A stretch of 64,000 nucleotides of DNA from Agrobacterium vitis (lineage in GTDB: Bacteria; Pseudomonadota; Alphaproteobacteria; Rhizobiales; Rhizobiaceae): assembly GCF_014926405.1 (NCBI RefSeq), contig NZ_JACXXJ020000005.1, positions 1,369,001-1,433,000 on the forward strand, written 5' to 3'. This document shows, in pieces, positions 1 to 64,000 of this stretch; within the stretch, counting starts at the first letter, position 1; each line of letters begins with the position of its first letter. Under the pieces are notes generated by a model. That model had not been told where the DNA came from. It saw only the letters and a list, made by a program, of their open reading frames with translations, and searched no databases. Position numbers and translations under genes: made by a program.

Positions 1-617
1 CCGATATCGTAGATCTCCACCGTGCCGCAGAGCGAACGTCCCGGTAACAGCACATGTCCCGGCTTTCTTGCCATGAATGTCACCGTATGGGCTGCCTGAA
101 ACGCCACCGGGCGGGGCTGGCCCGTGCGGCCATCGACACCGGAAGGCAGATCGACCGCGACAACGGCAATACCGACCCGATTGACCCGCTCGATCAGTTC
201 TGTCGCCGGCAAAGGCAAGTCGCGCGCGAGGCCTGCTCCGAACAAAGCGTCTACCACCAGATCCCCCTGCTGGGGATCATAAAGCGCCAGCGGTTCGGTC
301 TTGCCCCGATAATCCGCAAACGCGAGAGCAGCATCTCCATTCAACTTTTCCGGCTCGCCCAGGTAAAAGACCTGCACCAAAACCCCGGATTGACGCAGCG
401 CTTCAGCCGCAACATAGCCGTCACCGCCATTGTTTCCCGGCCCACACAGCACCGCCACCCTCAGCGCCTGGGGGAAAAGCCGGAGTGCCGCCGCCGCAAC
501 GCCAGAACCGGCCTTGCGCATCAGGCCATAACTATCAATGCCCGAGTTGGCCGCATCACGGTCCACCAGCGCCATGGAAGAGGGAGAAATCAAGTGATGA
601 AAAGATGTTTGCATCAT
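1..617 (-). CDS. nnrD: NAD(P)H-hydrate epimerase / dehydratase, N-terminal part (runs off window)
   Basis: Reading the minus strand from an ATG-ATG pair at 617/614 gives an open frame to the window edge. About 40-70 residues in is the glycine-rich motif GPGNNGGDGYVAA, the signature of the YjeF N-terminal epimerase domain, which acts on the damaged cofactors NADHX and NADPHX. Later VDLPSGVDGRTG and FMARKPGHVLLPGR also fit this family. In rhizobia this domain is normally fused to a C-terminal ATP/ADP-dependent dehydratase; that half lies outside the window, so the fusion is inferred. No convincing ribosome binding site precedes the ATGs, and an internal ATG at about 575 is possible, but the LISPSSMALVD stretch before it matches the usual family start, so I prefer 617. 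The gene is divergent from glnB. Confidence 0.88.
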   Translation of the reverse strand, partial: MMQTSFHHLISPSSMALVDRDAANSGIDSYGLMRKAGSGVAAAALRLFPQALRVAVLCGPGNNGGDGYVAAEALRQSGVLVQVFYLGEPEKLNGDAALAFADYRGKTEPLALYDPQQGDLVVDALFGAGLARDLPLPATELIERVNRVGIAVVAVDLPSGVDGRTGQPRPVAFQAAHTVTFMARKPGHVLLPGRSLCGTVEIYDI

Positions 618-785
618 GCAAATATCAAATCGAAAGCCGAACCAAACGGCAATGGCGTTGAGGAAATTAATATTGGATATTTATTGTGCATTTGCCTGTT
701 GAACTAGCATGAATTTATGCAAAAAATCTGCGCAATTCATAAAATCAGCAAAAAATTCAATCTGACTAATTCTCACAAAAAATAG

Positions 786-1292
<507 letters not shown>

Positions 1293-1353
1293 ATGCGGCC
1301 CGGCTGAGGGAGGTCGGGTCTTATAATCGTCATCAAATCGAGGAACAAACCTA

Positions 1354-2763
1354 ATGACGACCGCACAGGATATTCTTAAACAAATCAAAGACAACGACGT
1401 AAAATTTGTCGATCTCAGGTTCACCGACCCCAAGGGCAAGTTGCAGCACGTCACCATGGACATCGTCTGTGTCGATGAAGACATGTTCGCCGATGGCGTC
1501 ATGTTCGACGGCTCCTCCATCGCAGGCTGGAAGGCGATCAACGAATCCGACATGGTGCTGATGCCAGACGTGGAAACGGTGCATATGGACCCGTTCTTCG
1601 CCCAGTCGACCATGGTCATTCTCTGCGATATTCTCGATCCGGTTTCCGGTGAAGCCTATAACCGCGATCCGCGCGGCACGGCCAAGAAGGCGGAAGCCTA
1701 TCTCAAGGCGTCGGGTATCGGCGACACGGCATTTTTTGGCCCGGAAGCTGAATTCTTCATTTTCGATGACGTGAAATACAAGGCCGATCCTTACAATACC
1801 GGCTTCAAGCTCGATTCCACCGAATTGCCGTCCAACGACGATACCGACTATGAAACCGGCAATCTCGGCCACCGTCCGCGCGTCAAGGGCGGCTATTTCC
1901 CGGTTCCGCCGATCGACAGCTGCCAGGACATGCGCTCGGAAATGCTGACGGTTCTGTCCGAAATGGGCGTGACCGTCGAAAAGCACCACCACGAAGTCGC
2001 CGCCGCCCAGCACGAGCTTGGCATCAAGTTCGATACGCTGGTGCGCAACGCCGACAAGATGCAGATCTATAAATATGTCGTGCATCAGGTTGCCAATGCC
2101 TATGGCAAGACCGCAACCTTCATGCCGAAGCCGATCTTTGGCGACAATGGCTCGGGCATGCATGTGCATCAGTCGATCTGGAAGGATGGCAAGCCAACCT
2201 TCGCCGGTGATGAATATGCCGGTCTGTCGGAAAGCTGCCTCTACTACATTGGCGGCATCATCAAGCATGCCAAGGCACTGAATGCCTTCACCAACCCCTC
2301 GACCAACTCCTACAAGCGTCTGGTGCCTGGCTATGAAGCACCGGTTCTGCTGGCCTATTCCGCCCGCAACCGTTCTGCTTCCTGCCGCATTCCGTTCGGC
2401 TCCAATCCGAAGGCAAAGCGCGTCGAAGTCCGCTTCCCTGACCCGACCGCCAACCCCTATCTCGGTTTTGCCGCCATGCTGATGGCTGGTCTCGATGGTA
2501 TCAAGAACAAGATCCATCCTGGCAAGGCCATGGACAAGGATCTCTACGACCTGCCGCCGAAGGAATTGAAGAAGATCCCGACGGTTTGCGCCTCGTTGCG
2601 CGAAGCGCTGGAAAGCCTCGACAAGGATCGCAAGTTCCTGACCGCCGGCGGCGTCTTCGACGACGACCAGATCGACGCCTTCATCGACATCAAGATGCAG
2701 GAAGTCATGCGTTACGATATGACACCTCATCCGGTGGAATACGACATGTACTACTCGGTCTGA
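1354..2763 (+). CDS. glnA: Glutamine synthetase type I
   Basis: This cytoplasmic enzyme joins ammonia to glutamate using ATP. The 469-residue product has the normal type I length. Visible family marks are [11 protein letters not shown] near the N-terminus, the ATP/metal-site block [28 protein letters not shown], and the adenylylation loop with a tyrosine at residue 398 in KDLYDLPP, which shows that the enzyme can be switched off by GlnE. It follows glnB in one transcription unit and ends in a strong intrinsic terminator. Expression is expected to follow the sigma-54 promoter upstream of glnB, although an additional promoter in the 61-base gap is not excluded. Confidence 0.98.
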
Positions 2764-2777
2764 TCCGATCGACACCA

Positions 2778-2806
2778 AAGCCGGCAGCAACCCTGCCGGC
2801 TTTTTT
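2778..2806 (+). terminator. Intrinsic terminator after glnA
   Basis: Arms GCCGGCAG (2780-2787) and CTGCCGGC (2793-2800) form an 8-bp perfect stem with a 5-base loop, followed at once by six T residues. It closes the glnB-glnA unit. Confidence 0.93.
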
Positions 2807-2899
2807 ATTGCAGTATCATTGGTATTTTTTGCAATTGCACATCTCGTTAAACCGGGCGGCCATGCCTCAGCCGTTTTGTGACAAAACCATGTCGAGACC

Positions 2900-2930
2900 C
2901 TTGATGTTCGTTGTCCCGTTTCCCAAATAT
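2900..2930 (+). promoter_or_regulatory. Possible heat-shock (RpoH) promoter of hspQ
   Basis: CTTGA at 2900-2904 is followed, after about 17 bases, by CCCAAATAT at 2922-2930, about 20 bases before the hspQ start. This loosely resembles the alphaproteobacterial RpoH pattern (CTTG, then a CCNNATNT-like -10). The spacing is slightly long and the -10 imperfect, so this is a weak call supported mainly by the heat-shock nature of the downstream gene. Confidence 0.25.
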
Positions 2931-2951
2931 TTGACGAAAGGAAACAAAGCC

Positions 2952-3281
2952 ATGAAACAACGCAACGCAAAGTTTGGAATCGGTGACATTGTTCGTCACA
3001 AGGTATTTCCGTTTCGCGGCGTCGTTTTCGACGTCGATCCGGAATTCGCCAATACGGAAGAATGGTGGAACGCGATCCCCGCAGAATTGCGGCCCAGCAA
3101 GGATCAGCCCTTCTATCACCTGTTGGCTGAAAATGCCGAGACGGAATACGTCGCCTACGTCTCCGAACAAAATCTGGAGACAGACGAAAGCGGCGAACCG
3201 CTGCGCAATCCGCATATCAACCAGATCTTCGTGGAAGAGCAGGCCGGTCATTACAAGCCGCGGATGAATTTGGCTCACTGA
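2952..3281 (+). CDS. hspQ: Heat shock protein HspQ
   Basis: The 109-residue product matches HspQ (YccV-like, hemimethylated-DNA-binding fold): KFGIGDIVRHKVFPFRGVVF near the N-terminus, then EEWWNAIP, FYHLLAEN and a C-terminal NPHINQIF. In enterobacteria HspQ was described first as limiting DnaA levels and later as a specificity factor for Lon protease; the role here is by homology. The ATG at 2952 is preceded by an AAAGGAAA ribosome binding site; upstream in-frame starts give non-conserved sequence. It is a single-gene unit between the glnA terminator and a bidirectional terminator shared with the convergent ialB-like gene. Confidence 0.93.
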   Translation: MKQRNAKFGIGDIVRHKVFPFRGVVFDVDPEFANTEEWWNAIPAELRPSKDQPFYHLLAENAETEYVAYVSEQNLETDESGEPLRNPHINQIFVEEQAGHYKPRMNLAH

Positions 3282-3302
3282 TCAGTTGATAATTATATCC
3301 TA

Positions 3303-3341
3303 TAAAAAAAAGCCCCGGTTTAACGACCGGGGCTTTTTTTT
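3303..3341. terminator. Bidirectional terminator between hspQ and the ialB-like gene
   Basis: AAAGCCCCGGT and ACCGGGGCTTT form a long GC-rich stem, flanked by an A-run on the left and a T-run on the right, so it can end transcription from both convergent genes. Confidence 0.93.
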
Positions 3342-3364
3342 CAATGAAGCAAGGGAATAACCGA

Positions 3365-4000
3365 TTATTTGGTTTCCTTGGCGGCCTTCTGGGCGTCTTC
3401 CAGGGCCTTCTGCGATTCTTCATTCTTCTTCTGCATGGCTTCTTCCAACAGACGTTGGCGCTCCTGTGCCTGGGACTGGGTGATAGCCGGACCATCGTAG
3501 GAACCGGTAAAGCCATCCAGCGAAATCTTGATCGGGTTTGGAACGCGGCGGAAGTTCATCGATGTGAACACCACGTCATGGCCCTTCTTCAGGCTGGCAA
3601 TCATCGCGTCCGTCAGCGGAATTTCAGCTGTGCAACGGTCCGGGAAGCAGACGGCGTAATCGATCTTCTGGCCCTTGCCGCCATCGATCTGCAAAACGAC
3701 GCCCGGAGGGACGAGCCGTGCGGAAGGCACGGAAACCTGCATCAGCTTGCGGTTCATCTTGCCTTCGATGGAGATGATCGCCACGGCGATAATCATCTGG
3801 CGGTTCTGCGCGACCTGAATGTTCTGCACCGTGCAGATATCGTTGTCTTCCTGCTTGGCGCAGGTCTTGAACCAACCCTGCGGCGGCAAGCCGGCATCGC
3901 CAGCGGGCTGCTGCTGGGCAAAAGATGCGCCAGCAAAGCCAGTGGAGAGAACGAGAGCGGAGAGTGCCGCACGCGCGGTTTTGGCTGCTGTAAACGTCAT
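3365..4000 (-). CDS. Invasion-associated locus B (IalB) family periplasmic protein
   Basis: The 211-residue product starts with a Sec signal peptide (charged start, hydrophobic core, cleavage expected after ASFAQ at about residue 29). The mature part carries GWFKTCAKQ, DICTVQN, a long beta-rich centre and VCFPDRCTAEIPL, giving four conserved cysteines typical of the IalB family (named from Bartonella invasion, but common in harmless rhizobia). The C-terminus is a Gln/Lys/Glu-rich charged helix (from about residue 180), an extension beyond the core domain. Function in this organism is not known; an envelope role is likely. It is a single gene convergent with hspQ. Confidence 0.88.
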   Translation of the reverse strand: MTFTAAKTARAALSALVLSTGFAGASFAQQQPAGDAGLPPQGWFKTCAKQEDNDICTVQNIQVAQNRQMIIAVAIISIEGKMNRKLMQVSVPSARLVPPGVVLQIDGGKGQKIDYAVCFPDRCTAEIPLTDAMIASLKKGHDVVFTSMNFRRVPNPIKISLDGFTGSYDGPAITQSQAQERQRLLEEAMQKKNEESQKALEDAQKAAKETK

Positions 4001-4350
4001 AACGAGATCCGTCTCCTGAAAACTTTTGTCGAACCGAAGTTCTCACCCGATTAGATCGGCCTATTCGTTCATCCCCTGGGTTTTAAATGAGGCAAATAGA
4101 TGACCCGATGTGTGTGGTGATCCTGTTACAGCGCATCGCCGCGAATATCCAGTGCTTCTTTGGTGTTTGGCAGAGATGCATCCAATTTGTGGAACGATTG
4201 AGCGCGCGCGACATTTGTTTTACTGGACAATTCCACCCAGTCACTTACATGGCGCTTCCATGGCAGGAATTGTGCCATAGCGGTTGGCTTTCCGGCAGTT
4301 CGTGATAATTTGCCGCGAAATTTAAAATACTGATCTCGAGAGGAAATGGT
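4001..4350. other. Intergenic region between divergent ialB-like and peptide-binding genes
   Basis: About 350 bases with no convincing gene. It must hold promoters for both flanking genes. A GAGAGGAAA ribosome binding site lies just before the TTG start at 4351. No conserved RNA motif or strong hairpin was recognised. Confidence 0.5.
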
Positions 4351-6177
4351 TTGCGGCGTCTTTTGTCGACCCTGCTGGTCTTGGTCCTGCCGTTCTGCGG
4401 CGTGTTTGCCGCATCGGCTACCTTGGCCGAGCCCGTCAATGCCATATCCATGTATGGCAAGCCCACCCTGCCCGCCGATTACAAGCACCTGCCTTACGTC
4501 AACCCTGACGTGAAAAAGGGTGGCCGGATTTCCTACGGCGTGGTTGGCACGTTCGACAGCTTCAACCCCTTTGTCATCAAGGGCATGCGCACAACGGCGC
4601 GCGGCATCTGGGACCCGGAATACGGCAACCTGTTCTACGAAACGCTGATGACGCGCTCGGCCGGCGAACCCTACACGCTCTACGGTCTTCTGGCGCAAAG
4701 CGTCGAGTGGGATGATGCCCGCAGCTTCATCCAGTTCAACCTCAACCCCAAGGCCCGCTGGCACGATGGCCAGCCCGTGACGCCGGATGACGTGATTTTC
4801 ACGCTCCAGATCCTCCAGCAGAAAGGCCGTGCGCCTTTCGACAAGCGGTTGAATGGCGTCGCCAAGATGGAAAAGGTTGGCGAGCATAGTGTCCGCTTCA
4901 CCTTCAACGACAAGGCCGACCGGGAAATTCCGCTGCTTCTGGCCTATGCAACACCGATCCTGCCGAAGCATGCCATCGACCCGGACCTTTTCGAACAGTC
5001 GTCGCTGAATGTGCCTGTTGGCTCCGGCCCCTATAAGATCAAGGATATCCGCCCCGGCGAGCGGATTACCTATCAGCGCGACCCGAATTATTGGGGCAAG
5101 GATCTTCCCTCGAAGGTGGGTTTCGATAATTACGACGAAGTCAGCGTAACCTATTTTTTGCAGGACAGCACCCTGTTCGAAGCCTTCAAGAAGGGTGAGA
5201 TCGATCTTTACCCTGATGGTGATTCGGCCCATTGGCTGCGGGCTTATAATTTCCCCGCAGCCGTGAATGGCGATGTTGTGCGCGAGACCTTTACCCCGCA
5301 AAAACCGACGGGCATGCTGGGATTCGTGTTCAACACCCGCCGCCCGATCTTTGCCGATGTGAAGGTGCGCGAGGCGCTGACGCTCGCCTTCGACTTCGAG
5401 TGGGTCAACAAAAACATCTACGGCAATGCGTTCAAGCGAATCCAGAGTTACTGGCAGAATTCGCCGCTCGGCGCCTTTGGCCATGCCGCCGACGACCGCG
5501 AACTGGCAATCCTTGGCAATGCGCGCAACACGATTGCCCCGGAAATCCTGGCGGGCACCTATACATTGCCGATTTCCGATGGTTCGGGCGCCGACCGTAA
5601 TATTCTGCGCCAGGCCGTCGCGTTGCTCAGCCAGGCTGGATATTCGATCAATGATGGAAAAATGGTCGATGCCCAGGGCAAGCCACTGTCCTTCGAGGTC
5701 ATGACCCAGAATGCCGGCCAGGAGAAAATGGCGCTTGCCTATCAGCGCACCCTAAGGCTGATCGGCATCGGCATGACCATCCGGACGGTGGATGATGCGC
5801 AATATCAGGCGCGCTCCAACAGCTTCGATTATGACATGGTCGTCATGGCCTATCCTTCGACGCTGGCTCCCGGTATTGAACAATTCAACCGCTGGGGTTC
5901 CGTTGCCCGAGATCGGCAGAGCAGTTTCAATTATGCCGGGGTGGCCAATCCGGATATCGACCGGGTGCTGAACACCATGGTCAATGCCAGAAGCCTGGAG
6001 GACTATCAGGCCAGCGTGCGGGCCCTCGATCGCCTTCTGGTGGCGGGGCATTATGTGGTGCCACTCTATTATAATGGCGAGCAATGGCTGGCGCGCTGGA
6101 AGCGAATCGCAAGGCCTGACCAAGTGCCGATGCTGGGCTATCAGCTCCCCACGTGGTGGGACGCCAGGGCGCAATGA
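4351..6177 (+). CDS. ABC transporter periplasmic substrate-binding protein (family 5, YejA-like)
   Basis: The 608-residue product has an N-terminal signal peptide (LLSTLLVLVLPFCGVFAASATLAE) and the family 5 peptide/nickel/microcin C-binding fold: a KKGGRISYG start, FNPFVIKGM, an ARWHDGQPVTPDDVIFT block and VPVGSGPYKI. Length and sequence fit the YejA group, which feeds the YejBEF permease. No permease or ATPase gene is next to it, so its partner must lie elsewhere. The start is a TTG at 4351: a good GAGAGGAAA ribosome binding site precedes it, no ATG or GTG lies upstream in frame, and the signal peptide begins here. The short gap to the downstream oxidoreductase would allow co-transcription. 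Confidence 0.88.
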   Translation: MRRLLSTLLVLVLPFCGVFAASATLAEPVNAISMYGKPTLPADYKHLPYVNPDVKKGGRISYGVVGTFDSFNPFVIKGMRTTARGIWDPEYGNLFYETLMTRSAGEPYTLYGLLAQSVEWDDARSFIQFNLNPKARWHDGQPVTPDDVIFTLQILQQKGRAPFDKRLNGVAKMEKVGEHSVRFTFNDKADREIPLLLAYATPILPKHAIDPDLFEQSSLNVPVGSGPYKIKDIRPGERITYQRDPNYWGKDLPSKVGFDNYDEVSVTYFLQDSTLFEAFKKGEIDLYPDGDSAHWLRAYNFPAAVNGDVVRETFTPQKPTGMLGFVFNTRRPIFADVKVREALTLAFDFEWVNKNIYGNAFKRIQSYWQNSPLGAFGHAADDRELAILGNARNTIAPEILAGTYTLPISDGSGADRNILRQAVALLSQAGYSINDGKMVDAQGKPLSFEVMTQNAGQEKMALAYQRTLRLIGIGMTIRTVDDAQYQARSNSFDYDMVVMAYPSTLAPGIEQFNRWGSVARDRQSSFNYAGVANPDIDRVLNTMVNARSLEDYQASVRALDRLLVAGHYVVPLYYNGEQWLARWKRIARPDQVPMLGYQLPTWWDARAQ

Positions 6178-6252
6178 ATTCAACCACCGTGCGCTGACTG
6201 CGCACGGATCTGCGGCGTGTCATCGCTGCCACATACCGATGGAGACCCTTTC

Positions 6253-6924
6253 ATGCAACGCATTACCATCGATCTCGTGTCCGATGTCGTCTGCCCGTGG
6301 TGCTATCTGGGCAAGGCCCGGCTGGACCTGGCCATTGCCGAGGTGCAGGACACTGTTAGTATCGACGTCAACTGGCGCCCTTACCGGCTCAATCCGGACT
6401 ATCCGCCCGAAGGCGTTGATCAGCAAGCGGAACTCACCAAGAAGTTTGGCGGCAAGGAAAACATGGACCGCAGCCTTCAGAAATTGGCCGAGCTTGGCCG
6501 CGAGGTTGGCATTGCCTTCAATTTCGATGCGGTTAAGATCGGTCCCAATACGCTGGACGCGCATCGGCTGATCCATTGGGCAGGACTGGAAAGCCGTGAA
6601 GCGCAGGGTGCCGTGGTCTCAGGCCTGTTCAAGGCATTTTTCGAGGATGGTCGCAATCTCGGCGACCATGCCGTCCTGCTGGATATTGTCCAGGAGGCTG
6701 GGCTGGACCGCAAGGTGATGCAGGCCCTGCTGGCAGGCGATGCCGATAAGGACATGGTCATCGATGAAATCGACGCCGCCCAGAAGATGGGCGTCAATGG
6801 CGTGCCTTTCTTCATCATCGACCAGAAATATGCCGTGAGTGGCGCCCAGCCGACAGACGTTCTGGCCAATGCCCTGCGCGACATCGCCGCTGAAAAGGCA
6901 GTCGAACAGTCGAAACTGAATTGA
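6253..6924 (+). CDS. DsbA-family oxidoreductase (FrnE-like)
   Basis: The product has 223 residues in the thioredoxin fold with the DsbA-type helical insert. The CPWC motif sits at residues 14-17 (SDVVCPWCYLG), and GVNGVPFFII near the C-terminus supplies the cis-proline loop. There is no signal peptide, so it acts in the cytoplasm, as the FrnE group does; FrnE members are associated with polyketide biosynthesis or oxidative stress, and 2-hydroxychromene-2-carboxylate isomerases share the fold but usually lack this CxxC. The ATG at 6253 is chosen over an in-frame start at 6217 because the shared family begins with the beta-strand ITIDLVSD. The exact substrate is unknown. Confidence 0.87.
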   Translation: MQRITIDLVSDVVCPWCYLGKARLDLAIAEVQDTVSIDVNWRPYRLNPDYPPEGVDQQAELTKKFGGKENMDRSLQKLAELGREVGIAFNFDAVKIGPNTLDAHRLIHWAGLESREAQGAVVSGLFKAFFEDGRNLGDHAVLLDIVQEAGLDRKVMQALLAGDADKDMVIDEIDAAQKMGVNGVPFFIIDQKYAVSGAQPTDVLANALRDIAAEKAVEQSKLN

Positions 6925-7016
6925 CGCAACGCAATATCGGCCATACTCACGAGAGGCCCCTGCCGGTGGAAACCTGATGACGGATTTCCCCGGCCAAACT
7001 CCAGGACGACCCGCTC

Positions 7017-7940
7017 GTGACCTCCGATACGACACCTCGCGGCCTTGCGCTCGCTTTTGCGGCCTTTGCCGCCTTCGCCATCAGCGATGCATCGGTCAAA
7101 CTCGTTGATGGACGAATCAGTCCGTTCGAATCGGCCTTCTTCGGATCGCTGTTCGGTCTGGCTGCCCTGCCATTTCTGCTGAAGCGCGGCGATTCGCTGA
7201 CGGATGTGTTCAGGACCTCAAACCTGAAGCTCTGGCTGCTGCGGTTCGTCGCGTCAGGCACCAGTGCCATTGGGGCGGTGACAGCCTTCACGCATCTGTC
7301 GATGGCCGAGGCCTTCTGTCTGATTTTCCTTTTGCCCTGCTTCGTCACCATCATGTCGGTGGTGTTCCTCAAGGAACAGGTCGGCATGCGCCGCTGGAGC
7401 GCCGTCATCATCGGTTTTATCGGCGTGCTAGTGGTGCTGCGTCCGGGTTTCAGGGAATTGTCGATCGGCCATCTCGGCGCTGTCATCGGCGGGTTGGGTG
7501 GGGCGATTTCCATCGTCGTCTACCGCGCCATCGGCCCGCGTGAAAAATCCACATCGCTTTACGGTGCTGGCGCCTTCGGCACCATCATCATTTCCGGCAT
7601 CGCCATGCTGCCCGCTTTCTCCTGGCCGCAAGGAACGGACTGGCTGCTCTTGCTCAGCTACGGCCTGTTTGCTGCCCTTGCCACTGTGCTGATGATGCTG
7701 GCAACCCGCTTTGCGCCTGCGGCCGTGCTGGGACCTGCACAATATAGCCAGATGCTCTGGGCCATTCTGTTTGGCTACCTGATCTTCGGCGACCATGTCG
7801 ATCTACCCATGCTGGTCGGCATCACCCTGATCATCGGCTCCGGCCTGATTACCCTGATGCGGGAAAGAACCAAGGGCGTCCCCCTCCCACCCGCCGTCGC
7901 CTCCGGCCCGCAGGCCAGCCTAGCGGTGGAAGACGAGTAA
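7017..7940 (+). CDS. DMT-superfamily (EamA) inner-membrane transporter
   Basis: The 307-residue product shows about ten hydrophobic segments in two EamA repeats, the pattern of the drug/metabolite transporter superfamily. The first repeat begins ALAFAAFAAFAISDASVKLVDG and the second has GAVIGGLGGAISIVVYRAIG. The substrate cannot be told from sequence; members export amino acids, purines, drugs or other small molecules. The start is a GTG at 7017; the nearby ATG at 6977 is in a different frame. The stop overlaps the start of the next gene by one base, implying translational coupling. Confidence 0.85.
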   Translation: MTSDTTPRGLALAFAAFAAFAISDASVKLVDGRISPFESAFFGSLFGLAALPFLLKRGDSLTDVFRTSNLKLWLLRFVASGTSAIGAVTAFTHLSMAEAFCLIFLLPCFVTIMSVVFLKEQVGMRRWSAVIIGFIGVLVVLRPGFRELSIGHLGAVIGGLGGAISIVVYRAIGPREKSTSLYGAGAFGTIIISGIAMLPAFSWPQGTDWLLLLSYGLFAALATVLMMLATRFAPAAVLGPAQYSQMLWAILFGYLIFGDHVDLPMLVGITLIIGSGLITLMRERTKGVPLPPAVASGPQASLAVEDE

Positions 7941-8710
7941 TGCTGCATTGCTCTCGTTCTACCGCTTTTCTGCTGGCCACGACTGTTTTTTGTCTGGCTT
8001 TCATCTCTTGCACCCCGTCACGGGCAAACGCCCGTCAAACGGTAATAGTCAAGACCACGCAGGGCGACATCGCAATAGAGACGTTCGAAAGGCGCGCACC
8101 TCAGAAGCGCCCAGCCGCTATCATCCTGAGCGGTAGCAAAGGCTTCCGATCAGCAGCCTATGACGATCTTGCTCAAAGTCTCGATAAGGCAGGGCTTGAT
8201 GCCTATCTGGTTCATGCCGTTTCAGACGCAGATTTGACTGCCATTGGCCATGCGAAGGGTGCGGCAGGCCGCATCCAATATTACACAAGCCACATAGCCC
8301 GATGGAGCGCTGCTGTCCGGGATGTTCTACTGTTTCTCAAGAGACAATCTCCAGAGAACCGGAAAATCGGCGTTCTCGGAATTTCGCTGGGCGCGCAAAT
8401 CGCCATCACCGCAACGGTAAACCGGCAAGCTGCCAATGCCCTGGTGCTCGTGGACGGTGGCTTTCCCGCTGGTTATTCTCAATCCGTTCGCACGGCTCCT
8501 CCCCTCCTGGTCGTCTGGGGGAGCGAAGACCGTGTATTTCCTGTCTCGATGGCAAGAGCATTATCAGAACAGGCCAAATCCCTAGGAACCGAGACTGAAC
8601 TCTCAATATTTGATGGCGGAAGCCATGACTTTTTTCTGAAACCAGAAACATCCCTGGCGAAACAAGCCCACGAACGGGCTGCCCGTTTTCTTGCCGAGCG
8701 GTTGAAATAG
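7940..8710 (+). CDS. Exported alpha/beta hydrolase, probable lipoprotein
   Basis: The 256-residue product has an N-terminal hydrophobic signal with a lipobox-like FISC (cysteine 24), so it may be a lipoprotein or at least periplasmic. The catalytic triad of a dienelactone-hydrolase-like alpha/beta hydrolase is visible: GISLG with serine 149, aspartate 197 in VWGSEDRVFP and histidine 229 in GGSHDFF. The substrate is unknown. The start codon shares one base with the stop of the preceding transporter, so the two genes are probably an operon; a transporter paired with an esterase suggests handling of an ester or lactone, but that is only inference. Confidence 0.8.
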   Translation: MLHCSRSTAFLLATTVFCLAFISCTPSRANARQTVIVKTTQGDIAIETFERRAPQKRPAAIILSGSKGFRSAAYDDLAQSLDKAGLDAYLVHAVSDADLTAIGHAKGAAGRIQYYTSHIARWSAAVRDVLLFLKRQSPENRKIGVLGISLGAQIAITATVNRQAANALVLVDGGFPAGYSQSVRTAPPLLVVWGSEDRVFPVSMARALSEQAKSLGTETELSIFDGGSHDFFLKPETSLAKQAHERAARFLAERLK

Positions 8711-8733
8711 ACTCTGCCAGGGAAAGTAGTCTG

Positions 8734-8755
8734 GAGGCGGTCGATGGACCGCCTC
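8734..8755. terminator. Hairpin between the hydrolase gene and mfd
   Basis: GAGGCGGTC and GACCGCCTC form a perfect 9-bp stem with a 4-base loop between two convergent genes. No T-run follows on either strand, so it may be a weak or RNA-stabilising terminator. Confidence 0.6.
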
Positions 8756-8760
8756 TGCTC

Positions 8761-11700
8761 TCACTTAACCTTGGCCAGTTCCGCCAATTGCGCCATGATG
8801 GTCGCCGCACCCGCCAGCCGTTTCTCCGGCGTTGGCAGATCGCGGGTCAGGAACACACTGTGGTCGGGACGGATCTTGGCCATGCTGCCCTGTTTGGCGA
8901 TGAAGCCAACCAAGGCTGCCGGGTTGGGGAACAGTTTGTTGCGGAACTGGACCACCACGCCCTTCGGTCCGGCTTCCAGCTTTTCAACATTAGCCTTGCG
9001 GCACAGCGCCTTGACGTAAACGACCTTCAACAGATTCTGCACTTCTGCGGGCAGCGGTCCGAATCGGTCGATCAACTCGGCGCCGAAGCCATCGATATCG
9101 GTCAATTCGGTCAAGTCGCCCAGACGGCGATACAGGCCAAGACGCAGATGCAGGTCCGGCACGTATTCGTCGGGGATCATCACCGAAGTGCCGACCTGGA
9201 TTTGCGGCGACCAGCCGCTATCGACGACCTCGTCCTCGCCCTTCACCTCGGCCACGGCCTCCTCCAGCATTTGCTGGTAAAGCTCGAAGCCGACTTCCTT
9301 GATGTGGCCGGATTGTTCCTCGCCCAGCAAATTGCCAGCGCCGCGAATGTCGAGATCGTGGCTGGCGAGCTGGAAGCCCGCGCCCAGCGTATCCAGCGAT
9401 TGCAGCACTTTCAGCCGCCGTTCGGCGCTGGTCGTCAGTACCTTGTTGACCGGCAGGGTCAGCAGCGCGAAGGCCCGCACCTTGGAGCGGCCGACCCGGC
9501 CCCGGATCTGGTAGAGCTGGGCAAGGCCGAACATATCGGCGCGGTGGACAATGAGAGTATTCGCGGTCGGCACATCCAGCCCGGATTCGACGATGGTGGT
9601 GGAAAGCAGAACATCGTATCGGCCCTCATAGAAGGCGTTCATGATGTCTTCCAGCTCGCCCGCCGCCATCTGGCCATGGGCAATCGCCACTTTCAGCTCA
9701 GGCACATCCGACTCCAGAAATGCCTTGATATCGGCAAGATCCGCCAGACGGGGGCAAACATAGAAGCTCTGGCCGCCGCGATAATGTTCGCGCATCAGCG
9801 TTTCACGGATCACCAGCGGATCGAAGGGCGAAATGAAGGTGCGAACCGCCATACGGTCCACTGGCGGCGTGGTGATCAGCGACAATTCGCGGACCCCGGT
9901 CATCGCCAGTTGCAAGGTGCGCGGAATGGGCGTCGCCGACAGCGTCAGCACATGCACATCGCTCTTCAACTCTTTCAGCCGTTCCTTGTGTTTGACTCCG
10001 AAATGCTGCTCTTCATCGATCACCAGCAGGCCAAGATTGGCGAATTTGATGCCCGACCCCAGAAGAGCATGGGTGCCGACGACAATATCCGTCTTGCCCT
10101 CGGCCACTTCCTTCTTGACCAGGTTCAGCTCCTTGGTACCGACCAGCCGCGAGGCCTGCTGGATGCGGATTGGCAGACCGCGAAACCGTTCGGAAAATGT
10201 TTTGAAATGCTGGCGGGCAAGCAGCGTGGTCGGAACCACGACCGCCACCTGAATACCGTTCATCGCTGCCACGAAGGCGGCGCGCAGCGCCACTTCCGTC
10301 TTGCCGAAGCCGACATCACCGCAGATCAGCCGGTCCATTGGACGTCCGGCAGCCAGATCGCCGCGCACCGCCTCGATGGCATTCATCTGGTCCTCGGTTT
10401 CCTCATAAGGGAACCGCGCGGCAAATTCGTCGTAGAAGCCTTCAGTCGTGGCCAGCACCGGTGCGGACCGCATCATCCGCTCGGCGGCGATGCGGATCAG
10501 CCCGCCTGCCATATCCAGCAGGCGTTTCTTCAGCTTGGCCTTGCGCATCTGCCAGGCGCCGCCGCCCAGCTTGTCCAGTTGCGCTTCGCTGCCTTCCGAG
10601 CCGTAGCGCGACAGAAGCTCGATATTTTCGACCGGCAGGAACAGCTTGGCCTCATCGGCATATTGCAGTTCCAGGCAGGCATGCTGACTGCCTGCCGCCT
10701 GAATGGTGCGCAATCCGATAAACCGGCCAATGCCATGCTCTGCATGAACAACGATAGAGCCTTCATCCAGCCCGGCCACTTCCGAAATAAAATCGGCTGC
10801 CCGCTTGCGACGCTTGGACCGGCGCACCATGCGGTCGCCGAGGATATCCTGCTCGCCGACCACCACGAGTTCGCCCGCCTCGAACCCGCCCTCAAGCGCC
10901 AGGACGGCGGTTGCCGCATGACCCTTGCCAAGCTGATCGAGATCCTTCAGGGCAGTAAGAGGCTTTAGCCGCTCCAGCCCGTGCTCGTTCAACACCTGCA
11001 ACAGCCGGTCGAGTGAACCTTCCGACCAGCCGGTAATCAGCACCTTGGAGCCGGAAGCCCGCTTGTCGGAAATATATTTTACTGCCTGGGTAAAGACATT
11101 GACCCGTTGCGCCTCGCCATCAGCCTTGGTCTCGCTGCTTTCCTGCGCAGCCAGCTTCGCCCAGCGCGGGCCGGAGCGGGCGGAGAGTTCGACAATCTTG
11201 CGGCCTTCGCTATCCGGTTCGGCAAACGGCGTCAGCCGGATCGGGTTGAGCGCTTCAAGCTTCTTGGCAAATTCCGCCGCCCCCAGATAGAGATATTCCG
11301 GCGGTATCGGTTTATAAGGCGTGCCCTGGGCCAGATGACCCTTGCCGGGTGTCGCGCTGTTCAAACGCGCCTCATAATAGTCGCGGATCAGCTTGCCGCG
11401 TTCCTCGGCGGATTCGCGCACCGTATGGTCGAGCACCACGCGGAAATCGGTGAGATAATCGAACACCGTCTCCAGCTTTTCATGAAACAGCGGCATCCAG
11501 TGTTCCATGCCTGCATAACGGCGTCCTTCGGACACGGCGGTGTACAGCGCATCGTCGCGGGTGGCCGCGCCAAACAGCGACAGGTAATTCTTGCGAAACC
11601 GGCTGATGCTTTCCGGCGTCAACGTCACTTCGCTCATCGGGTTGAGGTCCAGTGAGCGGACCTGACCGATGGTGCGCTGGCTGGCCGGATCGAAACTGCG

Positions 11701-12288
11701 GATGCTTTCCAGCGTATCGCCAAAGAAATCCAGCCGCACCGGCTCCTCAGAGCCCGGCACGAACACGTCAAGAATACCGCCACGCACCGCAAATTCACCA
11801 ACTTCGCGCACCGTATCGACGCGCTCAAAACCATTACGCGACAAGCGGGCGGCAATGTCGTCCATCTTCACCTGATTGCCGGGACGGGCCGAAAAGGACA
11901 GGCTTTCAATAACATCAGCCGGTGCCAGCTTTTGCAACATCGCATTGGCGGTAACGAGGACGATGCCCGGATGCGGCTTTCGCGCATGGGCAATCAGCCC
12001 CGAAAGCGCCGAAAGCCTGCGGGCGGAAATATCGGCGCTGGGCGAAACCCGGTCATAGGGCAGACAATCCCAGGCGGGCAAGGTCAGCACCGGAATATCA
12101 GGCGCACAGAAGCCGAGCATCTGCTCGATATCGTTCATCCGGCTGGAATCCGATAGAAGATAGGCGACAGGCCTGCCCTGCCGCGCCAGTTCCGCCACCA
12201 GAAAAGCGTCCATGCCATCAGGCACAGGCGAGAGGGTGACAGCGGACGCAGCCGCTGCCGTCTTCTTTGCATCAAACAGGGAAATCAT
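8761..12288 (-). CDS. mfd: Transcription-repair coupling factor Mfd
   Basis: The 1175-residue protein has the full Mfd layout: an N-terminal UvrB-like module (MEHWMPLF, then DYYEAR), a CarD-like RNA polymerase-interacting domain (VVHAEHGIGRFIGL), the RecG-like SF2 motor with Walker A GDVGFGKTEV near residue 655 and DEEQ box VIDEEQHFG, the TRG motif region with RGRVGRSK, and the C-terminal D7 domain. Mfd removes RNA polymerase stalled at lesions and recruits UvrA for nucleotide excision repair. It starts inside the last codons of sdhE (4-base ATGA overlap), so the two are translated together. Confidence 0.97.
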   Translation of the reverse strand: MISLFDAKKTAAAASAVTLSPVPDGMDAFLVAELARQGRPVAYLLSDSSRMNDIEQMLGFCAPDIPVLTLPAWDCLPYDRVSPSADISARRLSALSGLIAHARKPHPGIVLVTANAMLQKLAPADVIESLSFSARPGNQVKMDDIAARLSRNGFERVDTVREVGEFAVRGGILDVFVPGSEEPVRLDFFGDTLESIRSFDPASQRTIGQVRSLDLNPMSEVTLTPESISRFRKNYLSLFGAATRDDALYTAVSEGRRYAGMEHWMPLFHEKLETVFDYLTDFRVVLDHTVRESAEERGKLIRDYYEARLNSATPGKGHLAQGTPYKPIPPEYLYLGAAEFAKKLEALNPIRLTPFAEPDSEGRKIVELSARSGPRWAKLAAQESSETKADGEAQRVNVFTQAVKYISDKRASGSKVLITGWSEGSLDRLLQVLNEHGLERLKPLTALKDLDQLGKGHAATAVLALEGGFEAGELVVVGEQDILGDRMVRRSKRRKRAADFISEVAGLDEGSIVVHAEHGIGRFIGLRTIQAAGSQHACLELQYADEAKLFLPVENIELLSRYGSEGSEAQLDKLGGGAWQMRKAKLKKRLLDMAGGLIRIAAERMMRSAPVLATTEGFYDEFAARFPYEETEDQMNAIEAVRGDLAAGRPMDRLICGDVGFGKTEVALRAAFVAAMNGIQVAVVVPTTLLARQHFKTFSERFRGLPIRIQQASRLVGTKELNLVKKEVAEGKTDIVVGTHALLGSGIKFANLGLLVIDEEQHFGVKHKERLKELKSDVHVLTLSATPIPRTLQLAMTGVRELSLITTPPVDRMAVRTFISPFDPLVIRETLMREHYRGGQSFYVCPRLADLADIKAFLESDVPELKVAIAHGQMAAGELEDIMNAFYEGRYDVLLSTTIVESGLDVPTANTLIVHRADMFGLAQLYQIRGRVGRSKVRAFALLTLPVNKVLTTSAERRLKVLQSLDTLGAGFQLASHDLDIRGAGNLLGEEQSGHIKEVGFELYQQMLEEAVAEVKGEDEVVDSGWSPQIQVGTSVMIPDEYVPDLHLRLGLYRRLGDLTELTDIDGFGAELIDRFGPLPAEVQNLLKVVYVKALCRKANVEKLEAGPKGVVVQFRNKLFPNPAALVGFIAKQGSMAKIRPDHSVFLTRDLPTPEKRLAGAATIMAQLAELAKVK

Positions 12289-12632
12289 TTTTCGGTCACA
12301 GCACTCGCATCAGGCCTGGACGACAATGCAATGGCCAAACCATCGACAGGCGAAAAATCAGGTCGTGTGGCGGCAATGCGATCAAACAACGGAATCTGCA
12401 TATGAACAGGCACAGGGGCAGCACCATTGATCCAGCTGATCAGGTCATTGTCTTCTTCGGCCATGATCAGTTCGAGATCATCCAGCTCAGCATCGTTGAG
12501 TGCACTGATCTCGGCTTCAGCAAACTGGCCGAGCATCAGGTCCATCTCCCTGATACCCCGATGCCAGCAGCGAAACAGAATACGCCTGCGGCGGGGATCG
12601 AGATCGGCGCTGCTGCGAACCAGACCAGTCAT
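12285..12632 (-). CDS. sdhE: FAD assembly factor SdhE
   Basis: The 115-residue product contains the family hallmark RGIREMDLMLGQFA and the paired arginines DPRRRRILFRCWHRG, and later WINGAAPVP. SdhE (Sdh5 in mitochondria) helps attach FAD covalently to the flavoprotein subunit of succinate dehydrogenase; it acts in the cytoplasm. I chose the ATG at 12632 rather than the GTG at 12641, because the AGGAAGG ribosome binding site is eight bases before this ATG and touches the GTG. The unusually long C-terminal tail (about 30 residues past the core) is also seen in other rhizobial members. It overlaps mfd by four bases. Confidence 0.92.
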   Translation of the reverse strand: MTGLVRSSADLDPRRRRILFRCWHRGIREMDLMLGQFAEAEISALNDAELDDLELIMAEEDNDLISWINGAAPVPVHMQIPLFDRIAATRPDFSPVDGLAIALSSRPDASAVTEK

Positions 12633-12797
12633 GTCATTCACCTTCCTGTTGATGCCGAACCTCTTGGCTTCGCATCGAATTTTCTCGTAGACCGGTTTTC
12701 ACAAGTCATGACGGAGCAAGCAGTTCGTCACTCCCCCGCCTTCGCTCGGCGGTCCTCGCCTCACTGAAAACGCACTGCACCTGTCGGCTCCATCCCT

Positions 12798-12818
12798 CTT
12801 CTCCCCATCGGGGAGAAG
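12798..12818. repeat. Short palindrome of rhizobial intergenic type
   Basis: CTTCTCCCC and GGGGAGAAG form a 9-bp perfect inverted repeat around ATC. It is embedded in a GC-rich, low-complexity stretch (about 12735-12855) that resembles dispersed rhizobial intergenic mosaic repeats. Confidence 0.6.
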
Positions 12819-12888
12819 GTGCCAGCAGGCGGATGAGGGGGCGGCGAAGCCGAGAACCCGGTGCTTCCTCACAACATCGCCCCACCGA

Positions 12889-13030
12889 AAAACCGGTTCC
12901 CACTTTTCAGTCCGATGCTTTTCTCTTCGCATCGGATATGCCTGAAAACCGGTTCCCACTTTTCAGTCCGATGCTTTTTTCATCGCATCGGATATCTCTG
13001 AAAACCGGTAGCCACTTTTCAGTCCGATGC
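12889..13030. repeat. Three tandem 56-bp palindromic repeats upstream of recG
   Basis: The core GAAAACCGG-TnnCCACTTTTCAG occurs three times with a period of exactly 56 bases (core starts near 12891, 12947 and 13003). Two complete units, 12929-12974 and 12985-13030, are bounded by the arms GCATCGGA and TCCGATGC, which can pair into a hairpin. The first unit lacks its left arm. A degenerate relative (GCATCGAA, then GACCGGTTTTC) lies around 12670-12700. The arrangement matches the pair of repeats at 33062-33159. Confidence 0.9.
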
Positions 13031-13099
13031 TGTATACCCGCTCACAATTGCCTTGTCAGCCTTGCAATGCGCCTCATCACACGGCATTTTGCCGCCATC

Positions 13100-15205
13100 A
13101 TGCGTCCATCCCTGCTCGATCCCCTGTTTGCCTCCGTTTCCATCCTGCCGGGCGTTGGTCCGAAGCTGGCGCAATTGCTGGCGAGCCTGCTGGGCCGCGA
13201 AGATGCCGAGGACGCCCGCGTCGTCGATCTGCTGTTCTTAAGCCCGCATCGCCTGATCGACCGGCGCAATCAGCCAGGAATTGCCCGTGCTCCGCAAGGC
13301 GCCATCGTCACCGTGACGGGCCGGGTTGATCGCCACACGCCTGCGCCTAAGGAAAATCGCAACGCGCCCTACCGGGTTTTCCTGCATGACGAGACCGGTG
13401 AATTAGCGCTGACATTCTTTCGCGCCAAGGGCAATTGGCTGGAAAAAGCCTTGCCGGTCGATGAGATCATCACGGTTTCGGGAAAAATCGACTGGTTCAA
13501 TGGCCGCCCCTCGATGGTCCACCCGGATTTTATGGTCAAGGCCAGCGAGGCGGCAGCCATGCCGCTGGTCGAGCCGGTCTATCCGCTAACGGCGGGCCTT
13601 TCGCCGAAAGTGCTGAAAAAGGCAATCGACCACGCGGTGGAGCGCCTGCCGGACTTTGCCGAATGGATTGATCCGGCACTGGTGACAAAACAGGTTTTCG
13701 ACGCTGTCAAACCAAGTTTTGAGCGTTTGCACAGCCCCCGCGACGAAAAGGATGTGGACCCGCAGGCCCCGGCCCGGCGCAGGCTGGCCTATGATGAATT
13801 TCTGGCGGGCCAGGTCTCTCTGGCACTGGTGCGTCAACGCTTGCGCAAGGTGGCGGGAACACCGGTTCGCGCCACGGGCGAGTTGAGCGGAAAAATCCTT
13901 GCCGCCCTGCCCTTTACCCCCACCAACAGCCAGAAGGACGCTGTTGCCGATATCTTGAAAGATATGGAAAGCGATAGCCGCATGTTGCGCCTGGTGCAGG
14001 GCGATGTCGGCGTGGGCAAGACGCTGGTGGCGCTGCTGGCAATGGCGGCTGTGGTGGAAAACGGCGGCCAGGCCGTGCTGATGGCGCCGACCGAAATTCT
14101 GGCGCGCCAACATCACGCCACGCTGTCAAAAATGGCGGCTGCTGCCGGAATTGCCGTCGATGTACTGACCGGACGCACCAAGGGCCGCGAGCGCGAAGCG
14201 GTGCTGGAGCGAATCGCCTCCGGCGCCGCGCAAATCGTCATCGGCACCCATGCACTGTTTCAGGATTCGGTCAATTATCACAATCTCATGCTGGCCGTGG
14301 TGGATGAGCAGCATCGCTTTGGTGTGCACCAGCGGCTGCGACTGACAGCCAAGGGCGTTTCGCCACACATGCTGGTCATGACCGCGACGCCCATTCCGCG
14401 CACGCTGGTTCTGGCCGCCTTCGGCGATATGGATGTCTCCAAGCTCACCGAGAAACCGGCGGGGCGCAAGCCGATCCAGACCGTGACCGTGCCGGTGGAG
14501 CGAATCGGCGATATCGTTGACCGGCTCCAGGCCGCGATTGCTTCCGGCAAGAAGGCCTATTGGATCTGCCCTCTGGTCGAAGAGACCGAGGAATCGGAAC
14601 TGATGTCGGTGGAGGAGCGCTTCGAGGTGCTGAAAACCTGCCTCAAGGCGCCCATAGGCCTCGTGCATGGCCGCATGAAAGGCGAGGAAAAAGACGCCGC
14701 CATGCTGGCTTTCAAGAGCGGTGAAACACGGCTGCTGGTAGCAACCACAGTGGTGGAAGTCGGCGTGGACGTGCCGGACGCGACAATCATGGTGATCGAA
14801 CATGCCGAACGCTTTGGCCTAGCGCAATTGCACCAGCTGCGCGGCCGGGTTGGGCGCGGCGCGGAAGCCTCCTCCTGCATTCTTCTTTATAAAGGCCCGC
14901 TGGGCGAAACCGGAAAGGCCCGCCTGTCAATCCTGCGCGACAGCGAGGATGGCTTCCTGATTGCCGAAGAAGACCTGAAACTGCGCGGCGAAGGCGAGTT
15001 GCTCGGTACCCGCCAATCCGGGACGCCCGGCTTTCGCATCGCCAGCCTGGAACACCACGCCGACCTCCTGGAAATCGCCCGCAAGGACGCCGCCTATCTG
15101 CTGGAACGCGACCCCGACCTGACTTCGGCACGCGGCGAGGCGGTGCGCACATTGCTCTACCTGCACCGCCGCGATGAGGCCGTCCGGTTCTTGCGGGCTG
15201 GATGA
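13100..15205 (+). CDS. recG: ATP-dependent DNA helicase RecG
   Basis: The 701-residue protein has the RecG layout: a wedge/OB domain (about residues 1-200, with LPGVGPKLAQLL at the start and TVTGRVDRH), Walker A GDVGVGKTLVALLA near residue 300, the DEQH box VVDEQHRFGVHQR, motif III TATPIPRTL and the C-terminal RGRVGRG followed by the TRG wedge. RecG remodels stalled replication forks and Holliday junctions. The ATG at 13100 gives the conserved MRPSLLDPLFA start; the frame stays open further upstream only through the repeat region. It is divergent from sdhE-mfd across a 470-base repeat-rich gap. Confidence 0.97.
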   Translation: MRPSLLDPLFASVSILPGVGPKLAQLLASLLGREDAEDARVVDLLFLSPHRLIDRRNQPGIARAPQGAIVTVTGRVDRHTPAPKENRNAPYRVFLHDETGELALTFFRAKGNWLEKALPVDEIITVSGKIDWFNGRPSMVHPDFMVKASEAAAMPLVEPVYPLTAGLSPKVLKKAIDHAVERLPDFAEWIDPALVTKQVFDAVKPSFERLHSPRDEKDVDPQAPARRRLAYDEFLAGQVSLALVRQRLRKVAGTPVRATGELSGKILAALPFTPTNSQKDAVADILKDMESDSRMLRLVQGDVGVGKTLVALLAMAAVVENGGQAVLMAPTEILARQHHATLSKMAAAAGIAVDVLTGRTKGREREAVLERIASGAAQIVIGTHALFQDSVNYHNLMLAVVDEQHRFGVHQRLRLTAKGVSPHMLVMTATPIPRTLVLAAFGDMDVSKLTEKPAGRKPIQTVTVPVERIGDIVDRLQAAIASGKKAYWICPLVEETEESELMSVEERFEVLKTCLKAPIGLVHGRMKGEEKDAAMLAFKSGETRLLVATTVVEVGVDVPDATIMVIEHAERFGLAQLHQLRGRVGRGAEASSCILLYKGPLGETGKARLSILRDSEDGFLIAEEDLKLRGEGELLGTRQSGTPGFRIASLEHHADLLEIARKDAAYLLERDPDLTSARGEAVRTLLYLHRRDEAVRFLRAG

Positions 15206-15317
15206 GGAATGACAAGGTAGGCAAACAGGTTTGAGGCACTGCTCATCCGTCGGATTTCGCTTGCTTTTCACCCGGCAATCGCGGCTAGCTGTCATTCTCA
15301 ACACGGAGGAAACGACA

Positions 15318-15449
15318 ATGGCTAAAGGTCAGGTACGCGGCAACAAGGAAACGCGAAAGCCGAAGAAGGACAAGACGGTTGATAAAGTCGTAGCGCCCAC
15401 GCTCGGCTCACAGGTCAAGAACAGCGAATCCTCGACAAAAAAGAAATAA
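15318..15449 (+). CDS. Small basic conserved protein of unknown function
   Basis: The 43-residue product begins MAKGQVRGNKETRKPKKDK and is very rich in lysine, with no hydrophobic segment. An AGGAGGAAA-like ribosome binding site lies at 15306-15312, which makes translation likely. Similar MAKGQ-R-N-E--KPKK small proteins are widespread in Proteobacteria, without known function; the charge suggests nucleic-acid contact, which is inference. It is a single-gene unit after recG. Confidence 0.7.
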   Translation: MAKGQVRGNKETRKPKKDKTVDKVVAPTLGSQVKNSESSTKKK

Positions 15450-15682
15450 GTGCGGAAGGCTTAGCCAAGGCCCGGCAGGACGAACGCCAGTTCTTCGCAA
15501 TTTATACGTCGCCTTCACCCAAGTTGGCCAGTCGCCACGATATCCGTTTGCGGCGACTGCCTGGCCACAAGTGGCAATCTCGAAGAATTTTGCTCACCGC
15601 GTTCCAATGGACACGTGAAAAAACGGCATTGACTTTTCTCGAAAAAAGAACATAAAGAGAACAAAAGAGAGAGGATAGTATC

Positions 15683-15922
15683 ATGTCTGACGCTGAAAAA
15701 ATTATTGTCGTGCAGTTCAAAAAGAACCGCGCCGGTATTGTGCCGGGCGATATGCGCCAAGCGTCAAGTGTGGCTTCAGCAGAGAAAATTGCTGGTGCGA
15801 TGGCCACTCGCTATATTGGCGTTGCCGCATACGCAGTCACAATCGATGAGGAAAATGGAAGCATGACGAACCCACGCCTGCTGGTATCGCACGGACAGAT
15901 CTCTGACTTGATTCCAGACTGA
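15683..15922 (+). CDS. Hypothetical protein (79 aa) next to a recombinase relic
   Basis: The 79-residue frame opens after an AGAGAGAGG ribosome binding site. The product (MSDAEKIIVVQFKKN at the start) has no signal peptide or membrane segment and no domain that I recognise. The DNA here is AT-richer than the flanking core genes, and the gene is followed 60 bases later by a fragment of a tyrosine recombinase and then tRNA-Arg, so it may be leftover cargo of an integrated element. That link is inference. Confidence 0.5.
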   Translation: MSDAEKIIVVQFKKNRAGIVPGDMRQASSVASAEKIAGAMATRYIGVAAYAVTIDEENGSMTNPRLLVSHGQISDLIPD

Positions 15923-15983
15923 TCGAGCAGCGCATCAAACCAAATTTTTAAAAGATCTTGATGTCATTTCCGCTTTTGAGGAC

Positions 15984-16208
15984 ATGACATTGGTCATCCC
16001 AGAATCCATTTCTCAAAAACGCGCCTTAGTGGGCGGCAGTAACGCCGAACTGAAAGCACTATTCGGCTGGAATTCCGACGCGATGGCCGCGCTTTATACT
16101 AAAAAAGCCGACCGTAAGAAACTCTCACAGGCGGCGGCAACGAAACTGAACGGGACCATCCTATCCCCTCACCCTGAACCACAAACCCCTCACCTTAAAA
16201 ATGAATGA
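15984..16208 (+). pseudogene. C-terminal relic of a phage-type tyrosine recombinase (integrase)
   Basis: The 74-residue frame holds only the end of an integrase: AELKALFGW followed by ALYTKKADRKKLSQAAATKL, which matches the box II / tyrosine nucleophile region (the Y in LYTKKADRK) where integrases read G-H or G-W, about 12 residues, Y-T-K-A. The upstream 300 residues with the first catalytic arginine are absent; the same frame meets a stop at 15909. It points toward the 3' end of tRNA-Arg only 37 bases away, exactly where an integrase of a tRNA-targeted island normally sits. It is best read as the scar of a lost or decayed integrative element. Weak similarity by eye limits certainty. Confidence 0.6.
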
Positions 16209-16244
16209 GTAATTTCAGAGCCTTACAAAGTAAATTTTAGAGAT

Positions 16245-16321
<77 letters not shown>

Positions 16322-16365
16322 GGTGTTGGCCCGTATCACGGGCCAGGGGGCTGCAGCAGATGGGA

Positions 16366-16671
16366 TTAATGCGTCCAGGGCTGCAGGCGGCTGAAGCGGA
16401 AATTGTCTGTGTAGGAAACCGACTGGCGGCGTGGTTCCTTTGGCTGGATGACGCGGTAATCGATTCCATTGCGCTGAGCGTAGGCTTCGGCCAATTCCTG
16501 CGTTTCAAACGTCAGCTTGACCTGCTGGAGCATGTCGCCGGAGCTTGTATAGCCCATCATCGGGTCGATCGTCCGAGGTTCGGATGCATCGAATTCAAGA
16601 ACCCATAGATGGGTCTTTGCTTTTCCAGATTGCATGGCTGTTTTTGCAGGACGGTAAATCTTAGCGGACAT
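16366..16671 (-). CDS. NDUFS4-type accessory subunit of NADH dehydrogenase (complex I)
   Basis: The 101-residue product matches the ETC complex I subunit family (mitochondrial NDUFS4, 18-kDa subunit): KIYRPAKTAMQSGKAKTH at the start, WVLEFDASEPRTIDPMMGYTSSGDM in the centre and FETQELAEAYAQRNGI before RRQSVSYTDNF. This accessory subunit is found in alphaproteobacteria and mitochondria and stabilises the peripheral arm of complex I; it is usually encoded apart from the nuo operon, as here. Its length is normal for bacterial members. It sits between tRNA-Arg and tRNA-Pro, on the same strand as both. Confidence 0.92.
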   Translation of the reverse strand: MSAKIYRPAKTAMQSGKAKTHLWVLEFDASEPRTIDPMMGYTSSGDMLQQVKLTFETQELAEAYAQRNGIDYRVIQPKEPRRQSVSYTDNFRFSRLQPWTH

Positions 16672-16756
16672 AATTCCGATTCCTCATGAAAACGAAGAGA
16701 CTATATCTCTTCCCTTCCTCGCCGTCATCTTCCAGCGAAAGGATTCGCCGGAAGAA

Positions 16757-16833
<77 letters not shown>

Positions 16834-16928
16834 TGACCGCCGAATGATGGGGAGATACACGGTTCACTCTTTAATCGCAACAGGAAAAACTCAAAAAAAC
16901 CGTCTTTTCGATGATTTTGTTCGCAACG

Positions 16929-17405
16929 TTATGGAGGGGGTGCAATTCCCTGTATTACCATGCTGCCGGGACCGATCCCCAGCGCCTGTGCCCGCCCACC
17001 GTTCAGTTCAATCACATAGCGAACCGGACCCGGCGAAGGTATCAAGTCCTCGGAATAGGGTTTTGTACGCGCCGCAACACCGGTCACCACGCCTTTTTCA
17101 TCAATAAACAGCATATCCAGCGGTAAAGGCGTGTTTTTCATCCACATCACCACATTGCGGCTGTCGCCAAAATCGAAAACCATGCCATCATTCGGGCCAA
17201 GCTTGGTACGGCCCATCAGGCCCTGCTCGCGTTGTGCAACGGAGATCGCGTATTCCATCTTCAGACGAAGCTGCTGACCGGTCGGTGTCTGAATGACAGC
17301 TGGCCCTTTGAGAAATTGCTCAGCCAGAGCCGGGGATAGCGAGAGTGCAATATAGAAAAAAAGCGCCCAAAAGGCGCTTCTAGAAAAAACCAGCATTCCC
17401 ATCAC
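16929..17405 (-). CDS. DUF192 family exported protein
   Basis: The 158-residue product has an N-terminal signal peptide (FWALFFYIALSLSPALAEQ). The mature part shows the DUF192 pattern: EQGLMGRTKLGPNDGMVFDF, then the WMKNTPLPLDMLFID core and a C-terminal YVIELNGGRA followed by GIGPGS. DUF192 proteins are small beta-barrel-like proteins found in bacteria and archaea whose function is not settled. It lies 17 bases downstream of the cold-shock gene on the same strand, an arrangement common in rhizobia, and is probably co-transcribed. Confidence 0.9.
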   Translation of the reverse strand: MMGMLVFSRSAFWALFFYIALSLSPALAEQFLKGPAVIQTPTGQQLRLKMEYAISVAQREQGLMGRTKLGPNDGMVFDFGDSRNVVMWMKNTPLPLDMLFIDEKGVVTGVAARTKPYSEDLIPSPGPVRYVIELNGGRAQALGIGPGSMVIQGIAPPP

Positions 17406-17421
17406 TCACAATACGGGACAA

Positions 17422-18000
17422 TCAATGCGCCATAACATGCGGCGCAGGGTTATCCGGGTGAATTTCTGCCGCCATCAGGCCTTTGTCGCCATTGCCGAAG
17501 CGTACCAGCACTGTCTGTCCGGGCCGCAATTCTGTCAAGCCGAATCGACGCAGCGTTTCCATGTGAACGAAAATGTCCTCGGTGCCCTCGCCCCGCGTCA
17601 GGAAGCCGAAGCCTTTGGTGCGATTGAACCATTTGACCAGAACCCGCTCCAACCCACTCGATGGCGTCACCTGAACGTGGGTCCGCACAGGCGGCATTTG
17701 TGAGGGATGCGTTGCCGTCGACTGGTCCATCGACAGAACACGGAAGGCCTGATAACCCCGATCGCGCTTATGGATCAGCGCGACGATCCGCGTTCCTTCC
17801 AGGATGGTCTGGTAACCGTCCCGGCGCAGGCAGGTCACATGCAGCAAGACGTCCTGCATGCCATTATCCGGTACGATAAAGCCAAAACCCTTGGCAACGT
17901 CGAACCATTTCACCACACCGGTGATCTCGACAAGATCCAGGGGCTCTTCCGAGAGCCCGCTGAATTCCACGAACTCTTTCGCTGAAATTCTATCCGCCAT
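17422..18000 (-). CDS. Cold-shock protein with two cold-shock domains
   Basis: The 192-residue product carries two S1-like cold-shock domains joined by a linker. The first has the RNP1 motif KGFGFIVPD with VVKWFDVAKG before it; the second has KWFNRTKGFGFLTRG and then DIFVHMETLRRFG. Such double-domain CspA relatives are typical of alphaproteobacteria and bind single-stranded RNA/DNA as chaperones. An N-terminal segment (ADRISAKEFVEFSGLSEEP) precedes domain one. The ATG at 18000 is chosen over one at 18030 because GAGGGGCGG gives it a ribosome binding site. A perfect TTAA-N7-TTAA box lies 62-76 bases upstream of this start. Confidence 0.92.
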   Translation of the reverse strand: MADRISAKEFVEFSGLSEEPLDLVEITGVVKWFDVAKGFGFIVPDNGMQDVLLHVTCLRRDGYQTILEGTRIVALIHKRDRGYQAFRVLSMDQSTATHPSQMPPVRTHVQVTPSSGLERVLVKWFNRTKGFGFLTRGEGTEDIFVHMETLRRFGLTELRPGQTVLVRFGNGDKGLMAAEIHPDNPAPHVMAH

Positions 18001-18061
18001 CTCTAAACCGCCCCTCGACACGCCAAACATGGATAACGCTTACTGATTCCCGAAGGCTAGA

Positions 18062-18076
18062 TTAACATTTTGTTAA
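18062..18076. promoter_or_regulatory. CtrA-type box upstream of the double cold-shock gene
   Basis: TTAA-CATTTTG-TTAA is a perfect match to the full CtrA site TTAA-N7-TTAA. It lies 62-76 bases before the cold-shock start on the minus strand and about 230 bases before gloA on the plus strand. CtrA is the master cell-cycle regulator of alphaproteobacteria; actual binding is inferred from the motif only. Confidence 0.5.
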
Positions 18077-18308
18077 TACTGTTGCGCAAGCCCTAGTTTC
18101 AGTTATTCGCATCTGCTTTTTCGCGCCTGGAGCTTGTTCGAAACTGACGAGTGCAGATTTCCCGCTTTCCCCTTTATCTATTCAGTCAATTTTCTTTGGG
18201 CCGGTCATTTTCTCTCATGATGTCATTTTTTTCAGGCACGGCCATGACAATGCTTGAAGCTGTCGCCCTCAGGCGACATATGCGGCATGCAACAGGGAGA
18301 ATTTCAAA

Positions 18309-18749
18309 ATGCGCTATCTTCACACAATGGTCAGGGTCAAGGATGTCGACGCCTCCCTGAAATTCTATTGCGAATTGTTCGGCATGAGCGAGGTTCGCCG
18401 AATCGACAATGAAAAGGGCCGTTTCACGCTGATTTTCCTTGCCGCCGACGAAGACAAGGCCAAAGCCAGCCAGGACATGGCCCCTTGTCTAGAGCTGACC
18501 TATAATTGGGATGCCGAAGACTATGCGGGTGGGCGCAATTTCGGCCATCTTGCCTATGAAGTGGATGACATCTACGCCATTTGCCAGAAGCTGATGGATA
18601 ATGGCGTGACGATCAACCGCCCGCCCCGCGATGGCCATATGGCGTTCGTGCGCTCTCCAGACGGTATTTCCATCGAAATCCTCCAGAAAAACGGCGCATT
18701 GGCACCAACAGAGCCTTGGCTCTCCATGCCCAATACCGGCACCTGGTAG
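18309..18749 (+). CDS. gloA: Lactoylglutathione lyase (glyoxalase I)
   Basis: The 146-residue product matches glyoxalase I: MRYLHTMVRVKDVDASLKFY at the start, LGF-equivalent LFGMSEVRR, LELTYNWD, FGHLAYEVDDI and the C-terminal PDGISIEILQK with the metal-binding glutamate. Metal ligands His6, the glutamate of LELTYN, the histidine of FGHLA and the late glutamate are all present. It converts the hemithioacetal of methylglyoxal and glutathione to S-lactoylglutathione in the cytoplasm. The length fits the Ni-dependent short bacterial class. It is a single gene. Confidence 0.95.
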   Translation: MRYLHTMVRVKDVDASLKFYCELFGMSEVRRIDNEKGRFTLIFLAADEDKAKASQDMAPCLELTYNWDAEDYAGGRNFGHLAYEVDDIYAICQKLMDNGVTINRPPRDGHMAFVRSPDGISIEILQKNGALAPTEPWLSMPNTGTW

Positions 18750-18910
18750 TCGTACCCGCCGCACGTCTTTCCGTGTAACACACTCATCTCCGATGCCGCC
18801 GTGATCGCGGCGGCATCATGCCTGACGCAAGCTCATTGTGTCACGATCGCTCCAACCATAGACACTGCCCACCATCGACAGGTCCGGGCGGTCTCGTCAA
18901 GGAGAGCGAC

Positions 18911-19849
18911 ATGATGTCCCCAAACCGTCTGTTCGGGCAAAAGCCTTGGACTGCCAATTCCATGCTTTTCAAGTGTGCGCCCAGGCTTTTTATGGGTGCG
19001 AATGGCAAGCCAGCGTCAACAAGTATTGCCGTCGTTTTCGGCCTTGCCTTGCTGGCGGGCTGCGCGACCACGAAAACTCCACCTCCCATCGTGGAACAAG
19101 GCGCGATTGGCGATGCCGATGTCGTTGAAACGGCAGCGCATCCAGCCAGTGTCTCGCCGCCGCCCAATAAGGGTGGCTTATACCGCGATCCCCTCGTCAA
19201 TACCGGCCATCGCAAGCCCGGGACGGCGTCTGGCGCTGCTGGAGCCAATGGCAGCGCCACTCTCTCCTCCGGACCGTCAGCCGAACAGGTTGTGGCGATG
19301 AACCAGTCCAGACCGGAGCAAACGGCATCGCCAAACTCATCCGGGCTCTATTCCGCATCCCATCCATCAGATGACGGCGCGGCATCGGCCAGTAGCCCGG
19401 CAAATAGCATTGTGCCGCCGAACATGCCTGTTCGTCCGTTCCAGGCCACGGTAAACAGCGTTTACAGCGTGCAAAAGCCGTTGGAACAGACACAACCACA
19501 AACACAACCTCAGACGCAGGCCAATCAACCGATAGAGCCTGTGGTCGCCCCTACCCCGGCCCCAGTTGTTGTCAAGCAACGCCCGGCCTCAAAAGCGGAA
19601 ATTCTCGCAGGTCTCGCACCAAATCCGAAGAAGGTTCGTACGGCGCCAAAGGCGCAACAGACAACGATGCCACAACAACAGATGTCACCGGTACCAGCCC
19701 AGTTGCAGACGAGCCTGCCGACCGCAGCACCCGGCATGGCCAGTTCGGCGGGAGTTACCGAAATGGAAAAAATCGAGGGTGCGCCTGGGGCTCAGGGCAT
19801 GACGAAGGACAGTTTCATCAAGAAATTCCTTGCCAAAATACGCAAATGA
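18911..19849 (+). CDS. Proline/glutamine-rich probable lipoprotein of unknown function
   Basis: The product has 312 residues. After a long polar start (about 35 residues) comes a hydrophobic stretch and the lipobox LLAGC, so it is probably a lipoprotein; starting instead at the ATG near 18992 would give a more usual short signal. The remainder is low-complexity: rich in Pro, Ser, Gln and Ala, with two similar GLYRDP / GLYSAS blocks and a QPQTQPQTQ run. The end, MTKDSFIKKFLAKIRK, is basic. An AAGGAGAGCG ribosome binding site supports the ATG at 18911. I recognise no catalytic domain; a role in the envelope is likely but unproven. Confidence 0.75.
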   Translation: MMSPNRLFGQKPWTANSMLFKCAPRLFMGANGKPASTSIAVVFGLALLAGCATTKTPPPIVEQGAIGDADVVETAAHPASVSPPPNKGGLYRDPLVNTGHRKPGTASGAAGANGSATLSSGPSAEQVVAMNQSRPEQTASPNSSGLYSASHPSDDGAASASSPANSIVPPNMPVRPFQATVNSVYSVQKPLEQTQPQTQPQTQANQPIEPVVAPTPAPVVVKQRPASKAEILAGLAPNPKKVRTAPKAQQTTMPQQQMSPVPAQLQTSLPTAAPGMASSAGVTEMEKIEGAPGAQGMTKDSFIKKFLAKIRK

Positions 19850-19951
19850 CGGGCTGACTGGCCCATTTTTCAGGCTGTCATTTTTCCGTAAAATTTTGGA
19901 TTTCAGTGCTTGCCAGCCTCCAAACACGTGATTATAAGGGCGCCACAGCAC

Positions 19952-20026
19952 GCGCCCTTCGTCTATCGGTTAGGACGTCAGATTTTCATTCTGAAAAGAG
20001 GGGTTCGACTCCCCTAGGGCGTGCCA
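19952..20026 (+). tRNA. tRNA-Glu (TTC), copy 1 of 3
   Basis: The gene begins GCGCCCTTCGTCTATCGG, has the anticodon loop TTTTCAT (anticodon TTC), a GGTTCGACTC T-arm and encoded 3' GCCA. Acceptor pairing has one G-T wobble at the end. It is 75 bases long and identical to the next two copies. Confidence 0.97.
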
Positions 20027-20240
20027 CTGCTTAATTCCCCAACATGTTTCAAAAATAACGATCGTTTCAAAGATAACGATGGAAATGTTTGGATTCGACC
20101 CCTGCACATTACAGCAGCTTTTCGAAGGGTGGGCGCGGAGCATCGACGGTTCTCCACAGGACGAGGAAAATTCGGCAGCAAAGCTGAAAAATTCGCTTGC
20201 AGCTCCAGTCGGTTCGCACTAAGAGAGCCGCACGCAACAC
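20027..20240. other. Spacer between tRNA-Glu copies 1 and 2
   Basis: About 214 bases with no gene or strong hairpin that I can support. It differs in sequence from the second spacer, so only the tRNA genes and a few flanking bases are repeated. Confidence 0.5.
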
Positions 20241-20315
20241 GCGCCCTTCGTCTATCGGTTAGGACGTCAGATTTTCATTCTGAAAAGAGGGGTTCGACTC
20301 CCCTAGGGCGTGCCA
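20241..20315 (+). tRNA. tRNA-Glu (TTC), copy 2 of 3
   Basis: The 75-base gene is identical to copies 1 and 3, including anticodon TTC and encoded CCA. The 176-base spacer to copy 3 holds no recognisable feature. Confidence 0.97.
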
Positions 20316-20491
20316 CTGCGTTTCCCCGGAAAACTCGTTTCTACATCCTGCTTATTGAAGCGGAAAAGACTGCGCGACCTTAGGTCAGCCAGCTGATAGA
20401 TCGCATGAAAAAAATCACTGAGCCTACGGAAAAAGCTCATTTTTTCGCTTGCCATGAATCATCCGCCTGCCTATAAGCAGCCCCACAGCAC

Positions 20492-20566
20492 GCGCCCTTC
20501 GTCTATCGGTTAGGACGTCAGATTTTCATTCTGAAAAGAGGGGTTCGACTCCCCTAGGGCGTGCCA
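20492..20566 (+). tRNA. tRNA-Glu (TTC), copy 3 of 3
   Basis: The 75-base gene is identical to the other two copies. The bases just upstream (CCACAGCAC) are shared with copy 1 but not copy 2, which hints that copies 1 and 3 share the more recent duplication or gene-conversion event. Confidence 0.97.
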
Positions 20567-20669
20567 CTGACCCTTCCCGATATTGATGTTTATATCGTTG
20601 CCAAGCGCAGCGTGAGCTTTACGTTCTCAGCTTAATCGAACCGCTCTGGCGTACTGTTGTTCGCCGCGC

Positions 20670-22472
20670 TCAAAACGCTGGTGCTGCATCCAGAATTCGG
20701 ATCTGGATACGACGCGTGCCTTGCCAGAGTTCTGCCCCAAGGCAGCCGGCGACATGCACGGCGTCGCCTCGGCGGCCGAGCAGGAGATCACCGAGCGGTG
20801 TTTCCTTGGCGCGAAAGGCAATGCCGTCGATTCGGCTGCCATCCGGCGCTTCCAGTGTGACCTTGACGTGGCTGGTGCCAATCAGCCGAGAATCGCGAAT
20901 GCGGTGGGCTGGGATGGCAAAGATCGGCTGGGAATGGCCGGAACCATAGGGTCCGGCGGTTTCCAAGAGGTCGATCAACGCAAGCGTCGCACCGGATGCG
21001 CCAACCGCACCATCGATCTTCAAGGCCCTGATGGCGGAAAGCGCCATGACCTTTTCCTGCGCCTGTTCATCAAAAAACGCCCGCAACTTGCCGAGATTGC
21101 CACGCTCTACCGTCAGCCCTGCGGCCATCGCGTGGCCGCCGCCCTTAACCAGCAGGCCATTGTCCACCGCCGCACGCACCATCTTTCCCATGTCGAAACC
21201 GGCAATGGACCGGCCGGAGCCTGTCCCCTTGCCTGATCCATCGAAGGCAATGGCAAAGGCAGGCCGTTGGAATCGCTCTTTAAGACGGGCCGCCAGCAGC
21301 CCGACAATGCCGGGATGCCAGCCTTCCCGGGCTGTAAGAATCACGGCGGCATTCTCGCCGGTGCCATATTCCGCCATGGCCTCGGCTTCTGCCTCGGCCA
21401 GCATCTGCGCTTCCATCGCCTGACGTTGGCGGTTCAGATCATCCAGTTGGGCAGCGATTTCATCGGCCTCGGCAGCGTCGTCCAGCGTCAGCAACCGGCT
21501 GCCCAGCGCCGCATCGCCGATCCGGCCTCCGGCATTGATTCTTGGCCCAACCAGGAAGCCAAAATGATAAGGCGTCACCGGGCCGCCAATCCCGGCGATC
21601 TTCAGAAGGGCTGCAAGACCGGCATTTTGCTGATGGCGGGCGGCAATCAAGCCTTTCACCACATAGGCGCGGTTCAACCCTTTCAACGGCACGACATCGC
21701 AGACCGTCGCCAGCGCCACCAGATCAAGCCAGGCCAGCAGATCGAGCGAGCGAGCGGCACCATGACCAGCCTCGCGCAGCTTGCGCAGCGTTCCCACCAG
21801 CACCATGAACACCACGCCCGCCGCGCAGAGGTGGCCCTTTCCTGACAGATCGTCGCTCCTGTTGGGATTGACCAATGCCAGACAGGCGGGCAAATCCTGG
21901 CCCATCTGGTGATGGTCTATCACCACCACATCCACGCCTCGGCGTCTGGCCTCCTCCAGTGCATCGTGGCTTGTCGAGCCGCAATCCACCGTGACGATCA
22001 ATTGCGCGCCGCGCTCGATCAACTGACCGATGGCACCAGCATTCGGGCCATAGCCTTCGAAAATCCGGTCGGGGATATAGATTTCGGCCTCAATGCCAAA
22101 ATGCGCAAGAAACCGCCACAAAAGCGCCGACGAAGCAGCACCATCGACATCATAATCGCCAAAAATCGCCACGCGCTCAGAGCGCATGATTGCCGCCACC
22201 AGCCGGTCGGCGGCCTTGTCGCCATCGGTCAGGCTGGAAGGGTCGGGCATCAGATCGCGAATAGTCGGATCGAGAAAGGCTTGCGCATCGGCAACCGCCA
22301 CACCCCGCCCGGCCAGCACCCGCGCCACCAGATCGGGGATGCCATGCACCTGCGCAATCGCCAGCGACCGGTTCAACCCGGCCTGATCCAGCCGAGACAC
22401 CCAGCGCTGACCGCTAACCGAGGTCTCGACATTCAAAAAGGCGCGTTCGATCGGGTCAGCGGGTTCAAGCAT
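20670..22472 (-). CDS. recJ: Single-stranded-DNA-specific exonuclease RecJ
   Basis: The 600-residue product has the DHH phosphoesterase core (FGDYDVDGAASSALL near residue 95, VVIDHHQMG near residue 186), the DHHA1 domain with GGGHAMAAGLTVERG, and a C-terminal OB-like domain ending in RRIQIRILDAAPAF. RecJ degrades single-stranded DNA 5' to 3' with Mn or Mg and works in RecF-type recombination and mismatch and base-excision repair. The length is normal. It lies 40 bases downstream of hom on the same strand, so the two may be co-transcribed. Confidence 0.96.
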   Translation of the reverse strand: MLEPADPIERAFLNVETSVSGQRWVSRLDQAGLNRSLAIAQVHGIPDLVARVLAGRGVAVADAQAFLDPTIRDLMPDPSSLTDGDKAADRLVAAIMRSERVAIFGDYDVDGAASSALLWRFLAHFGIEAEIYIPDRIFEGYGPNAGAIGQLIERGAQLIVTVDCGSTSHDALEEARRRGVDVVVIDHHQMGQDLPACLALVNPNRSDDLSGKGHLCAAGVVFMVLVGTLRKLREAGHGAARSLDLLAWLDLVALATVCDVVPLKGLNRAYVVKGLIAARHQQNAGLAALLKIAGIGGPVTPYHFGFLVGPRINAGGRIGDAALGSRLLTLDDAAEADEIAAQLDDLNRQRQAMEAQMLAEAEAEAMAEYGTGENAAVILTAREGWHPGIVGLLAARLKERFQRPAFAIAFDGSGKGTGSGRSIAGFDMGKMVRAAVDNGLLVKGGGHAMAAGLTVERGNLGKLRAFFDEQAQEKVMALSAIRALKIDGAVGASGATLALIDLLETAGPYGSGHSQPIFAIPAHRIRDSRLIGTSHVKVTLEAPDGSRIDGIAFRAKETPLGDLLLGRRGDAVHVAGCLGAELWQGTRRIQIRILDAAPAF

Positions 22473-22512
22473 TGATGAAGCAACTCGGTTATCGCCGCTC
22501 CACAGTCTGGAG

Positions 22513-23835
22513 CTAAGCTGTTTTCGGCCGCTCGATGCGGATCACTTGCGGCTCACCCAGCAGATAGCCTTCCTCCTTGATGGCGGCAACGGCCTGGCGC
22601 ACGGATTTTTCCAGTGTGGCGTGGGTGACAAGGATGATCGTCTTGGTTTGATCGGCGTCAGACGATGTCTGCGAGTGCTGGACAATCGATTCGAGCGAAA
22701 TGTTGTTTTCCGCCATCTGCGTCGCAATGCTGGCGAAAACGCCGGTGCGATCGACCACGGTCAGGCGGATGAAGTAGCCGCCTTCATGCCGGGTCATCTC
22801 GGCCTGAACATAGGGTTCCAACAGATGCGCCGGGCGGCCCAAAACCGGAACCATCTGCGCACCGGGGCGGCTTTTGGCGATATCGGTAATGTCACCCAGA
22901 ACGGCGGATGCCGTGGCATTGCCACCCGCGCCAGGGCCGACCATCAGCAATTCGCCGAGAATATCGGATTCCAGCGCCACCGCATTCGTCACGCCATCGA
23001 CCTGGGCAATCACCGAATCGAGCGGCACCATGGTCGGATGGACGCGCTGTTCGATACCGGTGGCGGTCTTTTGCGCCACGCCGAGCAGCTTGATTCGGTA
23101 GCCGAGATCGCGGGCGGCGTGGATGTCGTCGATGGAAATATTGCTGATGCCTTCAAGATAGATCTCGTCTGCGGCAATTTGGCTGCCAAAGGCCAAAGTG
23201 GTCAGGATCGACAGCTTATGCGCCGTGTCATTGCCCTCGATATCGAAGGTCGGATCGGCCTCGGCATAGCCCAGGCGCTGGGCTTCAGCCAGGCAATCGG
23301 CAAAGCTCAGGCCCTCCTTTTCCATCCGGGTCAGGATGTAATTGCAGGTGCCGTTCATGATGCCGTATATCCGCGAGAAATCATTGCCGGTCAGCGATTC
23401 GCGCAGCGTCTTGATAACCGGGATACCGCCCGCGACAGCAGCTTCATAGTTGATCAAGAGGCCCTTTTCTTCCGCCAGCTTGGCCAGTTCCACACCATGG
23501 CGGGCCAGCAGCGCCTTGTTGGCAGTCACCACATGCACACCACGACCGAGGGCTGCGCGCACAGAGTGTTCGGCTGGTCCTTCCGCGCCGCCGATCAGCT
23601 CGACGAACACATCGATATCGGCCTTTTCAGCCATCTCGACCGGGCTGTCGAACCAGGCGATACCGGCAAGATCGACACCGCGATCGCGGGTCTTGTCGCG
23701 CGCCGACACCGCAGAAATGGCAATAGGCCGACCGCAGGCGACGGTGAGCGCTTGGGTGCGGGTTTGCAAAATACGCGCCAGTGACGCACCAACGGTTCCG
23801 AGACCCGCAATGCCGATCTTAAGGGCATCAGCCAT
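22513..23835 (-). CDS. hom: Homoserine dehydrogenase
   Basis: The 440-residue product begins with the nucleotide-binding GIAGLGTVGASLARIL, has the catalytic-domain block GIMNGTCNYILTRME and YAEADPTFDIEGNDTAHKL, and ends in an ACT regulatory domain (GGYFIRLTVVDRTGVFASIA). The enzyme reduces aspartate semialdehyde to homoserine on the way to threonine and methionine, in the cytoplasm. The ACT domain implies feedback control by threonine, as in other monofunctional enzymes of this layout. It lies between the aminotransferase gene upstream (69 bases) and recJ downstream. Confidence 0.96.
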   Translation of the reverse strand: MADALKIGIAGLGTVGASLARILQTRTQALTVACGRPIAISAVSARDKTRDRGVDLAGIAWFDSPVEMAEKADIDVFVELIGGAEGPAEHSVRAALGRGVHVVTANKALLARHGVELAKLAEEKGLLINYEAAVAGGIPVIKTLRESLTGNDFSRIYGIMNGTCNYILTRMEKEGLSFADCLAEAQRLGYAEADPTFDIEGNDTAHKLSILTTLAFGSQIAADEIYLEGISNISIDDIHAARDLGYRIKLLGVAQKTATGIEQRVHPTMVPLDSVIAQVDGVTNAVALESDILGELLMVGPGAGGNATASAVLGDITDIAKSRPGAQMVPVLGRPAHLLEPYVQAEMTRHEGGYFIRLTVVDRTGVFASIATQMAENNISLESIVQHSQTSSDADQTKTIILVTHATLEKSVRQAVAAIKEEGYLLGEPQVIRIERPKTA

Positions 23836-23904
23836 GAGACAATCCTGATATGCTTTTCAATATTCGGAAAAGAGCGGCCACGAATGGGCCGCTCCGATAA
23901 AAAC

Positions 23905-25122
23905 TCAACGGTGAGCGTTGAGCGATACGACATTGTGCAGGGTGTCGTCCGCTGTCGACAGGAACCGCTTAAGATTGCGGGCGGCCTGGCGGATACGGTG
24001 CTCGTTTTCGACCAGCGCGATGCGGACGTAATCATCACCCTGTTCACCAAAGCCAATGCCCGGCGCAACAGCCATATCGGCCTTTTCCACCAGCAGCTTG
24101 GAGAATTCCAGCGAACCGAGATGGCGGAATTTTTCGGGAATTTTTGCCCAGGCAAACATCGTAGCCGCCGGTGGCGGCACCTCGAAACCGGCCTTGCCAA
24201 AGCTTTCGACCAGCACATCGCGGCGGCGCTTATAGATATTGCGCACTTCGGCAACATCCGTGCCATCGCCATTCAGCGCATGGGTAGCGGCCACCTGGAT
24301 CGGCGTGAACGCACCGTAATCCAGGTAGGATTTCACCCGGGCCAGGGCGCCGATCAGCCGTTCATTGCCGACGGCAAAGCCCATGCGCCAGCCGGGCATG
24401 GAGAAGGTTTTCGACATCGAGGTGAATTCCACCGCGACATCCATGGCTCCAGGCACTTCCAACACCGATGGCGGCGGGTTGCCATCGAAATAGATCTCCG
24501 AATAGGCGAGATCCGAAAGCACGATCAAGTCATGCTTTTTGGCAAAGGCGATCACGTCCTTGTAGAAATCCAGCGAGGCGACACGCGCCGTCGGATTGGA
24601 CGGATAATTGATAATCAGCGCCAGAGGCTTCGGAATAGAGTGGCGCACCGCACGCTCCAGCGGCGGGAAGAAGGTTTCATCCGGCTCGACCGGGATGGAG
24701 CGAATCACACCGCCGGTCATCAGGAAGCCGAAGGCATGGATCGGGTAAGTCGGATCGGGGCAAAGGATCACGTCGCCTGGCGCGGTGATCGCCTGCGCCA
24801 TATTGGCAAAGCCTTCCTTCGATCCCAGCGTCGCGACAACCTGAGTTTCGGGGTTGAGCTTCACATTGAAACGGCGGGCATAATAGGCGGCCTGCGCCCG
24901 GCGCAGCCCCGGAATGCCCTTGGACGAGGAATAGCGATGGGTGCGCGGGTCCTGAACGGCCTCACACAGCTTATCGACAATGTTCTGCGGGGTCGGAAGA
25001 TCGGGATTGCCCATGCCGAGATCGATGATATCAGCGCCACCGGCTCGCGCGCTTGCCTTCAAACGGTTGACCTGTTCGAAAACATAGGGCGGCAGACGCC
25101 GAACTTTGTGAAACTCTTCCAT
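23905..25122 (-). CDS. Class I/II aminotransferase, AlaC/DapL-like
   Basis: The product has 405 residues in the PLP fold type I. Visible marks are IDLGMGNPDLPTP at the N-terminus, the SNPT motif in NYPSNPTARVA, the Schiff-base lysine near residue 238 in SMSKTFSMPGWRMG and the substrate-binding arginine in DYVRIALVENEHRIRQA. Sequence style is that of the LL-diaminopimelate/alanine aminotransferase group (AlaC in E. coli), so it probably makes alanine from glutamate and pyruvate; aspartate-family use is possible given its location just upstream of hom. The ATG at 25122 has a GAGGTCTGAG ribosome binding site; the longer frame upstream is not conserved. Probably an operon with hom. Confidence 0.88.
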   Translation of the reverse strand: MEEFHKVRRLPPYVFEQVNRLKASARAGGADIIDLGMGNPDLPTPQNIVDKLCEAVQDPRTHRYSSSKGIPGLRRAQAAYYARRFNVKLNPETQVVATLGSKEGFANMAQAITAPGDVILCPDPTYPIHAFGFLMTGGVIRSIPVEPDETFFPPLERAVRHSIPKPLALIINYPSNPTARVASLDFYKDVIAFAKKHDLIVLSDLAYSEIYFDGNPPPSVLEVPGAMDVAVEFTSMSKTFSMPGWRMGFAVGNERLIGALARVKSYLDYGAFTPIQVAATHALNGDGTDVAEVRNIYKRRRDVLVESFGKAGFEVPPPAATMFAWAKIPEKFRHLGSLEFSKLLVEKADMAVAPGIGFGEQGDDYVRIALVENEHRIRQAARNLKRFLSTADDTLHNVVSLNAHR

Positions 25123-25404
25123 CTCAGACCTCGTTGAACCGCAGGCTCCCCGCCTTGCGGACGATCCGTTTTCCACTGCAGCATCCCCGAAAACGGATCT
25201 GGCAAATCGGGGTGCCGTGACAATACCGCAAATTGCAATGATTCGCGGTAGATTTTGGCCAGAAGCACCCTGCCCTGTCCCTCCCGGTCATCGGTTCCGG
25301 GGCACATTCGACATGGTAGAATGCAACTGTCACATTGCATTTGCTTTGCGGCCAAATGCCATGCAAGGCAAGGGCTATTTTACAGGCAGGCGGTACGGCT
25401 TGTC
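25123..25404. other. Intergenic region upstream of the aminotransferase
   Basis: About 280 bases between two minus-strand genes. It should hold the promoter of the aminotransferase-hom unit. I see no strong hairpin or RNA motif. Confidence 0.4.
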
Positions 25405-25782
25405 TTATTGGCCCTGAACCTGTCCGTTGGTCTTGGCGAGCTTGCGCATTTCCTCGACGCGGCGCTCGTATTCGGCCTGGCTGATCTGCCCGGTCTTGCG
25501 CAGATAAGAGAGCGAAGACAGGCGCTTACCCATGTCCTTCGCCTCGTCATTGCTCATCTGCACATTGGCCGCGGTCAAGGGCCGTGAAAAATCCGGATAA
25601 CCATCCGGCGTCGTATAGGCCGCGGCGGCGGGATCGGCCTTGTCGGTCACGGTTACATCGACATGGCCCGGGCGCACCGCAGATTGTGAGCCGGTTGTGC
25701 TATTGCAGCCGGCCAGCGCAAGCAGGCAGGCAACGCCAGATCCAACCACACCGGCTTTTGCCAGGCGCAGAGCCGGCTTCAT
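25405..25782 (-). CDS. Small lipoprotein with SHOCT-like C-terminal helix pair
   Basis: The product (125 residues from the ATG at 25782) starts with a signal peptide ending in the lipobox LALAGC, so it is lipid-anchored. The C-terminus, LSSLSYLRKTGQISQAEYERRVEEMRKLA, looks like the short SHOCT-type oligomerisation module (hydrophobic-L-K--G-IS-EEY). The centre, PDGYPDFSRPLTAANVQMS, is typical of a rhizobial lipoprotein family of unknown role. An alternative ATG at 25821 adds 13 residues; neither has a clear ribosome binding site. It is divergent from phaC. Confidence 0.72.
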   Translation of the reverse strand: MKPALRLAKAGVVGSGVACLLALAGCNSTTGSQSAVRPGHVDVTVTDKADPAAAAYTTPDGYPDFSRPLTAANVQMSNDEAKDMGKRLSSLSYLRKTGQISQAEYERRVEEMRKLAKTNGQVQGQ

Positions 25783-26048
25783 ACACGAAGACTGCCCAAC
25801 CAAAGAGACGATCGAAACCATATTCAAACCCAACCAAATCCGCCCGGCACCGGGAAAAACAGCAGCGCAAGCCGTGTGATTATTCTCACGATGCTTTTCA
25901 CAGCGCAAACGTGAATAACCTGCGACAAAACGCGCAAACCTTGTAAAACATGTGAGTCAAACCACACCCACACCTTTCATCTGTCTGGAACTTGTAGTCA
26001 TTTTCAGGCAGGATAGGCAAATATAAAAAAGAGAAGAGCCAAGGGGAG

Positions 26049-28019
26049 ATGGCATTGACCACAGCATCGAAGGACCAAGGTCGCGCCGGTCAATCCCGTC
26101 CCGCGTCCGACGCGCCAGAACGCGGGCCGGAAACCAGCCAAGACACCGGGCCGAAAACCAGCAAAACAGCAAACAACGCTGACGGTTCTGAATCCGAAAA
26201 GGCCGGTTTCAATCAAATGGGTTTCGACCCTTCCCTGATCGATCCCTATATCGTCAAGGACCCCGAAGCGCTGGCCGTCAATCTTGCCAAGGCGCTTGAA
26301 AACCTCGGCAAGGCGGCCTCCTCCTGGATCGCGCCGCGTGAAAAGTCTGGTCTTGTCGATCCGGTGGCGGAGCCCGCCGTCGAACTGGTCAAGACCCTGT
26401 CAGGCGTGGCGGAATACTGGATGACTGATCCGCAGCGCAGCCTGGAGGCGCAGACGCATCTGATGACCTCCCTGTTCGGCGTCTGGATGAAGAGCCTGAG
26501 CCGCCTTTCCATGCCCGCCCAAACACCTCCACCACCAGAACCGATCAAGGACAAGCGATTCGCGGATGCCGACTGGCAGCGCAACCCGTTCTTTGATTTT
26601 CTGCGCCAGGCCTATCTTGTCCTGTCCGACTGGGCCGAGAAACTGGTGGAGAATACCCAGGGCATGGACGAGCATGCGCGCCATAAGGCGCTGTTCTACG
26701 TCCGGCAGATGACGGCGGCGCTGTCGCCAGTCAATTTCGTGATGACCAATCCGCAGCTTTACCGCGAGACGGTCGCCACCAGCGGTGCCAATCTGGTCAA
26801 GGGCATGAAAATGTTTGCCGAGGACATGGCCGCCGGTCAGGGCGAATTGCGGATGCGCCAGACCGACACCAGCAAATTCGCGCTGGGCACCAATATGGCG
26901 CTGACGCCGGGCAAGGTCGTCGCCCAGAGCGATGTCTGCGAGGTCATTCAATACGACCCAGCTACCGACAAGGTGCTGAAGCGGCCCCTGCTGATCTGCC
27001 CGCCGTGGATCAACAAATTCTATATTCTCGATCTCAACCCGGAAAAGAGCTTCATCAAATATTGCGTCGACCAGGGCCACACGGTCTTCGTGATTTCCTG
27101 GGTCAATCCTGATCAACGCCATGCGGGCAAGGACTGGCTGTCCTATATTCGCGAAGGCGTGGATTTTGCCCTCGACACCGTTGAGAAAGCCACCGGCGAA
27201 AAGAAGGTCAATGCCATCGGTTATTGCGTTGGCGGCACTCTGCTGTCTGCTGCCATGGCGCTGCATGCCAAGGAAGGCAATAGCCGTATTGCCAGCGCCA
27301 CATTGTTCACCACCCAGGTGGATTTCACCCATGCAGGCGACCTGAAAGTCTTCGTGGACGAGGAACAGGTGAGCGGGCTGGAAGAGAAGATGCGGCAGAA
27401 GGGCTATCTGGACGGCTCGAAAATGGCCTCGGCCTTCAACATGCTGCGTTCGTCCGAATTGATCTGGCCCTATTTCGTCAACAATTACCTGAAGGGTCAG
27501 GACCCGACCGCCTTCGATCTCTTGTACTGGAATGCCGATTCGACCCGGATGGCGGCGGCCAATCACTCCTTTTACCTGCGCAATTGCTATCTGGAAAACA
27601 ATCTGGCGCGCGGCAAGATGCAGTTGGATGGCAAGACCCTGTCGCTGAAGGACGTGAAAATCCCGATCTACAATCTCGCCACCAAGGAAGACCATATTGC
27701 CCCGGCGAAATCGGTGTTTGTCGGGTCGGCGTGCTTTGGCGGTCCCGTCACCTATGTGATGAGCGGGTCGGGCCACATCGCCGGCGTGGTCAATCCGCCC
27801 GACAAGCGCAAATACCAGTTCTGGACCAATGGCAAGCCAGAGGGCACATTTGAGGATTGGGTGGCAGGGGCTGAGGAAACCGCCGGCTCCTGGTGGCCGC
27901 ATTGGCAGAAATGGATTGAAGGATTGGACAAACGCCGCGTGGCGGCCCGCAAACCGGGCGGCACCGCGCTGAATGCCATAGGGGATGCGCCGGGCGCTTA
28001 CGTGCTGGAGCGCGTCTAA
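26049..28019 (+). CDS. phaC: Class I poly(3-hydroxyalkanoate) synthase
   Basis: This enzyme polymerises hydroxyacyl-CoA into storage granules. The 656-residue product has the alpha/beta fold with the lipase-like box GYCVGG carrying the catalytic cysteine 393, aspartate 548 in KEDHIAP and histidine 576 in GSGHIAG. The PHA synthase N-terminal domain starts near residue 60 with FDPSLIDPYIVKDPEAL and precedes ICPPWINKFYILDLNPEKS. The N-terminus is long and disordered (Ala/Pro/Asp-rich, residues 1-50), so a start at a later ATG near 26217 is possible, though AAGGGGAG before 26049 favours the annotated start. phaA/phaB are not in the window. Confidence 0.95.
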   Translation: MALTTASKDQGRAGQSRPASDAPERGPETSQDTGPKTSKTANNADGSESEKAGFNQMGFDPSLIDPYIVKDPEALAVNLAKALENLGKAASSWIAPREKSGLVDPVAEPAVELVKTLSGVAEYWMTDPQRSLEAQTHLMTSLFGVWMKSLSRLSMPAQTPPPPEPIKDKRFADADWQRNPFFDFLRQAYLVLSDWAEKLVENTQGMDEHARHKALFYVRQMTAALSPVNFVMTNPQLYRETVATSGANLVKGMKMFAEDMAAGQGELRMRQTDTSKFALGTNMALTPGKVVAQSDVCEVIQYDPATDKVLKRPLLICPPWINKFYILDLNPEKSFIKYCVDQGHTVFVISWVNPDQRHAGKDWLSYIREGVDFALDTVEKATGEKKVNAIGYCVGGTLLSAAMALHAKEGNSRIASATLFTTQVDFTHAGDLKVFVDEEQVSGLEEKMRQKGYLDGSKMASAFNMLRSSELIWPYFVNNYLKGQDPTAFDLLYWNADSTRMAAANHSFYLRNCYLENNLARGKMQLDGKTLSLKDVKIPIYNLATKEDHIAPAKSVFVGSACFGGPVTYVMSGSGHIAGVVNPPDKRKYQFWTNGKPEGTFEDWVAGAEETAGSWWPHWQKWIEGLDKRRVAARKPGGTALNAIGDAPGAYVLERV

Positions 28020-28043
28020 GATTGGCCGGACGATAGAAATCCC

Positions 28044-28751
28044 ATGATGTTCGATCCACCATTGGTCGCGGCCACTTTGGTGCGCCGTTACAAACGCTTT
28101 CTCTTCGACGCCGTGTTGGAAGACGGCAGCGAAATCACCGGATTTTGCGCCAATACCGGCTCGATGCGCGGATTGACTACGCCCGGCTCCCGTATTTACC
28201 TGTCGCAAAGCGACAAGCCGGGCCGGAAGTATCGCTATGGGTTTGAGTTGATCGAAGCCGATGGCACATTGGTCGGTGTCAATACCAGCCTTCCCAATCG
28301 TCTGGCGCAGGAGGCGATCCGCGCCGGTCTGGTCAGCGATCTCTTACACTATCCGCAGATCCGCACCGAGCAGCGTTATGGCGAGAACTCCCGGATCGAC
28401 CTTCTTTTGTCGGGGCCTGGCAAAGCGGATTGCTATGTCGAAGTGAAGAACGTCCATTTCATCCGTGAAACAGGACTGGCGGAATTTCCAGATAGCGTCA
28501 CCACGAGAGGTGCAAAACATTTGACCGAAATGGCCAAGCTGGTGACGGCAGGCAAGCGGGCGGCGATGCTCTATGTGATCCAGCGGCAGGATTGCGATGT
28601 CCTGGCGATCTGCGCCGATCTCGACCCCGCCTATGGCCGGGCCTTTACCGCCGCCATAAGCCAGGGTGTCGAGGCCTATGCGGTGAAATGCGCAATCACA
28701 CCGGGCGGGATCATTCCGTCTTGCAGCGTTCCCGTGCGGCTGACCGTTTGA
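28044..28751 (+). CDS. sfsA: DNA/RNA nuclease-fold protein SfsA
   Basis: The 235-residue product shows the SfsA pattern: RYKRFLFDAVLEDG, CANTGSMRGLTTPGSRIYLS, then the nuclease-like motif with RIDLLLSG and CYVEVKNVHF, and TRGAKHLTEM. SfsA was named for sugar fermentation stimulation in E. coli, but its fold (OB plus PD-(D/E)XK-type core) points to nucleic-acid binding. The gene lies 24 bases after phaC and may be co-transcribed. In many alphaproteobacteria sfsA is followed directly by map and radC; here a convergent gene pair intervenes. Confidence 0.93.
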   Translation: MMFDPPLVAATLVRRYKRFLFDAVLEDGSEITGFCANTGSMRGLTTPGSRIYLSQSDKPGRKYRYGFELIEADGTLVGVNTSLPNRLAQEAIRAGLVSDLLHYPQIRTEQRYGENSRIDLLLSGPGKADCYVEVKNVHFIRETGLAEFPDSVTTRGAKHLTEMAKLVTAGKRAAMLYVIQRQDCDVLAICADLDPAYGRAFTAAISQGVEAYAVKCAITPGGIIPSCSVPVRLTV

Positions 28752-28767
28752 CGACATCATGATTTGA

Positions 28768-29814
28768 CTACACCATGAAATGAATGGCCGTCAGCGCAAT
28801 CGCCGCCAGCGCCAGGATGGAAAGGCTACCCGCCGCCAGCACCCTGCCCCCGGACGCCAGCAGGCTGCGCAGATCAACCTGGAGACCAAGCGCCGCCATC
28901 GATAGAGTGGTGAGAAATCCCGACAGATGCTGCGAAGGCTCCAGCAGGACATGCGGCAGGACATCCAGGGATCGAGCCACCATCAATGCCAGAAAGCCGA
29001 CGATGAACCAGGGCGCCAGTTGCGCAAAGCTGACCTTACGCTCATTTTTGAACCCGGACCCCATTTCCATACCTCTGGCACTCATCTCCAATCCCAGCAG
29101 GCCCAGTCCCAGCAGAACAGGCCCCAGCATCATCACGCGGATCAGTTTGACCAGCGTGCCGACTTGCAGGCTGACCAGCCCGAAGGACGCAGTGGCTGCA
29201 AGCACTTGCGGAACGGCATAGACCGTCATGCCCGCCAGAATTCCGTAATGGCGGGGGTCCAGACCGGCTTGAAAAGCCACCAGCGGCAGCAGAAGCACAA
29301 CAAGAATACCAAGCACCGCAGTAAAGGCAATGGACGACGCTACCTCGTCGGCATCGGCGCCGATCACCGGGGCTGCCGCCATGATCGCCGAATTTCCGCA
29401 AATCGAATTGCCGCAGGCAACCAACAAAGCCAGCGGATGCGGCAATCCGATAACACGCCCAATCACATAACTGCTGACCAAGCCGCAACAGACCACGGCA
29501 ATCACAAAAGCTATCAGGGTGAACCCGCTCCCGGCGATCTGACTAATGCTGACCGATGCGCCCAAAAGAACAATGGCAAGTTCCAGCACGGTTTTTGCGC
29601 AGGCATGAATGCCTTTGTTCACGACCTGCGGCAGGACAAACAGGCTTTTGACCAGGGTGCCGAGTAAAATGCACCAGACCAGGGCATCGACAGGCGTCAG
29701 CCCCGTGACACGCTGAACCGTAAAGGCGAGAGCATAGCCTCCCAAAGCGACAACGCTGGACAGGGCAATCCCAGGCGCAAGCGAGATAACGGGGCGAAAC
29801 AGGCGCATTTTCAT
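28768..29814 (-). CDS. YeiH family putative sulfate/anion exporter
   Basis: The 348-residue membrane protein has about ten to eleven hydrophobic segments and matches the UPF0324/YeiH family: LGTLVKSLF, CGNSICGNSAIMAAAPVIGADADEVASS and the late GLQVDLRSL are typical. The family is often annotated as a sulfate exporter, without firm proof. It is divergent from a LysR regulator 100 bases away, the same pairing as yeiH-yeiE in E. coli. The pair sits between sfsA and map. Confidence 0.88.
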   Translation of the reverse strand: MKMRLFRPVISLAPGIALSSVVALGGYALAFTVQRVTGLTPVDALVWCILLGTLVKSLFVLPQVVNKGIHACAKTVLELAIVLLGASVSISQIAGSGFTLIAFVIAVVCCGLVSSYVIGRVIGLPHPLALLVACGNSICGNSAIMAAAPVIGADADEVASSIAFTAVLGILVVLLLPLVAFQAGLDPRHYGILAGMTVYAVPQVLAATASFGLVSLQVGTLVKLIRVMMLGPVLLGLGLLGLEMSARGMEMGSGFKNERKVSFAQLAPWFIVGFLALMVARSLDVLPHVLLEPSQHLSGFLTTLSMAALGLQVDLRSLLASGGRVLAAGSLSILALAAIALTAIHFMV

Positions 29815-29914
29815 ACCTTTCCATCGGTTGGCCTGTTTTGCATGGGAAATTCATTTTACTCCAACGCATAATTGACTACAGTTCATGCAGAATAATTTCA
29901 CAATCGAGATCACC

Positions 29915-30799
29915 ATGACACTTGAGCAATTGACCATTTTCCTTGCCGTTGCCGAGCGTCAGCATGTCACTCGGGCGGCAGAGGCAATCGGCCTGACGCC
30001 GTCCGCCGTCAGCGCGGCTATCCGCGCCTTGGAGACCAATCACGATGTCCTGCTGTTTGACCGGGTTGGACGGGGTATAGAACTTACCCAGGCAGGCCGG
30101 ATCTTCACCGATGAGGCCCGCGCAACGCTTGATGCCGCAAACCATGCGGCATTGGTGCTGGCCGAACTGGGTGGGTTAAGCCGGGGCAAGCTGACCATCC
30201 ATGCCAGCCAGACAGTGGCCAGCCATTGGCTGCCACGCAAAATGATGCAGTTTCATGGCCTTTATCCGGATATTGAACTGGCGCTGACCATCGGCAATTC
30301 CGCCTCGGTCGCCGCCGCCGTCGAGACGGGCAGCGCGGAACTGGGCTTTGTCGAGGCCGAAATACCTTCTGATATATTGACGCATCTGGTGGTCGCAGAA
30401 GACGAAATGGTCATCGTCGTCCCCTGCGGCCATCCGCTGGCTGATCCCGCGGCGGATCTGCCAGCGGCGATTCTGGCCACGCCCTGGATCTTGCGGGAGA
30501 AAGGTTCGGGTACGCGCGCCTATTTCGAGCAGGCATTGAAGGCGATGGAGATAGAGCCGTCATCGCTGACCGTGGCCTTGACCTTTCCATCCAATGAAGC
30601 GGTGCTATCGGCGCTTGGGGCGGGCGGCTGCGCCAGCGCGCTGTCTCGGTCGGCAGTGCAAGCGCTTGTGGCGAGCGGCATATTGCAGATTGCTCCGATC
30701 CCACTTCCGCCTCGTCATTTCACCGCCCTTAGCCACCGTGAGAGGCGCATCAGTGGCGCGGCCCGTGCCTTCCTGCAAGGAGCCACTGACTGCAATTGA
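29915..30799 (+). CDS. LysR-family regulator (YeiE-like)
   Basis: The 294-residue product has the N-terminal winged helix (LEQLTIFLAVAERQHVTRAAEAIGLTPSAVSAAIRALE) and a C-terminal periplasmic-binding-like effector domain (LTIHASQTVASHWLPRKM, then GHPLAD). The ATG at 29915 was chosen over 29885 because it starts directly at the conserved MTLEQL. It is divergent from yeiH with a 100-base shared control region, so by the usual LysR rule it probably regulates yeiH. The effector is unknown; sulfur compounds or sulfite are plausible from the YeiE literature. Confidence 0.87.
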   Translation: MTLEQLTIFLAVAERQHVTRAAEAIGLTPSAVSAAIRALETNHDVLLFDRVGRGIELTQAGRIFTDEARATLDAANHAALVLAELGGLSRGKLTIHASQTVASHWLPRKMMQFHGLYPDIELALTIGNSASVAAAVETGSAELGFVEAEIPSDILTHLVVAEDEMVIVVPCGHPLADPAADLPAAILATPWILREKGSGTRAYFEQALKAMEIEPSSLTVALTFPSNEAVLSALGAGGCASALSRSAVQALVASGILQIAPIPLPPRHFTALSHRERRISGAARAFLQGATDCN

Positions 30800-30924
30800 A
30801 GGTGACCTGGATATAGCAGGCCGGAAGCGGTTAAGAATTGATCGTACTCTGCGGATCGTGATGGACGAACAACCTTTGCCTGCGGTATGTAAAAAACTGA
30901 AATTGATTGCGGGATGATAGTGGA

Positions 30925-31761
30925 ATGGTAAATTACATCGACGCGGCAACCGCGCCGCTCAAAAACACCGGTGCGATCCGTCTTTATGGCGCGGATGCTT
31001 TCGAAGCGATGCGCAAGGCTTGCCAGGTCACAGCCCGCTGCCTGGACGCCCTGGCCCCGATGGTGAAGCCCGGCGTTACCACCAATGAAATCGACAGGTT
31101 TGTCTTTGATTTTGGCATGGATAACGGTGTTCTGCCTGCAACCCTGAATTATCGCGGCTACCGGCATTCAGTCTGCACCTCGATCAACCATGTCGTCTGC
31201 CATGGTATTCCCGATGACAAACCTTTGCGCGAAGGCGATATCGTCAATATCGACGTGACCTATGTGGTGGATGGCTGGCATGGCGATTCCAGCCGGATGT
31301 ATCCGGTCGGCGAAATCAAGCGCGCCGCCGAACGTCTGCTCGAAGTCACCCATGAATGCCTGATGCGTGGCATAGAGGTCGTCAGGCCGGGAACGCGCAC
31401 CGGCGCGATCGGTGCGGCCATCCAAAGCTTTGCCGAGGCGCAGCGCTGTTCCGTGGTGCGGGATTTCTGCGGCCACGGCGTTGGGCAACTGTTTCACGAC
31501 AGCCCGAATATCCTGCATTATGGTCGGCCCGATGAAGGCCCGGAAATACGCGAGGGCATGATCTTCACCATCGAGCCGATGATCAATCTCGGCAAGCCGC
31601 ATGTAAAGGTATTGGCCGATGGCTGGACGGCGGTGACCCGAGACCGGTCGTTGACGGCGCAGTATGAACATACCGTCGGTGTTACCTCGTCCGGCTGCGA
31701 AATCTTCACACTGTCGCCTGCCGGGCTTGACCGTCCGGGCCTGCCTCCCTTGCAAGGCTGA
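30925..31761 (+). CDS. map: Methionine aminopeptidase, type I
   Basis: The 278-residue product has the five metal ligands of the pita-bread fold: aspartates in NIDVTYVVDGWHGDSSR, histidine in FCGHGVGQLFH, glutamate in FTIEPMIN and glutamate in QYEHTVGVT. NHVVCHGIPD holds the substrate-positioning histidine. It removes the N-terminal methionine from new proteins in the cytoplasm. The ATG at 30925 is preferred to a TTG at 30907. It is followed three bases later by radC, so the two are an operon. The N-terminal extension before FEAMRKACQV is about 20 residues. Confidence 0.96.
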   Translation: MVNYIDAATAPLKNTGAIRLYGADAFEAMRKACQVTARCLDALAPMVKPGVTTNEIDRFVFDFGMDNGVLPATLNYRGYRHSVCTSINHVVCHGIPDDKPLREGDIVNIDVTYVVDGWHGDSSRMYPVGEIKRAAERLLEVTHECLMRGIEVVRPGTRTGAIGAAIQSFAEAQRCSVVRDFCGHGVGQLFHDSPNILHYGRPDEGPEIREGMIFTIEPMINLGKPHVKVLADGWTAVTRDRSLTAQYEHTVGVTSSGCEIFTLSPAGLDRPGLPPLQG

Positions 31762-31764
31762 GCA

Positions 31765-32601
31765 ATGAACAAGCCTCCGCGCTTTAACGTCGACGAAACC
31801 GCCTCCTCGTCCTTCCTGCCGGATCAGGACGAGAGCTTCGATTACGAGCAGGACGAACGCGGTTTTTTTGCCGAACAGGTCCAGAAGCCGAAGGCGATGA
31901 AAAAGGCGCCGGACACCAGTGCCAAGCGGCCCGAACATTACCATGGTCACCGTGAACGGCTGCGCCTGCGGTTTAAGGAAAAGGGCGACGAGGCGCTGGC
32001 CGATTACGAAGTGCTGGAACTGCTGTTGTTCCGGCTGATCCCACGGCGTGACACCAAACCAATTGCCAAGGCCCTGCTGGACCGGTTTGGCAGCCTTGCG
32101 GGAGTATTTGGCGCAAAGCACAGCCTGCTTCAGGAAGTGAAAGGCGTCGGCGAGGCCGTGGCGCTTGATCTGAAGCTGATTTCATCGGCAGCGCAGCGGA
32201 TGCTGAAAAGCGAATTGAAGGGCAAGCAGATCCTGTCCTCCTGGTCGAGCGTGATCGACTATTGCCATGCCGCCATGGCCTATGAAACCACCGAACAGTT
32301 CCGCATCCTGTTTCTCGACAAGCGCAATACGCTGATCGCCGATGAAGTGCAGGGCCGAGGCACGGTTGACCACACGCCCGTCTATCCGCGTGAAGTGGTC
32401 AAACGCGCGCTCGAATTATCCGCCACGGCCATTATCCTCGTGCATAACCACCCAAGTGGTGATCCGACCCCATCGCGCGCCGATATTGAGATGACCAAGA
32501 CCATTATCGATACGGCCAAACCTCTCGGCATCACCGTGCATGACCATGTCATCATCGGCAAACAGGGCCATGCCAGCCTGAAAGGCCTGCGGCTGATCTG
32601 A
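31765..32601 (+). CDS. radC: RadC family JAMM/MPN domain protein
   Basis: The 278-residue product has the helix-hairpin-helix-like N-terminal region ([22 protein letters not shown]) and the C-terminal JAMM domain with the metal motif [14 protein letters not shown]. Named DNA repair protein RadC, but direct proof of a repair function is weak and it may be a metal-dependent hydrolase. An acidic N-terminal extension of about 55 residues ([11 protein letters not shown] at the start) is longer than in E. coli. It overlaps no gene but begins three bases after map, so translation is probably coupled. Confidence 0.94.
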
Positions 32602-32721
32602 GCTTGATGTTCTAACCGTATCAGCTTGAGACATCCGCTATCTTATTGTTAAGCTTGACTGTTCAGCCTTCGGTAAACCGTGTCCGCTACACCTTGTTAT
32701 ACCAAGCCAAGGACGGACCAG

Positions 32722-33048
32722 ATGAGCATTTCCGGTATTTTGAACAGTGCAACATCCGGCATGTTGGCCCAGCAGACGCGGCTGACCAATATTGCCAGCA
32801 ATATCGCCAATGCCGATACACCCGGATATCAACGGCTGAACACCACTCTTTCGGCCAGCGGCTCAGGCGTTGCAGCAACCACAACCCGCTCCACGGATGC
32901 GCCCGCAACGCAAGACACCTCAAATGTCGATCCCTTGCGTGAGATAACCGACATGATCGGTGCCGAAAACGGTTTCGCCGCCAATGCGAAAGTGTTCGAG
33001 ACCGGTGCCGATATGTGGGACATGCTGATGAGCGTCAAACGCGACTAG
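32722..33048 (+). CDS. Orphan flagellar rod-family protein (FlgB/FlgC-like)
   Basis: The 108-residue product begins MSISGILNSATSGMLAQQ and has the rod-protein N-terminal signature NIASNIANADTPGYQ, followed by a variable Ser/Thr/Ala-rich centre and a C-terminal helix with ENGFAANAKVFETGADMWD. These are the paired N- and C-terminal coiled-coil ends shared by rod, hook and hook-filament proteins. It is shorter than FlgC (about 135-140) because the central beta region is small. No other flagellar gene is near, so it is an orphan; it may be a divergent rod paralogue or have another role. An AAGGACGGACCAG stretch precedes the start. Confidence 0.78.
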   Translation: MSISGILNSATSGMLAQQTRLTNIASNIANADTPGYQRLNTTLSASGSGVAATTTRSTDAPATQDTSNVDPLREITDMIGAENGFAANAKVFETGADMWDMLMSVKRD

Positions 33049-33061
33049 CTCTTTGTTTTAC

Positions 33062-33159
33062 GCATTTCCGAACGGAAAACCGCTTCACACTTTTCCTGGA
33101 AATGCTCTTGTTTTACGCATTTCCGGACGGAAAACCGCTCACACTTTTCCTGGAAATGC
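33062..33159. repeat. Two tandem palindromic repeats (55-bp period)
   Basis: Units 33062-33105 and 33117-33159 each consist of the arm GCATTTCC, a core GGAAAACCGCT-CACACTTTTCC and the arm GGAAATGC, which pair into a hairpin. The core is the same as in the repeats upstream of recG (12889-13030), but the arms differ in a compensating way. Confidence 0.9.
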
Positions 33160-33165
33160 TCGCCC

Positions 33166-33792
33166 TCACCCACCCCAATATTGCCGGGCGGCAAGGCCGA
33201 GAGAAATCAGGCCGAAGCCGATCAGCAGCACGGCGGAGCCGCGTTGAACCCAGATCGTGAAATGGTCCGGCAATCGGCTTTTCAGCCAGACGACGGCGCC
33301 GCACAGCGCAAACCACCAGATCAGCGAGCCGAGAAACACGCCTGCAACCAGAAAGAACGGGCTGACTTCGCCGGTATCGGCGAGACCCGCGCCTGCAAAT
33401 AATGCTGCGAAACCGAAGATCGTCGCAGGATTGGTAATCGTCAGCCCGAAGGTGGACATGGTGGTGCGGATAAAATCGCTGGCCTTGATCTGTGCTGCCG
33501 GTCGCGGTGGTCGCGCTGCAAGCATGCGGATACCAATCAGCAAAATCAGCGTGCCGCCGATCAGTTTCAGCGGCAGCGATATTTCAGCCAGAAGATCCTG
33601 CATGGCGGCAAATCCCGCTGCGGCGGCAATGGCGAAGACCATATCGCCGATGGCAGCCCCAAGCCCGGCGGAGACCCCATGCCAAAAACCGCGCTCCATG
33701 GTGCGGTTGATACAGAGCGTGCCGATTGGCCCAATCGGTGCGGCCACGGCAATGCCGAGCAACACGCCCTTGAGCAGCAGGATAATCAGCAT
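33166..33792 (-). CDS. LysE/RhtB family amino-acid exporter
   Basis: The 208-residue membrane protein has six hydrophobic segments and the LysE-family start LLLKGVLLGIAVAAPIGPIGTLCINRTM, with the conserved GxxPGP-like AAPIGPIG. Members export lysine, threonine, homoserine or related compounds across the inner membrane; the substrate here is unknown. The ATG at 33792 is chosen because GGAG lies five bases before it; a GTG at 33807 would precede that site. It is a single gene, ending just beside the tandem palindromic repeats, which may act as its transcript 3' end. Confidence 0.87.
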   Translation of the reverse strand: MLIILLLKGVLLGIAVAAPIGPIGTLCINRTMERGFWHGVSAGLGAAIGDMVFAIAAAAGFAAMQDLLAEISLPLKLIGGTLILLIGIRMLAARPPRPAAQIKASDFIRTTMSTFGLTITNPATIFGFAALFAGAGLADTGEVSPFFLVAGVFLGSLIWWFALCGAVVWLKSRLPDHFTIWVQRGSAVLLIGFGLISLGLAARQYWGG

Positions 33793-34255
33793 GTTTTTCT
33801 CCGTCACAGAGGCCTTATCCGTGACGGATGAAAGCAGAAACAGTCATGTACCGGCAGCGCGGCGAGCCTTGACGAGGCATAACGTCGAGAACCCCATTCG
33901 GTTCGCGAATTATGCCGTGCCAGCACTGCAACGGCCCAAAAGCGCGGGCAAAGAGCTCGGACCAAAGACGCTGTACTGCATAATTCCTCAAACCGGAACC
34001 GAATAAAGGAAAAGCTGGAACCGCAATTCCAGCGCGTAACAATGCCGAAGCAACAACCAAAATTTTATAGAATTCCCGTCTTGCGAGATGCCAGCCGACC
34101 ATGCAACGGTTTTGCCTGTTAAAACATGCCTCCCGAAAGGCTGCAGCAGTTTCGGGAAAAAGACACGCGAAAACAAAAACCTATGGCATATCGGGTGAAT
34201 CCCGAATCATGCAACCCGCTATAGGGAAGAGAATCGGCACAGGTGAGGAAGCAAT
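33793..34255. other. Intergenic region between the LysE exporter and the MHS transporter
   Basis: About 460 bases between divergent genes. Short minus-strand frames here look random. It contains TACTGCATAATT (33975-33986), which is also seen in a palindromic element at 46517. The rest should be promoter region for both neighbours. Confidence 0.45.
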
Positions 34256-35575
34256 ATGGCAGAGAGACAAAGCGCACCACCAGCGGGCGAAAATAGCGGT
34301 GATATGGCGCGTCGACTGCGCTCCATTTTCAGCGGCTCCATCGGCAATATGGTCGAATATTACGATTTTTACGTCTATTCTGCCTTTTCCCTGTATTTCG
34401 CACCCGCTTTTTTTCCCAATAGCGATCCGACTGCGCAATTGCTCAACAGCGCCGGTATTTTTGCTGTCGGCTTTATCATGCGGCCTGTCGGCGGGTGGTT
34501 CTTCGGGGTCTATGCCGATAGCAAGGGGCGTAAATCGGCACTGACGCTTTCGGTCCTGCTGATGTGTTTCGGGTCGCTGCTGATCGCGGTCACGCCGGGC
34601 TTTGCGACGATCGGTTATGCCGCCCCCGCCATCCTGATGCTGGCCCGCATGTTGCAGGGCCTCAGCCTTGGCGGAGAATACGGCACCAGCGCCACCTATC
34701 TTTCCGAAATGGCGACGAAAGAGCGGCGTGGCTTTTATTCGAGCTTCCAATATGTGACGCTGATCAGCGGACAGCTTTGCGCCATTCTGGTCTTGTTGCT
34801 GCTTCAAAAGCTGCTGCTAACGGGTGAGGAGCTGGAGGCCTGGGGCTGGCGCATTCCCTTCGTCATCGGCGGCGCACTGGCGATTATCGCCCTCTTCTTA
34901 CGCCGGAACATGGCCGAAACGGAACAATTCCAGCGGGCCTCAGAAAAGGTGCGGACCAATCCACTGCGCGAACTGATGAAATATCCACGGCAGGTCTTCA
35001 CGGTCATTGGCCTGACCCTGGGCGGCACTGTCGCCTTCTACACCTATACGACCTATATGCAGAAATTCCTTGTGAACACCGTGCATCTCAGCAAGGACGA
35101 TTCGACACTGGTGTCGGCAGGCGCGCTGTTTTTCTACATGTGCCTTCAACCCCTTGTCGGATTGCTGTCCGACAAGATTGGCCGCAGACCGATCTTGATC
35201 GCCTTCGGCGTACTCGGCACGCTTTGCACCGTGCCGCTGCTAACCACGCTGAGCACCGCTTCCAATGCGCTGGAAGCCTTTTTCATCATTGTCGCGGCGC
35301 TGGTTATCGTATCAGGCTATACTGCCATCAACGCAGTGGTGAAGGCGGAACTATTTCCAACCGGGGTTCGGGCGCTGGGTGTTGGCCTGCCCTATGCACT
35401 CACCGTGTCGATCTTCGGTGGCACTGCCGAATATGTCGCATTATGGTTCAAGCAGGCTGGCCATGAAAGCTGGTTCTACTGGTATGTGTCGGGATGTATC
35501 GCGGTCTCGCTGATCGTCTATGCCGTGATGCCGGATACACAAAAAACCTCCCATATCGACAGAGAAGCAGTGTGA
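34256..35575 (+). CDS. MFS transporter, metabolite:H+ symporter (MHS) family, KgtP-like
   Basis: The 439-residue membrane protein has 12 hydrophobic segments and the MHS-family signature: NMVEYYDFYVYS at helix 1, RPVGGWFFGVYADSKGRKSAL in loop 2-3, RMLQGLSLGGEYGTSATYLSE at helix 4-5 and SDKIGRRP after helix 8. It resembles alpha-ketoglutarate permease (KgtP) and shikimate/dicarboxylate transporters, so it probably imports an organic acid with protons. The substrate is inferred from the family only. The ATG at 34256 has a GAGGAAG ribosome binding site. It is a single gene. Confidence 0.9.
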   Translation: MAERQSAPPAGENSGDMARRLRSIFSGSIGNMVEYYDFYVYSAFSLYFAPAFFPNSDPTAQLLNSAGIFAVGFIMRPVGGWFFGVYADSKGRKSALTLSVLLMCFGSLLIAVTPGFATIGYAAPAILMLARMLQGLSLGGEYGTSATYLSEMATKERRGFYSSFQYVTLISGQLCAILVLLLLQKLLLTGEELEAWGWRIPFVIGGALAIIALFLRRNMAETEQFQRASEKVRTNPLRELMKYPRQVFTVIGLTLGGTVAFYTYTTYMQKFLVNTVHLSKDDSTLVSAGALFFYMCLQPLVGLLSDKIGRRPILIAFGVLGTLCTVPLLTTLSTASNALEAFFIIVAALVIVSGYTAINAVVKAELFPTGVRALGVGLPYALTVSIFGGTAEYVALWFKQAGHESWFYWYVSGCIAVSLIVYAVMPDTQKTSHIDREAV

Positions 35576-35928
35576 CCGGCGGGCTTCAAACCTCCAGGAA
35601 TTGCCTGAAAGGCTATGAAAAACCCCGCCCGGCATAGCCTGGGCGGGGTAACCAGAGGTTGGGGGCCGACGATCCGGCTCCGATAGGGGGGGGCGAAACC
35701 CTCACATCAGCCCCACTCACGAACGAGTGGCGAACCGATAAGTTCCACCTCATTCATCTAGGATTTCCTTAATGATCCTGTTTTATTTTAGCAGAACTTA
35801 AAAGCCACGGCTCTTTCGAGATTTTTGGATCGATTATACGATTTGAAATGATCGTAGCGACATGCAACCACGCTTCGCGCACCGGCCGCGATAACCACAA
35901 TCATGCCTCATGCGGGAGGAGGCCCATC
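35576..35928. other. Intergenic region after the MHS transporter
   Basis: About 350 bases without a gene. A stem of CCCCGCCC (35623-35630) and GGGCGGGG (35641-35648) lies near the transporter stop and may be its terminator, although no T-run follows. The rest is AT-rich toward 35928 and should hold the promoter of the DUF1883 gene. Confidence 0.5.
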
Positions 35929-36234
35929 ATGACCAAACCGAGCTTTCGGTTCACCCATTACGATCTGAAGGAATTACGGGCGGGCACCATTCTGGAAGTC
36001 CAGTTGAATGCCATCAACAATGTCCGACTTATGACCGCCAGTAATTTCCAGCGCTTCAAGGAAGGGCTGGATTACAAATTTGCCGGCGGTGTCGCCAAGA
36101 AGGCCCCGGTCAAAATCGTCGTTCCCGAGCAAGCCCATTGGCACCTGATCGTTGATATGGAAGGCCATCATGGCCTGGCGGAATCCTCGGTGAAGATGGT
36201 CGCACCGCCAGTGAAATCCAAAAAGGCGAGCTGA
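35929..36234 (+). CDS. DUF1883 domain protein
   Basis: The 101-residue product matches DUF1883 along its length: THYDLKELRAGTILEVQLN, then VRLMTASNFQRFKEG and VVPEQAHWHLIVDMEGHHGL. The family is of unknown function but is found in rhizobia and elsewhere, sometimes fused to TIR or other domains in defence-like settings; here it stands alone without such partners. A GGGAGGAGG ribosome binding site precedes the ATG at 35929, which decides this start over one at 35848. The C-terminus is basic (KSKKAS). Confidence 0.88.
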   Translation: MTKPSFRFTHYDLKELRAGTILEVQLNAINNVRLMTASNFQRFKEGLDYKFAGGVAKKAPVKIVVPEQAHWHLIVDMEGHHGLAESSVKMVAPPVKSKKAS

Positions 36235-36253
36235 CACCGCTATAGCATCGAAC

Positions 36254-37039
36254 TCAAGCGCGCGCAGCCCTCAGCACCTCATAGGCCGACTGCATATCGA
36301 CAAAGCGGGCCGCGCGCCGTGCTTCTGCTTCCATATCGCTGCCCCAGTGCTCGTCCGTCCAGTTCTCGTCCAGATGGGCGAGATCCCAGGCGTCGAACAA
36401 GGTCAACTGGCCATCGGCCAGCGCCAGCGCCAGAATGGCGGACCCTGTCAGAGTCGTCATCACGTGCAGGCTGGCGAGCGCCACACCATCGCGATAGCGC
36501 TGCAATGCCCGATCAAATGCCTCGATTGCGTCCGATGGCTGGGGTTGGTAGATGATGCCGCTGGTCTGAAGAACCCGTGCCCCATGTGTGTCGGCTAGCC
36601 AGTCCAAAACTGGATCCCATTTAACACTCTGACGCTCCACCAGCTCCTGAGGCGCATCGGCCCGGTAGCACAGCATGTCATTGCCGCAGAACCGGACAAT
36701 ATCGTCCAACACCTCTTGAGTATTGACGCTGACGGCATCAAGCGCTGTATTGACCAGCCGGGTAACCGGCATCGTCGCGGGATCGATGAACTCACCTTGC
36801 TCCTGCCATTCGCCAGCAACCAACGCAGCCAAAGGCTCGGTCGGCAGCACGAGGGCGTTGCGGGCTGGTGTCTTGACCGTCTTGCCATCCAGAAGCACTG
36901 CATGACCGTCCTGCCCCGCTGCAACGGTCACGTCTTTATAAAAGCGCTTCGGCAAGGGCTTTTTCATCTGGATCTGCGCCCGGCGTACCGGATCAGGATC
37001 GCTCAATTCAGGCGTCAGGCCCTCGAAAATATCACGCAT
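36254..37039 (-). CDS. ATP12-family F1-ATPase assembly chaperone
   Basis: The 261-residue product fits the ATP12 family: KRFYKDVTVAAGQDGHAVLLDGKTVKTPARN at the start, EWQEQGEFIDPATMPVTRL, FCGNDMLCYRADAP and HVMTTLTGSAILALALADG. ATP12 in mitochondria binds the F1 alpha subunit before assembly; alphaproteobacterial members are assumed to do the same. The start overlaps the end of the HAD gene by eight bases, and the upstream genes RluA and HAD are on the same strand, so it is the last gene of an operon. Confidence 0.92.
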   Translation of the reverse strand: MRDIFEGLTPELSDPDPVRRAQIQMKKPLPKRFYKDVTVAAGQDGHAVLLDGKTVKTPARNALVLPTEPLAALVAGEWQEQGEFIDPATMPVTRLVNTALDAVSVNTQEVLDDIVRFCGNDMLCYRADAPQELVERQSVKWDPVLDWLADTHGARVLQTSGIIYQPQPSDAIEAFDRALQRYRDGVALASLHVMTTLTGSAILALALADGQLTLFDAWDLAHLDENWTDEHWGSDMEAEARRAARFVDMQSAYEVLRAARA

Positions 37040-37703
37040 TATGGGTCACCCCCAAAATATGGGCAAGAAGCGCGTCAGCCCGATCTACGACGAAATGCGC
37101 ACCGCTGGCCTTCAACTGATCGGTGCTGGCGCTGCCCCAACTGACGCCGATTGCCTTGACGCCAGCGCTTCTGGCCATTTGCATATCGTAGATCGCGTCA
37201 CCGATCACCACGGTATCTTTCAAATCCATCCCGGTTTCGTCGCAGCACTCCGTCACCATGGCCGGATGCGGTTTTGACGGACAATCGTCCGCCGTGCGCG
37301 ACACAGTGAAATAGGACTGAAAACCGTGGGCGTCGAGAACATAGTTCAAGCCGCGCCGGGATTTGCCGGTCACAGCACCGATCAGGATCTCGTCTTCCGC
37401 AGCCAGCCGCTCGATCAACGCGCGGATACCGTCAAACAGCGGTTCGCTATAGCCGGGTGCCTGGCGCACTTCGGTAAACAGCGATTTGTAATGGTCCCGC
37501 ATGGCCACCGCTTCGTCATCGACATGCTGCTTGCCGTCGATACGGGCGATGGCGATATCCAGCGTCAGGCCCATGATGCTTTTGGTCGCAGCAAGCGTCG
37601 GCTCCGGCTTGCCGAAAGCAAGAAACGTACGGCGCATGCTCTCGTGAATGGTCCCAGCGCTGTCGATCAAGGTACCATCGCAATCGAACAGGACCAGTTT
37701 CAT
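37032..37703 (-). CDS. HAD-superfamily phosphatase (subfamily IA)
   Basis: The 223-residue product has the HAD motifs: LFDCDGTLIDS at residues 4-14 with the nucleophile aspartate, AVTGKSRRG as motif II, a lysine in KPHPAM as motif III and VVIGDAIYDMQMA as motif IV. The helical cap between residues 15 and 85 is of type C1. Family resemblance is to phosphoglycolate phosphatase (Gph); the substrate is not certain. It overlaps the RluA gene by four bases (ATGA) and the ATP12 gene by eight, an arrangement that is conserved in rhizobia. Confidence 0.9.
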   Translation of the reverse strand: MKLVLFDCDGTLIDSAGTIHESMRRTFLAFGKPEPTLAATKSIMGLTLDIAIARIDGKQHVDDEAVAMRDHYKSLFTEVRQAPGYSEPLFDGIRALIERLAAEDEILIGAVTGKSRRGLNYVLDAHGFQSYFTVSRTADDCPSKPHPAMVTECCDETGMDLKDTVVIGDAIYDMQMARSAGVKAIGVSWGSASTDQLKASGAHFVVDRADALLAHILGVTHNA

Positions 37704-38692
37704 GCAAAGTCACCGCCATTTTCCATGTCCAGGCCCAGAAGGTTCCAGGTCTGCACCATATGCGGTGGCAAGGGCGCGGTGATGCGCAGGCGGCCGCCAT
37801 CGGGATGGGGAATATCGATATGGCGGGCATGTAGATGCAGCCGCTTCTGGACGCCGCCGGGGAAATCCCAGTTGGGATCGTCGATATAATATTTTGGATC
37901 ACCGATGATCGGATGGCCGATATGCAGGGCGTGGAGGCGCAGCTGATGGGTACGGCCCGTATAGGGCTCCATTTCCAGCCAGGCGAGGCTTTGCGCCGCT
38001 GTTTCCAGCACGCGGTAATAGGAAACCGCGTGATCGGCACCGTCTTCGCCGTGGCGGGCGATGCGCATGCGGTCGCCGTCTTCGGTCTGTTCCTTGACCA
38101 CCCAGGTGGAGATCTTATCGTCATGCTTGCGCGGCACGCCCTTGACCAGCGCCCAATAGGTCTTCTTGGTGTCGCGTTCACGAAAGGCTGCCGTCAGTTT
38201 CTGCGCGGCACCACGGGTGCGGGCCACTACGAGCACCCCCGACGTATCCCGGTCAAGGCGGTGCACAAGGCGCGGCTTTTCGCCCTTCTTACTGGTCCAG
38301 GCTTCAAGCATCTGGTCGATATGGCGGTTGAGGCCGGATCCGCCCTGCACGGCCAGACCGGCAGGCTTGTTCAGGACGAAGACTTTTTCATCCTCATGCA
38401 GCAGCATGCGCGCCAGCAATTCACCATCGCCAGCGTGTTTCAGATCATGGGAGGCAATCGGCCCGGATTTCGGCGTCTTGGCATCGACATCCATCGGCGG
38501 TACACGCACCACCTGGCCGGGCTGCACGCGGGCGTCGGTTTTCACCCGGCCGCCATCGACACGGACCTGGCCGGAGCGCATCAGCTTTTGCAAGGGGCCG
38601 AAACCGAGGCCCGGATAATGGATCTTGAACCAGCGGTCGAGGCGCATGCCCGCCTCGTCTGGACCGACGGTAATATGTTCTATGCCTGCCAT
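37700..38692 (-). CDS. RluA-family ribosomal large-subunit pseudouridine synthase
   Basis: The 330-residue product begins with an S4 RNA-binding domain (MRLDRWFKIHYPGLGFGPLQKLMRSG) and continues with the RluA catalytic domain: RLVHRLDRDTSGVLVVAR with the catalytic aspartate, HQLRLHALHIGHPIIGDPKY and a C-terminal HARHIDIPHP. It converts uridines in 23S rRNA to pseudouridine; it is closest to RluC or RluD, which cannot be separated here. The ATG at 38692 is preferred to a TTG at 38740. It overlaps the HAD gene and lies 130 bases after crcB. Confidence 0.92.
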   Translation of the reverse strand: MAGIEHITVGPDEAGMRLDRWFKIHYPGLGFGPLQKLMRSGQVRVDGGRVKTDARVQPGQVVRVPPMDVDAKTPKSGPIASHDLKHAGDGELLARMLLHEDEKVFVLNKPAGLAVQGGSGLNRHIDQMLEAWTSKKGEKPRLVHRLDRDTSGVLVVARTRGAAQKLTAAFRERDTKKTYWALVKGVPRKHDDKISTWVVKEQTEDGDRMRIARHGEDGADHAVSYYRVLETAAQSLAWLEMEPYTGRTHQLRLHALHIGHPIIGDPKYYIDDPNWDFPGGVQKRLHLHARHIDIPHPDGGRLRITAPLPPHMVQTWNLLGLDMENGGDFA

Positions 38693-38822
38693 AAGGACGT
38701 CTTTCGTTCCCTTGGGCGCGCGCGCGCCAAACCCTGTCAATTCTATTATGGGCTGGCTTTACCCCATTTCTGCGCCCGTGTGAAACCGCGATTGTGAAAA
38801 AACGCCTGAAACAGACAGGCCA

Positions 38823-39200
38823 TCAGAAAAGCCAGCGGCCCACTGCAAGTCCTGCAAACACCGCGCCGACCCCAAAGCCGATACTGGCCGCCACATAAAA
38901 GGCCGGCCAGAGAAGGTCACCGCGTTCCGCCAGGCTGACCGTATCCAGCATGAAGGCTGAAAACGTGGTGAAGCCGCCGAGCAAGCCGGTGATCAGCAAC
39001 ATGCGCAGATCGGCAGACGCATCAAACTTGCGGGCGATCATTTCGGCAAACAATCCGATGCAGAAAGACCCGATGATATTGACCGAAAACGTACCCCAGG
39101 GAAGAAACGGACCGAATAGCCTGATTGTGACGATGCCGATCCAATATCGCAACACCGACCCGACCGCGCCGCCAAGGGCAACATATATCACGTCCTTCAT
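38823..39200 (-). CDS. crcB: Fluoride channel CrcB (Fluc)
   Basis: The 125-residue membrane protein has four hydrophobic segments and the Fluc signatures GGAVGSVLRYWIG, FGPFLPWGTFSVNIIGSF and GLLGGFTTFSAFMLD. It works as a dual-topology dimer that lets fluoride out of the cell. The ATG at 39200 gives the conserved MKDVIYVALGG start. I looked for a fluoride riboswitch in the 200 bases upstream and saw none, so fluoride-dependent control is not evident. It is followed by the RluA, HAD and ATP12 genes. Confidence 0.93.
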   Translation of the reverse strand: MKDVIYVALGGAVGSVLRYWIGIVTIRLFGPFLPWGTFSVNIIGSFCIGLFAEMIARKFDASADLRMLLITGLLGGFTTFSAFMLDTVSLAERGDLLWPAFYVAASIGFGVGAVFAGLAVGRWLF

Positions 39201-39417
39201 CGTTTTCCGGGCCTCGCTTGTTTCCTGCATCTCTTTGTGCGTCACCCGGCAGGACGGGCAAAGAAAAAATCAACGCAGTTTACAGCTTTCCCGGCATGTT
39301 TTTCTCAACACAAACCGCTGGAATCCGGTCGGTCTTTAAAATGCGATTCATTTATTTAAGTCACGATAGAATTTGTCGTGATGAAATGACAACAGCTAAA
39401 CAGATCATGTGAGTGCC

Positions 39418-39714
39418 ATGGTTCAAGTCCTTTCGGTTTCGGCCACCACGGCCGGCTATATCTCGGATACGTTGAAGCCGGTGCAAAAGCCGGGCCGCTC
39501 AACGTATGTCGAACAGATCAACCGGCAGATCAGCGTCAAAAAGGCAATCGCCAAGACGCAAGGCATCAACCGCACGGCCATCGAAACCCTGCGGGATAGC
39601 TCGGCCATCGGCTTGCACTTCATGAAAGCGGGTGAAAACAAGCAACCCCGCGCCAGCCTGGAAGAAACCAAACAGGCCTATCAGGAATCCGAGGATGCCG
39701 GTCTCAAAGCGTAA
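39418..39714 (+). CDS. Hypothetical protein, 98 aa
   Basis: The product begins MVQVLSVSATTAGYISDTLKP and then continues as a charged, helix-forming sequence (KKAIAKTQGINRTAIETLRDSSAIGLHFM) with a Lys/Glu-rich end. No signal peptide, membrane segment or known domain is seen. The ATG at 39418 is preferred over a GTG nine bases upstream. It is a single gene between crcB and another small unknown gene; codon use is like the surrounding core genes. Confidence 0.65.
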   Translation: MVQVLSVSATTAGYISDTLKPVQKPGRSTYVEQINRQISVKKAIAKTQGINRTAIETLRDSSAIGLHFMKAGENKQPRASLEETKQAYQESEDAGLKA

Positions 39715-39924
39715 TCAAGCCTGAAAGCGTGATACCGAACCCCGCGTGCCAATTGTTCCGTGGGGCCTTACCGGAACAACATCACACAGTCCGCGTTTGT
39801 CATCGACGCTGCATGCTGCTGCGCGAGTGCGCATAAGTTTCGCAGGATGCAGCGTATAGACCTGGCGCATGATGCCCTCAACCGATCTGGTTAAAGGGAT
39901 GATGCTGCATAAAGGAGGTTCGCG

Positions 39925-40137
39925 ATGCATAAGGACGCTAAAGCCCGTAACGCTGTCGAACATACGGAAAAACCTATTCCTGCCGGAACGAAGTCTGGCG
40001 ACACCGGACAAGCGGCTGATAATCTTCCAGCCGGACCGCATTCCAAGGAACATTTGATCGACCGGGAAAAAACGCCCGGCAGCGGAACCCTGCCGGGACA
40101 ACAAGATGGACCCAATGTCGATGCTGGAACCGGTTGA
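39925..40137 (+). CDS. Small hydrophilic protein of unknown function, 70 aa
   Basis: The product is very hydrophilic and rich in Gly, Pro, Asp and Lys (MHKDAKARNAVEHTEKP at the start, ending DGPNVDAGTG), which suggests a disordered protein. A near-perfect AAAGGAGG ribosome binding site (39911-39918) lies seven bases before the ATG and makes translation very likely. No domain is recognised; the composition resembles stress-induced small hydrophilic proteins, which is inference. It is a single gene. Confidence 0.65.
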   Translation: MHKDAKARNAVEHTEKPIPAGTKSGDTGQAADNLPAGPHSKEHLIDREKTPGSGTLPGQQDGPNVDAGTG

Positions 40138-40235
40138 TGCAAGGCTCCGAAAACGCAAGTCCGCAAGTCTCGAATGGTGAGTGAAGACGGACGATTATCG
40201 AAATGAACTGGCGCCGCGTCCATTGGCGCGGCGTT

Positions 40236-40748
40236 TTACCTGCCGCGTATCGTCACCACAGGCATCGCCAGTTCGAGCGTACCAGCCTTCTCGAAGGTTA
40301 ACGTTACCGGTATAGTCTGGTTCGCCTTGAAGGGCATCTGCACACCCATGAACATCAGATGGTAACCGCCCGGTTCCATTTTCAATGTGGCGCCTGGGGC
40401 AATGGCAAAACCATCTGGTATTTTTCGCATTTTCATGATCGTGCCTTGCATGACCATTTCATGCAATTCCACCCGCATGGCACGCGGCGATGAGATTGCA
40501 ATCAGCTTATCTTCCACGGAGCCGGTATTGGTGATCGTCACGAAACCACCGCCGACGGGTTGACCTGGGATCATCGCTTTCAAATAGCCATCGCTGATCT
40601 TAAGCGATCCAAGTGTCGCGGTAATCGCCTGGGCGGGCGCGGCCATATCGCCCTTTGCCGTCATGGCGGCATGATCCATTTCTTCTGACGCAGCCCCGCT
40701 GGCGGCAAGCATGATGACAATGGCTGAAGCTAAAAATGTCTTGGTCAT
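40236..40748 (-). CDS. Periplasmic copper chaperone PCuAC
   Basis: The 170-residue product has a signal peptide (TKTFLASAIVIMLAASGAASEE) and the copper-binding pattern of the PCuAC (DUF461) family: a histidine and methionines in HEMVMQGTIMKMRKI and, about 30 residues later, GGYHLMFMG. A His/Met segment near the N-terminus of the mature protein (MDHAAMTAKGDM) may bind extra copper. PCuAC carries Cu(I) to the CuA centre of cytochrome oxidase in the periplasm. The ATG at 40748 gives the proper signal peptide. It appears as a single gene; no SCO-like neighbour is present. Confidence 0.9.
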   Translation of the reverse strand: MTKTFLASAIVIMLAASGAASEEMDHAAMTAKGDMAAPAQAITATLGSLKISDGYLKAMIPGQPVGGGFVTITNTGSVEDKLIAISSPRAMRVELHEMVMQGTIMKMRKIPDGFAIAPGATLKMEPGGYHLMFMGVQMPFKANQTIPVTLTFEKAGTLELAMPVVTIRGR

Positions 40749-41005
40749 TATTGTCTTCCTCTCTCCCAAGTCTGCCGGCGGCAATCTCCGTTGCGCCGAA
40801 AGCACTTATCTGGAACCTGAGCGAATTGGCGAGGGAAAGCAAGAGATCTCCGCGCCCGGTGCCCTTTCCGCAGGCTGTATAATAATATTGCTTTATCACG
40901 GTCATTGGACGTGCATTTGCCCTGGATCAAACAACGCTGCGCTGCGACAAAAATTTGGCTGAGAACGACCGATGGCCCTTGCCAAGAGCCCCCCACTCCG
41001 GATAA

Positions 41006-41185
41006 TTGCGCGATCACCTTGTAGGGAGAATCCGGTTCAGTCCGGTGCCGAAGGAGCAACCGCCCCGGAAACTCTCAGGCAAACGGACCACAAGGCGTAA
41101 ACTGCACTCTGGAGAGAGGCTTGATTGTAAAACCAAGCCGCGCCGAAGGGATAACAATCTCAGGCAAACGGACAGAGGGGGCTCA
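41006..41185 (+). ncRNA. Tandem glycine riboswitch upstream of gcvT
   Basis: Two gcvT-type aptamers lie in a row. Aptamer I (about 41010-41100) contains AGGGAGAA, then GTGCCGAAGGAGCAA and ACTCTCAGGCAAACGGACC. Aptamer II (about 41106-41180) contains CTGGAGAGA, then CGCCGAAGGG and ATCTCAGGCAAACGGACAGAG, closed by the CTCTG/CAGAG stem. The paired GCCGAAGG and TCAGGCAAACGGAC blocks are diagnostic. In other bacteria this RNA turns gcv expression on when glycine is abundant. Confidence 0.95.
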
Positions 41186-41250
41186 TGAACCGGCACAACC
41201 GTGCCTGAATTTGAGCCTATGCGCGATGCGCATGACAGTGGAGACGCCTC

Positions 41251-42390
41251 TTGGACGACCATCTCGCCCTCAAACGCACCCCCCTTTATGATCTTCACCT
41301 GTCGCTTGGTGCCCGCATGGTGCCATTTGCTGGCTATGACATGCCGGTGCAATATCCCGCTGGCGTGTTGAAGGAACATCTGCACACCCGCGCCAACGCT
41401 GGCCTGTTTGATGTGTCCCACATGGGGCAAGTGCGGCTCAAGCCAAAATCTGGTAAGGTGGAAGATGCAGCACTTGCGCTGGAAACGCTGGTTCCGGTGG
41501 ATATTCTGGCCCTCAAAGAAGGGCGTCAGCGCTATGGCTTTTTTACCAATGAAGATGGCGGCATTCTGGATGATCTGATGATCACCAATCGCGGCGATCA
41601 TTTGTTTGTGGTGGTCAATGCGGCCTGCAAGGATGCTGATATTGCCCATATGCGGGCGCATCTTGCGGAGAACTGCACCATTGAGGTTTTGGAAGACCGC
41701 GCCCTTCTGGCGCTGCAAGGCCCGCGTGCTGAGGCTGTTCTTGGTGAGCTTTGGGCTGGCGTCTCCGGCATGAAGTTTATGGATGTGCGCGAAATTCCGC
41801 TTTTGGATACGCTCTGCATTGTCTCGCGCTCTGGCTATTCCGGTGAGGATGGCTTTGAAATCTCCGTGCCTGCTGAGAAGGCCGAAGCGCTGGCCAAAGT
41901 GCTGCTGGATCATCCGGATTGTCAGCCGATTGGCCTTGGCGCCCGCGATTCCCTGCGGCTGGAAGCTGGCCTTTGCCTCTATGGCAACGACATTGATACC
42001 ACCACCAGCCCGGTGGAAGGCGCGATTGAATGGGGCATTCAAAAAGCCCGCCGCGCAGGTGGTGATCGTGAAGGTGGATTTCCCGGCGCGCAGCGCATTC
42101 TGGCGGAATTGGCCAACGGAACCTCACGCCGCCGCGTTGGCCTGAAGCCCGAAGGCAAAGCCCCCGTGCGCGGCCATTCCAAACTGTTTGCTGATGCAGA
42201 AGGCAAGGTTGAGGTTGGCGAAGTCACCTCCGGCGGCTTTGGCCCCACGGTCGAAGGCCCCGTTGCCATGGGCTATGTGCTTGCCGATCACACCAATGTT
42301 GGAACCCAGCTTTTTGCAGAGGTACGCGGCAAATATCTGCCTGTAACTGTTGCCACCCTGCCGTTTATTACGCCCACCTATAAGCGCTGA
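41251..42390 (+). CDS. gcvT: Aminomethyltransferase (glycine cleavage T protein)
   Basis: The 379-residue product matches GcvT: TPLYDLHLSLGARMVPFAGYDMPVQYP at the start (with MPVQY and the later GLFDVSHMGQV), FTNEDGGILDD, GYSGEDGFEI and ARDSLRLEAGLCLYG. It transfers the aminomethyl group from lipoyl-GcvH to tetrahydrofolate, releasing ammonia. The start is a TTG at 41251: no ATG or GTG lies upstream in frame, GGAG is seven bases before it, and the conserved N-terminus begins there. It is the first gene of the gcv operon, 65 bases after the glycine riboswitch. An inverted-repeat element separates it from gcvH. Confidence 0.95.
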   Translation: MDDHLALKRTPLYDLHLSLGARMVPFAGYDMPVQYPAGVLKEHLHTRANAGLFDVSHMGQVRLKPKSGKVEDAALALETLVPVDILALKEGRQRYGFFTNEDGGILDDLMITNRGDHLFVVVNAACKDADIAHMRAHLAENCTIEVLEDRALLALQGPRAEAVLGELWAGVSGMKFMDVREIPLLDTLCIVSRSGYSGEDGFEISVPAEKAEALAKVLLDHPDCQPIGLGARDSLRLEAGLCLYGNDIDTTTSPVEGAIEWGIQKARRAGGDREGGFPGAQRILAELANGTSRRRVGLKPEGKAPVRGHSKLFADAEGKVEVGEVTSGGFGPTVEGPVAMGYVLADHTNVGTQLFAEVRGKYLPVTVATLPFITPTYKR

Positions 42391-42413
42391 TTGTTGAGCG
42401 ATGAGCAAGGTTT

Positions 42414-42599
42414 TACCCCCCTCTGTCCTGCCGGACATCTCCCCCTCAAGGGGGGAGATTGGGTGGGGGTGGCCTGTTCGTCCCAATTTCAGCGTCGGAA
42501 TGCTATCCTCTTGTGATGCCGCCAAAGATTTAAAACAATCAGTGACATCCCTGATCTCCCCCCTTGAGGGGGAGATGGTCGGCAGACCAGAGGGGGGTA
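42414..42599. repeat. Inverted-repeat element between gcvT and gcvH (46-bp arms)
   Basis: Left arm 42414-42459 (TACCCCCCTCTG at its start, CAAGGGGGGAGAT at its end) and right arm 42554-42599 (ATCTCCCCCCTTG to AGGGGGGTA) are near-perfect inverted copies, each 46 bases, around a 94-base centre. Each arm also contains its own internal palindrome, CTCCCCCTCAAGGGGGGAG. It resembles rhizobial RIME-type mosaic elements, but that name is inference. Confidence 0.9.
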
Positions 42600-42657
42600 T
42601 CCCACGGCACACCATTTCCATTTCCAAACCCATCCCAGCTCCCGAAAAGGACCTCCC

Positions 42658-43020
42658 ATGTTGAAATTCACCTCTGAACATGAATGGCTGCAAATTGAAG
42701 GCGATATCGCCACGGTTGGCATTACCGCCCACGCCGCTGAACAGCTTGGCGATCTGGTGTTTGTAGAGCTGCCAGAAGTAGGTAGCACGTTTGCAAAAGA
42801 CGGTCAGGCCGCAACGGTTGAAAGCGTCAAGGCAGCGTCCGACGTTTATTGTCCGCTGGATGGCGAAGTGACCGAGATCAATCAGGCGATTGTCGATGAT
42901 CCATCGCTGGTTAATTCCGATCCGCGTGGCGCTGGCTGGTTCTTCAAGCTGAAGCTCGCCAATCCTACTGACGCCGAAACCCTCCTGAACGAAGCCGCTT
43001 ACAACGAGCTGATCGCATGA
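42658..43020 (+). CDS. gcvH: Glycine cleavage system H protein
   Basis: The 120-residue product is the lipoyl carrier that shuttles the aminomethyl group between GcvP and GcvT. It begins [16 protein letters not shown] and carries the lipoylated lysine 58 in [13 protein letters not shown]. The length is slightly under the usual 125-130. It overlaps gcvP by four bases (ATGA), so they are translationally coupled. The inverted-repeat element just upstream separates it from gcvT. Confidence 0.97.
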
Positions 43021-45881
43021 CCACGCCCACAGAATTTCAGTTTACCGATTACCAGCCCTACGATTTTGCCAATCGCCGCCATATCGGCCCCTCTCCGGCT
43101 GAAATGGATGAGATGCTAAAGGTCGTGGGCTATGACAGCCTTGACGGGCTGATTGCCGCAACCGTTCCCGCCTCAATCCGCCAATCCACGCCGCTGGTGT
43201 GGGGCAAAGCGATGAGCGAGCGCGAAGCGCTGGACAAGCTGCGCGAAACCGCCAACAAGAACAAGGCTTTGACCTCACTGATCGGTCAGGGTTATTACGG
43301 CACCATCACGCCGCCAGTGATCCAGCGCAATATTCTGGAAAACCCGGCGTGGTACACCGCCTATACGCCTTACCAGCCAGAAATCTCCCAAGGCCGATTG
43401 GAAGCCCTGCTCAACTTCCAAACCATGATCTGCGATCTGACCGGGCTGGATGTGGCCAACGCATCCTTGCTGGATGAGGCAACGGCTGCGGCCGAAGCCA
43501 TGGCCATGGCAGAGCGCGTGGCAAAATCCAAGGCAAAATCCTTCTTTGTCGATGCCAATTGCCATCCGCAGACCATTGCTGTGATCCAGACCCGCGCAGA
43601 GCCTTTGGGCTGGGGCGTCGTGGTCGGCAATCCCTTCACCGACCTCAACCCCGGCGAAGTGTTTGGCGCGCTGTTTCAATATCCCGGCACCCATGGCCAT
43701 GTCAGCGATTTTACCTCGTTGATCAACGCGCTGCACAATGCCCAAGCCATTGCCGCTGTGGCAGCTGATCCACTGGCGCTGCTTTTGCTGAAATCCCCCG
43801 GTGAAATGGGTGCCGATATTGCCATCGGTTCCAGCCAGCGCTTTGGCGTTCCCGTGGGTTATGGTGGACCACATGCTGCCTATATGGCGGTGAAGGATGC
43901 CATCAAGCGGTCCATGCCGGGCCGTTTGGTGGGCGTATCGGTGGATTCGCGCGGCAACCGCGCCTATCGCCTGTCGCTCCAAACGCGCGAGCAGCACATC
44001 CGCCGCGAAAAGGCCACCTCCAACATCTGCACAGCCCAAGTGCTGCTGGCGGTAATGGCCTCGATGTATGCGGTGTTCCATGGTCCGCAAGGCTTGAAGG
44101 CCATTGCCCAGCAGGTGCATCAAAAAACCGTTTTGCTGGCAAAGGGCTTGGAAAAGCTTGGCTTTACCATTGAGCCGGAAACCTTCTTCGACACCATCAC
44201 GCTGGAAGTGGGCCATATGCAGGGCCTGATCCTGCGCGCAGCCGTGGCTGAAGGCGTCAACCTGCGCAAAGTCGGCACCACAAAAATCGGCATCTCGCTG
44301 GATGAGCGCACGCGCCCTGCCACGCTGGAAGCCGTTTGGCGTGCCTTTGGCGGCAATTTCGCGGTGGGTGATTTCACCCCGGATTATCGCCTGCCCACCA
44401 GCCTGCTGCGCACCAGCCAGTATCTGACGCACCCGATCTTCCACATGAACCGCGCGGAAAGCGAAATGACACGCTACATCCGCCGCCTGTCAGACCGCGA
44501 TCTGGCGCTGGACCGGGCGATGATTCCGCTTGGCTCCTGCACCATGAAGCTGAACGCCACAGCCGAAATGCTGCCGATCACCTGGCCGGAGTTTTCCGAC
44601 ATCCACCCCTTTGCCCCAACAGATCAGGCCTTGGGTTATAAGGAAATGATCGACGATCTCTCGGAAAAGCTCTGCGCCGTCACGGGCTATGATGCAATTT
44701 CGATGCAGCCAAACTCCGGCGCACAAGGCGAATATGCGGGTCTTCTGACCATCCGCAACTATCACCTTGCCAAGGGCGATACGCGCCGCACCGTCTGCCT
44801 CATTCCAACATCGGCCCATGGCACCAACCCGGCATCTGCTCAAATGGCAGGCATGCTGGTGGTTCCGGTGAAAGCGCTGGACAATGGCGATGTGGACTTG
44901 GCCGATTTCCGCGCTAAGGCACAACAGCACTCCGCAAACCTGTCTTGCTGCATGATCACATACCCCTCCACCCACGGCGTGTTTGAAGAAACCGTGCGGG
45001 AAATCTGCGAGATCACCCACGCCCACGGCGGGCAGGTCTATCTCGATGGTGCCAATATGAACGCCATGGTCGGCATTGCTCGCCCCGGCGATATTGGCTC
45101 GGACGTTTCCCACCTCAACCTGCACAAAACCTTCTGCATTCCGCACGGCGGCGGTGGTCCGGGCATGGGTCCTATTGGCGTCAAAGCCCATCTCACCCCT
45201 TACCTGCCCGGCCATGTGGAAACCGATGGCCGCCCCGGTGCTGTTTCAGCCGCCCCTTATGGCTCGCCGTCCATCCTTCCCATCAGTTGGTCCTACTGCC
45301 TGATGATGGGTGGCGAAGGCCTCACACAAGCCACCAAGGTTGCCATTCTCAACGCCAATTACATCGCTGCTCGCCTGACCGGGGCCTATGATGTTCTCTA
45401 CACCTCGGCTTCTGGCCGGGTGGCGCACGAGTGCATCATCGACACCCGCCCGCTGGCCGACAGCGCTGGCGTAACAGTCGATGACGTTGCCAAACGCCTG
45501 ATAGACTGCGGCTTCCACGCCCCCACCATGAGTTGGCCGGTGGCTGGCACGCTGATGATCGAGCCAACAGAATCGGAAACCAAAGCCGAACTGGACCGCT
45601 TCTGCACAGCCATGCTGGCGATCCGCGAAGAAGCCCGCGCCATTGAAGATGGCCGGATGGACAAGACCAACAACCCGCTGAAAAACGCACCGCATACGGT
45701 GGAAGATCTGGTCGGCGAGTGGGATCGTCCCTACAGCCGCGATCAGGCCTGCTACCCGCCGGGCGCGTTCCGCGTGGACAAATACTGGTCTTCCGTCAAC
45801 CGCGTGGACAATGTCTACGGCGACCGCAATCTGGTGTGCACCTGCCCGCCGATGAGCGAGTATGCGGAGGCTGCCGAGTAA
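43017..45881 (+). CDS. gcvP: Glycine dehydrogenase (decarboxylating), single-chain P protein
   Basis: The 954-residue product is the fused P1+P2 form: an N-terminal half with [35 protein letters not shown] and [20 protein letters not shown], and a C-terminal half with the PLP-binding lysine 704 in [17 protein letters not shown]. It removes CO2 from glycine and passes the aminomethyl group to lipoyl-GcvH. It is the last gene of gcvT-gcvH-gcvP, under the glycine riboswitch. A GC-rich hairpin follows the stop. Confidence 0.97.
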
Positions 45882-45902
45882 GAAACTGCACAGCTTAACG
45901 AC

Positions 45903-45931
45903 CCTGCCGCCCCGCTTGCTCGGGCGGCAGG
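45903..45931 (+). terminator. Hairpin after gcvP
   Basis: CCTGCCGCCC and GGGCGGCAGG form a 10-bp perfect stem 20 bases after the gcvP stop. No T-run follows, so it may stop polymerase poorly or protect the 3' end. Confidence 0.65.
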
Positions 45932-46141
45932 AACCATGCTGTATGCAGCCAATTTTACCGCCAAAAGATGCGACTTTTGGTTGTTCTCGAACTGATTTTC
46001 ACTGAATTCGAAATTATCCCTTCGGTTCGAGATTTAAAAATAAGCTGTTATACCTACCAATTATGTTATAGTAAGCACTTCGTATCATCGACTATCCGCC
46101 TACCGGCGTCTTATGTGTAAGCGACAGAATAGGAAGATCCA

Positions 46142-46429
46142 TTGACCCGTTTTCTCACCAGCCTTGCCCTTGCCTCTGCCCTGATCCTCTCTGCTAACCA
46201 GGGCTTTGCCCAGGCACCGAACAGCGATCGTTGCGTTAAGGGCGGCATGAGCGATTGCCAATCGAAGCCTGGCAAACCAGTACAGAAGAAAGCTGCCAAC
46301 CACGAGCGCACGCATCAAAACAAGCTGCCTCCTCAAAAAGCGGCAAAACAGCATCGCGGCAAGTCCGTCGATCCGATGACGACCTGCGGTGTGGGTTCTA
46401 AGGCTCCCTGCAAGCCGCAGCGGCCATAA
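46142..46429 (+). CDS. Small secreted cysteine-containing protein of unknown function
   Basis: The 95-residue product has a clear signal peptide (TRFLTSLALASALILSANQGFAQA, cleavage after GFA). The mature part is basic and rich in Lys, Gln, Pro and Ser, with two cysteine pairs: RCVKGGMSDC near its start and TTCGVGSKAPC near its end. They could form two disulfides in the periplasm. The start is a TTG at 46142 after an AGGAAG ribosome binding site. I recognise no domain. The DNA upstream is AT-rich and probably holds its promoter. Confidence 0.7.
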   Translation: MTRFLTSLALASALILSANQGFAQAPNSDRCVKGGMSDCQSKPGKPVQKKAANHERTHQNKLPPQKAAKQHRGKSVDPMTTCGVGSKAPCKPQRP

Positions 46430-46514
46430 ATTCAAGGCCTTCACCGAAAGTGGAGGTTTGAACCGCGACAGCGCCATGCGTTAAAACGCACAAAGGACGC
46501 TGTAACACGTTAAA

Positions 46515-46560
46515 TCTACTGCATAATTTTCTCCTCCCATTTAAGGAATGATGCAGTAGA
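46515..46560. repeat. Palindromic element TCTACTGCAT...ATGCAGTAGA
   Basis: The arms TCTACTGCAT (46515-46524) and ATGCAGTAGA (46551-46560) are perfect inverted repeats around a 26-base AT-rich centre. The sequence TACTGCATAATT recurs alone at 33975-33986, so it belongs to a dispersed intergenic family. Confidence 0.75.
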
Positions 46561-46593
46561 AGCGGCTTTTCTATAAGTTAGCAGGCTCTACTA

Positions 46594-46629
46594 AAAAGGT
46601 CGACAAATTCGGAGCTTTGTCGGCCTTTT
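46594..46629. terminator. Terminator between the secreted protein and folK
   Basis: AAAAGGTCGACAAA and TTTGTCGGCCTTTT form a 14-bp stem with one G-T wobble and an 8-base loop, with A- and T-rich ends on either side. It can serve both convergent genes. Confidence 0.85.
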
Positions 46630-46773
46630 CCTATGAAGGAATACCAAGCGCGATCTTCAACGCCTCCAGAGTTTGTCAGGGAAAAGTGGAACCCGGTTTT
46701 TCCGAAAAGACAAACGAAAACAAAAGAATCTGGAGTTCGCCTGGTTCAGTGTGAGCCTGACAGACTCCAGGTA

Positions 46774-47316
46774 TCAGCCCCTCTTCCACCAAAGCGGATC
46801 GGTATCGGCGACGACGATATCATGGGCGTCAGCCTGCCCCAGCCAATCGGCCACCGATCTGCCCTCTACCACAAGGTCACTGCCGATATCGCAGAGCGGC
46901 TGAAGGACGAAAGCTCGCTGCACCATGCGCGGATGCGGGATCGACAGGTGATCCTCCTCGATATTTTGGTCACCATAGAGCAGAATATCGATATCGAGCG
47001 TGCGCGGTCCCCAGCGCTCCCGACGCTCGCGTTTCATCACCCGCTCAAGCTCCAGACAAACCGAAAGCAGCGCGGAGGGCGGCAATGTGGTGCTGACCAG
47101 CGCGCAGCTATTGAAGAAATCCGCCTGATCCAGCTTTCCCCAGGGCGGTGTACGATAAAGGCGCGAGACCGCCAACACCGTGCAATCCGGGCGCTCATCC
47201 AGGGCTTTCAATGCTGCTGCCATGGCATGCGCGGGATCGCCGATATTGCCACCCAGCCCGAGCGCTGCGATCACTGGGGCGCGCTTATCGATGATGGTCA
47301 ACGGAAACCTCGACAT
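46774..47316 (-). CDS. folK: 2-amino-4-hydroxy-6-hydroxymethyldihydropteridine pyrophosphokinase
   Basis: The 180-residue product has the HPPK signatures: ALGLGGNIGDPAHAM at the start, LYRTPPWG, and the ATP/Mg block RRERWGPRTLDIDILLYGD followed by IPHPRM. It transfers pyrophosphate from ATP to the pterin on the way to folate. The ATG at 47316 lies inside the end of folB (32-base overlap) and is preferred to longer frames. It is the third gene in folP-folB-folK. Length is normal plus a short N-terminal extension of about 12 residues. Confidence 0.94.
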   Translation of the reverse strand: MSRFPLTIIDKRAPVIAALGLGGNIGDPAHAMAAALKALDERPDCTVLAVSRLYRTPPWGKLDQADFFNSCALVSTTLPPSALLSVCLELERVMKRERRERWGPRTLDIDILLYGDQNIEEDHLSIPHPRMVQRAFVLQPLCDIGSDLVVEGRSVADWLGQADAHDIVVADTDPLWWKRG

Positions 47317-47653
47317 AATCGAGCATGCCAGTAATCGGCGCGCTCGGCTTGCGCACAGTGATTTTCGCCCGCAGGATCTGTTCGAACCGATCACAGAGCG
47401 ATTTAGCGATATCCAGCGCCAAAGCCTCGATCAGATAGCGCCGTTTGCCGGTGACGATCTCTTCAATGAGGTTGAAGGCCACGCCATAATCCACCGTTCC
47501 GGCCAATTCATCGGTTTCCAGCGCCGAGGAAAACCGCAGCTCCAGTTCGGCATCGATGAAAAACCGCTGCCCCAGAAATTTCTCCTGCTCATGCAGGCCG
47601 TGACGGGCGAAAAACCCGCAATTCTTCAGGGTGATTGTATAGGTGTCAGCCAT
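47285..47653 (-). CDS. folB: Dihydroneopterin aldolase
   Basis: The 122-residue product matches FolB: YTITLKNCGFFARHGLHEQEK, FFIDAELEL, the TVDYGVAFNLIEEIV block and RYLIEALALDIA with the catalytic glutamate region. It cleaves dihydroneopterin to the hydroxymethyl pterin that FolK uses next. The ATG at 47653 overlaps the end of folP by eight bases and gives the conserved N-terminus. Genes folP, folB and folK all overlap, so they form one translationally coupled operon. Confidence 0.94.
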   Translation of the reverse strand: MADTYTITLKNCGFFARHGLHEQEKFLGQRFFIDAELELRFSSALETDELAGTVDYGVAFNLIEEIVTGKRRYLIEALALDIAKSLCDRFEQILRAKITVRKPSAPITGMLDYVEVSVDHHR

Positions 47654-48539
47654 CGATCCGTCCTTCCCGCAGCCGCGCCTGCGCGGCGGGCCCGTCATCG
47701 GGGGCCATGGTTAGCATTGCATCCGCCACTGCCAGGGCATCGCGATTTGTCCTTACATCATGTACTCTGAATATGGCAGCCCCCTGTAGTCTTAGCAGAA
47801 CCGAGCTTGCCGCCGTTGCCGCATCACGCCCCGCGGCGTCGCGCCCGGTCAACGTGCCGAGGAAGCGCTTGCGCGACGTCCCCACCAACAGCGGATAGCC
47901 CAGATCGAGCAATTCATTGCAACGCGCCATCAGACCGATATTGGCCCCCACGGTTTCCTTGGCAAAGCCGAAGCCGGGATCGAGCACAATCGTCTCTGCT
48001 GCTACATCTGCATTACGGGCGATAGCAAGCGAGCGTTCGAAAAACAGCCGCTGATCGGCAATCGGATCGGCCAGCACGTCGCGGCCCCGGCCGGTATGCA
48101 TGATGCAGAGTCCTGCCCCGGCTGCGGCAGCCACATCGGCAATCTCCGGCTCGCGCTGCAAACCATACACATCGTTGATGATATGGGCACCGGCCGCCAG
48201 CGCCAGCCGCGCGGTCTCGGCCCGATAGGTATCTACCGAGATCAGCGCATCGGTTTCGCGTGCCAGAGATTCGATGACCGGCAGGATGCGGTCCTGCTCC
48301 TCAGCGGCGGAGACGGCATCTGCCCCCGGCCTCGTCGATTCGCCACCGATATCGAGGATATCGGCGCCATCCTCGAGACATTGCAGCGCAAAGCGCAGGG
48401 CCTCGTCACGGCTGGAATGGGCGCCGCCATCCGAAAACGAATCCGGGGTGACGTTGACGATCGCCATCAGGCGGGCCTGAGACCCGAGCGTCAAGCTGCG
48501 GCCATGGGCCAGACGCCATTGCTGAGTTGAGATCTTCAC
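47646..48539 (-). CDS. folP: Dihydropteroate synthase
   Basis: The 297-residue TIM-barrel enzyme has the diagnostic loops MAIVNVTPDSFSDGG, DILDIGGESTRPGAD and the C-terminal IFRVHDVRTN. It joins p-aminobenzoate to the pterin pyrophosphate made by FolK and is the target of sulfonamides. The motif DPGFGFAKE and VGTSRKRFL supply pterin- and phosphate-binding residues. It leads the folP-folB-folK operon and is divergent from a DUF922 gene. Confidence 0.96.
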   Translation of the reverse strand: MKISTQQWRLAHGRSLTLGSQARLMAIVNVTPDSFSDGGAHSSRDEALRFALQCLEDGADILDIGGESTRPGADAVSAAEEQDRILPVIESLARETDALISVDTYRAETARLALAAGAHIINDVYGLQREPEIADVAAAAGAGLCIMHTGRGRDVLADPIADQRLFFERSLAIARNADVAAETIVLDPGFGFAKETVGANIGLMARCNELLDLGYPLLVGTSRKRFLGTLTGRDAAGRDAATAASSVLLRLQGAAIFRVHDVRTNRDALAVADAMLTMAPDDGPAAQARLREGRIDG

Positions 48540-48799
48540 GCGGTTTCCTCATGCCTTGCAGAAAAGACCGTTGCCGAGACGGCGCAGGACGCCATATACA
48601 AGGCAACAAGACTGGCCGTAACACTTTATGCCAGCTGCATATTTCCTTAAATCCGGTCGGGTTCGGGGATTTATGCGGCCTTTCCTTGAAACGGCTGAAA
48701 TTCGCAGTGAAGATCACCTTGAAAAACAAGGGTTGTTCAGAATGGCTGGCACATCAGGTCGATGTCGGCGCTGTATGCCCCAAACCGGGACCAAGTTCA

Positions 48800-49474
48800 A
48801 TGTCGTGGATACGTTCAATGGTCAAAAGAAAAGGCACTCTGGTTTGTGCCGCGCTCGTCTCCCGCGTGATCGTCTCCGGCGTGGTACTCGTTGTCATCGG
48901 CACGGCAGACATGGCGCAGGCGGAAACCATTGTCCGCAAATCAACCGTCTATTTCCCGATTGGCGGGCGGACAGCGACTGATCTCGACCACGAACTGGAG
49001 CGCAAGGGGCCGCACACGGTCAGCACCGGAACCCGCCACCCGGGCGCGACCCGCATCCGTTTTGGCGGCACCATGGACTATGTTCGTCATCGGGGCAGCT
49101 GTGCGATTGGCAATATCAAAGTGACGGTATCGATCAAGGTGATTGTGCCACGCTGGAAAAACCGCGGATCGGCCAATCCGCAACTGGGATTGATCTGGGA
49201 TACGCTATCGGCCGATATTAATCGCCACGAATCCCGCCATGCCGAGATCGCCGTGCAGCACGCCCGCGACCTCGATCAAAAGTTAAAGGCTCTGCCCAGC
49301 GCCACCACCTGCGAAGAGCTTCAGGAAGAGGTCTCAGTGCTGACCGATCAGGTCACGCAGGAACACGACGCCGACCAGTTGCGGTTTGACCGCATCGAAG
49401 CGGTTAATTTCAACGACCGGATCATGAGGCTGTTGAAATATCGCTATACGAAAACGAAAGCCCATCACGACTGA
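48800..49474 (+). CDS. DUF922 family exported protein (putative Zn-metalloprotease fold)
   Basis: The product (224 residues from the ATG at 48800; an ATG at 48818 is equally possible) has an N-terminal signal segment (VCAALVSRVIVSGVVLVVIGTADMAQAE). The mature part carries the DUF922 features: YFPIGGRTATDLDHEL near its start, TRIRFGGTMDY and NRHESRHAEIAVQHARDLDQKLKALPSATTCEEL. HESRH resembles the HExxH zinc motif but lacks the second position pattern of a classical one; whether it is active is unknown. The 260-base gap to folP should hold promoters for both. Confidence 0.8.
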   Translation: MSWIRSMVKRKGTLVCAALVSRVIVSGVVLVVIGTADMAQAETIVRKSTVYFPIGGRTATDLDHELERKGPHTVSTGTRHPGATRIRFGGTMDYVRHRGSCAIGNIKVTVSIKVIVPRWKNRGSANPQLGLIWDTLSADINRHESRHAEIAVQHARDLDQKLKALPSATTCEELQEEVSVLTDQVTQEHDADQLRFDRIEAVNFNDRIMRLLKYRYTKTKAHHD

Positions 49475-49499
49475 TAGAGCAGAAATCCTCCATGTATTC

Positions 49500-49525
49500 C
49501 TGTGAGAAGTCACGCGTTTCTCACA
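49500..49525. terminator. Hairpin between convergent DUF922 and ferredoxin genes
   Basis: CTGTGAGAA and TTCTCACAG form a perfect 9-bp stem with an 8-base loop, directly after the DUF922 gene and before the ferredoxin stop. T-runs are short, so termination strength is uncertain. Confidence 0.65.
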
Positions 49526-49546
49526 GGGGAAAACTGGATGAGTGGA

Positions 49547-49867
49547 TTAGCCCTGGCGCTCCGGCACATGCACCACAAGACCGGCCAGCGCCGGGCCGAT
49601 CTTGATCTGACAGGAAAGCCTGGAATTGGGCCGCACATCAGTGGCGAAATCCAGCATATCCTCTTCCATCGGCGCCGGACCGCCGGTCTTTTCCACCCAG
49701 GCCTCATCCACATAGACATGACAGGTGGCGCAGGCGCAGGCGCCGCCGCATTCGGCATCAATACCGGGAACAGAATTGCGCACGGCATTTTCCATCACGG
49801 TCGAGCCATCGGCGGCATCAAGGTCAAAGCGGGTGCCATCAAAGGCGACAATGGTCAACTGGGTCAT
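49547..49867 (-). CDS. [2Fe-2S] ferredoxin, adrenodoxin type
   Basis: The 106-residue product has the cluster cysteines C40, C46 and C49 in [15 protein letters not shown] and C86 in RLSCQI, the adrenodoxin-type C-X5-C-X2-C...C spacing. The conserved [13 protein letters not shown] and [10 protein letters not shown] stretches support this. Such ferredoxins serve electron transfer to P450s or Fe-S cluster biogenesis; in rhizobia this one is usually of the FdxB / ISC-like type or a P450 partner, and its partner is not next door. The ATG at 49867 gives the standard start; the longer frame is not conserved. Confidence 0.92.
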
Positions 49868-49960
49868 GGGATCTATCCGGGGCTTGAAGAGCACGCCGTG
49901 CGCAACAGTCAGCACGTCACGGCGATGAAGACAAAGACGACACTCTGACCGGATGAACAA

Positions 49961-49980
49961 GGCCGCTGATATCAGCGGCC
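49961..49980. terminator. Perfect 20-bp palindrome between Hpt and ferredoxin genes
   Basis: GGCCGCTGAT and ATCAGCGGCC are exact reverse complements with no gap. On the minus strand it is followed by TTGTTC, so it may end the Hpt transcript; a protein-binding site for a dimer is the alternative. Confidence 0.5.
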
Positions 49981-50082
49981 GGCGCAGCCGTCAGGCGCGC
50001 AGTCTTCTGACAAATCCGCAGACCAGTCAACCGGTGCATAGCAACCTGTAAGCCTTGACTGGCGCGGACACATCACGACGGT

Positions 50083-50451
50083 TCAGATACGGCAAAGCTT
50101 CAGAATGAAATGCTCGGCTTCAACCACAGTTGCGGTAATCGCCGCAATCCGGGCTGCATCGGGGCCTTTGCCTTCGACTTCGGCAGCAGCTTCTGCCACC
50201 TTGAAGGCACCGACGGCACTGGCCGCACCCTTCAGGCGATGGGCGATGGCAACCGGATCAGCGGACGCGTTGGCGAGACCCTGCAGACAGCTGCGCGCCT
50301 GCTTTGCAAACATCTGCAAAACCTCGATTTCCAAGGCCTTATCGCCCATGGTCTGCGTGGCAAGATGGACCAGATCGATCGGTCGTGCCTTGGACGGGCT
50401 CAGTCCGGATTGTACTTCTGGAGCTTCGAAAGCGATATTGACGGCAGCCAT
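50083..50451 (-). CDS. Histidine phosphotransfer (Hpt) domain protein
   Basis: The 122-residue product is a four-helix Hpt domain with the phosphorylatable histidine 71 in AHRLKGAASAVGA, the usual HRLKGxA motif, and FAKQARSCLQGL before it. Hpt proteins relay phosphate between a hybrid kinase and a response regulator, as ChpT or similar relays do in alphaproteobacteria, but no kinase or regulator is adjacent, so the partner is unknown. Length is about that of a bare domain. It is divergent from the GPR-like gene across a 494-base gap. Confidence 0.88.
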   Translation of the reverse strand: MAAVNIAFEAPEVQSGLSPSKARPIDLVHLATQTMGDKALEIEVLQMFAKQARSCLQGLANASADPVAIAHRLKGAASAVGAFKVAEAAAEVEGKGPDAARIAAITATVVEAEHFILKLCRI

Positions 50452-50945
50452 GACCCTTAAGATCCTTTTTGTTATGATACGGTTCTCATATTCAGGATGG
50501 TTGTCAATCGTGGGATTGGGGTTAAATTCGGGCCAGACGGCCGCGGATATTTATCCTTATGGTTAATTTCCGTTAAAGGCCGTCAGATTATGTGTTTTCG
50601 CGGCCTGAGATCCTTTAAATTGTGTTAATAAGCTTGATATCTCTTTGGGATAAGCCGTGCCGTTAATTGTAACAGTATCTGGAATGTGTCACTACGGAAC
50701 GGGTAGAAAGGCAGATTTAGCCTTAGGCTTTGCTGCTAGACCCTGTAGTGCTATGGATGACCATTGCAGGCCAGGGAATTGAGCGCAAATCCGGCGAGAT
50801 CTGCCGAAATTCAGTCCGGATGGCCGGGAAAACCGGCCAAATGGGTGCGGGGACTGGATGATTAAGGTGTTAGCCGCGTTTGCCGGGCCTTATAAGCAAT
50901 CCGGTCGGGCAATGCGGCCTGAGTAGGCGTAAGCGAGGCGTACCT
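50452..50945. other. Long control region between the Hpt gene and the GPR-like gene
   Basis: About 494 bases without a gene. It is AT-rich in the first half and contains two TTAA-N6-TTAA motifs (50563-50576 and 50615-50628), one base short of the CtrA consensus. A GGCCGG-GAAAA-CCGGCC hairpin lies at 50822-50838. It should hold promoters for both divergent genes. Confidence 0.45.
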
Positions 50946-53900
50946 ATGGCGACCAAAAAGACAAGCGAGTCGATTGACGATAGCGCTTTCCAGGCCCTCG
51001 AGGCAGCCCTGAGGATCGACTTCGAGGAAGAAGACGATACGCCAGTGCGTGGCCCCGCGCCTGTAGCGGCGGAGGCAAAAGTGTCCGACACACCGAGACA
51101 GACCAGGCCTGCACCACGGACCTCCGCGCCGCAAGCGGATACGACAGCCAATGAAAAAGAGCGGCTGCGGGCCGCGGCCCAGGCAAAAGCTGCCAAGGCT
51201 CCAAAGCCTGCTTCCGCTACGACCGCCGATCCTGCGCCTAAGTCCCCTTCCCTTGCCCCTGCCAACGATGCGTCCCGCCGCAGCTCATCCGCCGTGTTGA
51301 AATCGCTTGATGCCGGATCGATGGGCGGCGCGTTGCGCAATGCCACCATCGTTTCGATTCTCTGGGGCGCCGGTGGCCTGGCTCTGTCGCAATTGCTCTA
51401 TGGCTCCCAGATCTGGAGCGGCGGCGCTGCCGCCATTTTCGCCAATCCGGGCATTATCGCCATTCTCGTTGGCACTGTCCTGCCGATCTTCGTGTTCTTT
51501 TCCTTTGCCATCATGATGTCGCGGGCGCAGGACATGCGCAACGCCGCCCGCTCCATGGCAGAAGTCGCCTTGCGCCTGTCCGAGCCAGAAACCGTCGCCT
51601 CCGAGCGTATCATGTCGGTCGGTCAGGCCGTGCGCCGCGAAGTCTCGGCGATGAACGAGGGCATTGAGCGCACCATCGCGCGCGCCACCGAGCTGGAAAC
51701 CCTGGTTCATTCCGAGGTGACCGCGCTGGAGCGCAGCTATACCGATAACGAGCTTCGGGTTCGCAGCCTGGTTCAGGAATTGTCCGCAGAACGTGACGCC
51801 ATCGTCAACCATGCCGATCGCATCCGCTCCTCCATCGTGGGTGCCCATGACCAGTTGAAGGAAGATCTGTCGCTGGCGACAGAAGAAATCGGCATTCGAC
51901 TGGCGACATCAGGCGAGGCTTTTGCCTCGATGATCGATATGCGCGCCGCAACGATCATGGAGAAATCCAACACCGCCGCCACGACGCTTGGATCGCTGCT
52001 GACCGCCAAGACCGACGAAATGGTCCAGACATTGGGTGCCGCCGGTTTCTCGCTGTCGAGCGAATTCGACAACCGTTTGCAGGCCCTCACAGGCTCGATG
52101 TCTACTCACGGCGAAGAAATCCTGCGCCAGTTTGAAACCCGCGCCTCGACGCTTGACGCCAATACCGAAAAGCTCAATGCGGCACTCAACGATCGCGCTC
52201 GTCAGTTGAACGAAACGCTGGTCGCCCGCACCCGCGAAATTGCCCAGAGCTTCACCCAGGGTGAAGCGTCGATCAGCGGCAGTCTGGATAGCGCGCTGTC
52301 TCGCCTCAACGCCTCTCTTGAGGAAAAATCGGTTTCGTTCCGCCAGAGCTTGCAAACCAATGCCGAAGATGCGCTTGTTGATATCGACATCCGCTCCGGC
52401 CTGTTTGAAGACCGGATGCAGGCGACGATTGGCCAGATCAACGCCACGTTCGACGACCGGATGACTGAATTCGCCACCGCGTTCGATCAGCGTGCCGGCA
52501 CGCTCGACAGCAAGTTGAGCGAAAGCCTGCTTCGGATCAACGAGACCATGGCGGGTGGCTCGGAAACCATTGATGGCATCCTGACGACCTCGATCGACCG
52601 CCTCGGCAATACGATGACCGACCAGTCTTTCGCGCTGGCCGCAACCCTTGGCGGCAACCAGGAAGCGTTGACCGAAGCCCTTTCCAGCCATTCGCGGGAA
52701 CTGGCGGACGCCCTCGAGCGGCGCCGCCGCGAACTGGACGAAACGATTTCCAACGCCCAGAGCCGCATCGACCAGATCATGGCCGAACGTGGCACAGCCT
52801 TGACCGAAGCCCTCAACACCAGCCAGACCCGTTTTGACGAAACGCTGGGCAGCCGCTCGGAAGCGGTGATCAACCAGCTCACTGGCAGCCATGATCGCAT
52901 TTCCGACCTGCTGCAAAATGCCTCTTCCGGCATTGTCGAAGCTGTCACCTCGTCCGAAACCCGTCTTGCTAACACGCTGGACCGCAAGGCACAGACGATC
53001 ATAGAGGCCGCCGATGGTGCCGACGCCCGCATCGAGGCCGCTCTCAGCGACAAGGCCGATGCGATCCGTGCCGCCTATGAAACAAACCATGAGCGGCTGA
53101 CATCAGTTCTCGATGCCAAGGTCGAGCAACTCGAACAGACGGCCCTTGCCGTCGATAGCCGTGTCGAGGCTGCTTTTGGCAACAAGGCGGATGCGATCCG
53201 TGCGGCCTATGAAGAAAGCGAGGCGCGCCTTACCCGTACGCTCGACGGCAAGGTTGACCAGATCACCGATGCAGCGACCGAGGCCGATATGCGCATCGAA
53301 CTTGCGCTCGGCAACCGCATGGACACAATCCGCGCCGTCTATGAAGACAGCGAAAGCCGTTTGGCCAGCACAATCGATGCAAAGCTTGGCGCTCTGACCG
53401 AGACACTCGGTAATGCCGATAACCGCATTGAACAGGCGTTTGGCACCAAGGCCGATCAGGTTCTCTCCGCCTATGAGCAAAGCGAAGCGCGCCTTGCCCG
53501 CACACTCGACAGCAAGATTGACCAGATCAGCGACGCAGCCTCCGACGCCGACATGCGCATTGAACTGGCGCTCGGCAACCGTATGGACACGATCCGCGCC
53601 GTCTACGAGGAGAGTGAAAGCCGCCTTTCGAACACCATTGATGCCAAGCTTGGTGCCCTGACCGAGACGCTTGGCAATGCAGACGTTCGCATCGAACAGG
53701 CGTTCGGCACCAAGGCCGATCAGGTTATCTCCGCCTATGAGCAAAGCGAAGCGCGCCTTGCCCGCACGCTTGACAGCAAGATCGAGCAAATCAGCGACGC
53801 TGCCTCCGATGCCGACATGCGCATTGAGCTGGCGCTCGGCAATCGCATGGACACGATCCGCGCCGTCTACGAGGAGAGCGAAACACGCCTTTCCGGCACA

Positions 53901-56900
53901 ATCGATGCCAAGCTCGGCGCTCTGACCGAGACACTCGGAACTGCCGATAGCCGTATTGAGCAAGCCTTCGGCTCCAAGGCTGACCAGCTCCGCGCCGTCT
54001 ACGAAGAGGGTCAGGCCCGCCTGACACAGACTCTTGACAGCAAAGTCGACCAACTCAGCGATGTGGCGGCAGAAGCCGATATGCGCATCGAGTTTGCACT
54101 GGGCAGCAAGGTCGATTCGATCCGCTCTGTCTATGAAGATAGCGAAGCGAGACTGGCTGGAACCATTGACGCCAAACTTGGCCAGTTGATCGAAACCGTC
54201 GGTTTTGCCGATAGCCGTGTGCAGCAAGCACTTGGATCCAAAGCCGACCAGATCCGTGAAGCCTATGAGGCAAATCACGGTCGTCTGGCCGAAATGCTCG
54301 ACAGCCGTATCAATCAGGTCATGGATACCGCCACGGAAGCCGATCTGCGCATGGCGCTCGCCTTCGGCAACAAGGCTGATGATATCAGGGCCGCCTATGA
54401 AGAAAACCAGGGCCGTCTTGAACAGTCACTGGAAGCCCATTCCAGCCGTTTGACGGAAACCCTTGGGCAATCCACCGACCGCGTCGAGCAGGTCTTTGGC
54501 CGCTCGACCGACCGGGTTGAGCAAGTCTTGGGGTCTGGCGTCTCGCGGATCGAGAGTGACATTACCGGCAGTGTTTCGCGGCTGGAAACCACCTTCGAAG
54601 ACAATCACAATCGCCTGCGCCAGACGCTGGACGAGCGTGGCAATGCTATCACCAATGCCTTGCAGAATGCCCGGAGCGGATTGGAAGAAACCCTCAACGA
54701 ACAGGGCATGGCCATCGGCGCCTCGATCGCCGCCAGCGCCGGCATGCTGGAAATGTCGCTGGAAGAGCAGCAGGACAATCTGCGCTCCACCATCGACGCT
54801 TCAAGCCGTGATCTTCAGGACAGGCTGCGCGGTTCGGCTGGTGCCATCGCCGGAGAATTCGGTCAGGCTGCCCGCGAAATCAGCCGCACGGCAGAAGAGT
54901 TCTCCACACGGGTCGAAGGCTCGCTGGACGGCGTCGCCAACCGGTTGTCCGAAACCGGCACCCGGATCGAGACCAGCCTCGGCAGTCTCGAACAGCGTAT
55001 TCAGGGCAGCCTCGAAGGCGTCGACCTCAAGGTCAGCAATGCCGGTGACAATGTTGCCGCCAAACTCTCCGAAAAAGTCTCCGATCTGGAGCGCGTCACC
55101 ACGGATGCAACCCAGCGTATCGAGCAGACACTCGGCGATGCCACGCAGCGTGTTGCCGACACATTTGACAGCCGCACGTCTGTTATCGATGAGCGCCTGT
55201 CGACCATGGACCGCGCGCTGAATATCGGCTTGCAGAATGTGAACAACACCATCGAGGGCAAGGCTGCGGGTCTCGCCTCATCATTGCGCGAAGCCGTTAT
55301 CGGTGCCACCCGTGAGATTGACAGCGAGGCGCAGAAATCCGCCGAATTGCTGGGCCGGACAGGCCAGGAATTCTCCGAGACCATGAATGCCCGCAATGAG
55401 GAATTCACCCGTTCGGTTCGCGAACAGGCGGAAGACCTGACACGCCGGATCTCCGACACCCAGAACCGGCTTGCCGGTCAGGGCGCACAGATTGCCCAAA
55501 GCTTCTCGGATGCTGGCGATGCCATCGTCAGCAAGGTTTCGGCAGCCGAAGCCACCATCACTGCCAAGGCAGGCGCTATCGCCGGGACGTTGACCGATGC
55601 CGAAAAGGCCTTGGAAGAGCGCGCCACGGCAATCCGCGCGGCGCTGTCGGCAACAACCGGCGATATGACCGACGCTCTCGACAGTGTTGATAAGGCGCTG
55701 GACGCTCGTGGCAATGCCATTCGCACCACGTTGGACGAGCGCACCCGCGAGCTGAATTCGATGCTGTCCGGCCGCACATCGGAATTGGCGCGCCTGATCG
55801 AGGAAAAAGCCAAGCCGACCGTCGAGCAATACGCCCAGGTTGGCCGCGATGCCGTCGAACGGATCGCCCAGGCTGCCGACCAGAGTGCGCACAGCTTGCG
55901 CCAGGAAAATGCCAAGCTGGCCGATGCTCTGGCAGCCCGTGCCGCCGAAGCCGCTCGCCAGATGAATGCTGCGGAAAACAGCCTGACATCCAGCGCTGGC
56001 GAGATGATCGACCGCATCAGCGAAACCAACCAGACGCTGCACGCCGTCGTCGAACAGGCCGCCCAGTCCATGGCCAATGCCGACCGCCAGTTTGGCGCAA
56101 CGACTGACCGCCTGGCCGCGACCACCCACAAGGCCGCCGATGTCTTGGCGACGTCTGGCCGGTTGCTGGAAAGCAATCTGGAGCGGCTGTCGAATGTCTC
56201 CAACCAGGCCCTATCTCAGGTGACGGGCATTGTCGGCCGGTTCGGCGATCATGCGAAAGTGCTTGGTCAGGCGTCCGAATTGCTCGGCGCGGCGCAGTCC
56301 AACCTTGCAGGCACGCTCGAGGAGCGTCAGCAGGCTCTGCGCGACCTTTCCATCGGCATCGTCAAGCGGTCGGAAGAGATCGAGAATACCATGAAGTCGC
56401 TGGCCGGCATGGTCGATGGCGCCTTCAGCCAGGCTGAGCAGCGCTCCAGCCAGGTAGCCGGAAACCTGCGTCAGGGGATTGAGACATCCTTTGCGGATAT
56501 CGGCCAGATCCTCGGAGAAACCGAACAGAAAGCCAAGTCCGCCGCGGGCTCCATGCGCGACTCACTGCTTTCGGCTGGTGAAGATGCCACCCGCGCCATT
56601 GAGCGCACCTTGGGTGACGCAGAAAAGCGCTCCAGCGAGTTGGCAAACCGCCTGCGCGGTGGCCTGTCTTCATCGCTCGCCGATGTCGACCGTATTCTGG
56701 CAGAGGCCGGCCAGAAATCCGATGGCACCGCCAACCAGATGCGCGAAGCCGTGCGGTCGGCTGTCGAGGATGCCCTTGGCCGCTTCTCCGGCGCCACCGA
56801 CGAGATCCGTCGTTCGGCCCAGGAAATCCGCCAGGAACTTGACCTGACCCGTACCGAACTGAAGCGCGGCGCCTTCGACCTGCCGGAAGAAGCCAAGGAA

Positions 56901-57710
56901 AGCGCCGGCGCCATGCGTCGTGCTGTTGCCGAGCAGATCAAGGCCTTGCAGGATATTTCACAACTGGTGGGTCGTAGCGCCCAGCAGCTGGAAATTTCCA
57001 CGCCAGCGCCTCGCGCTGCCGCGCCTGCCCCTGCTGCTGTTCAGCCGCAACCGGCTCGCCCAGCACCGACTGTTCAGGCCCAGGCTCCAGCCCCACAGCC
57101 CGCACCAGCTCCTGTCCCTGCCCGTCCGGCAATTTCGGCCGCGCCAGCCCCTCAGCAAACCCCACGCCCTGCCGTCAGCCCTCTTGGCCTGCGTGGCAGC
57201 CTGCAAAGCGAACAGCCAGCATCGGCTGCGGGCGAAGGCTCCGGCGGCTGGATCAGCGACCTATTGCGCGGCGCTTCGCGTGAGGAACAGACGATCACCT
57301 CGCCTGCCCGCGCCACTCGCCCAGCTGGGGAAGCTCCGCGCAGCAATGACAGCCGCAACCCGCGCCATATGGTCGAATCGCTGAATTCACTTTCGGTCGA
57401 TATTGCCCGGGCCATCGATCACGATGCCTCGGTCGATCTGTGGCGCCGCTACCAGCGCGGCGAGCGCGACGTCTTCACCCGTCGCCTCTACACGCTGAAG
57501 GGCCAGCAGACCTTTGATGAAATCAAGCGTAAATACGACCGCGAACCGGAATTCCGCACTGCCGTCGACCGCTATATCGCCGATTTCGAAAAGCTGCTGT
57601 CCGACGTGGCCCGTACCGACCGCGACAAGTCGATCACCCAGTCCTACCTGACGTCCGACACCGGCAAGGTTTATACCATGCTCGCGCATGCGGCAGGCCG
57701 GTTTAGCTGA
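50946..57710 (+). CDS. GROWTH POLE RING (GPR/RgsE)-like giant apolipoprotein-repeat protein
   Basis: The 2254-residue protein has, in order: an acidic, disordered N-terminus (1-130); two membrane segments (about 133-153 and 169-190); some 1800 residues of amphipathic helix with 11-residue periodicity, including eleven exact 44-residue repeats at 703-1186; a Pro/Ala/Gln-rich linker (about 2018-2078); and a conserved C-terminal domain (2139-2254) with DLWRRYQRGERDVFTRRLY. This is the layout of GPR of Agrobacterium and RgsE of Sinorhizobium, inner-membrane proteins that form a ring at the growing pole and organise polar cell-wall synthesis. The identification rests on size, order and neighbours' lineage, not on a database search. 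The ATG at 50946 follows a GCGAGGCG ribosome binding site. Confidence 0.85.
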   Translation: MATKKTSESIDDSAFQALEAALRIDFEEEDDTPVRGPAPVAAEAKVSDTPRQTRPAPRTSAPQADTTANEKERLRAAAQAKAAKAPKPASATTADPAPKSPSLAPANDASRRSSSAVLKSLDAGSMGGALRNATIVSILWGAGGLALSQLLYGSQIWSGGAAAIFANPGIIAILVGTVLPIFVFFSFAIMMSRAQDMRNAARSMAEVALRLSEPETVASERIMSVGQAVRREVSAMNEGIERTIARATELETLVHSEVTALERSYTDNELRVRSLVQELSAERDAIVNHADRIRSSIVGAHDQLKEDLSLATEEIGIRLATSGEAFASMIDMRAATIMEKSNTAATTLGSLLTAKTDEMVQTLGAAGFSLSSEFDNRLQALTGSMSTHGEEILRQFETRASTLDANTEKLNAALNDRARQLNETLVARTREIAQSFTQGEASISGSLDSALSRLNASLEEKSVSFRQSLQTNAEDALVDIDIRSGLFEDRMQATIGQINATFDDRMTEFATAFDQRAGTLDSKLSESLLRINETMAGGSETIDGILTTSIDRLGNTMTDQSFALAATLGGNQEALTEALSSHSRELADALERRRRELDETISNAQSRIDQIMAERGTALTEALNTSQTRFDETLGSRSEAVINQLTGSHDRISDLLQNASSGIVEAVTSSETRLANTLDRKAQTIIEAADGADARIEAALSDKADAIRAAYETNHERLTSVLDAKVEQLEQTALAVDSRVEAAFGNKADAIRAAYEESEARLTRTLDGKVDQITDAATEADMRIELALGNRMDTIRAVYEDSESRLASTIDAKLGALTETLGNADNRIEQAFGTKADQVLSAYEQSEARLARTLDSKIDQISDAASDADMRIELALGNRMDTIRAVYEESESRLSNTIDAKLGALTETLGNADVRIEQAFGTKADQVISAYEQSEARLARTLDSKIEQISDAASDADMRIELALGNRMDTIRAVYEESETRLSGTIDAKLGALTETLGTADSRIEQAFGSKADQLRAVYEEGQARLTQTLDSKVDQLSDVAAEADMRIEFALGSKVDSIRSVYEDSEARLAGTIDAKLGQLIETVGFADSRVQQALGSKADQIREAYEANHGRLAEMLDSRINQVMDTATEADLRMALAFGNKADDIRAAYEENQGRLEQSLEAHSSRLTETLGQSTDRVEQVFGRSTDRVEQVLGSGVSRIESDITGSVSRLETTFEDNHNRLRQTLDERGNAITNALQNARSGLEETLNEQGMAIGASIAASAGMLEMSLEEQQDNLRSTIDASSRDLQDRLRGSAGAIAGEFGQAAREISRTAEEFSTRVEGSLDGVANRLSETGTRIETSLGSLEQRIQGSLEGVDLKVSNAGDNVAAKLSEKVSDLERVTTDATQRIEQTLGDATQRVADTFDSRTSVIDERLSTMDRALNIGLQNVNNTIEGKAAGLASSLREAVIGATREIDSEAQKSAELLGRTGQEFSETMNARNEEFTRSVREQAEDLTRRISDTQNRLAGQGAQIAQSFSDAGDAIVSKVSAAEATITAKAGAIAGTLTDAEKALEERATAIRAALSATTGDMTDALDSVDKALDARGNAIRTTLDERTRELNSMLSGRTSELARLIEEKAKPTVEQYAQVGRDAVERIAQAADQSAHSLRQENAKLADALAARAAEAARQMNAAENSLTSSAGEMIDRISETNQTLHAVVEQAAQSMANADRQFGATTDRLAATTHKAADVLATSGRLLESNLERLSNVSNQALSQVTGIVGRFGDHAKVLGQASELLGAAQSNLAGTLEERQQALRDLSIGIVKRSEEIENTMKSLAGMVDGAFSQAEQRSSQVAGNLRQGIETSFADIGQILGETEQKAKSAAGSMRDSLLSAGEDATRAIERTLGDAEKRSSELANRLRGGLSSSLADVDRILAEAGQKSDGTANQMREAVRSAVEDALGRFSGATDEIRRSAQEIRQELDLTRTELKRGAFDLPEEAKESAGAMRRAVAEQIKALQDISQLVGRSAQQLEISTPAPRAAAPAPAAVQPQPARPAPTVQAQAPAPQPAPAPVPARPAISAAPAPQQTPRPAVSPLGLRGSLQSEQPASAAGEGSGGWISDLLRGASREEQTITSPARATRPAGEAPRSNDSRNPRHMVESLNSLSVDIARAIDHDASVDLWRRYQRGERDVFTRRLYTLKGQQTFDEIKRKYDREPEFRTAVDRYIADFEKLLSDVARTDRDKSITQSYLTSDTGKVYTMLAHAAGRFS
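53052..54503 (+). repeat. Eleven tandem 132-bp (44-residue) repeats within the GPR-like gene
   Basis: Repeat starts fall exactly every 132 bases from 53052 (KAD/RMD, then IRA-YE--E-RL--T-D-K). Odd and even units alternate in type, giving an 88-residue, 264-base super-repeat; copies at 53448 and 53712 are nearly identical in DNA. Each 44-residue unit is four 11-residue turns, the period of apolipoprotein-type helices. Confidence 0.93.
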
Positions 57711-57735
57711 GAGCGATTGAATGCCTGAATATGAA

Positions 57736-57765
57736 CAAAACCCCGGGGGCAACTCCGGGGTTTTG
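57736..57765 (+). terminator. Intrinsic terminator after the GPR-like gene
   Basis: CAAAACCCCGG (57736-57746) and CCGGGGTTTTG (57755-57765) form an 11-bp perfect stem with an 8-base loop and T-rich 3' end. It also faces the minus-strand agmatinase remnant and could serve both strands. Confidence 0.9.
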
Positions 57766-57805
57766 TATTTGTAACGCTCAAATAATTTAGCGGCAGGCTC
57801 GAATG

Positions 57806-58004
57806 TCATCCCTGCCGAACGATAGCGCCAATGACATTGACGACAAGACGTGCTGCGGTCAAAGCGGAGAGGTTATCAATGTCAGCGGGAGGATAGAGTT
57901 CGACAAGATCGAACCCGGCAATTCTGCCCCGCTTGCTGATCCCCCCGATCAGGTCGATGACCTGGGTATAGGTAAGACCGCCAGGCGTTCGAGCCGCCAC
58001 ACCC
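57806..58004 (-). pseudogene. C-terminal remnant of an agmatinase/ureohydrolase gene
   Basis: About 66 residues remain, ending in a stop at 57806-57808: GVAARTPGGLTYTQVIDLI, then GRIAGFDLVELYPPADIDNLSALTAARL. PGGLTY and GFDLVE...D are the C-terminal marks of the arginase/agmatinase family, where the missing middle would carry the two-manganese site. The frame is cut by the left end of the IS21-like element at 58005. A short possible N-terminal piece lies on the other side of the element (60486-60553). The gene can no longer make a working enzyme. Confidence 0.75.
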
Positions 58005-58102
58005 TGTGTTCCGGCGTGCAAAATTGACCCCATTAGCGGGGTAATCGGCGTCCAATTTTGACCCCCTTCGGATTTATCTGACCATCCGTCTTTTGACGGC
58101 GG

Positions 58103-59614
58103 ATGGAGAGGGAGTTGAAGCGAGTGGATACGATTGCGCGCGTCCGGCGGGCCTTTCATGTTCAAGGTTGGTCGATGAAGAAGATCGCCCGTGAACTGCA
58201 TGTTTCCCGCAACACGGTCCGCAAGATATTGCGCAGCGACGAGACCGACTTCTCCTACGAGCGCGAGCGGCAGCCTTTGCCAAAGACGGGGGCCTGGCAG
58301 GCGGAGATCGAGCGGTTTCTTGCGACGAACGAAGGCAGGCCATCGCGCGAACGGCTAACGCTGATCCGGATTTACGAGGAGCTTCGAGCGCTCGGATATG
58401 ACGGCAGCTATGATGCGATCCGCCGTTACGCCAAGGGTTGGGCGAAGAACCGGGGATCAGCGACGGCGCAGGCCTATGTGCCGCTCTACTATGCACCCGG
58501 CGAAGCCTACCAGTTCGACTGGAGCCACGAGATCGTGCTGATCAACGGCACGACGACGACCGTGAAGGTTGCTCATGTCCGGCTCTGCCACAGCCGCATG
58601 ATGTTTGCACGTGCCTATATGCGCGAGAGCCAGGAGATGGTGTTTGACGCCCACGACAAGGCGTTTGCCTTCTTCCGTGGTACCTGCACGCGTGGCATCT
58701 ACGATAACATGAAGACGGCGGTGGAGGCGGTGTTCGTGGGCAAGGAGCGGCTATACAATCGCCGCTTTCTGCAGATGTGCAGCCACTACCTTGTTCAGCC
58801 TGTCGCCTGCACCCCGGCGTCTGGTTGGGAGAAGGGCCAGGTCGAGAACCAGGTTGGCCTGGTGCGCGAACGCTTCTTCACGCCGCGCCTGAGGGTTAAG
58901 AGCCTTGAGGAATTGAACGTTTGGCTGCTCGACAAATGCGTCGCCTATGCCAAAGCGCATAACCATCCGGAACAGGCCGACCAGACGATCTGGCAGATGT
59001 TCGAAGCCGAACGCAGCAGCCTCGTCCCCTATGTCGGTCCGTTCGACGGCTTTCACTGCGTTCCGGCCTCGGTCTCGAAGACCTGCACGGTCCGTTTCGA
59101 CAATAACAAATACTCGGTCCTCTCAACGGCTGTCGGCCGCCCGGTCGAAGTCCACGCCTATGCCGACCGGATTGTGGTCAAGCAGGATGGCACGGTCATC
59201 GCCGAACATCGGCGCAGCTTCGGCCGCGGCGAGACGGTCTATGATCCCTGGCATTATGTGCCTGTCCTGGCCCGTAAACCCGGCGCTCTTCGCAATGGCG
59301 CGCCGTTCCGCGACTGGGTAATGCCGGCGGCGATGGAGAAGGTCCGCAAGCGATTGAAGACAGTCGATGACGGCGATCGGCAAATGGTCACCATTCTCGG
59401 ATGCGTACCGGGCGACGGTATCACGACCGTTGAGGCCGCCTGCCAGGAGGCGCTTGATCAGGGCGTCTGCTCGGCTGCCGTCATCCTCAACATACTGGCG
59501 CGGCGTCGTGATCCTGCTCCGGCTGCGCCCCTGCAAATCCCCGATGCACTGCGGCTGACCCATGAGCCGGTCGCCGATTGCGCTCGCTATGACAGCCTCA
59601 GGAGGGCAAGCTGA
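58103..59614 (+). CDS. istA: IS21-family transposase IstA
   Basis: The 503-residue product begins with a helix-turn-helix ([19 protein letters not shown]) and contains the DDE-type integrase core: [12 protein letters not shown] with the first catalytic aspartate, and [13 protein letters not shown] with the second, followed by [17 protein letters not shown] with the glutamate. It recognises the element's ends and carries out transposition together with IstB. The frame is intact, so the element may still be active. Its stop shares one base with the istB start. A shorter start at an internal ATG is possible, but the full-length product fits the family. Confidence 0.94.
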
Positions 59615-60348
59615 TGGAACGCACACAGGTTCTGGAATTGATGAGCACCTTGAAGCTCTACGGCATGCGCAGCGCCTATGACGAGGTCATGGGCAACGGC
59701 ATCAAGCGCCAGCATGAGCCGCCGCGTATCGTTGGCGATCTTCTGCAGTCCGAGATCGCCGAGAAGCAGGCCCGCTCCATCCGCTACCAGCTCAGCATCG
59801 CCAAGCTGCCGCTCGCCAAGGATATCGACGACTTCGACTTCACCAACACGCCCGTCAATGAAGGCCTTGTCCGCGACCTGGCCACCGGAGCCTTTGTTGC
59901 CGATCAGCGCAATGTTGTTCTCGTCGGAGGCACGGGCACCGGCAAGAGCCACCTGGCCATCGCGATCGCCCGCGCGCTCATCCGCAACGGCACACGCGGG
60001 CGCTTCTACAATGTCGTCGACTTGGTCAATCGGCTGGAGACGGAGACGCGCAGCGGCAAGCAGGGCCGGACGGCGGACTATCTCAACCGCCTCGACTTCA
60101 TCATCCTCGACGAACTCGGATACCTGCCATTCGCCCAGGCCGGCGGCCAGCTTCTGTTCCACCTGATCAGCAGGCTCTACGAGCGCACATCCATCATAGT
60201 CACCACCAACCTGGCATTCGGCGAATGGCCAACCGTCTTCGGCGACGCCAAGATGACCACCGCGCTCCTCGACAGGCTCACCCATCACTGCGAGATCGTC
60301 GAAACCGGCAACGAGTCCTGGCGCTTCAAAAACCGCTCTCAAAGCTAA
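59614..60348 (+). CDS. istB: IS21-family ATPase IstB
   Basis: The 244-residue AAA+ ATPase, related to DnaC, has Walker [16 protein letters not shown] near residue 105, Walker [13 protein letters not shown] and the sensor segment [15 protein letters not shown]. In IS21 elements IstB assembles on target DNA and activates IstA. The gene is intact and starts on the last base of the istA stop, so the two are translationally coupled. Confidence 0.95.
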
Positions 60349-60485
60349 AGCCGAAGAGCCCCATCACCCGCACCTGTTTCGCCCTCTGCAACCCCGGCCA
60401 GCGCCGGGCGATCCAGGTGCTGATCGTCAACACGGGGGTCAACATTGGACGCCGATATGGGGTCAACTTTCCGCGCCGATTGACA

Positions 60486-60553
60486 ACGATTTCGGGTTTA
60501 CGCCCGCCGGAAAGCCATTCGGGAAAGCCAAGAAATGAAGGTCCATTGCTCAT
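60486..60553 (-). pseudogene. Possible N-terminal remnant of the interrupted agmatinase-like gene
   Basis: An ATG at 60553, after an AGGA ribosome binding site, opens a frame (MSNGPSFLGFPEWLSG...) that runs straight into the right end of the IS element. It has the same strand and order as the C-terminal remnant on the other side. Only about 22 codons remain; FLGFPEW is compatible with a ureohydrolase N-terminus, but the match is too short to be sure. Confidence 0.4.
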
Positions 60554-60576
60554 TTACTAGATCCTGGTTCAATGCC

Positions 60577-61608
60577 CTAAGGAGCAGCCGTCGCGAGGAT
60601 TTGCAGCATTGCCACGAAATGGCTTGTTCGAATGCCTTTGGGATTTTGTGTAGCGTCGACAATCTGCACGACGACCAAACGTTTTTGAGGGATAATTGCT
60701 ATAGCCTGACCGCCATAGCCGGATGCCAGCGCCGCTCCTTCGCCGAATACGGCAGGGTTCAATGTCCACCAGAGATAGCCATAGCCCATGCTTCCCCGGT
60801 CGGTTTGGGAGTAAGGCTTTGTGGAATCCTTCACCCATGATCCGGGAATCACCTGCCTGCCGTTCCATCTTCCGCCATCCAGATAAAGCTGACCAAAACG
60901 AGCGGCATCCCTGGCGCTGAGACTGATCGGGAAAGCAGGATGCTCCGATTGAGCAACCTTTACATAGTGGCCGTCACGCGTCGAGAAATCCTCCATGCCG
61001 AGCGGCGCAGCGATGCGCTGCGCAAAGCTGTGGAAAATATCCTCGCCCGTCTGCTGGCGATAGATCGTGCCGAGGGCATTGAAATCCCAGTTGTTGTACC
61101 ACCAGAACGAGCCCGGCGCATGGCTTCCACGCTCTGGCCGTTTGCGCCGCATCTCGTCGGTTTCGGAGGCTGCCGGATGATAAATTCCTGATCTCGCCAT
61201 CAGCAAGTCACGGATAGTTGCTTGTTTTTCTGCCGCGGTAAGGGCGGGAGGCTTGTCATCAATCTTCAGATTTTCAAGCGTGTTCTCAAGATTTATGCGG
61301 CCCTCGGATATCGCAATTCCGTAAAGCGCACTCAACAAGCTCTTGCGGATCGACGCCACGTTCACTTTGCGCGAAACGTCACCCCAACGCGCAATAGCCT
61401 TTCCATCCTGAACCACCATAACGGCTGTCGGTTTCAACCGAGTGGAATAATCTTGAGCGGCTTTCAGCCTGTCGACCTTCCATCCAGCTAACGCCGGATC
61501 AATATTCTGCCAAGGCTGCGCATGGGCACGTTCCAGGGAGAGCGCCATTAACAGACACAGGAAGACTTTGAAAAGTAACCGTTTGAGCATCCAGATCAGC
61601 TTTCGCAC
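60577..61608 (-). CDS. Exported beta-lactamase-fold serine hydrolase (class C-like)
   Basis: The 343-residue product has a signal peptide (FLCLLMALSLERAHAQ) and the class C / DD-peptidase-like fold: the SxxK motif SIRK at residues 86-89, the YxN motif YNN at 171-173 in WWYNNWDFN and ERGSHAPGSF before it. The usual third motif (HxG or KTG) is not seen; GYGGQA near the C-terminus lies where it would be. It is therefore more likely an esterase or peptidase of the beta-lactamase-related group than a true beta-lactamase. It is a single gene, beside the insertion sequence. Confidence 0.82.
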   Translation of the reverse strand: MRKLIWMLKRLLFKVFLCLLMALSLERAHAQPWQNIDPALAGWKVDRLKAAQDYSTRLKPTAVMVVQDGKAIARWGDVSRKVNVASIRKSLLSALYGIAISEGRINLENTLENLKIDDKPPALTAAEKQATIRDLLMARSGIYHPAASETDEMRRKRPERGSHAPGSFWWYNNWDFNALGTIYRQQTGEDIFHSFAQRIAAPLGMEDFSTRDGHYVKVAQSEHPAFPISLSARDAARFGQLYLDGGRWNGRQVIPGSWVKDSTKPYSQTDRGSMGYGYLWWTLNPAVFGEGAALASGYGGQAIAIIPQKRLVVVQIVDATQNPKGIRTSHFVAMLQILATAAP

Positions 61609-61683
61609 TCATCGCGGAAATTCTATACGTATTTTGCTTTCAATGCTTGAGTGCAGATTTCTATCTTTTCCGCCGTCCAAAAG

Positions 61684-61710
61684 CAAAACCCGCCTTGCGG
61701 GCGGGTTTTG
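61684..61710 (-). terminator. Intrinsic terminator after pyrG
   Basis: CAAAACCCGCC (61684-61694) and GGCGGGTTTTG (61700-61710) form an 11-bp perfect stem with a 5-base loop. It lies just downstream of the pyrG stop on the minus strand, with a T-rich 3' side. Confidence 0.9.
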
Positions 61711-61738
61711 TCTGCATTGTCTTGATGATCTGACGACC

Positions 61739-63415
<1,677 letters not shown>

Positions 63416-63439
63416 TCATGCCGACGACAATACACACAA

Positions 63440-63471
63440 AGAAAAACCGGCGGACTGTTTAAGCCCGCCGG
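63440..63471 (-). terminator. Intrinsic terminator between secG and pyrG
   Basis: On the minus strand the arms CCGGCGG and CCGCCGG (63465-63471 and 63447-63453) form a 7-bp stem followed by five T residues. It lies about 20 bases after the secG stop, so secG and pyrG are probably separate transcripts, with some read-through possible. Confidence 0.85.
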
Positions 63472-63492
63472 AGCGAAGACGAACGAGACCGA

Positions 63493-63879
63493 TCAGTTGC
63501 CGGTCGGAACAGCGCCGGGCTGGGCCGGTGCGGGCGTTGTCGCAGCGCCATTAGCAGGAGCCGGAGCGGTCGCCGGTGCGCCAGGCAGCTGGTCAAGAAT
63601 ATTGCCGGATGGTGCCTGCTGGCCAGCCGGAATACGATTGAGAATATCGGTCGGCTTTGCCTCGAAACGCGAGAGAATGCCAAGTCCGAGCGAGGTGATG
63701 AAAAACAGCGTCGCCAGGATAGCCGTTGTCCGGGTCAGGGCATTGGCCGCGCCGCGTGCCGACATGAAGCCTGAGCCGCCGCCGATCCCAAGCCCGCCGC
63801 CTTCGGACCGCTGGATCAGCACGACGCCGACAAGCGAAATCACGATTATGAGGTGAATGACGATCAGTACGGTCTGCAT
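63493..63879 (-). CDS. secG: Protein translocase subunit SecG
   Basis: The 128-residue product has two membrane helices (TVLIVIHLIIVISLVGVVLIQ and TAILATLFFITSLGLGIL) with the SecG loop RSEGGGLGIGGGSGFMSARGAANALTR between them. SecG is an accessory part of the SecYEG channel and aids preprotein export. After the second helix comes a long Pro/Ala/Thr-rich tail (from about residue 80) that is common in alphaproteobacterial SecG. The ATG at 63879 is chosen because it gives the conserved MQTVLIVIHL start. Confidence 0.95.
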   Translation of the reverse strand: MQTVLIVIHLIIVISLVGVVLIQRSEGGGLGIGGGSGFMSARGAANALTRTTAILATLFFITSLGLGILSRFEAKPTDILNRIPAGQQAPSGNILDQLPGAPATAPAPANGAATTPAPAQPGAVPTGN

Positions 63880-63924
63880 GGACGATCCATCCTGCCCACG
63901 TAGGGCCAAGTCAAAACAACATTC

Positions 63925-63950
63925 GGCGGCTCTCTACACGAGGAGCCGCC
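63925..63950. terminator. Hairpin upstream of secG
   Basis: GGCGGCTC (63925-63932) and GAGCCGCC (63943-63950) form an 8-bp perfect stem with a 10-base loop in the region upstream of secG. It probably ends the next gene upstream on the minus strand, which lies outside the window; no strong T-run is seen. Confidence 0.55.
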
Positions 63951-64000
63951 GCAAAGAAAGCCCTTTTCAACAAAGATCAGGCTGTCAAATCCGAATAGAC

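Follow-up and report, generated by a model that had tools for sequence, protein, structure and literature searches.

Length changes in the rod of the polar growth protein GPR/RgsE suggest that its length can vary and its helix register cannot

The window, a stretch of 64,000 nucleotides of the Agrobacterium vitis genome, holds the growth pole ring gene gpr/rgsE. Its giant product, the polar growth protein GPR/RgsE, is a proposed organiser of the growing cell tip in rhizobia and agrobacteria, and its long helical rod contains a tandem array of eleven 44-residue units. Among relatives the number of units differs, the surrounding segment of the rod changes length almost entirely in steps that keep the phase of the helix, the flanking segment has a single length, and some relatives carry younger sister copies than the window does. 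This suggests that rod length can change and helix register cannot. We consider it likely that this is a hendecad rod altered by in-register repeat recombination under purifying selection on helical phase, with a contribution from mutation bias.

The coding sequence was taken to start at the ATG of a motif common to relatives, MA[NT][NK]K, while the mechanical open reading frame begins upstream at a TTG at position 50880. The features referred to throughout are as follows, with a1 to a9 denoting anchors.

50946..57710, + strand, gpr/rgsE coding sequence, 2254 aa
51339..51515, + strand, two putative membrane helices, approximately residues 132-190, judged by eye
51606..52445, + strand, fixed-length helical segment a1-a3, residues 221-500
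52446..54695, + strand, variable-length rod segment a3-a4, residues 501-1250 (750 residues in the window)
52920..53051, + strand, degenerate copy ('unit 0') sharing 45% identity with units 2, 4 and 6, so that the array edges are soft
53052..54503, + strand, array of eleven 132-bp (44-aa) units of alternating types A and B, from self-comparison and TRF
53448..53711, + strand, 264-bp super-unit, units 4 and 5
53712..53975, + strand, 264-bp super-unit, units 6 and 7, from pairwise comparison
56988..57335, + strand, Pro/Ala-rich linker within a8-a9, varying in length by any number of residues and used as internal negative control
57336..57707, + strand, conserved C-terminal domain; the longer piece 57222-57707 was the query for orthologues

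The preliminary description had taken the gene for a GPR-like one, and this identity was supported by PF01442, which matches ten stretches along the helical rod (Pfam, E 4.1e-81, 271.7 bits against a cut-off of 90), and by the C-terminal domain, which was matched in 59 of 60 genomes of the genus (twice in both G018 and G030) and in 117 of 120 genomes of the order (twice in G115). As far as the published passages at hand go, the architecture is that of GPR of Agrobacterium tumefaciens (Atu1348, 2115 aa) and RgsE of Sinorhizobium meliloti (SMc00190, 2089 aa), i.e., two N-terminal membrane helices (putative in the window), a PF01442 rod, low complexity near the C terminus and a conserved C terminus, and by this we regard them as the same gene. 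Passages of PMC8262873 report two N-terminal transmembrane domains for GPR, with which the two hydrophobic stretches in the window agree, and describe the A. tumefaciens protein as a hexameric ring of ~200 nm at the growth pole. Two minus-strand open reading frames lying over the array (51909-53090 and 53103-54278) were rejected as genes on inspection, as they mirror the periodic coding strand.

Within the array, eleven consecutive 132-bp units tile 53052-54503 with no indel and odd and even units form two alternating types, both as first described. The repeats are exact in length but not in sequence, with amino-acid identities among the eleven units of 27-95%, and the four 11-residue 'turns' said to make up each unit are indeed four blocks of 11 residues, each of which would form about three helical turns rather than one. 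Self-identity reaches 68% at a lag of 88 residues and 43% at a lag of 44, values found in none of 1000 full shuffles and none of 1000 shuffles that preserved the 11-residue column composition, and TRF returned a period of 264 with 3.0 copies and a score of 1104. Every block (100%) has an apolar residue (AILMFVYW) at positions 5 and 9 of the 11-mer, and 48% have one at position 2; with alanine left out, the shares at positions 2, 5 and 9 are 32, 100 and 86%. The spectral peak places the hydrophobic period across the array at 3.66-3.68, and the 11-residue periodicity of a hendecad with apolar a, d and h was found. An AlphaFold2 monomer of the 484-residue array was predicted, at low confidence, as mostly helix with two gaps (mean pLDDT 49, pTM 0.25, 13-sequence alignment).

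The two 264-bp copies beginning at 53448 and 53712 had been called nearly identical and a sign of recent duplication; closer comparison refuted the former and did not support the latter. They differ at 37 of 264 sites (86% identity, dS 0.67) and their longest identical run is 40 bp, only the A-type halves being close (unit 4 and unit 6 differ at 10 of 132 sites, dS 0.34). The gene in the window is also absent from the 19 of 115 orthologues with a tandem copy of at least 95% identity over 99 bp. In each of those 19 the best such stretch lies inside a3-a4, the smallest tandem period is a multiple of 33 bp in 17, and the longest tract of close copies, in G026, covers ~870 bp.

The preliminary description had raised the possibility that unit number varies among strains; between close relatives one case of such a difference was found. 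Seven of eight close genomes have 11 units, as do six of the seven genomes of the vitis complex, and the eighth close genome (G012) has 13, a gain of 88 residues or exactly one 264-bp super-unit. Its six super-units differ pairwise at at least 24 sites, which argues against one copy having been doubled by assembly. Copies that are close within a gene occur in G042 (units 3 and 5, 4 nt apart), G012 (units 6 and 8, 4 nt) and G011 (units 4 and 6, 7 nt), and these stand 17-18 nt from the nearest units of the window; in G033, G015 and L089 each unit is nearest to its positional counterpart in the window.

Lengths were compared across 115 non-redundant Rhizobiaceae orthologues. The genus sample comprised 60 genomes from a larger group, one per species, of which G053 had no match, and G004 (cut by a contig end) and G030 (split) were left out; 57 regions were taken and removal of G023, cut at a contig end, left 56. 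The named loci were the best 80 of 554 relatives and are hence biased to near relatives; L091, L100, L114, L127, L135 and L137 were removed as truncated, lacking the conserved start or having another longest frame, and 15 of the remaining 74 duplicate genus proteins (56 + 74 - 15 = 115). Because the distance between anchors records only the net length, indels that offset one another would go unnoticed. Path-disjoint pairs were drawn by our own script from one midpoint-rooted FastTree tree.

Segment a1-a3 has a net length of 280 residues in all 115 orthologues, and a3-a4 ranges from 332 to 1240. Of 36 path-disjoint sister pairs whose flanks diverge by less than 15%, 12 show a length difference in a3-a4, in all 12 a multiple of 11, as against none of 21 length changes in the Pro/Ala linker of phylogenetically disjoint close pairs. 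Taking all 57 disjoint pairs, 25 of the 30 differences in a3-a4 are multiples of 11, the other five being 51, 93, 106, 150 and 725 residues; in linker a8-a9 42 pairs differ, with a single multiple of 11. When every pair below 15% divergence is counted, overlaps included, the multiples in a3-a4 amount to 174 of 176, and of the 48 distinct non-zero differences among the 115 orthologues, 31 are multiples and 17 are not. No length difference was found in the 22 pairs at 2-6% flank divergence, the sample consisting of pairs at 2% or above.

The a3-a4 differences fit best to a period of 3.665 residues (R 0.75), a coherence which none of 2000 random sets matched between 3.55 and 3.70. For a5-a6 the best period is 3.625, with two of 2000 random sets reaching the observed coherence; here the 13 distinct differences include only three multiples of 11, and there are steps of 4, 7 and 15 residues. 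Linker differences have no periodic coherence, since 1841 of 2000 random sets reach the observed value. A wider test used 40 of the 117 matching genomes of the order (G149 and G178 being truncated where their contigs end) in 40 within-genus pairs, of which seven, involving G171, G087 or G133, lacked anchors. The remaining 33 pairs, which overlap and are not independent, give 53 steps in the rod, of which 29 are multiples of 11, compared with 3 of 45 in the linker. Among the 24 non-multiples in the rod, nine are small (1-7 residues), and seven of these fall within ~65 residues of the boundary with the linker; several of the rest come close to a whole number of turns (36, 40, 58, 69, 80 and 94) and some do not (179, 248 and 590). 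The claim that helix phase is kept, made for the window alone, is borne out far more widely across the length differences of the 115 orthologues.

A mechanism consistent with these observations would run as follows. The array would belong to the cytoplasmic rod of a membrane-anchored protein. This rod has almost no proline and consists of successive hendecads in which the spacing of apolar residues is 3-4-4. In the middle third of the rod, a3-a4, tandem units would have been gained and lost repeatedly by recombination or slippage between in-register repeats, giving lineage-specific units that appear to be 44, 66, 69, 80 or 88 residues long, and some sister copies may have been homogenised. Rod length would then be loosely constrained and helical register strictly so, because an indel that breaks phase would rotate the downstream apolar stripe and unzip packing against a partner helix.

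Part of this record could be produced by mutation alone, if slippage and recombination in DNA already periodic at 33 and 132 bp mostly shift it by multiples of 33 bp and phase is not selected. In a3-a4 the spacing is a multiple of 33 bp for 687 of 742 (93%) frame-keeping exact matches of at least 12 bp, so that mutation bias by itself would also favour multiples of 11; the 29-residue steps in a7-a8 accompany microhomology at 87 bp, the spacing of 23 of 40 such matches there, and 8 of 20 matches of at least 12 bp in a6-a7 lie at multiples of 33. However, small indels need no repeats, and net differences below 11 residues occur in none of the 30 differing disjoint pairs in a3-a4 as opposed to 27 of 42 in the linker. 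Microhomology is periodic in a1-a3 as well (18 of 27 matches of at least 12 bp), yet this segment has a single net length in 115 genes. The bias in a6-a7 is weak at 8 bp (128 of 837), yet 31 of the 33 proteins that differ from the window there do so by a multiple of 11, and in all 19 close pairs that differ the change is of 11 or 22 residues, although from few independent events. We consider mutation bias unlikely as the whole explanation, and selection is probably the main cause of the phase lock.

Unit number might instead be tuned adaptively, rod length setting the ring diameter or the gap between membrane anchor and C-terminal binding site in each species. From anchor a1 to anchor a8 the rod measures 1307-2306 residues across the 115 proteins, which by arithmetic would come to ~196-346 nm for a single straight helix rising 0.15 nm per residue, and in the orthologue comparison the best conserved parts of GPR are stretches at the two rod ends. 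Drift, however, fits equally well, and the constancy of a3-a4 in the 22 pairs at 2-6% divergence argues against a fast tuning device; we judge such tuning improbable. Rather improbable, too, is the more specific idea of GPR as a digital molecular ruler, in which the number of tandem hendecad blocks would set, in steps of three helix turns, the distance from membrane ring to C-terminal docking domain and so help set the growth-pole geometry of the species, with register kept so that ring protomers stay zipped. The tandem copies of at least 95% identity found in 19 of the 115 genes, up to the ~870-bp tract, could point to a fast, strain-level repeat locus of the contingency type; this is very unlikely given the divergence of the copies in the window, near-identical units being confined to some relatives, the 11 units shared by six of seven vitis-complex genomes and the lack of variation at 2-6% divergence. 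Repeat collapse or expansion in assembly seems extremely unlikely. Several relatives are drafts, including G012 (~20 contigs) and G026 (~40 contigs), but nine identical 2.2-kb IS copies were placed in the 7-contig assembly of the window, so a 1.5-kb array of 86% identity should be safe, three assemblies of 5-7 contigs (G033, G042 and G015) agree on 11 units, and the divergence among the G012 super-units noted above also speaks against it.

The phase-locked rod that we favour has parallels in known proteins. Exchangeable apolipoproteins consist of proline-punctuated 22-mers. GPR shares with the apolipoprotein A1/A4/E family (PF01442) the profile match and the 11-residue periodicity of amphipathic helices, but its rod has only 2 prolines in 1780 residues (221-2000) and is not built of proline-punctuated 22-mers. 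Variable tandem repeats are a general feature of bacterial surface and structural proteins; GPR has in common with them in-frame, intragenic copy-number change and homogenisation of copies, and differs in that its variation is seen here between species only, and in that it is an internal growth scaffold and is quantised by helix turns. Scy and FilP of Streptomyces function in tip growth. Passages of PMC9858780 describe them as, likewise, very long rods of 11-residue repeats in a growth and division apparatus, whose hendecad coiled coils are believed to have lengthened through expansion of coiled-coil repeats, and which carry a DivIVA-like N-terminal domain. As they come from an unrelated lineage we regard them as analogous to GPR, and at E 1e-3 Pfam gave no match to a DivIVA family in the GPR of the window.

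GPR was reportedly named in a 2019 PNAS paper. In the open-licence PMC literature, which does not cover that paper, we found no description of quantised GPR/RgsE length, and the available passages of PMC13170164, PMC8546619 and PMC9938171 contain none. The accessible parts of PMC8262873 and PMC7327166 present the rod as apolipoprotein-like domains and coiled coils and mention neither tandem arrays of 44 residues nor changes in copy number or steps of 11 residues in length, the word 'repeat' being absent from the main text of PMC8262873. Krol 2020 (PMC7327166) did call RgsE 'large and repeat-containing' and widened a size filter to +/-50%; its passages also show that an rgsE deletion mutant of the laboratory strain S. 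meliloti Rm2011 is able to grow. The preliminary description had known of no account of length variation here, which is nearly right, as the passages of PMC7327166 give neither a repeat unit nor a length step.

How exactly GPR might act is stated as unknown in the part of PMC8262873 at hand. The evolutionary record supplies a sharp constraint, in that whole blocks of the rod can come and go and helix register apparently cannot, and this phase-locked record speaks for a rod of continuous, packed helix rather than for lipid-binding domains in a loose arrangement. The rule may bear on a puzzle in the same paper, where removing ~20 residues from domain A-IV-4 interferes more strongly with the wild type than removing the entire domain does. 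Neither 20 nor 21 residues make up whole helix turns, and 22 nearly do. We offer this as a lead only, because the size of the deletion is given variously as 20, 21 and 413-434, a similar-sized A-IV-1 deletion was milder in the interference test, and both deletions form paired foci when expressed alone (PMC8262873, in the passages available). More generally, the phase rule provides a guide for the design of deletions in GPR/RgsE.

The repeat array lies within a single gene which, judged by the architecture of its product, is an orthologue of the growth pole ring protein, termed GPR in Agrobacterium tumefaciens and RgsE in Sinorhizobium meliloti. In the available parts of the literature, GPR is characterised as apolipoprotein-like and as a ring of ~200 nm at the growth pole (PMC8262873), and RgsE was termed 'large and repeat-containing' by Krol 2020 (PMC7327166). 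The former text also states 600 nm for the helical domain of GPR (1,700 residues) when extended; by our own arithmetic an alpha-helix of this size, at 0.15 nm per residue, would measure ~255 nm, closer to the 200-nm ring. The GPR C-terminal domain had a match in 59/60 genomes of the genus sample and 117/120 of the order sample, and full-looking gpr open frames in the latter ranged from ~850 residues, in three genomes of 1.3-1.4 Mb (G105, G136, G165), to 2940 residues (G098). The window's genome is 6.40 Mb, and among the best 80 of 554 loci from named relatives its gene was closest to those of Agrobacterium vitis CG78 (L089) and NCPPB 3554 (L090), the latter protein being the same as that of the sampled genome G012. 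The gene and neighbouring features in the window are:

50946-57710, forward strand, gpr/rgsE, 2254 residues with ten PF01442 stretches, containing the whole array
58103-60348, IS21-family element, a Mu-transposase/integrase-like gene plus IstB, 0.4 kb downstream of gpr
41013-41099, aptamer of a glycine riboswitch, lying upstream of a glycine cleavage P-protein gene at 43017
19952-20566, three tandem tRNA-Glu(TTC) genes, spanning ~0.6 kb

The window's genome carries nine full-length copies of the IS21-family element, all identical, along with a single partial one, while the corresponding site of L089 and L090 has none; the element is therefore judged to have been recently active in the window's genome.

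The preliminary description of eleven consecutive 132-bp units, alternating between two types, was borne out, as the units tile 53052-54503 without indel. Self-identity of the array is 68% at a lag of 88 residues and 43% at a lag of 44, values matched by 0/1000 full shuffles and by 0/1000 that preserved 11-residue column composition. The 264-bp copies had also been called nearly identical, which they are not: units 4+5 differ from units 6+7 at 37/264 bases (dS 0.67), and the only close pair within them is unit 4 and unit 6 (10/132 bases different). Comparison of the window with five vitis-complex genomes gives an orthologous dS of 0.14-0.35 in the gpr flanks, which suggests that the super-unit duplication on average predates the species of the complex, by a rough clock in which single-unit orthologous dS spans 0.00-0.87, a spread expected if copies exchange sequence.

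Variation in unit number, which had been raised as a possibility among strains, was found between close relatives in one case: G012 has 13 units, one super-unit more through an insertion of exactly 88 residues, while the other seven of the eight genomes counted (seven of the vitis complex and the outgroup G011) have 11. The six super-units of G012 differ at 24 or more sites in every pairwise comparison. Edge units were orthologous by position in every genome compared, and some middle units of relatives were nearer a neighbouring unit than any window unit; units 4 and 6 of G011 differ at 7 nt, against 17-18 nt to the nearest window units, and close pairs also occur within G042 (units 3 and 5, 4 nt) and G012 (units 6 and 8, 4 nt). 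For G033, G015 and L089 the nearest window unit was always the same-position one. We read this pattern as the mark of patchy concerted evolution, which would proceed through recombination between in-register copies.

Net distances between nine conserved anchors along GPR (a1-a9) were compared across 115 non-redundant Rhizobiaceae orthologues. The segment a1-a3 measures 280 residues in 115/115, and the array-bearing a3-a4 spans 332-1240 residues with 49 distinct lengths, 31/48 of its distinct non-zero differences from the window being multiples of 11, the size of a hendecad (a helical block of ~3 turns). Step size is less uniform in the remaining rod segments, multiples of 11 making up 12/19 distinct differences in a4-a5, 3/13 in a5-a6 (steps of 4, 7 and 15 are also present), 5/7 in a6-a7 and 0/4 in a7-a8, where the commonest step is 29 (eight turns at 3.625). 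In the window a7-a8 occupies 56226-56858 (residues 1761-1971) with a hydrophobic period of 3.57-3.64; 34/115 proteins differ in its length, other species having 29, 40, 58 or 62 residues more. Phase coherence at 3.55-3.70 residues is above random in each rod segment from a3 to a8 (reached by at most 10/2000 random sets). The Pro/Ala linker a8-a9 has no such excess (1841/2000); it takes 45 distinct lengths and, counting zero, 4 of these fall on multiples of 11.

Ancestry was corrected for with 57 path-disjoint pairs chosen on a tree built from conserved flank DNA, 36 of them under 15% flank divergence. Among these 36, a3-a4 differs in 12, always by multiples of 11 (12/12), and the linker in 21, never by one (0/21). 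Over all 57 pairs, a3-a4 changes by a multiple of 11 in 25/30 cases and by fewer than 11 residues in 0/30; of 42 linker differences, one is a multiple of 11 and 27 are smaller than 11 residues. When all overlapping pairs below 15% are counted, multiples of 11 account for 174/176 a3-a4 differences, and both exceptions are differences of 182, one in a pair that includes L157, which carries 69-residue copies (19 turns at 3.63). A further 40 genes came from 14 additional genera, of which one belongs to the same family and thirteen to other parts of the order; they gave 33 usable pairs with pairwise unique anchors, in which 29/53 rod steps and 3/45 linker steps were multiples of 11. Among the 24 off-multiple rod steps, nine were of 1-7 residues (seven of these nine being no more than ~65 residues from the rod-linker boundary), several were near whole turns (36, 40, 58, 69, 80, 94), and those of 179, 248 and 590 were not.

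In 19/115 genes there are tandem copies with at least 95% identity over 99 bp or more; the best-matching stretch falls inside a3-a4 in each, and the smallest period is divisible by 33 bp in 17/19. The window's gene is absent from these 19, which, with the super-unit dS of 0.67, speaks against the recent duplication once suggested for it. Repeat units vary by lineage in length and sequence (44 residues in G001 and G047, 66 in L096 and L146, 69 in L157, 80 in L134, 88 in G048 and the vitis complex). Those of L134 (residues ~700-1100) and L157 (residues ~780-1050) are no multiple of 11, at 22 and 19 turns of ~3.63 respectively. Since a3-a4 length differs in 0/22 pairs at 2-6% flank divergence and in 15/36 at 6-8%, in a sample running from 2% upward, rod length appears to change on a species time-scale and not obviously on a strain time-scale.

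In the 11-mers of the array, an apolar residue (Ala counted) invariably occupies positions 5 and 9, and occupies position 2 about half the time, giving the 3-4-4 spacing described for hendecad coiled coils in the available text of PMC9858780. There are two prolines in residues 221-2000. Losing or gaining a net 11 residues would leave the apolar stripe in place, while most other length changes would rotate everything beyond them; on this basis the rod would be a packed continuous helix, in which length may drift and phase may not. The AlphaFold2 model of the array is largely helical, with low confidence, and speaks neither for nor against packing. We consider it probable that GPR is a hendecad rod whose length changes by in-register repeat recombination under selection on helical phase, our confidence being slightly lowered by the untidy exceptions in a5-a6 and in the other genera.

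Mutation bias helps to produce the 11-residue steps, as 687/742 frame-keeping exact matches of at least 12 bp in a3-a4 lie at multiples of 33 bp, and the less tidy a5-a6 steps and exceptions across the order slightly raise its weight. That such bias alone explains the multiples of 11 is nevertheless unlikely, because it leaves the missing small indels in a3-a4 unexplained, a1-a3 is constant in length despite periodic microhomology (18/27 matches), and a6-a7 steps by 11s in 31/33 proteins differing from the window although its homology bias is weak (128/837 at 8 bp; 8/20 at 12 bp). A ruler function of rod length is a candidate reading.

Searches of the open-licence literature, as far as its text was available, turned up no report that GPR length changes in quantised steps. 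Among working analogues Scy/FilP of Streptomyces comes closest, likewise hendecad rods and thought, in the accessible part of PMC9858780, to be repeat-expanded; however, GPR has no DivIVA match and falls outside the Scy/FilP family. The pattern is broader than the array originally observed, and a polar growth scaffold rod whose length is free and whose phase is nearly fixed is well supported.
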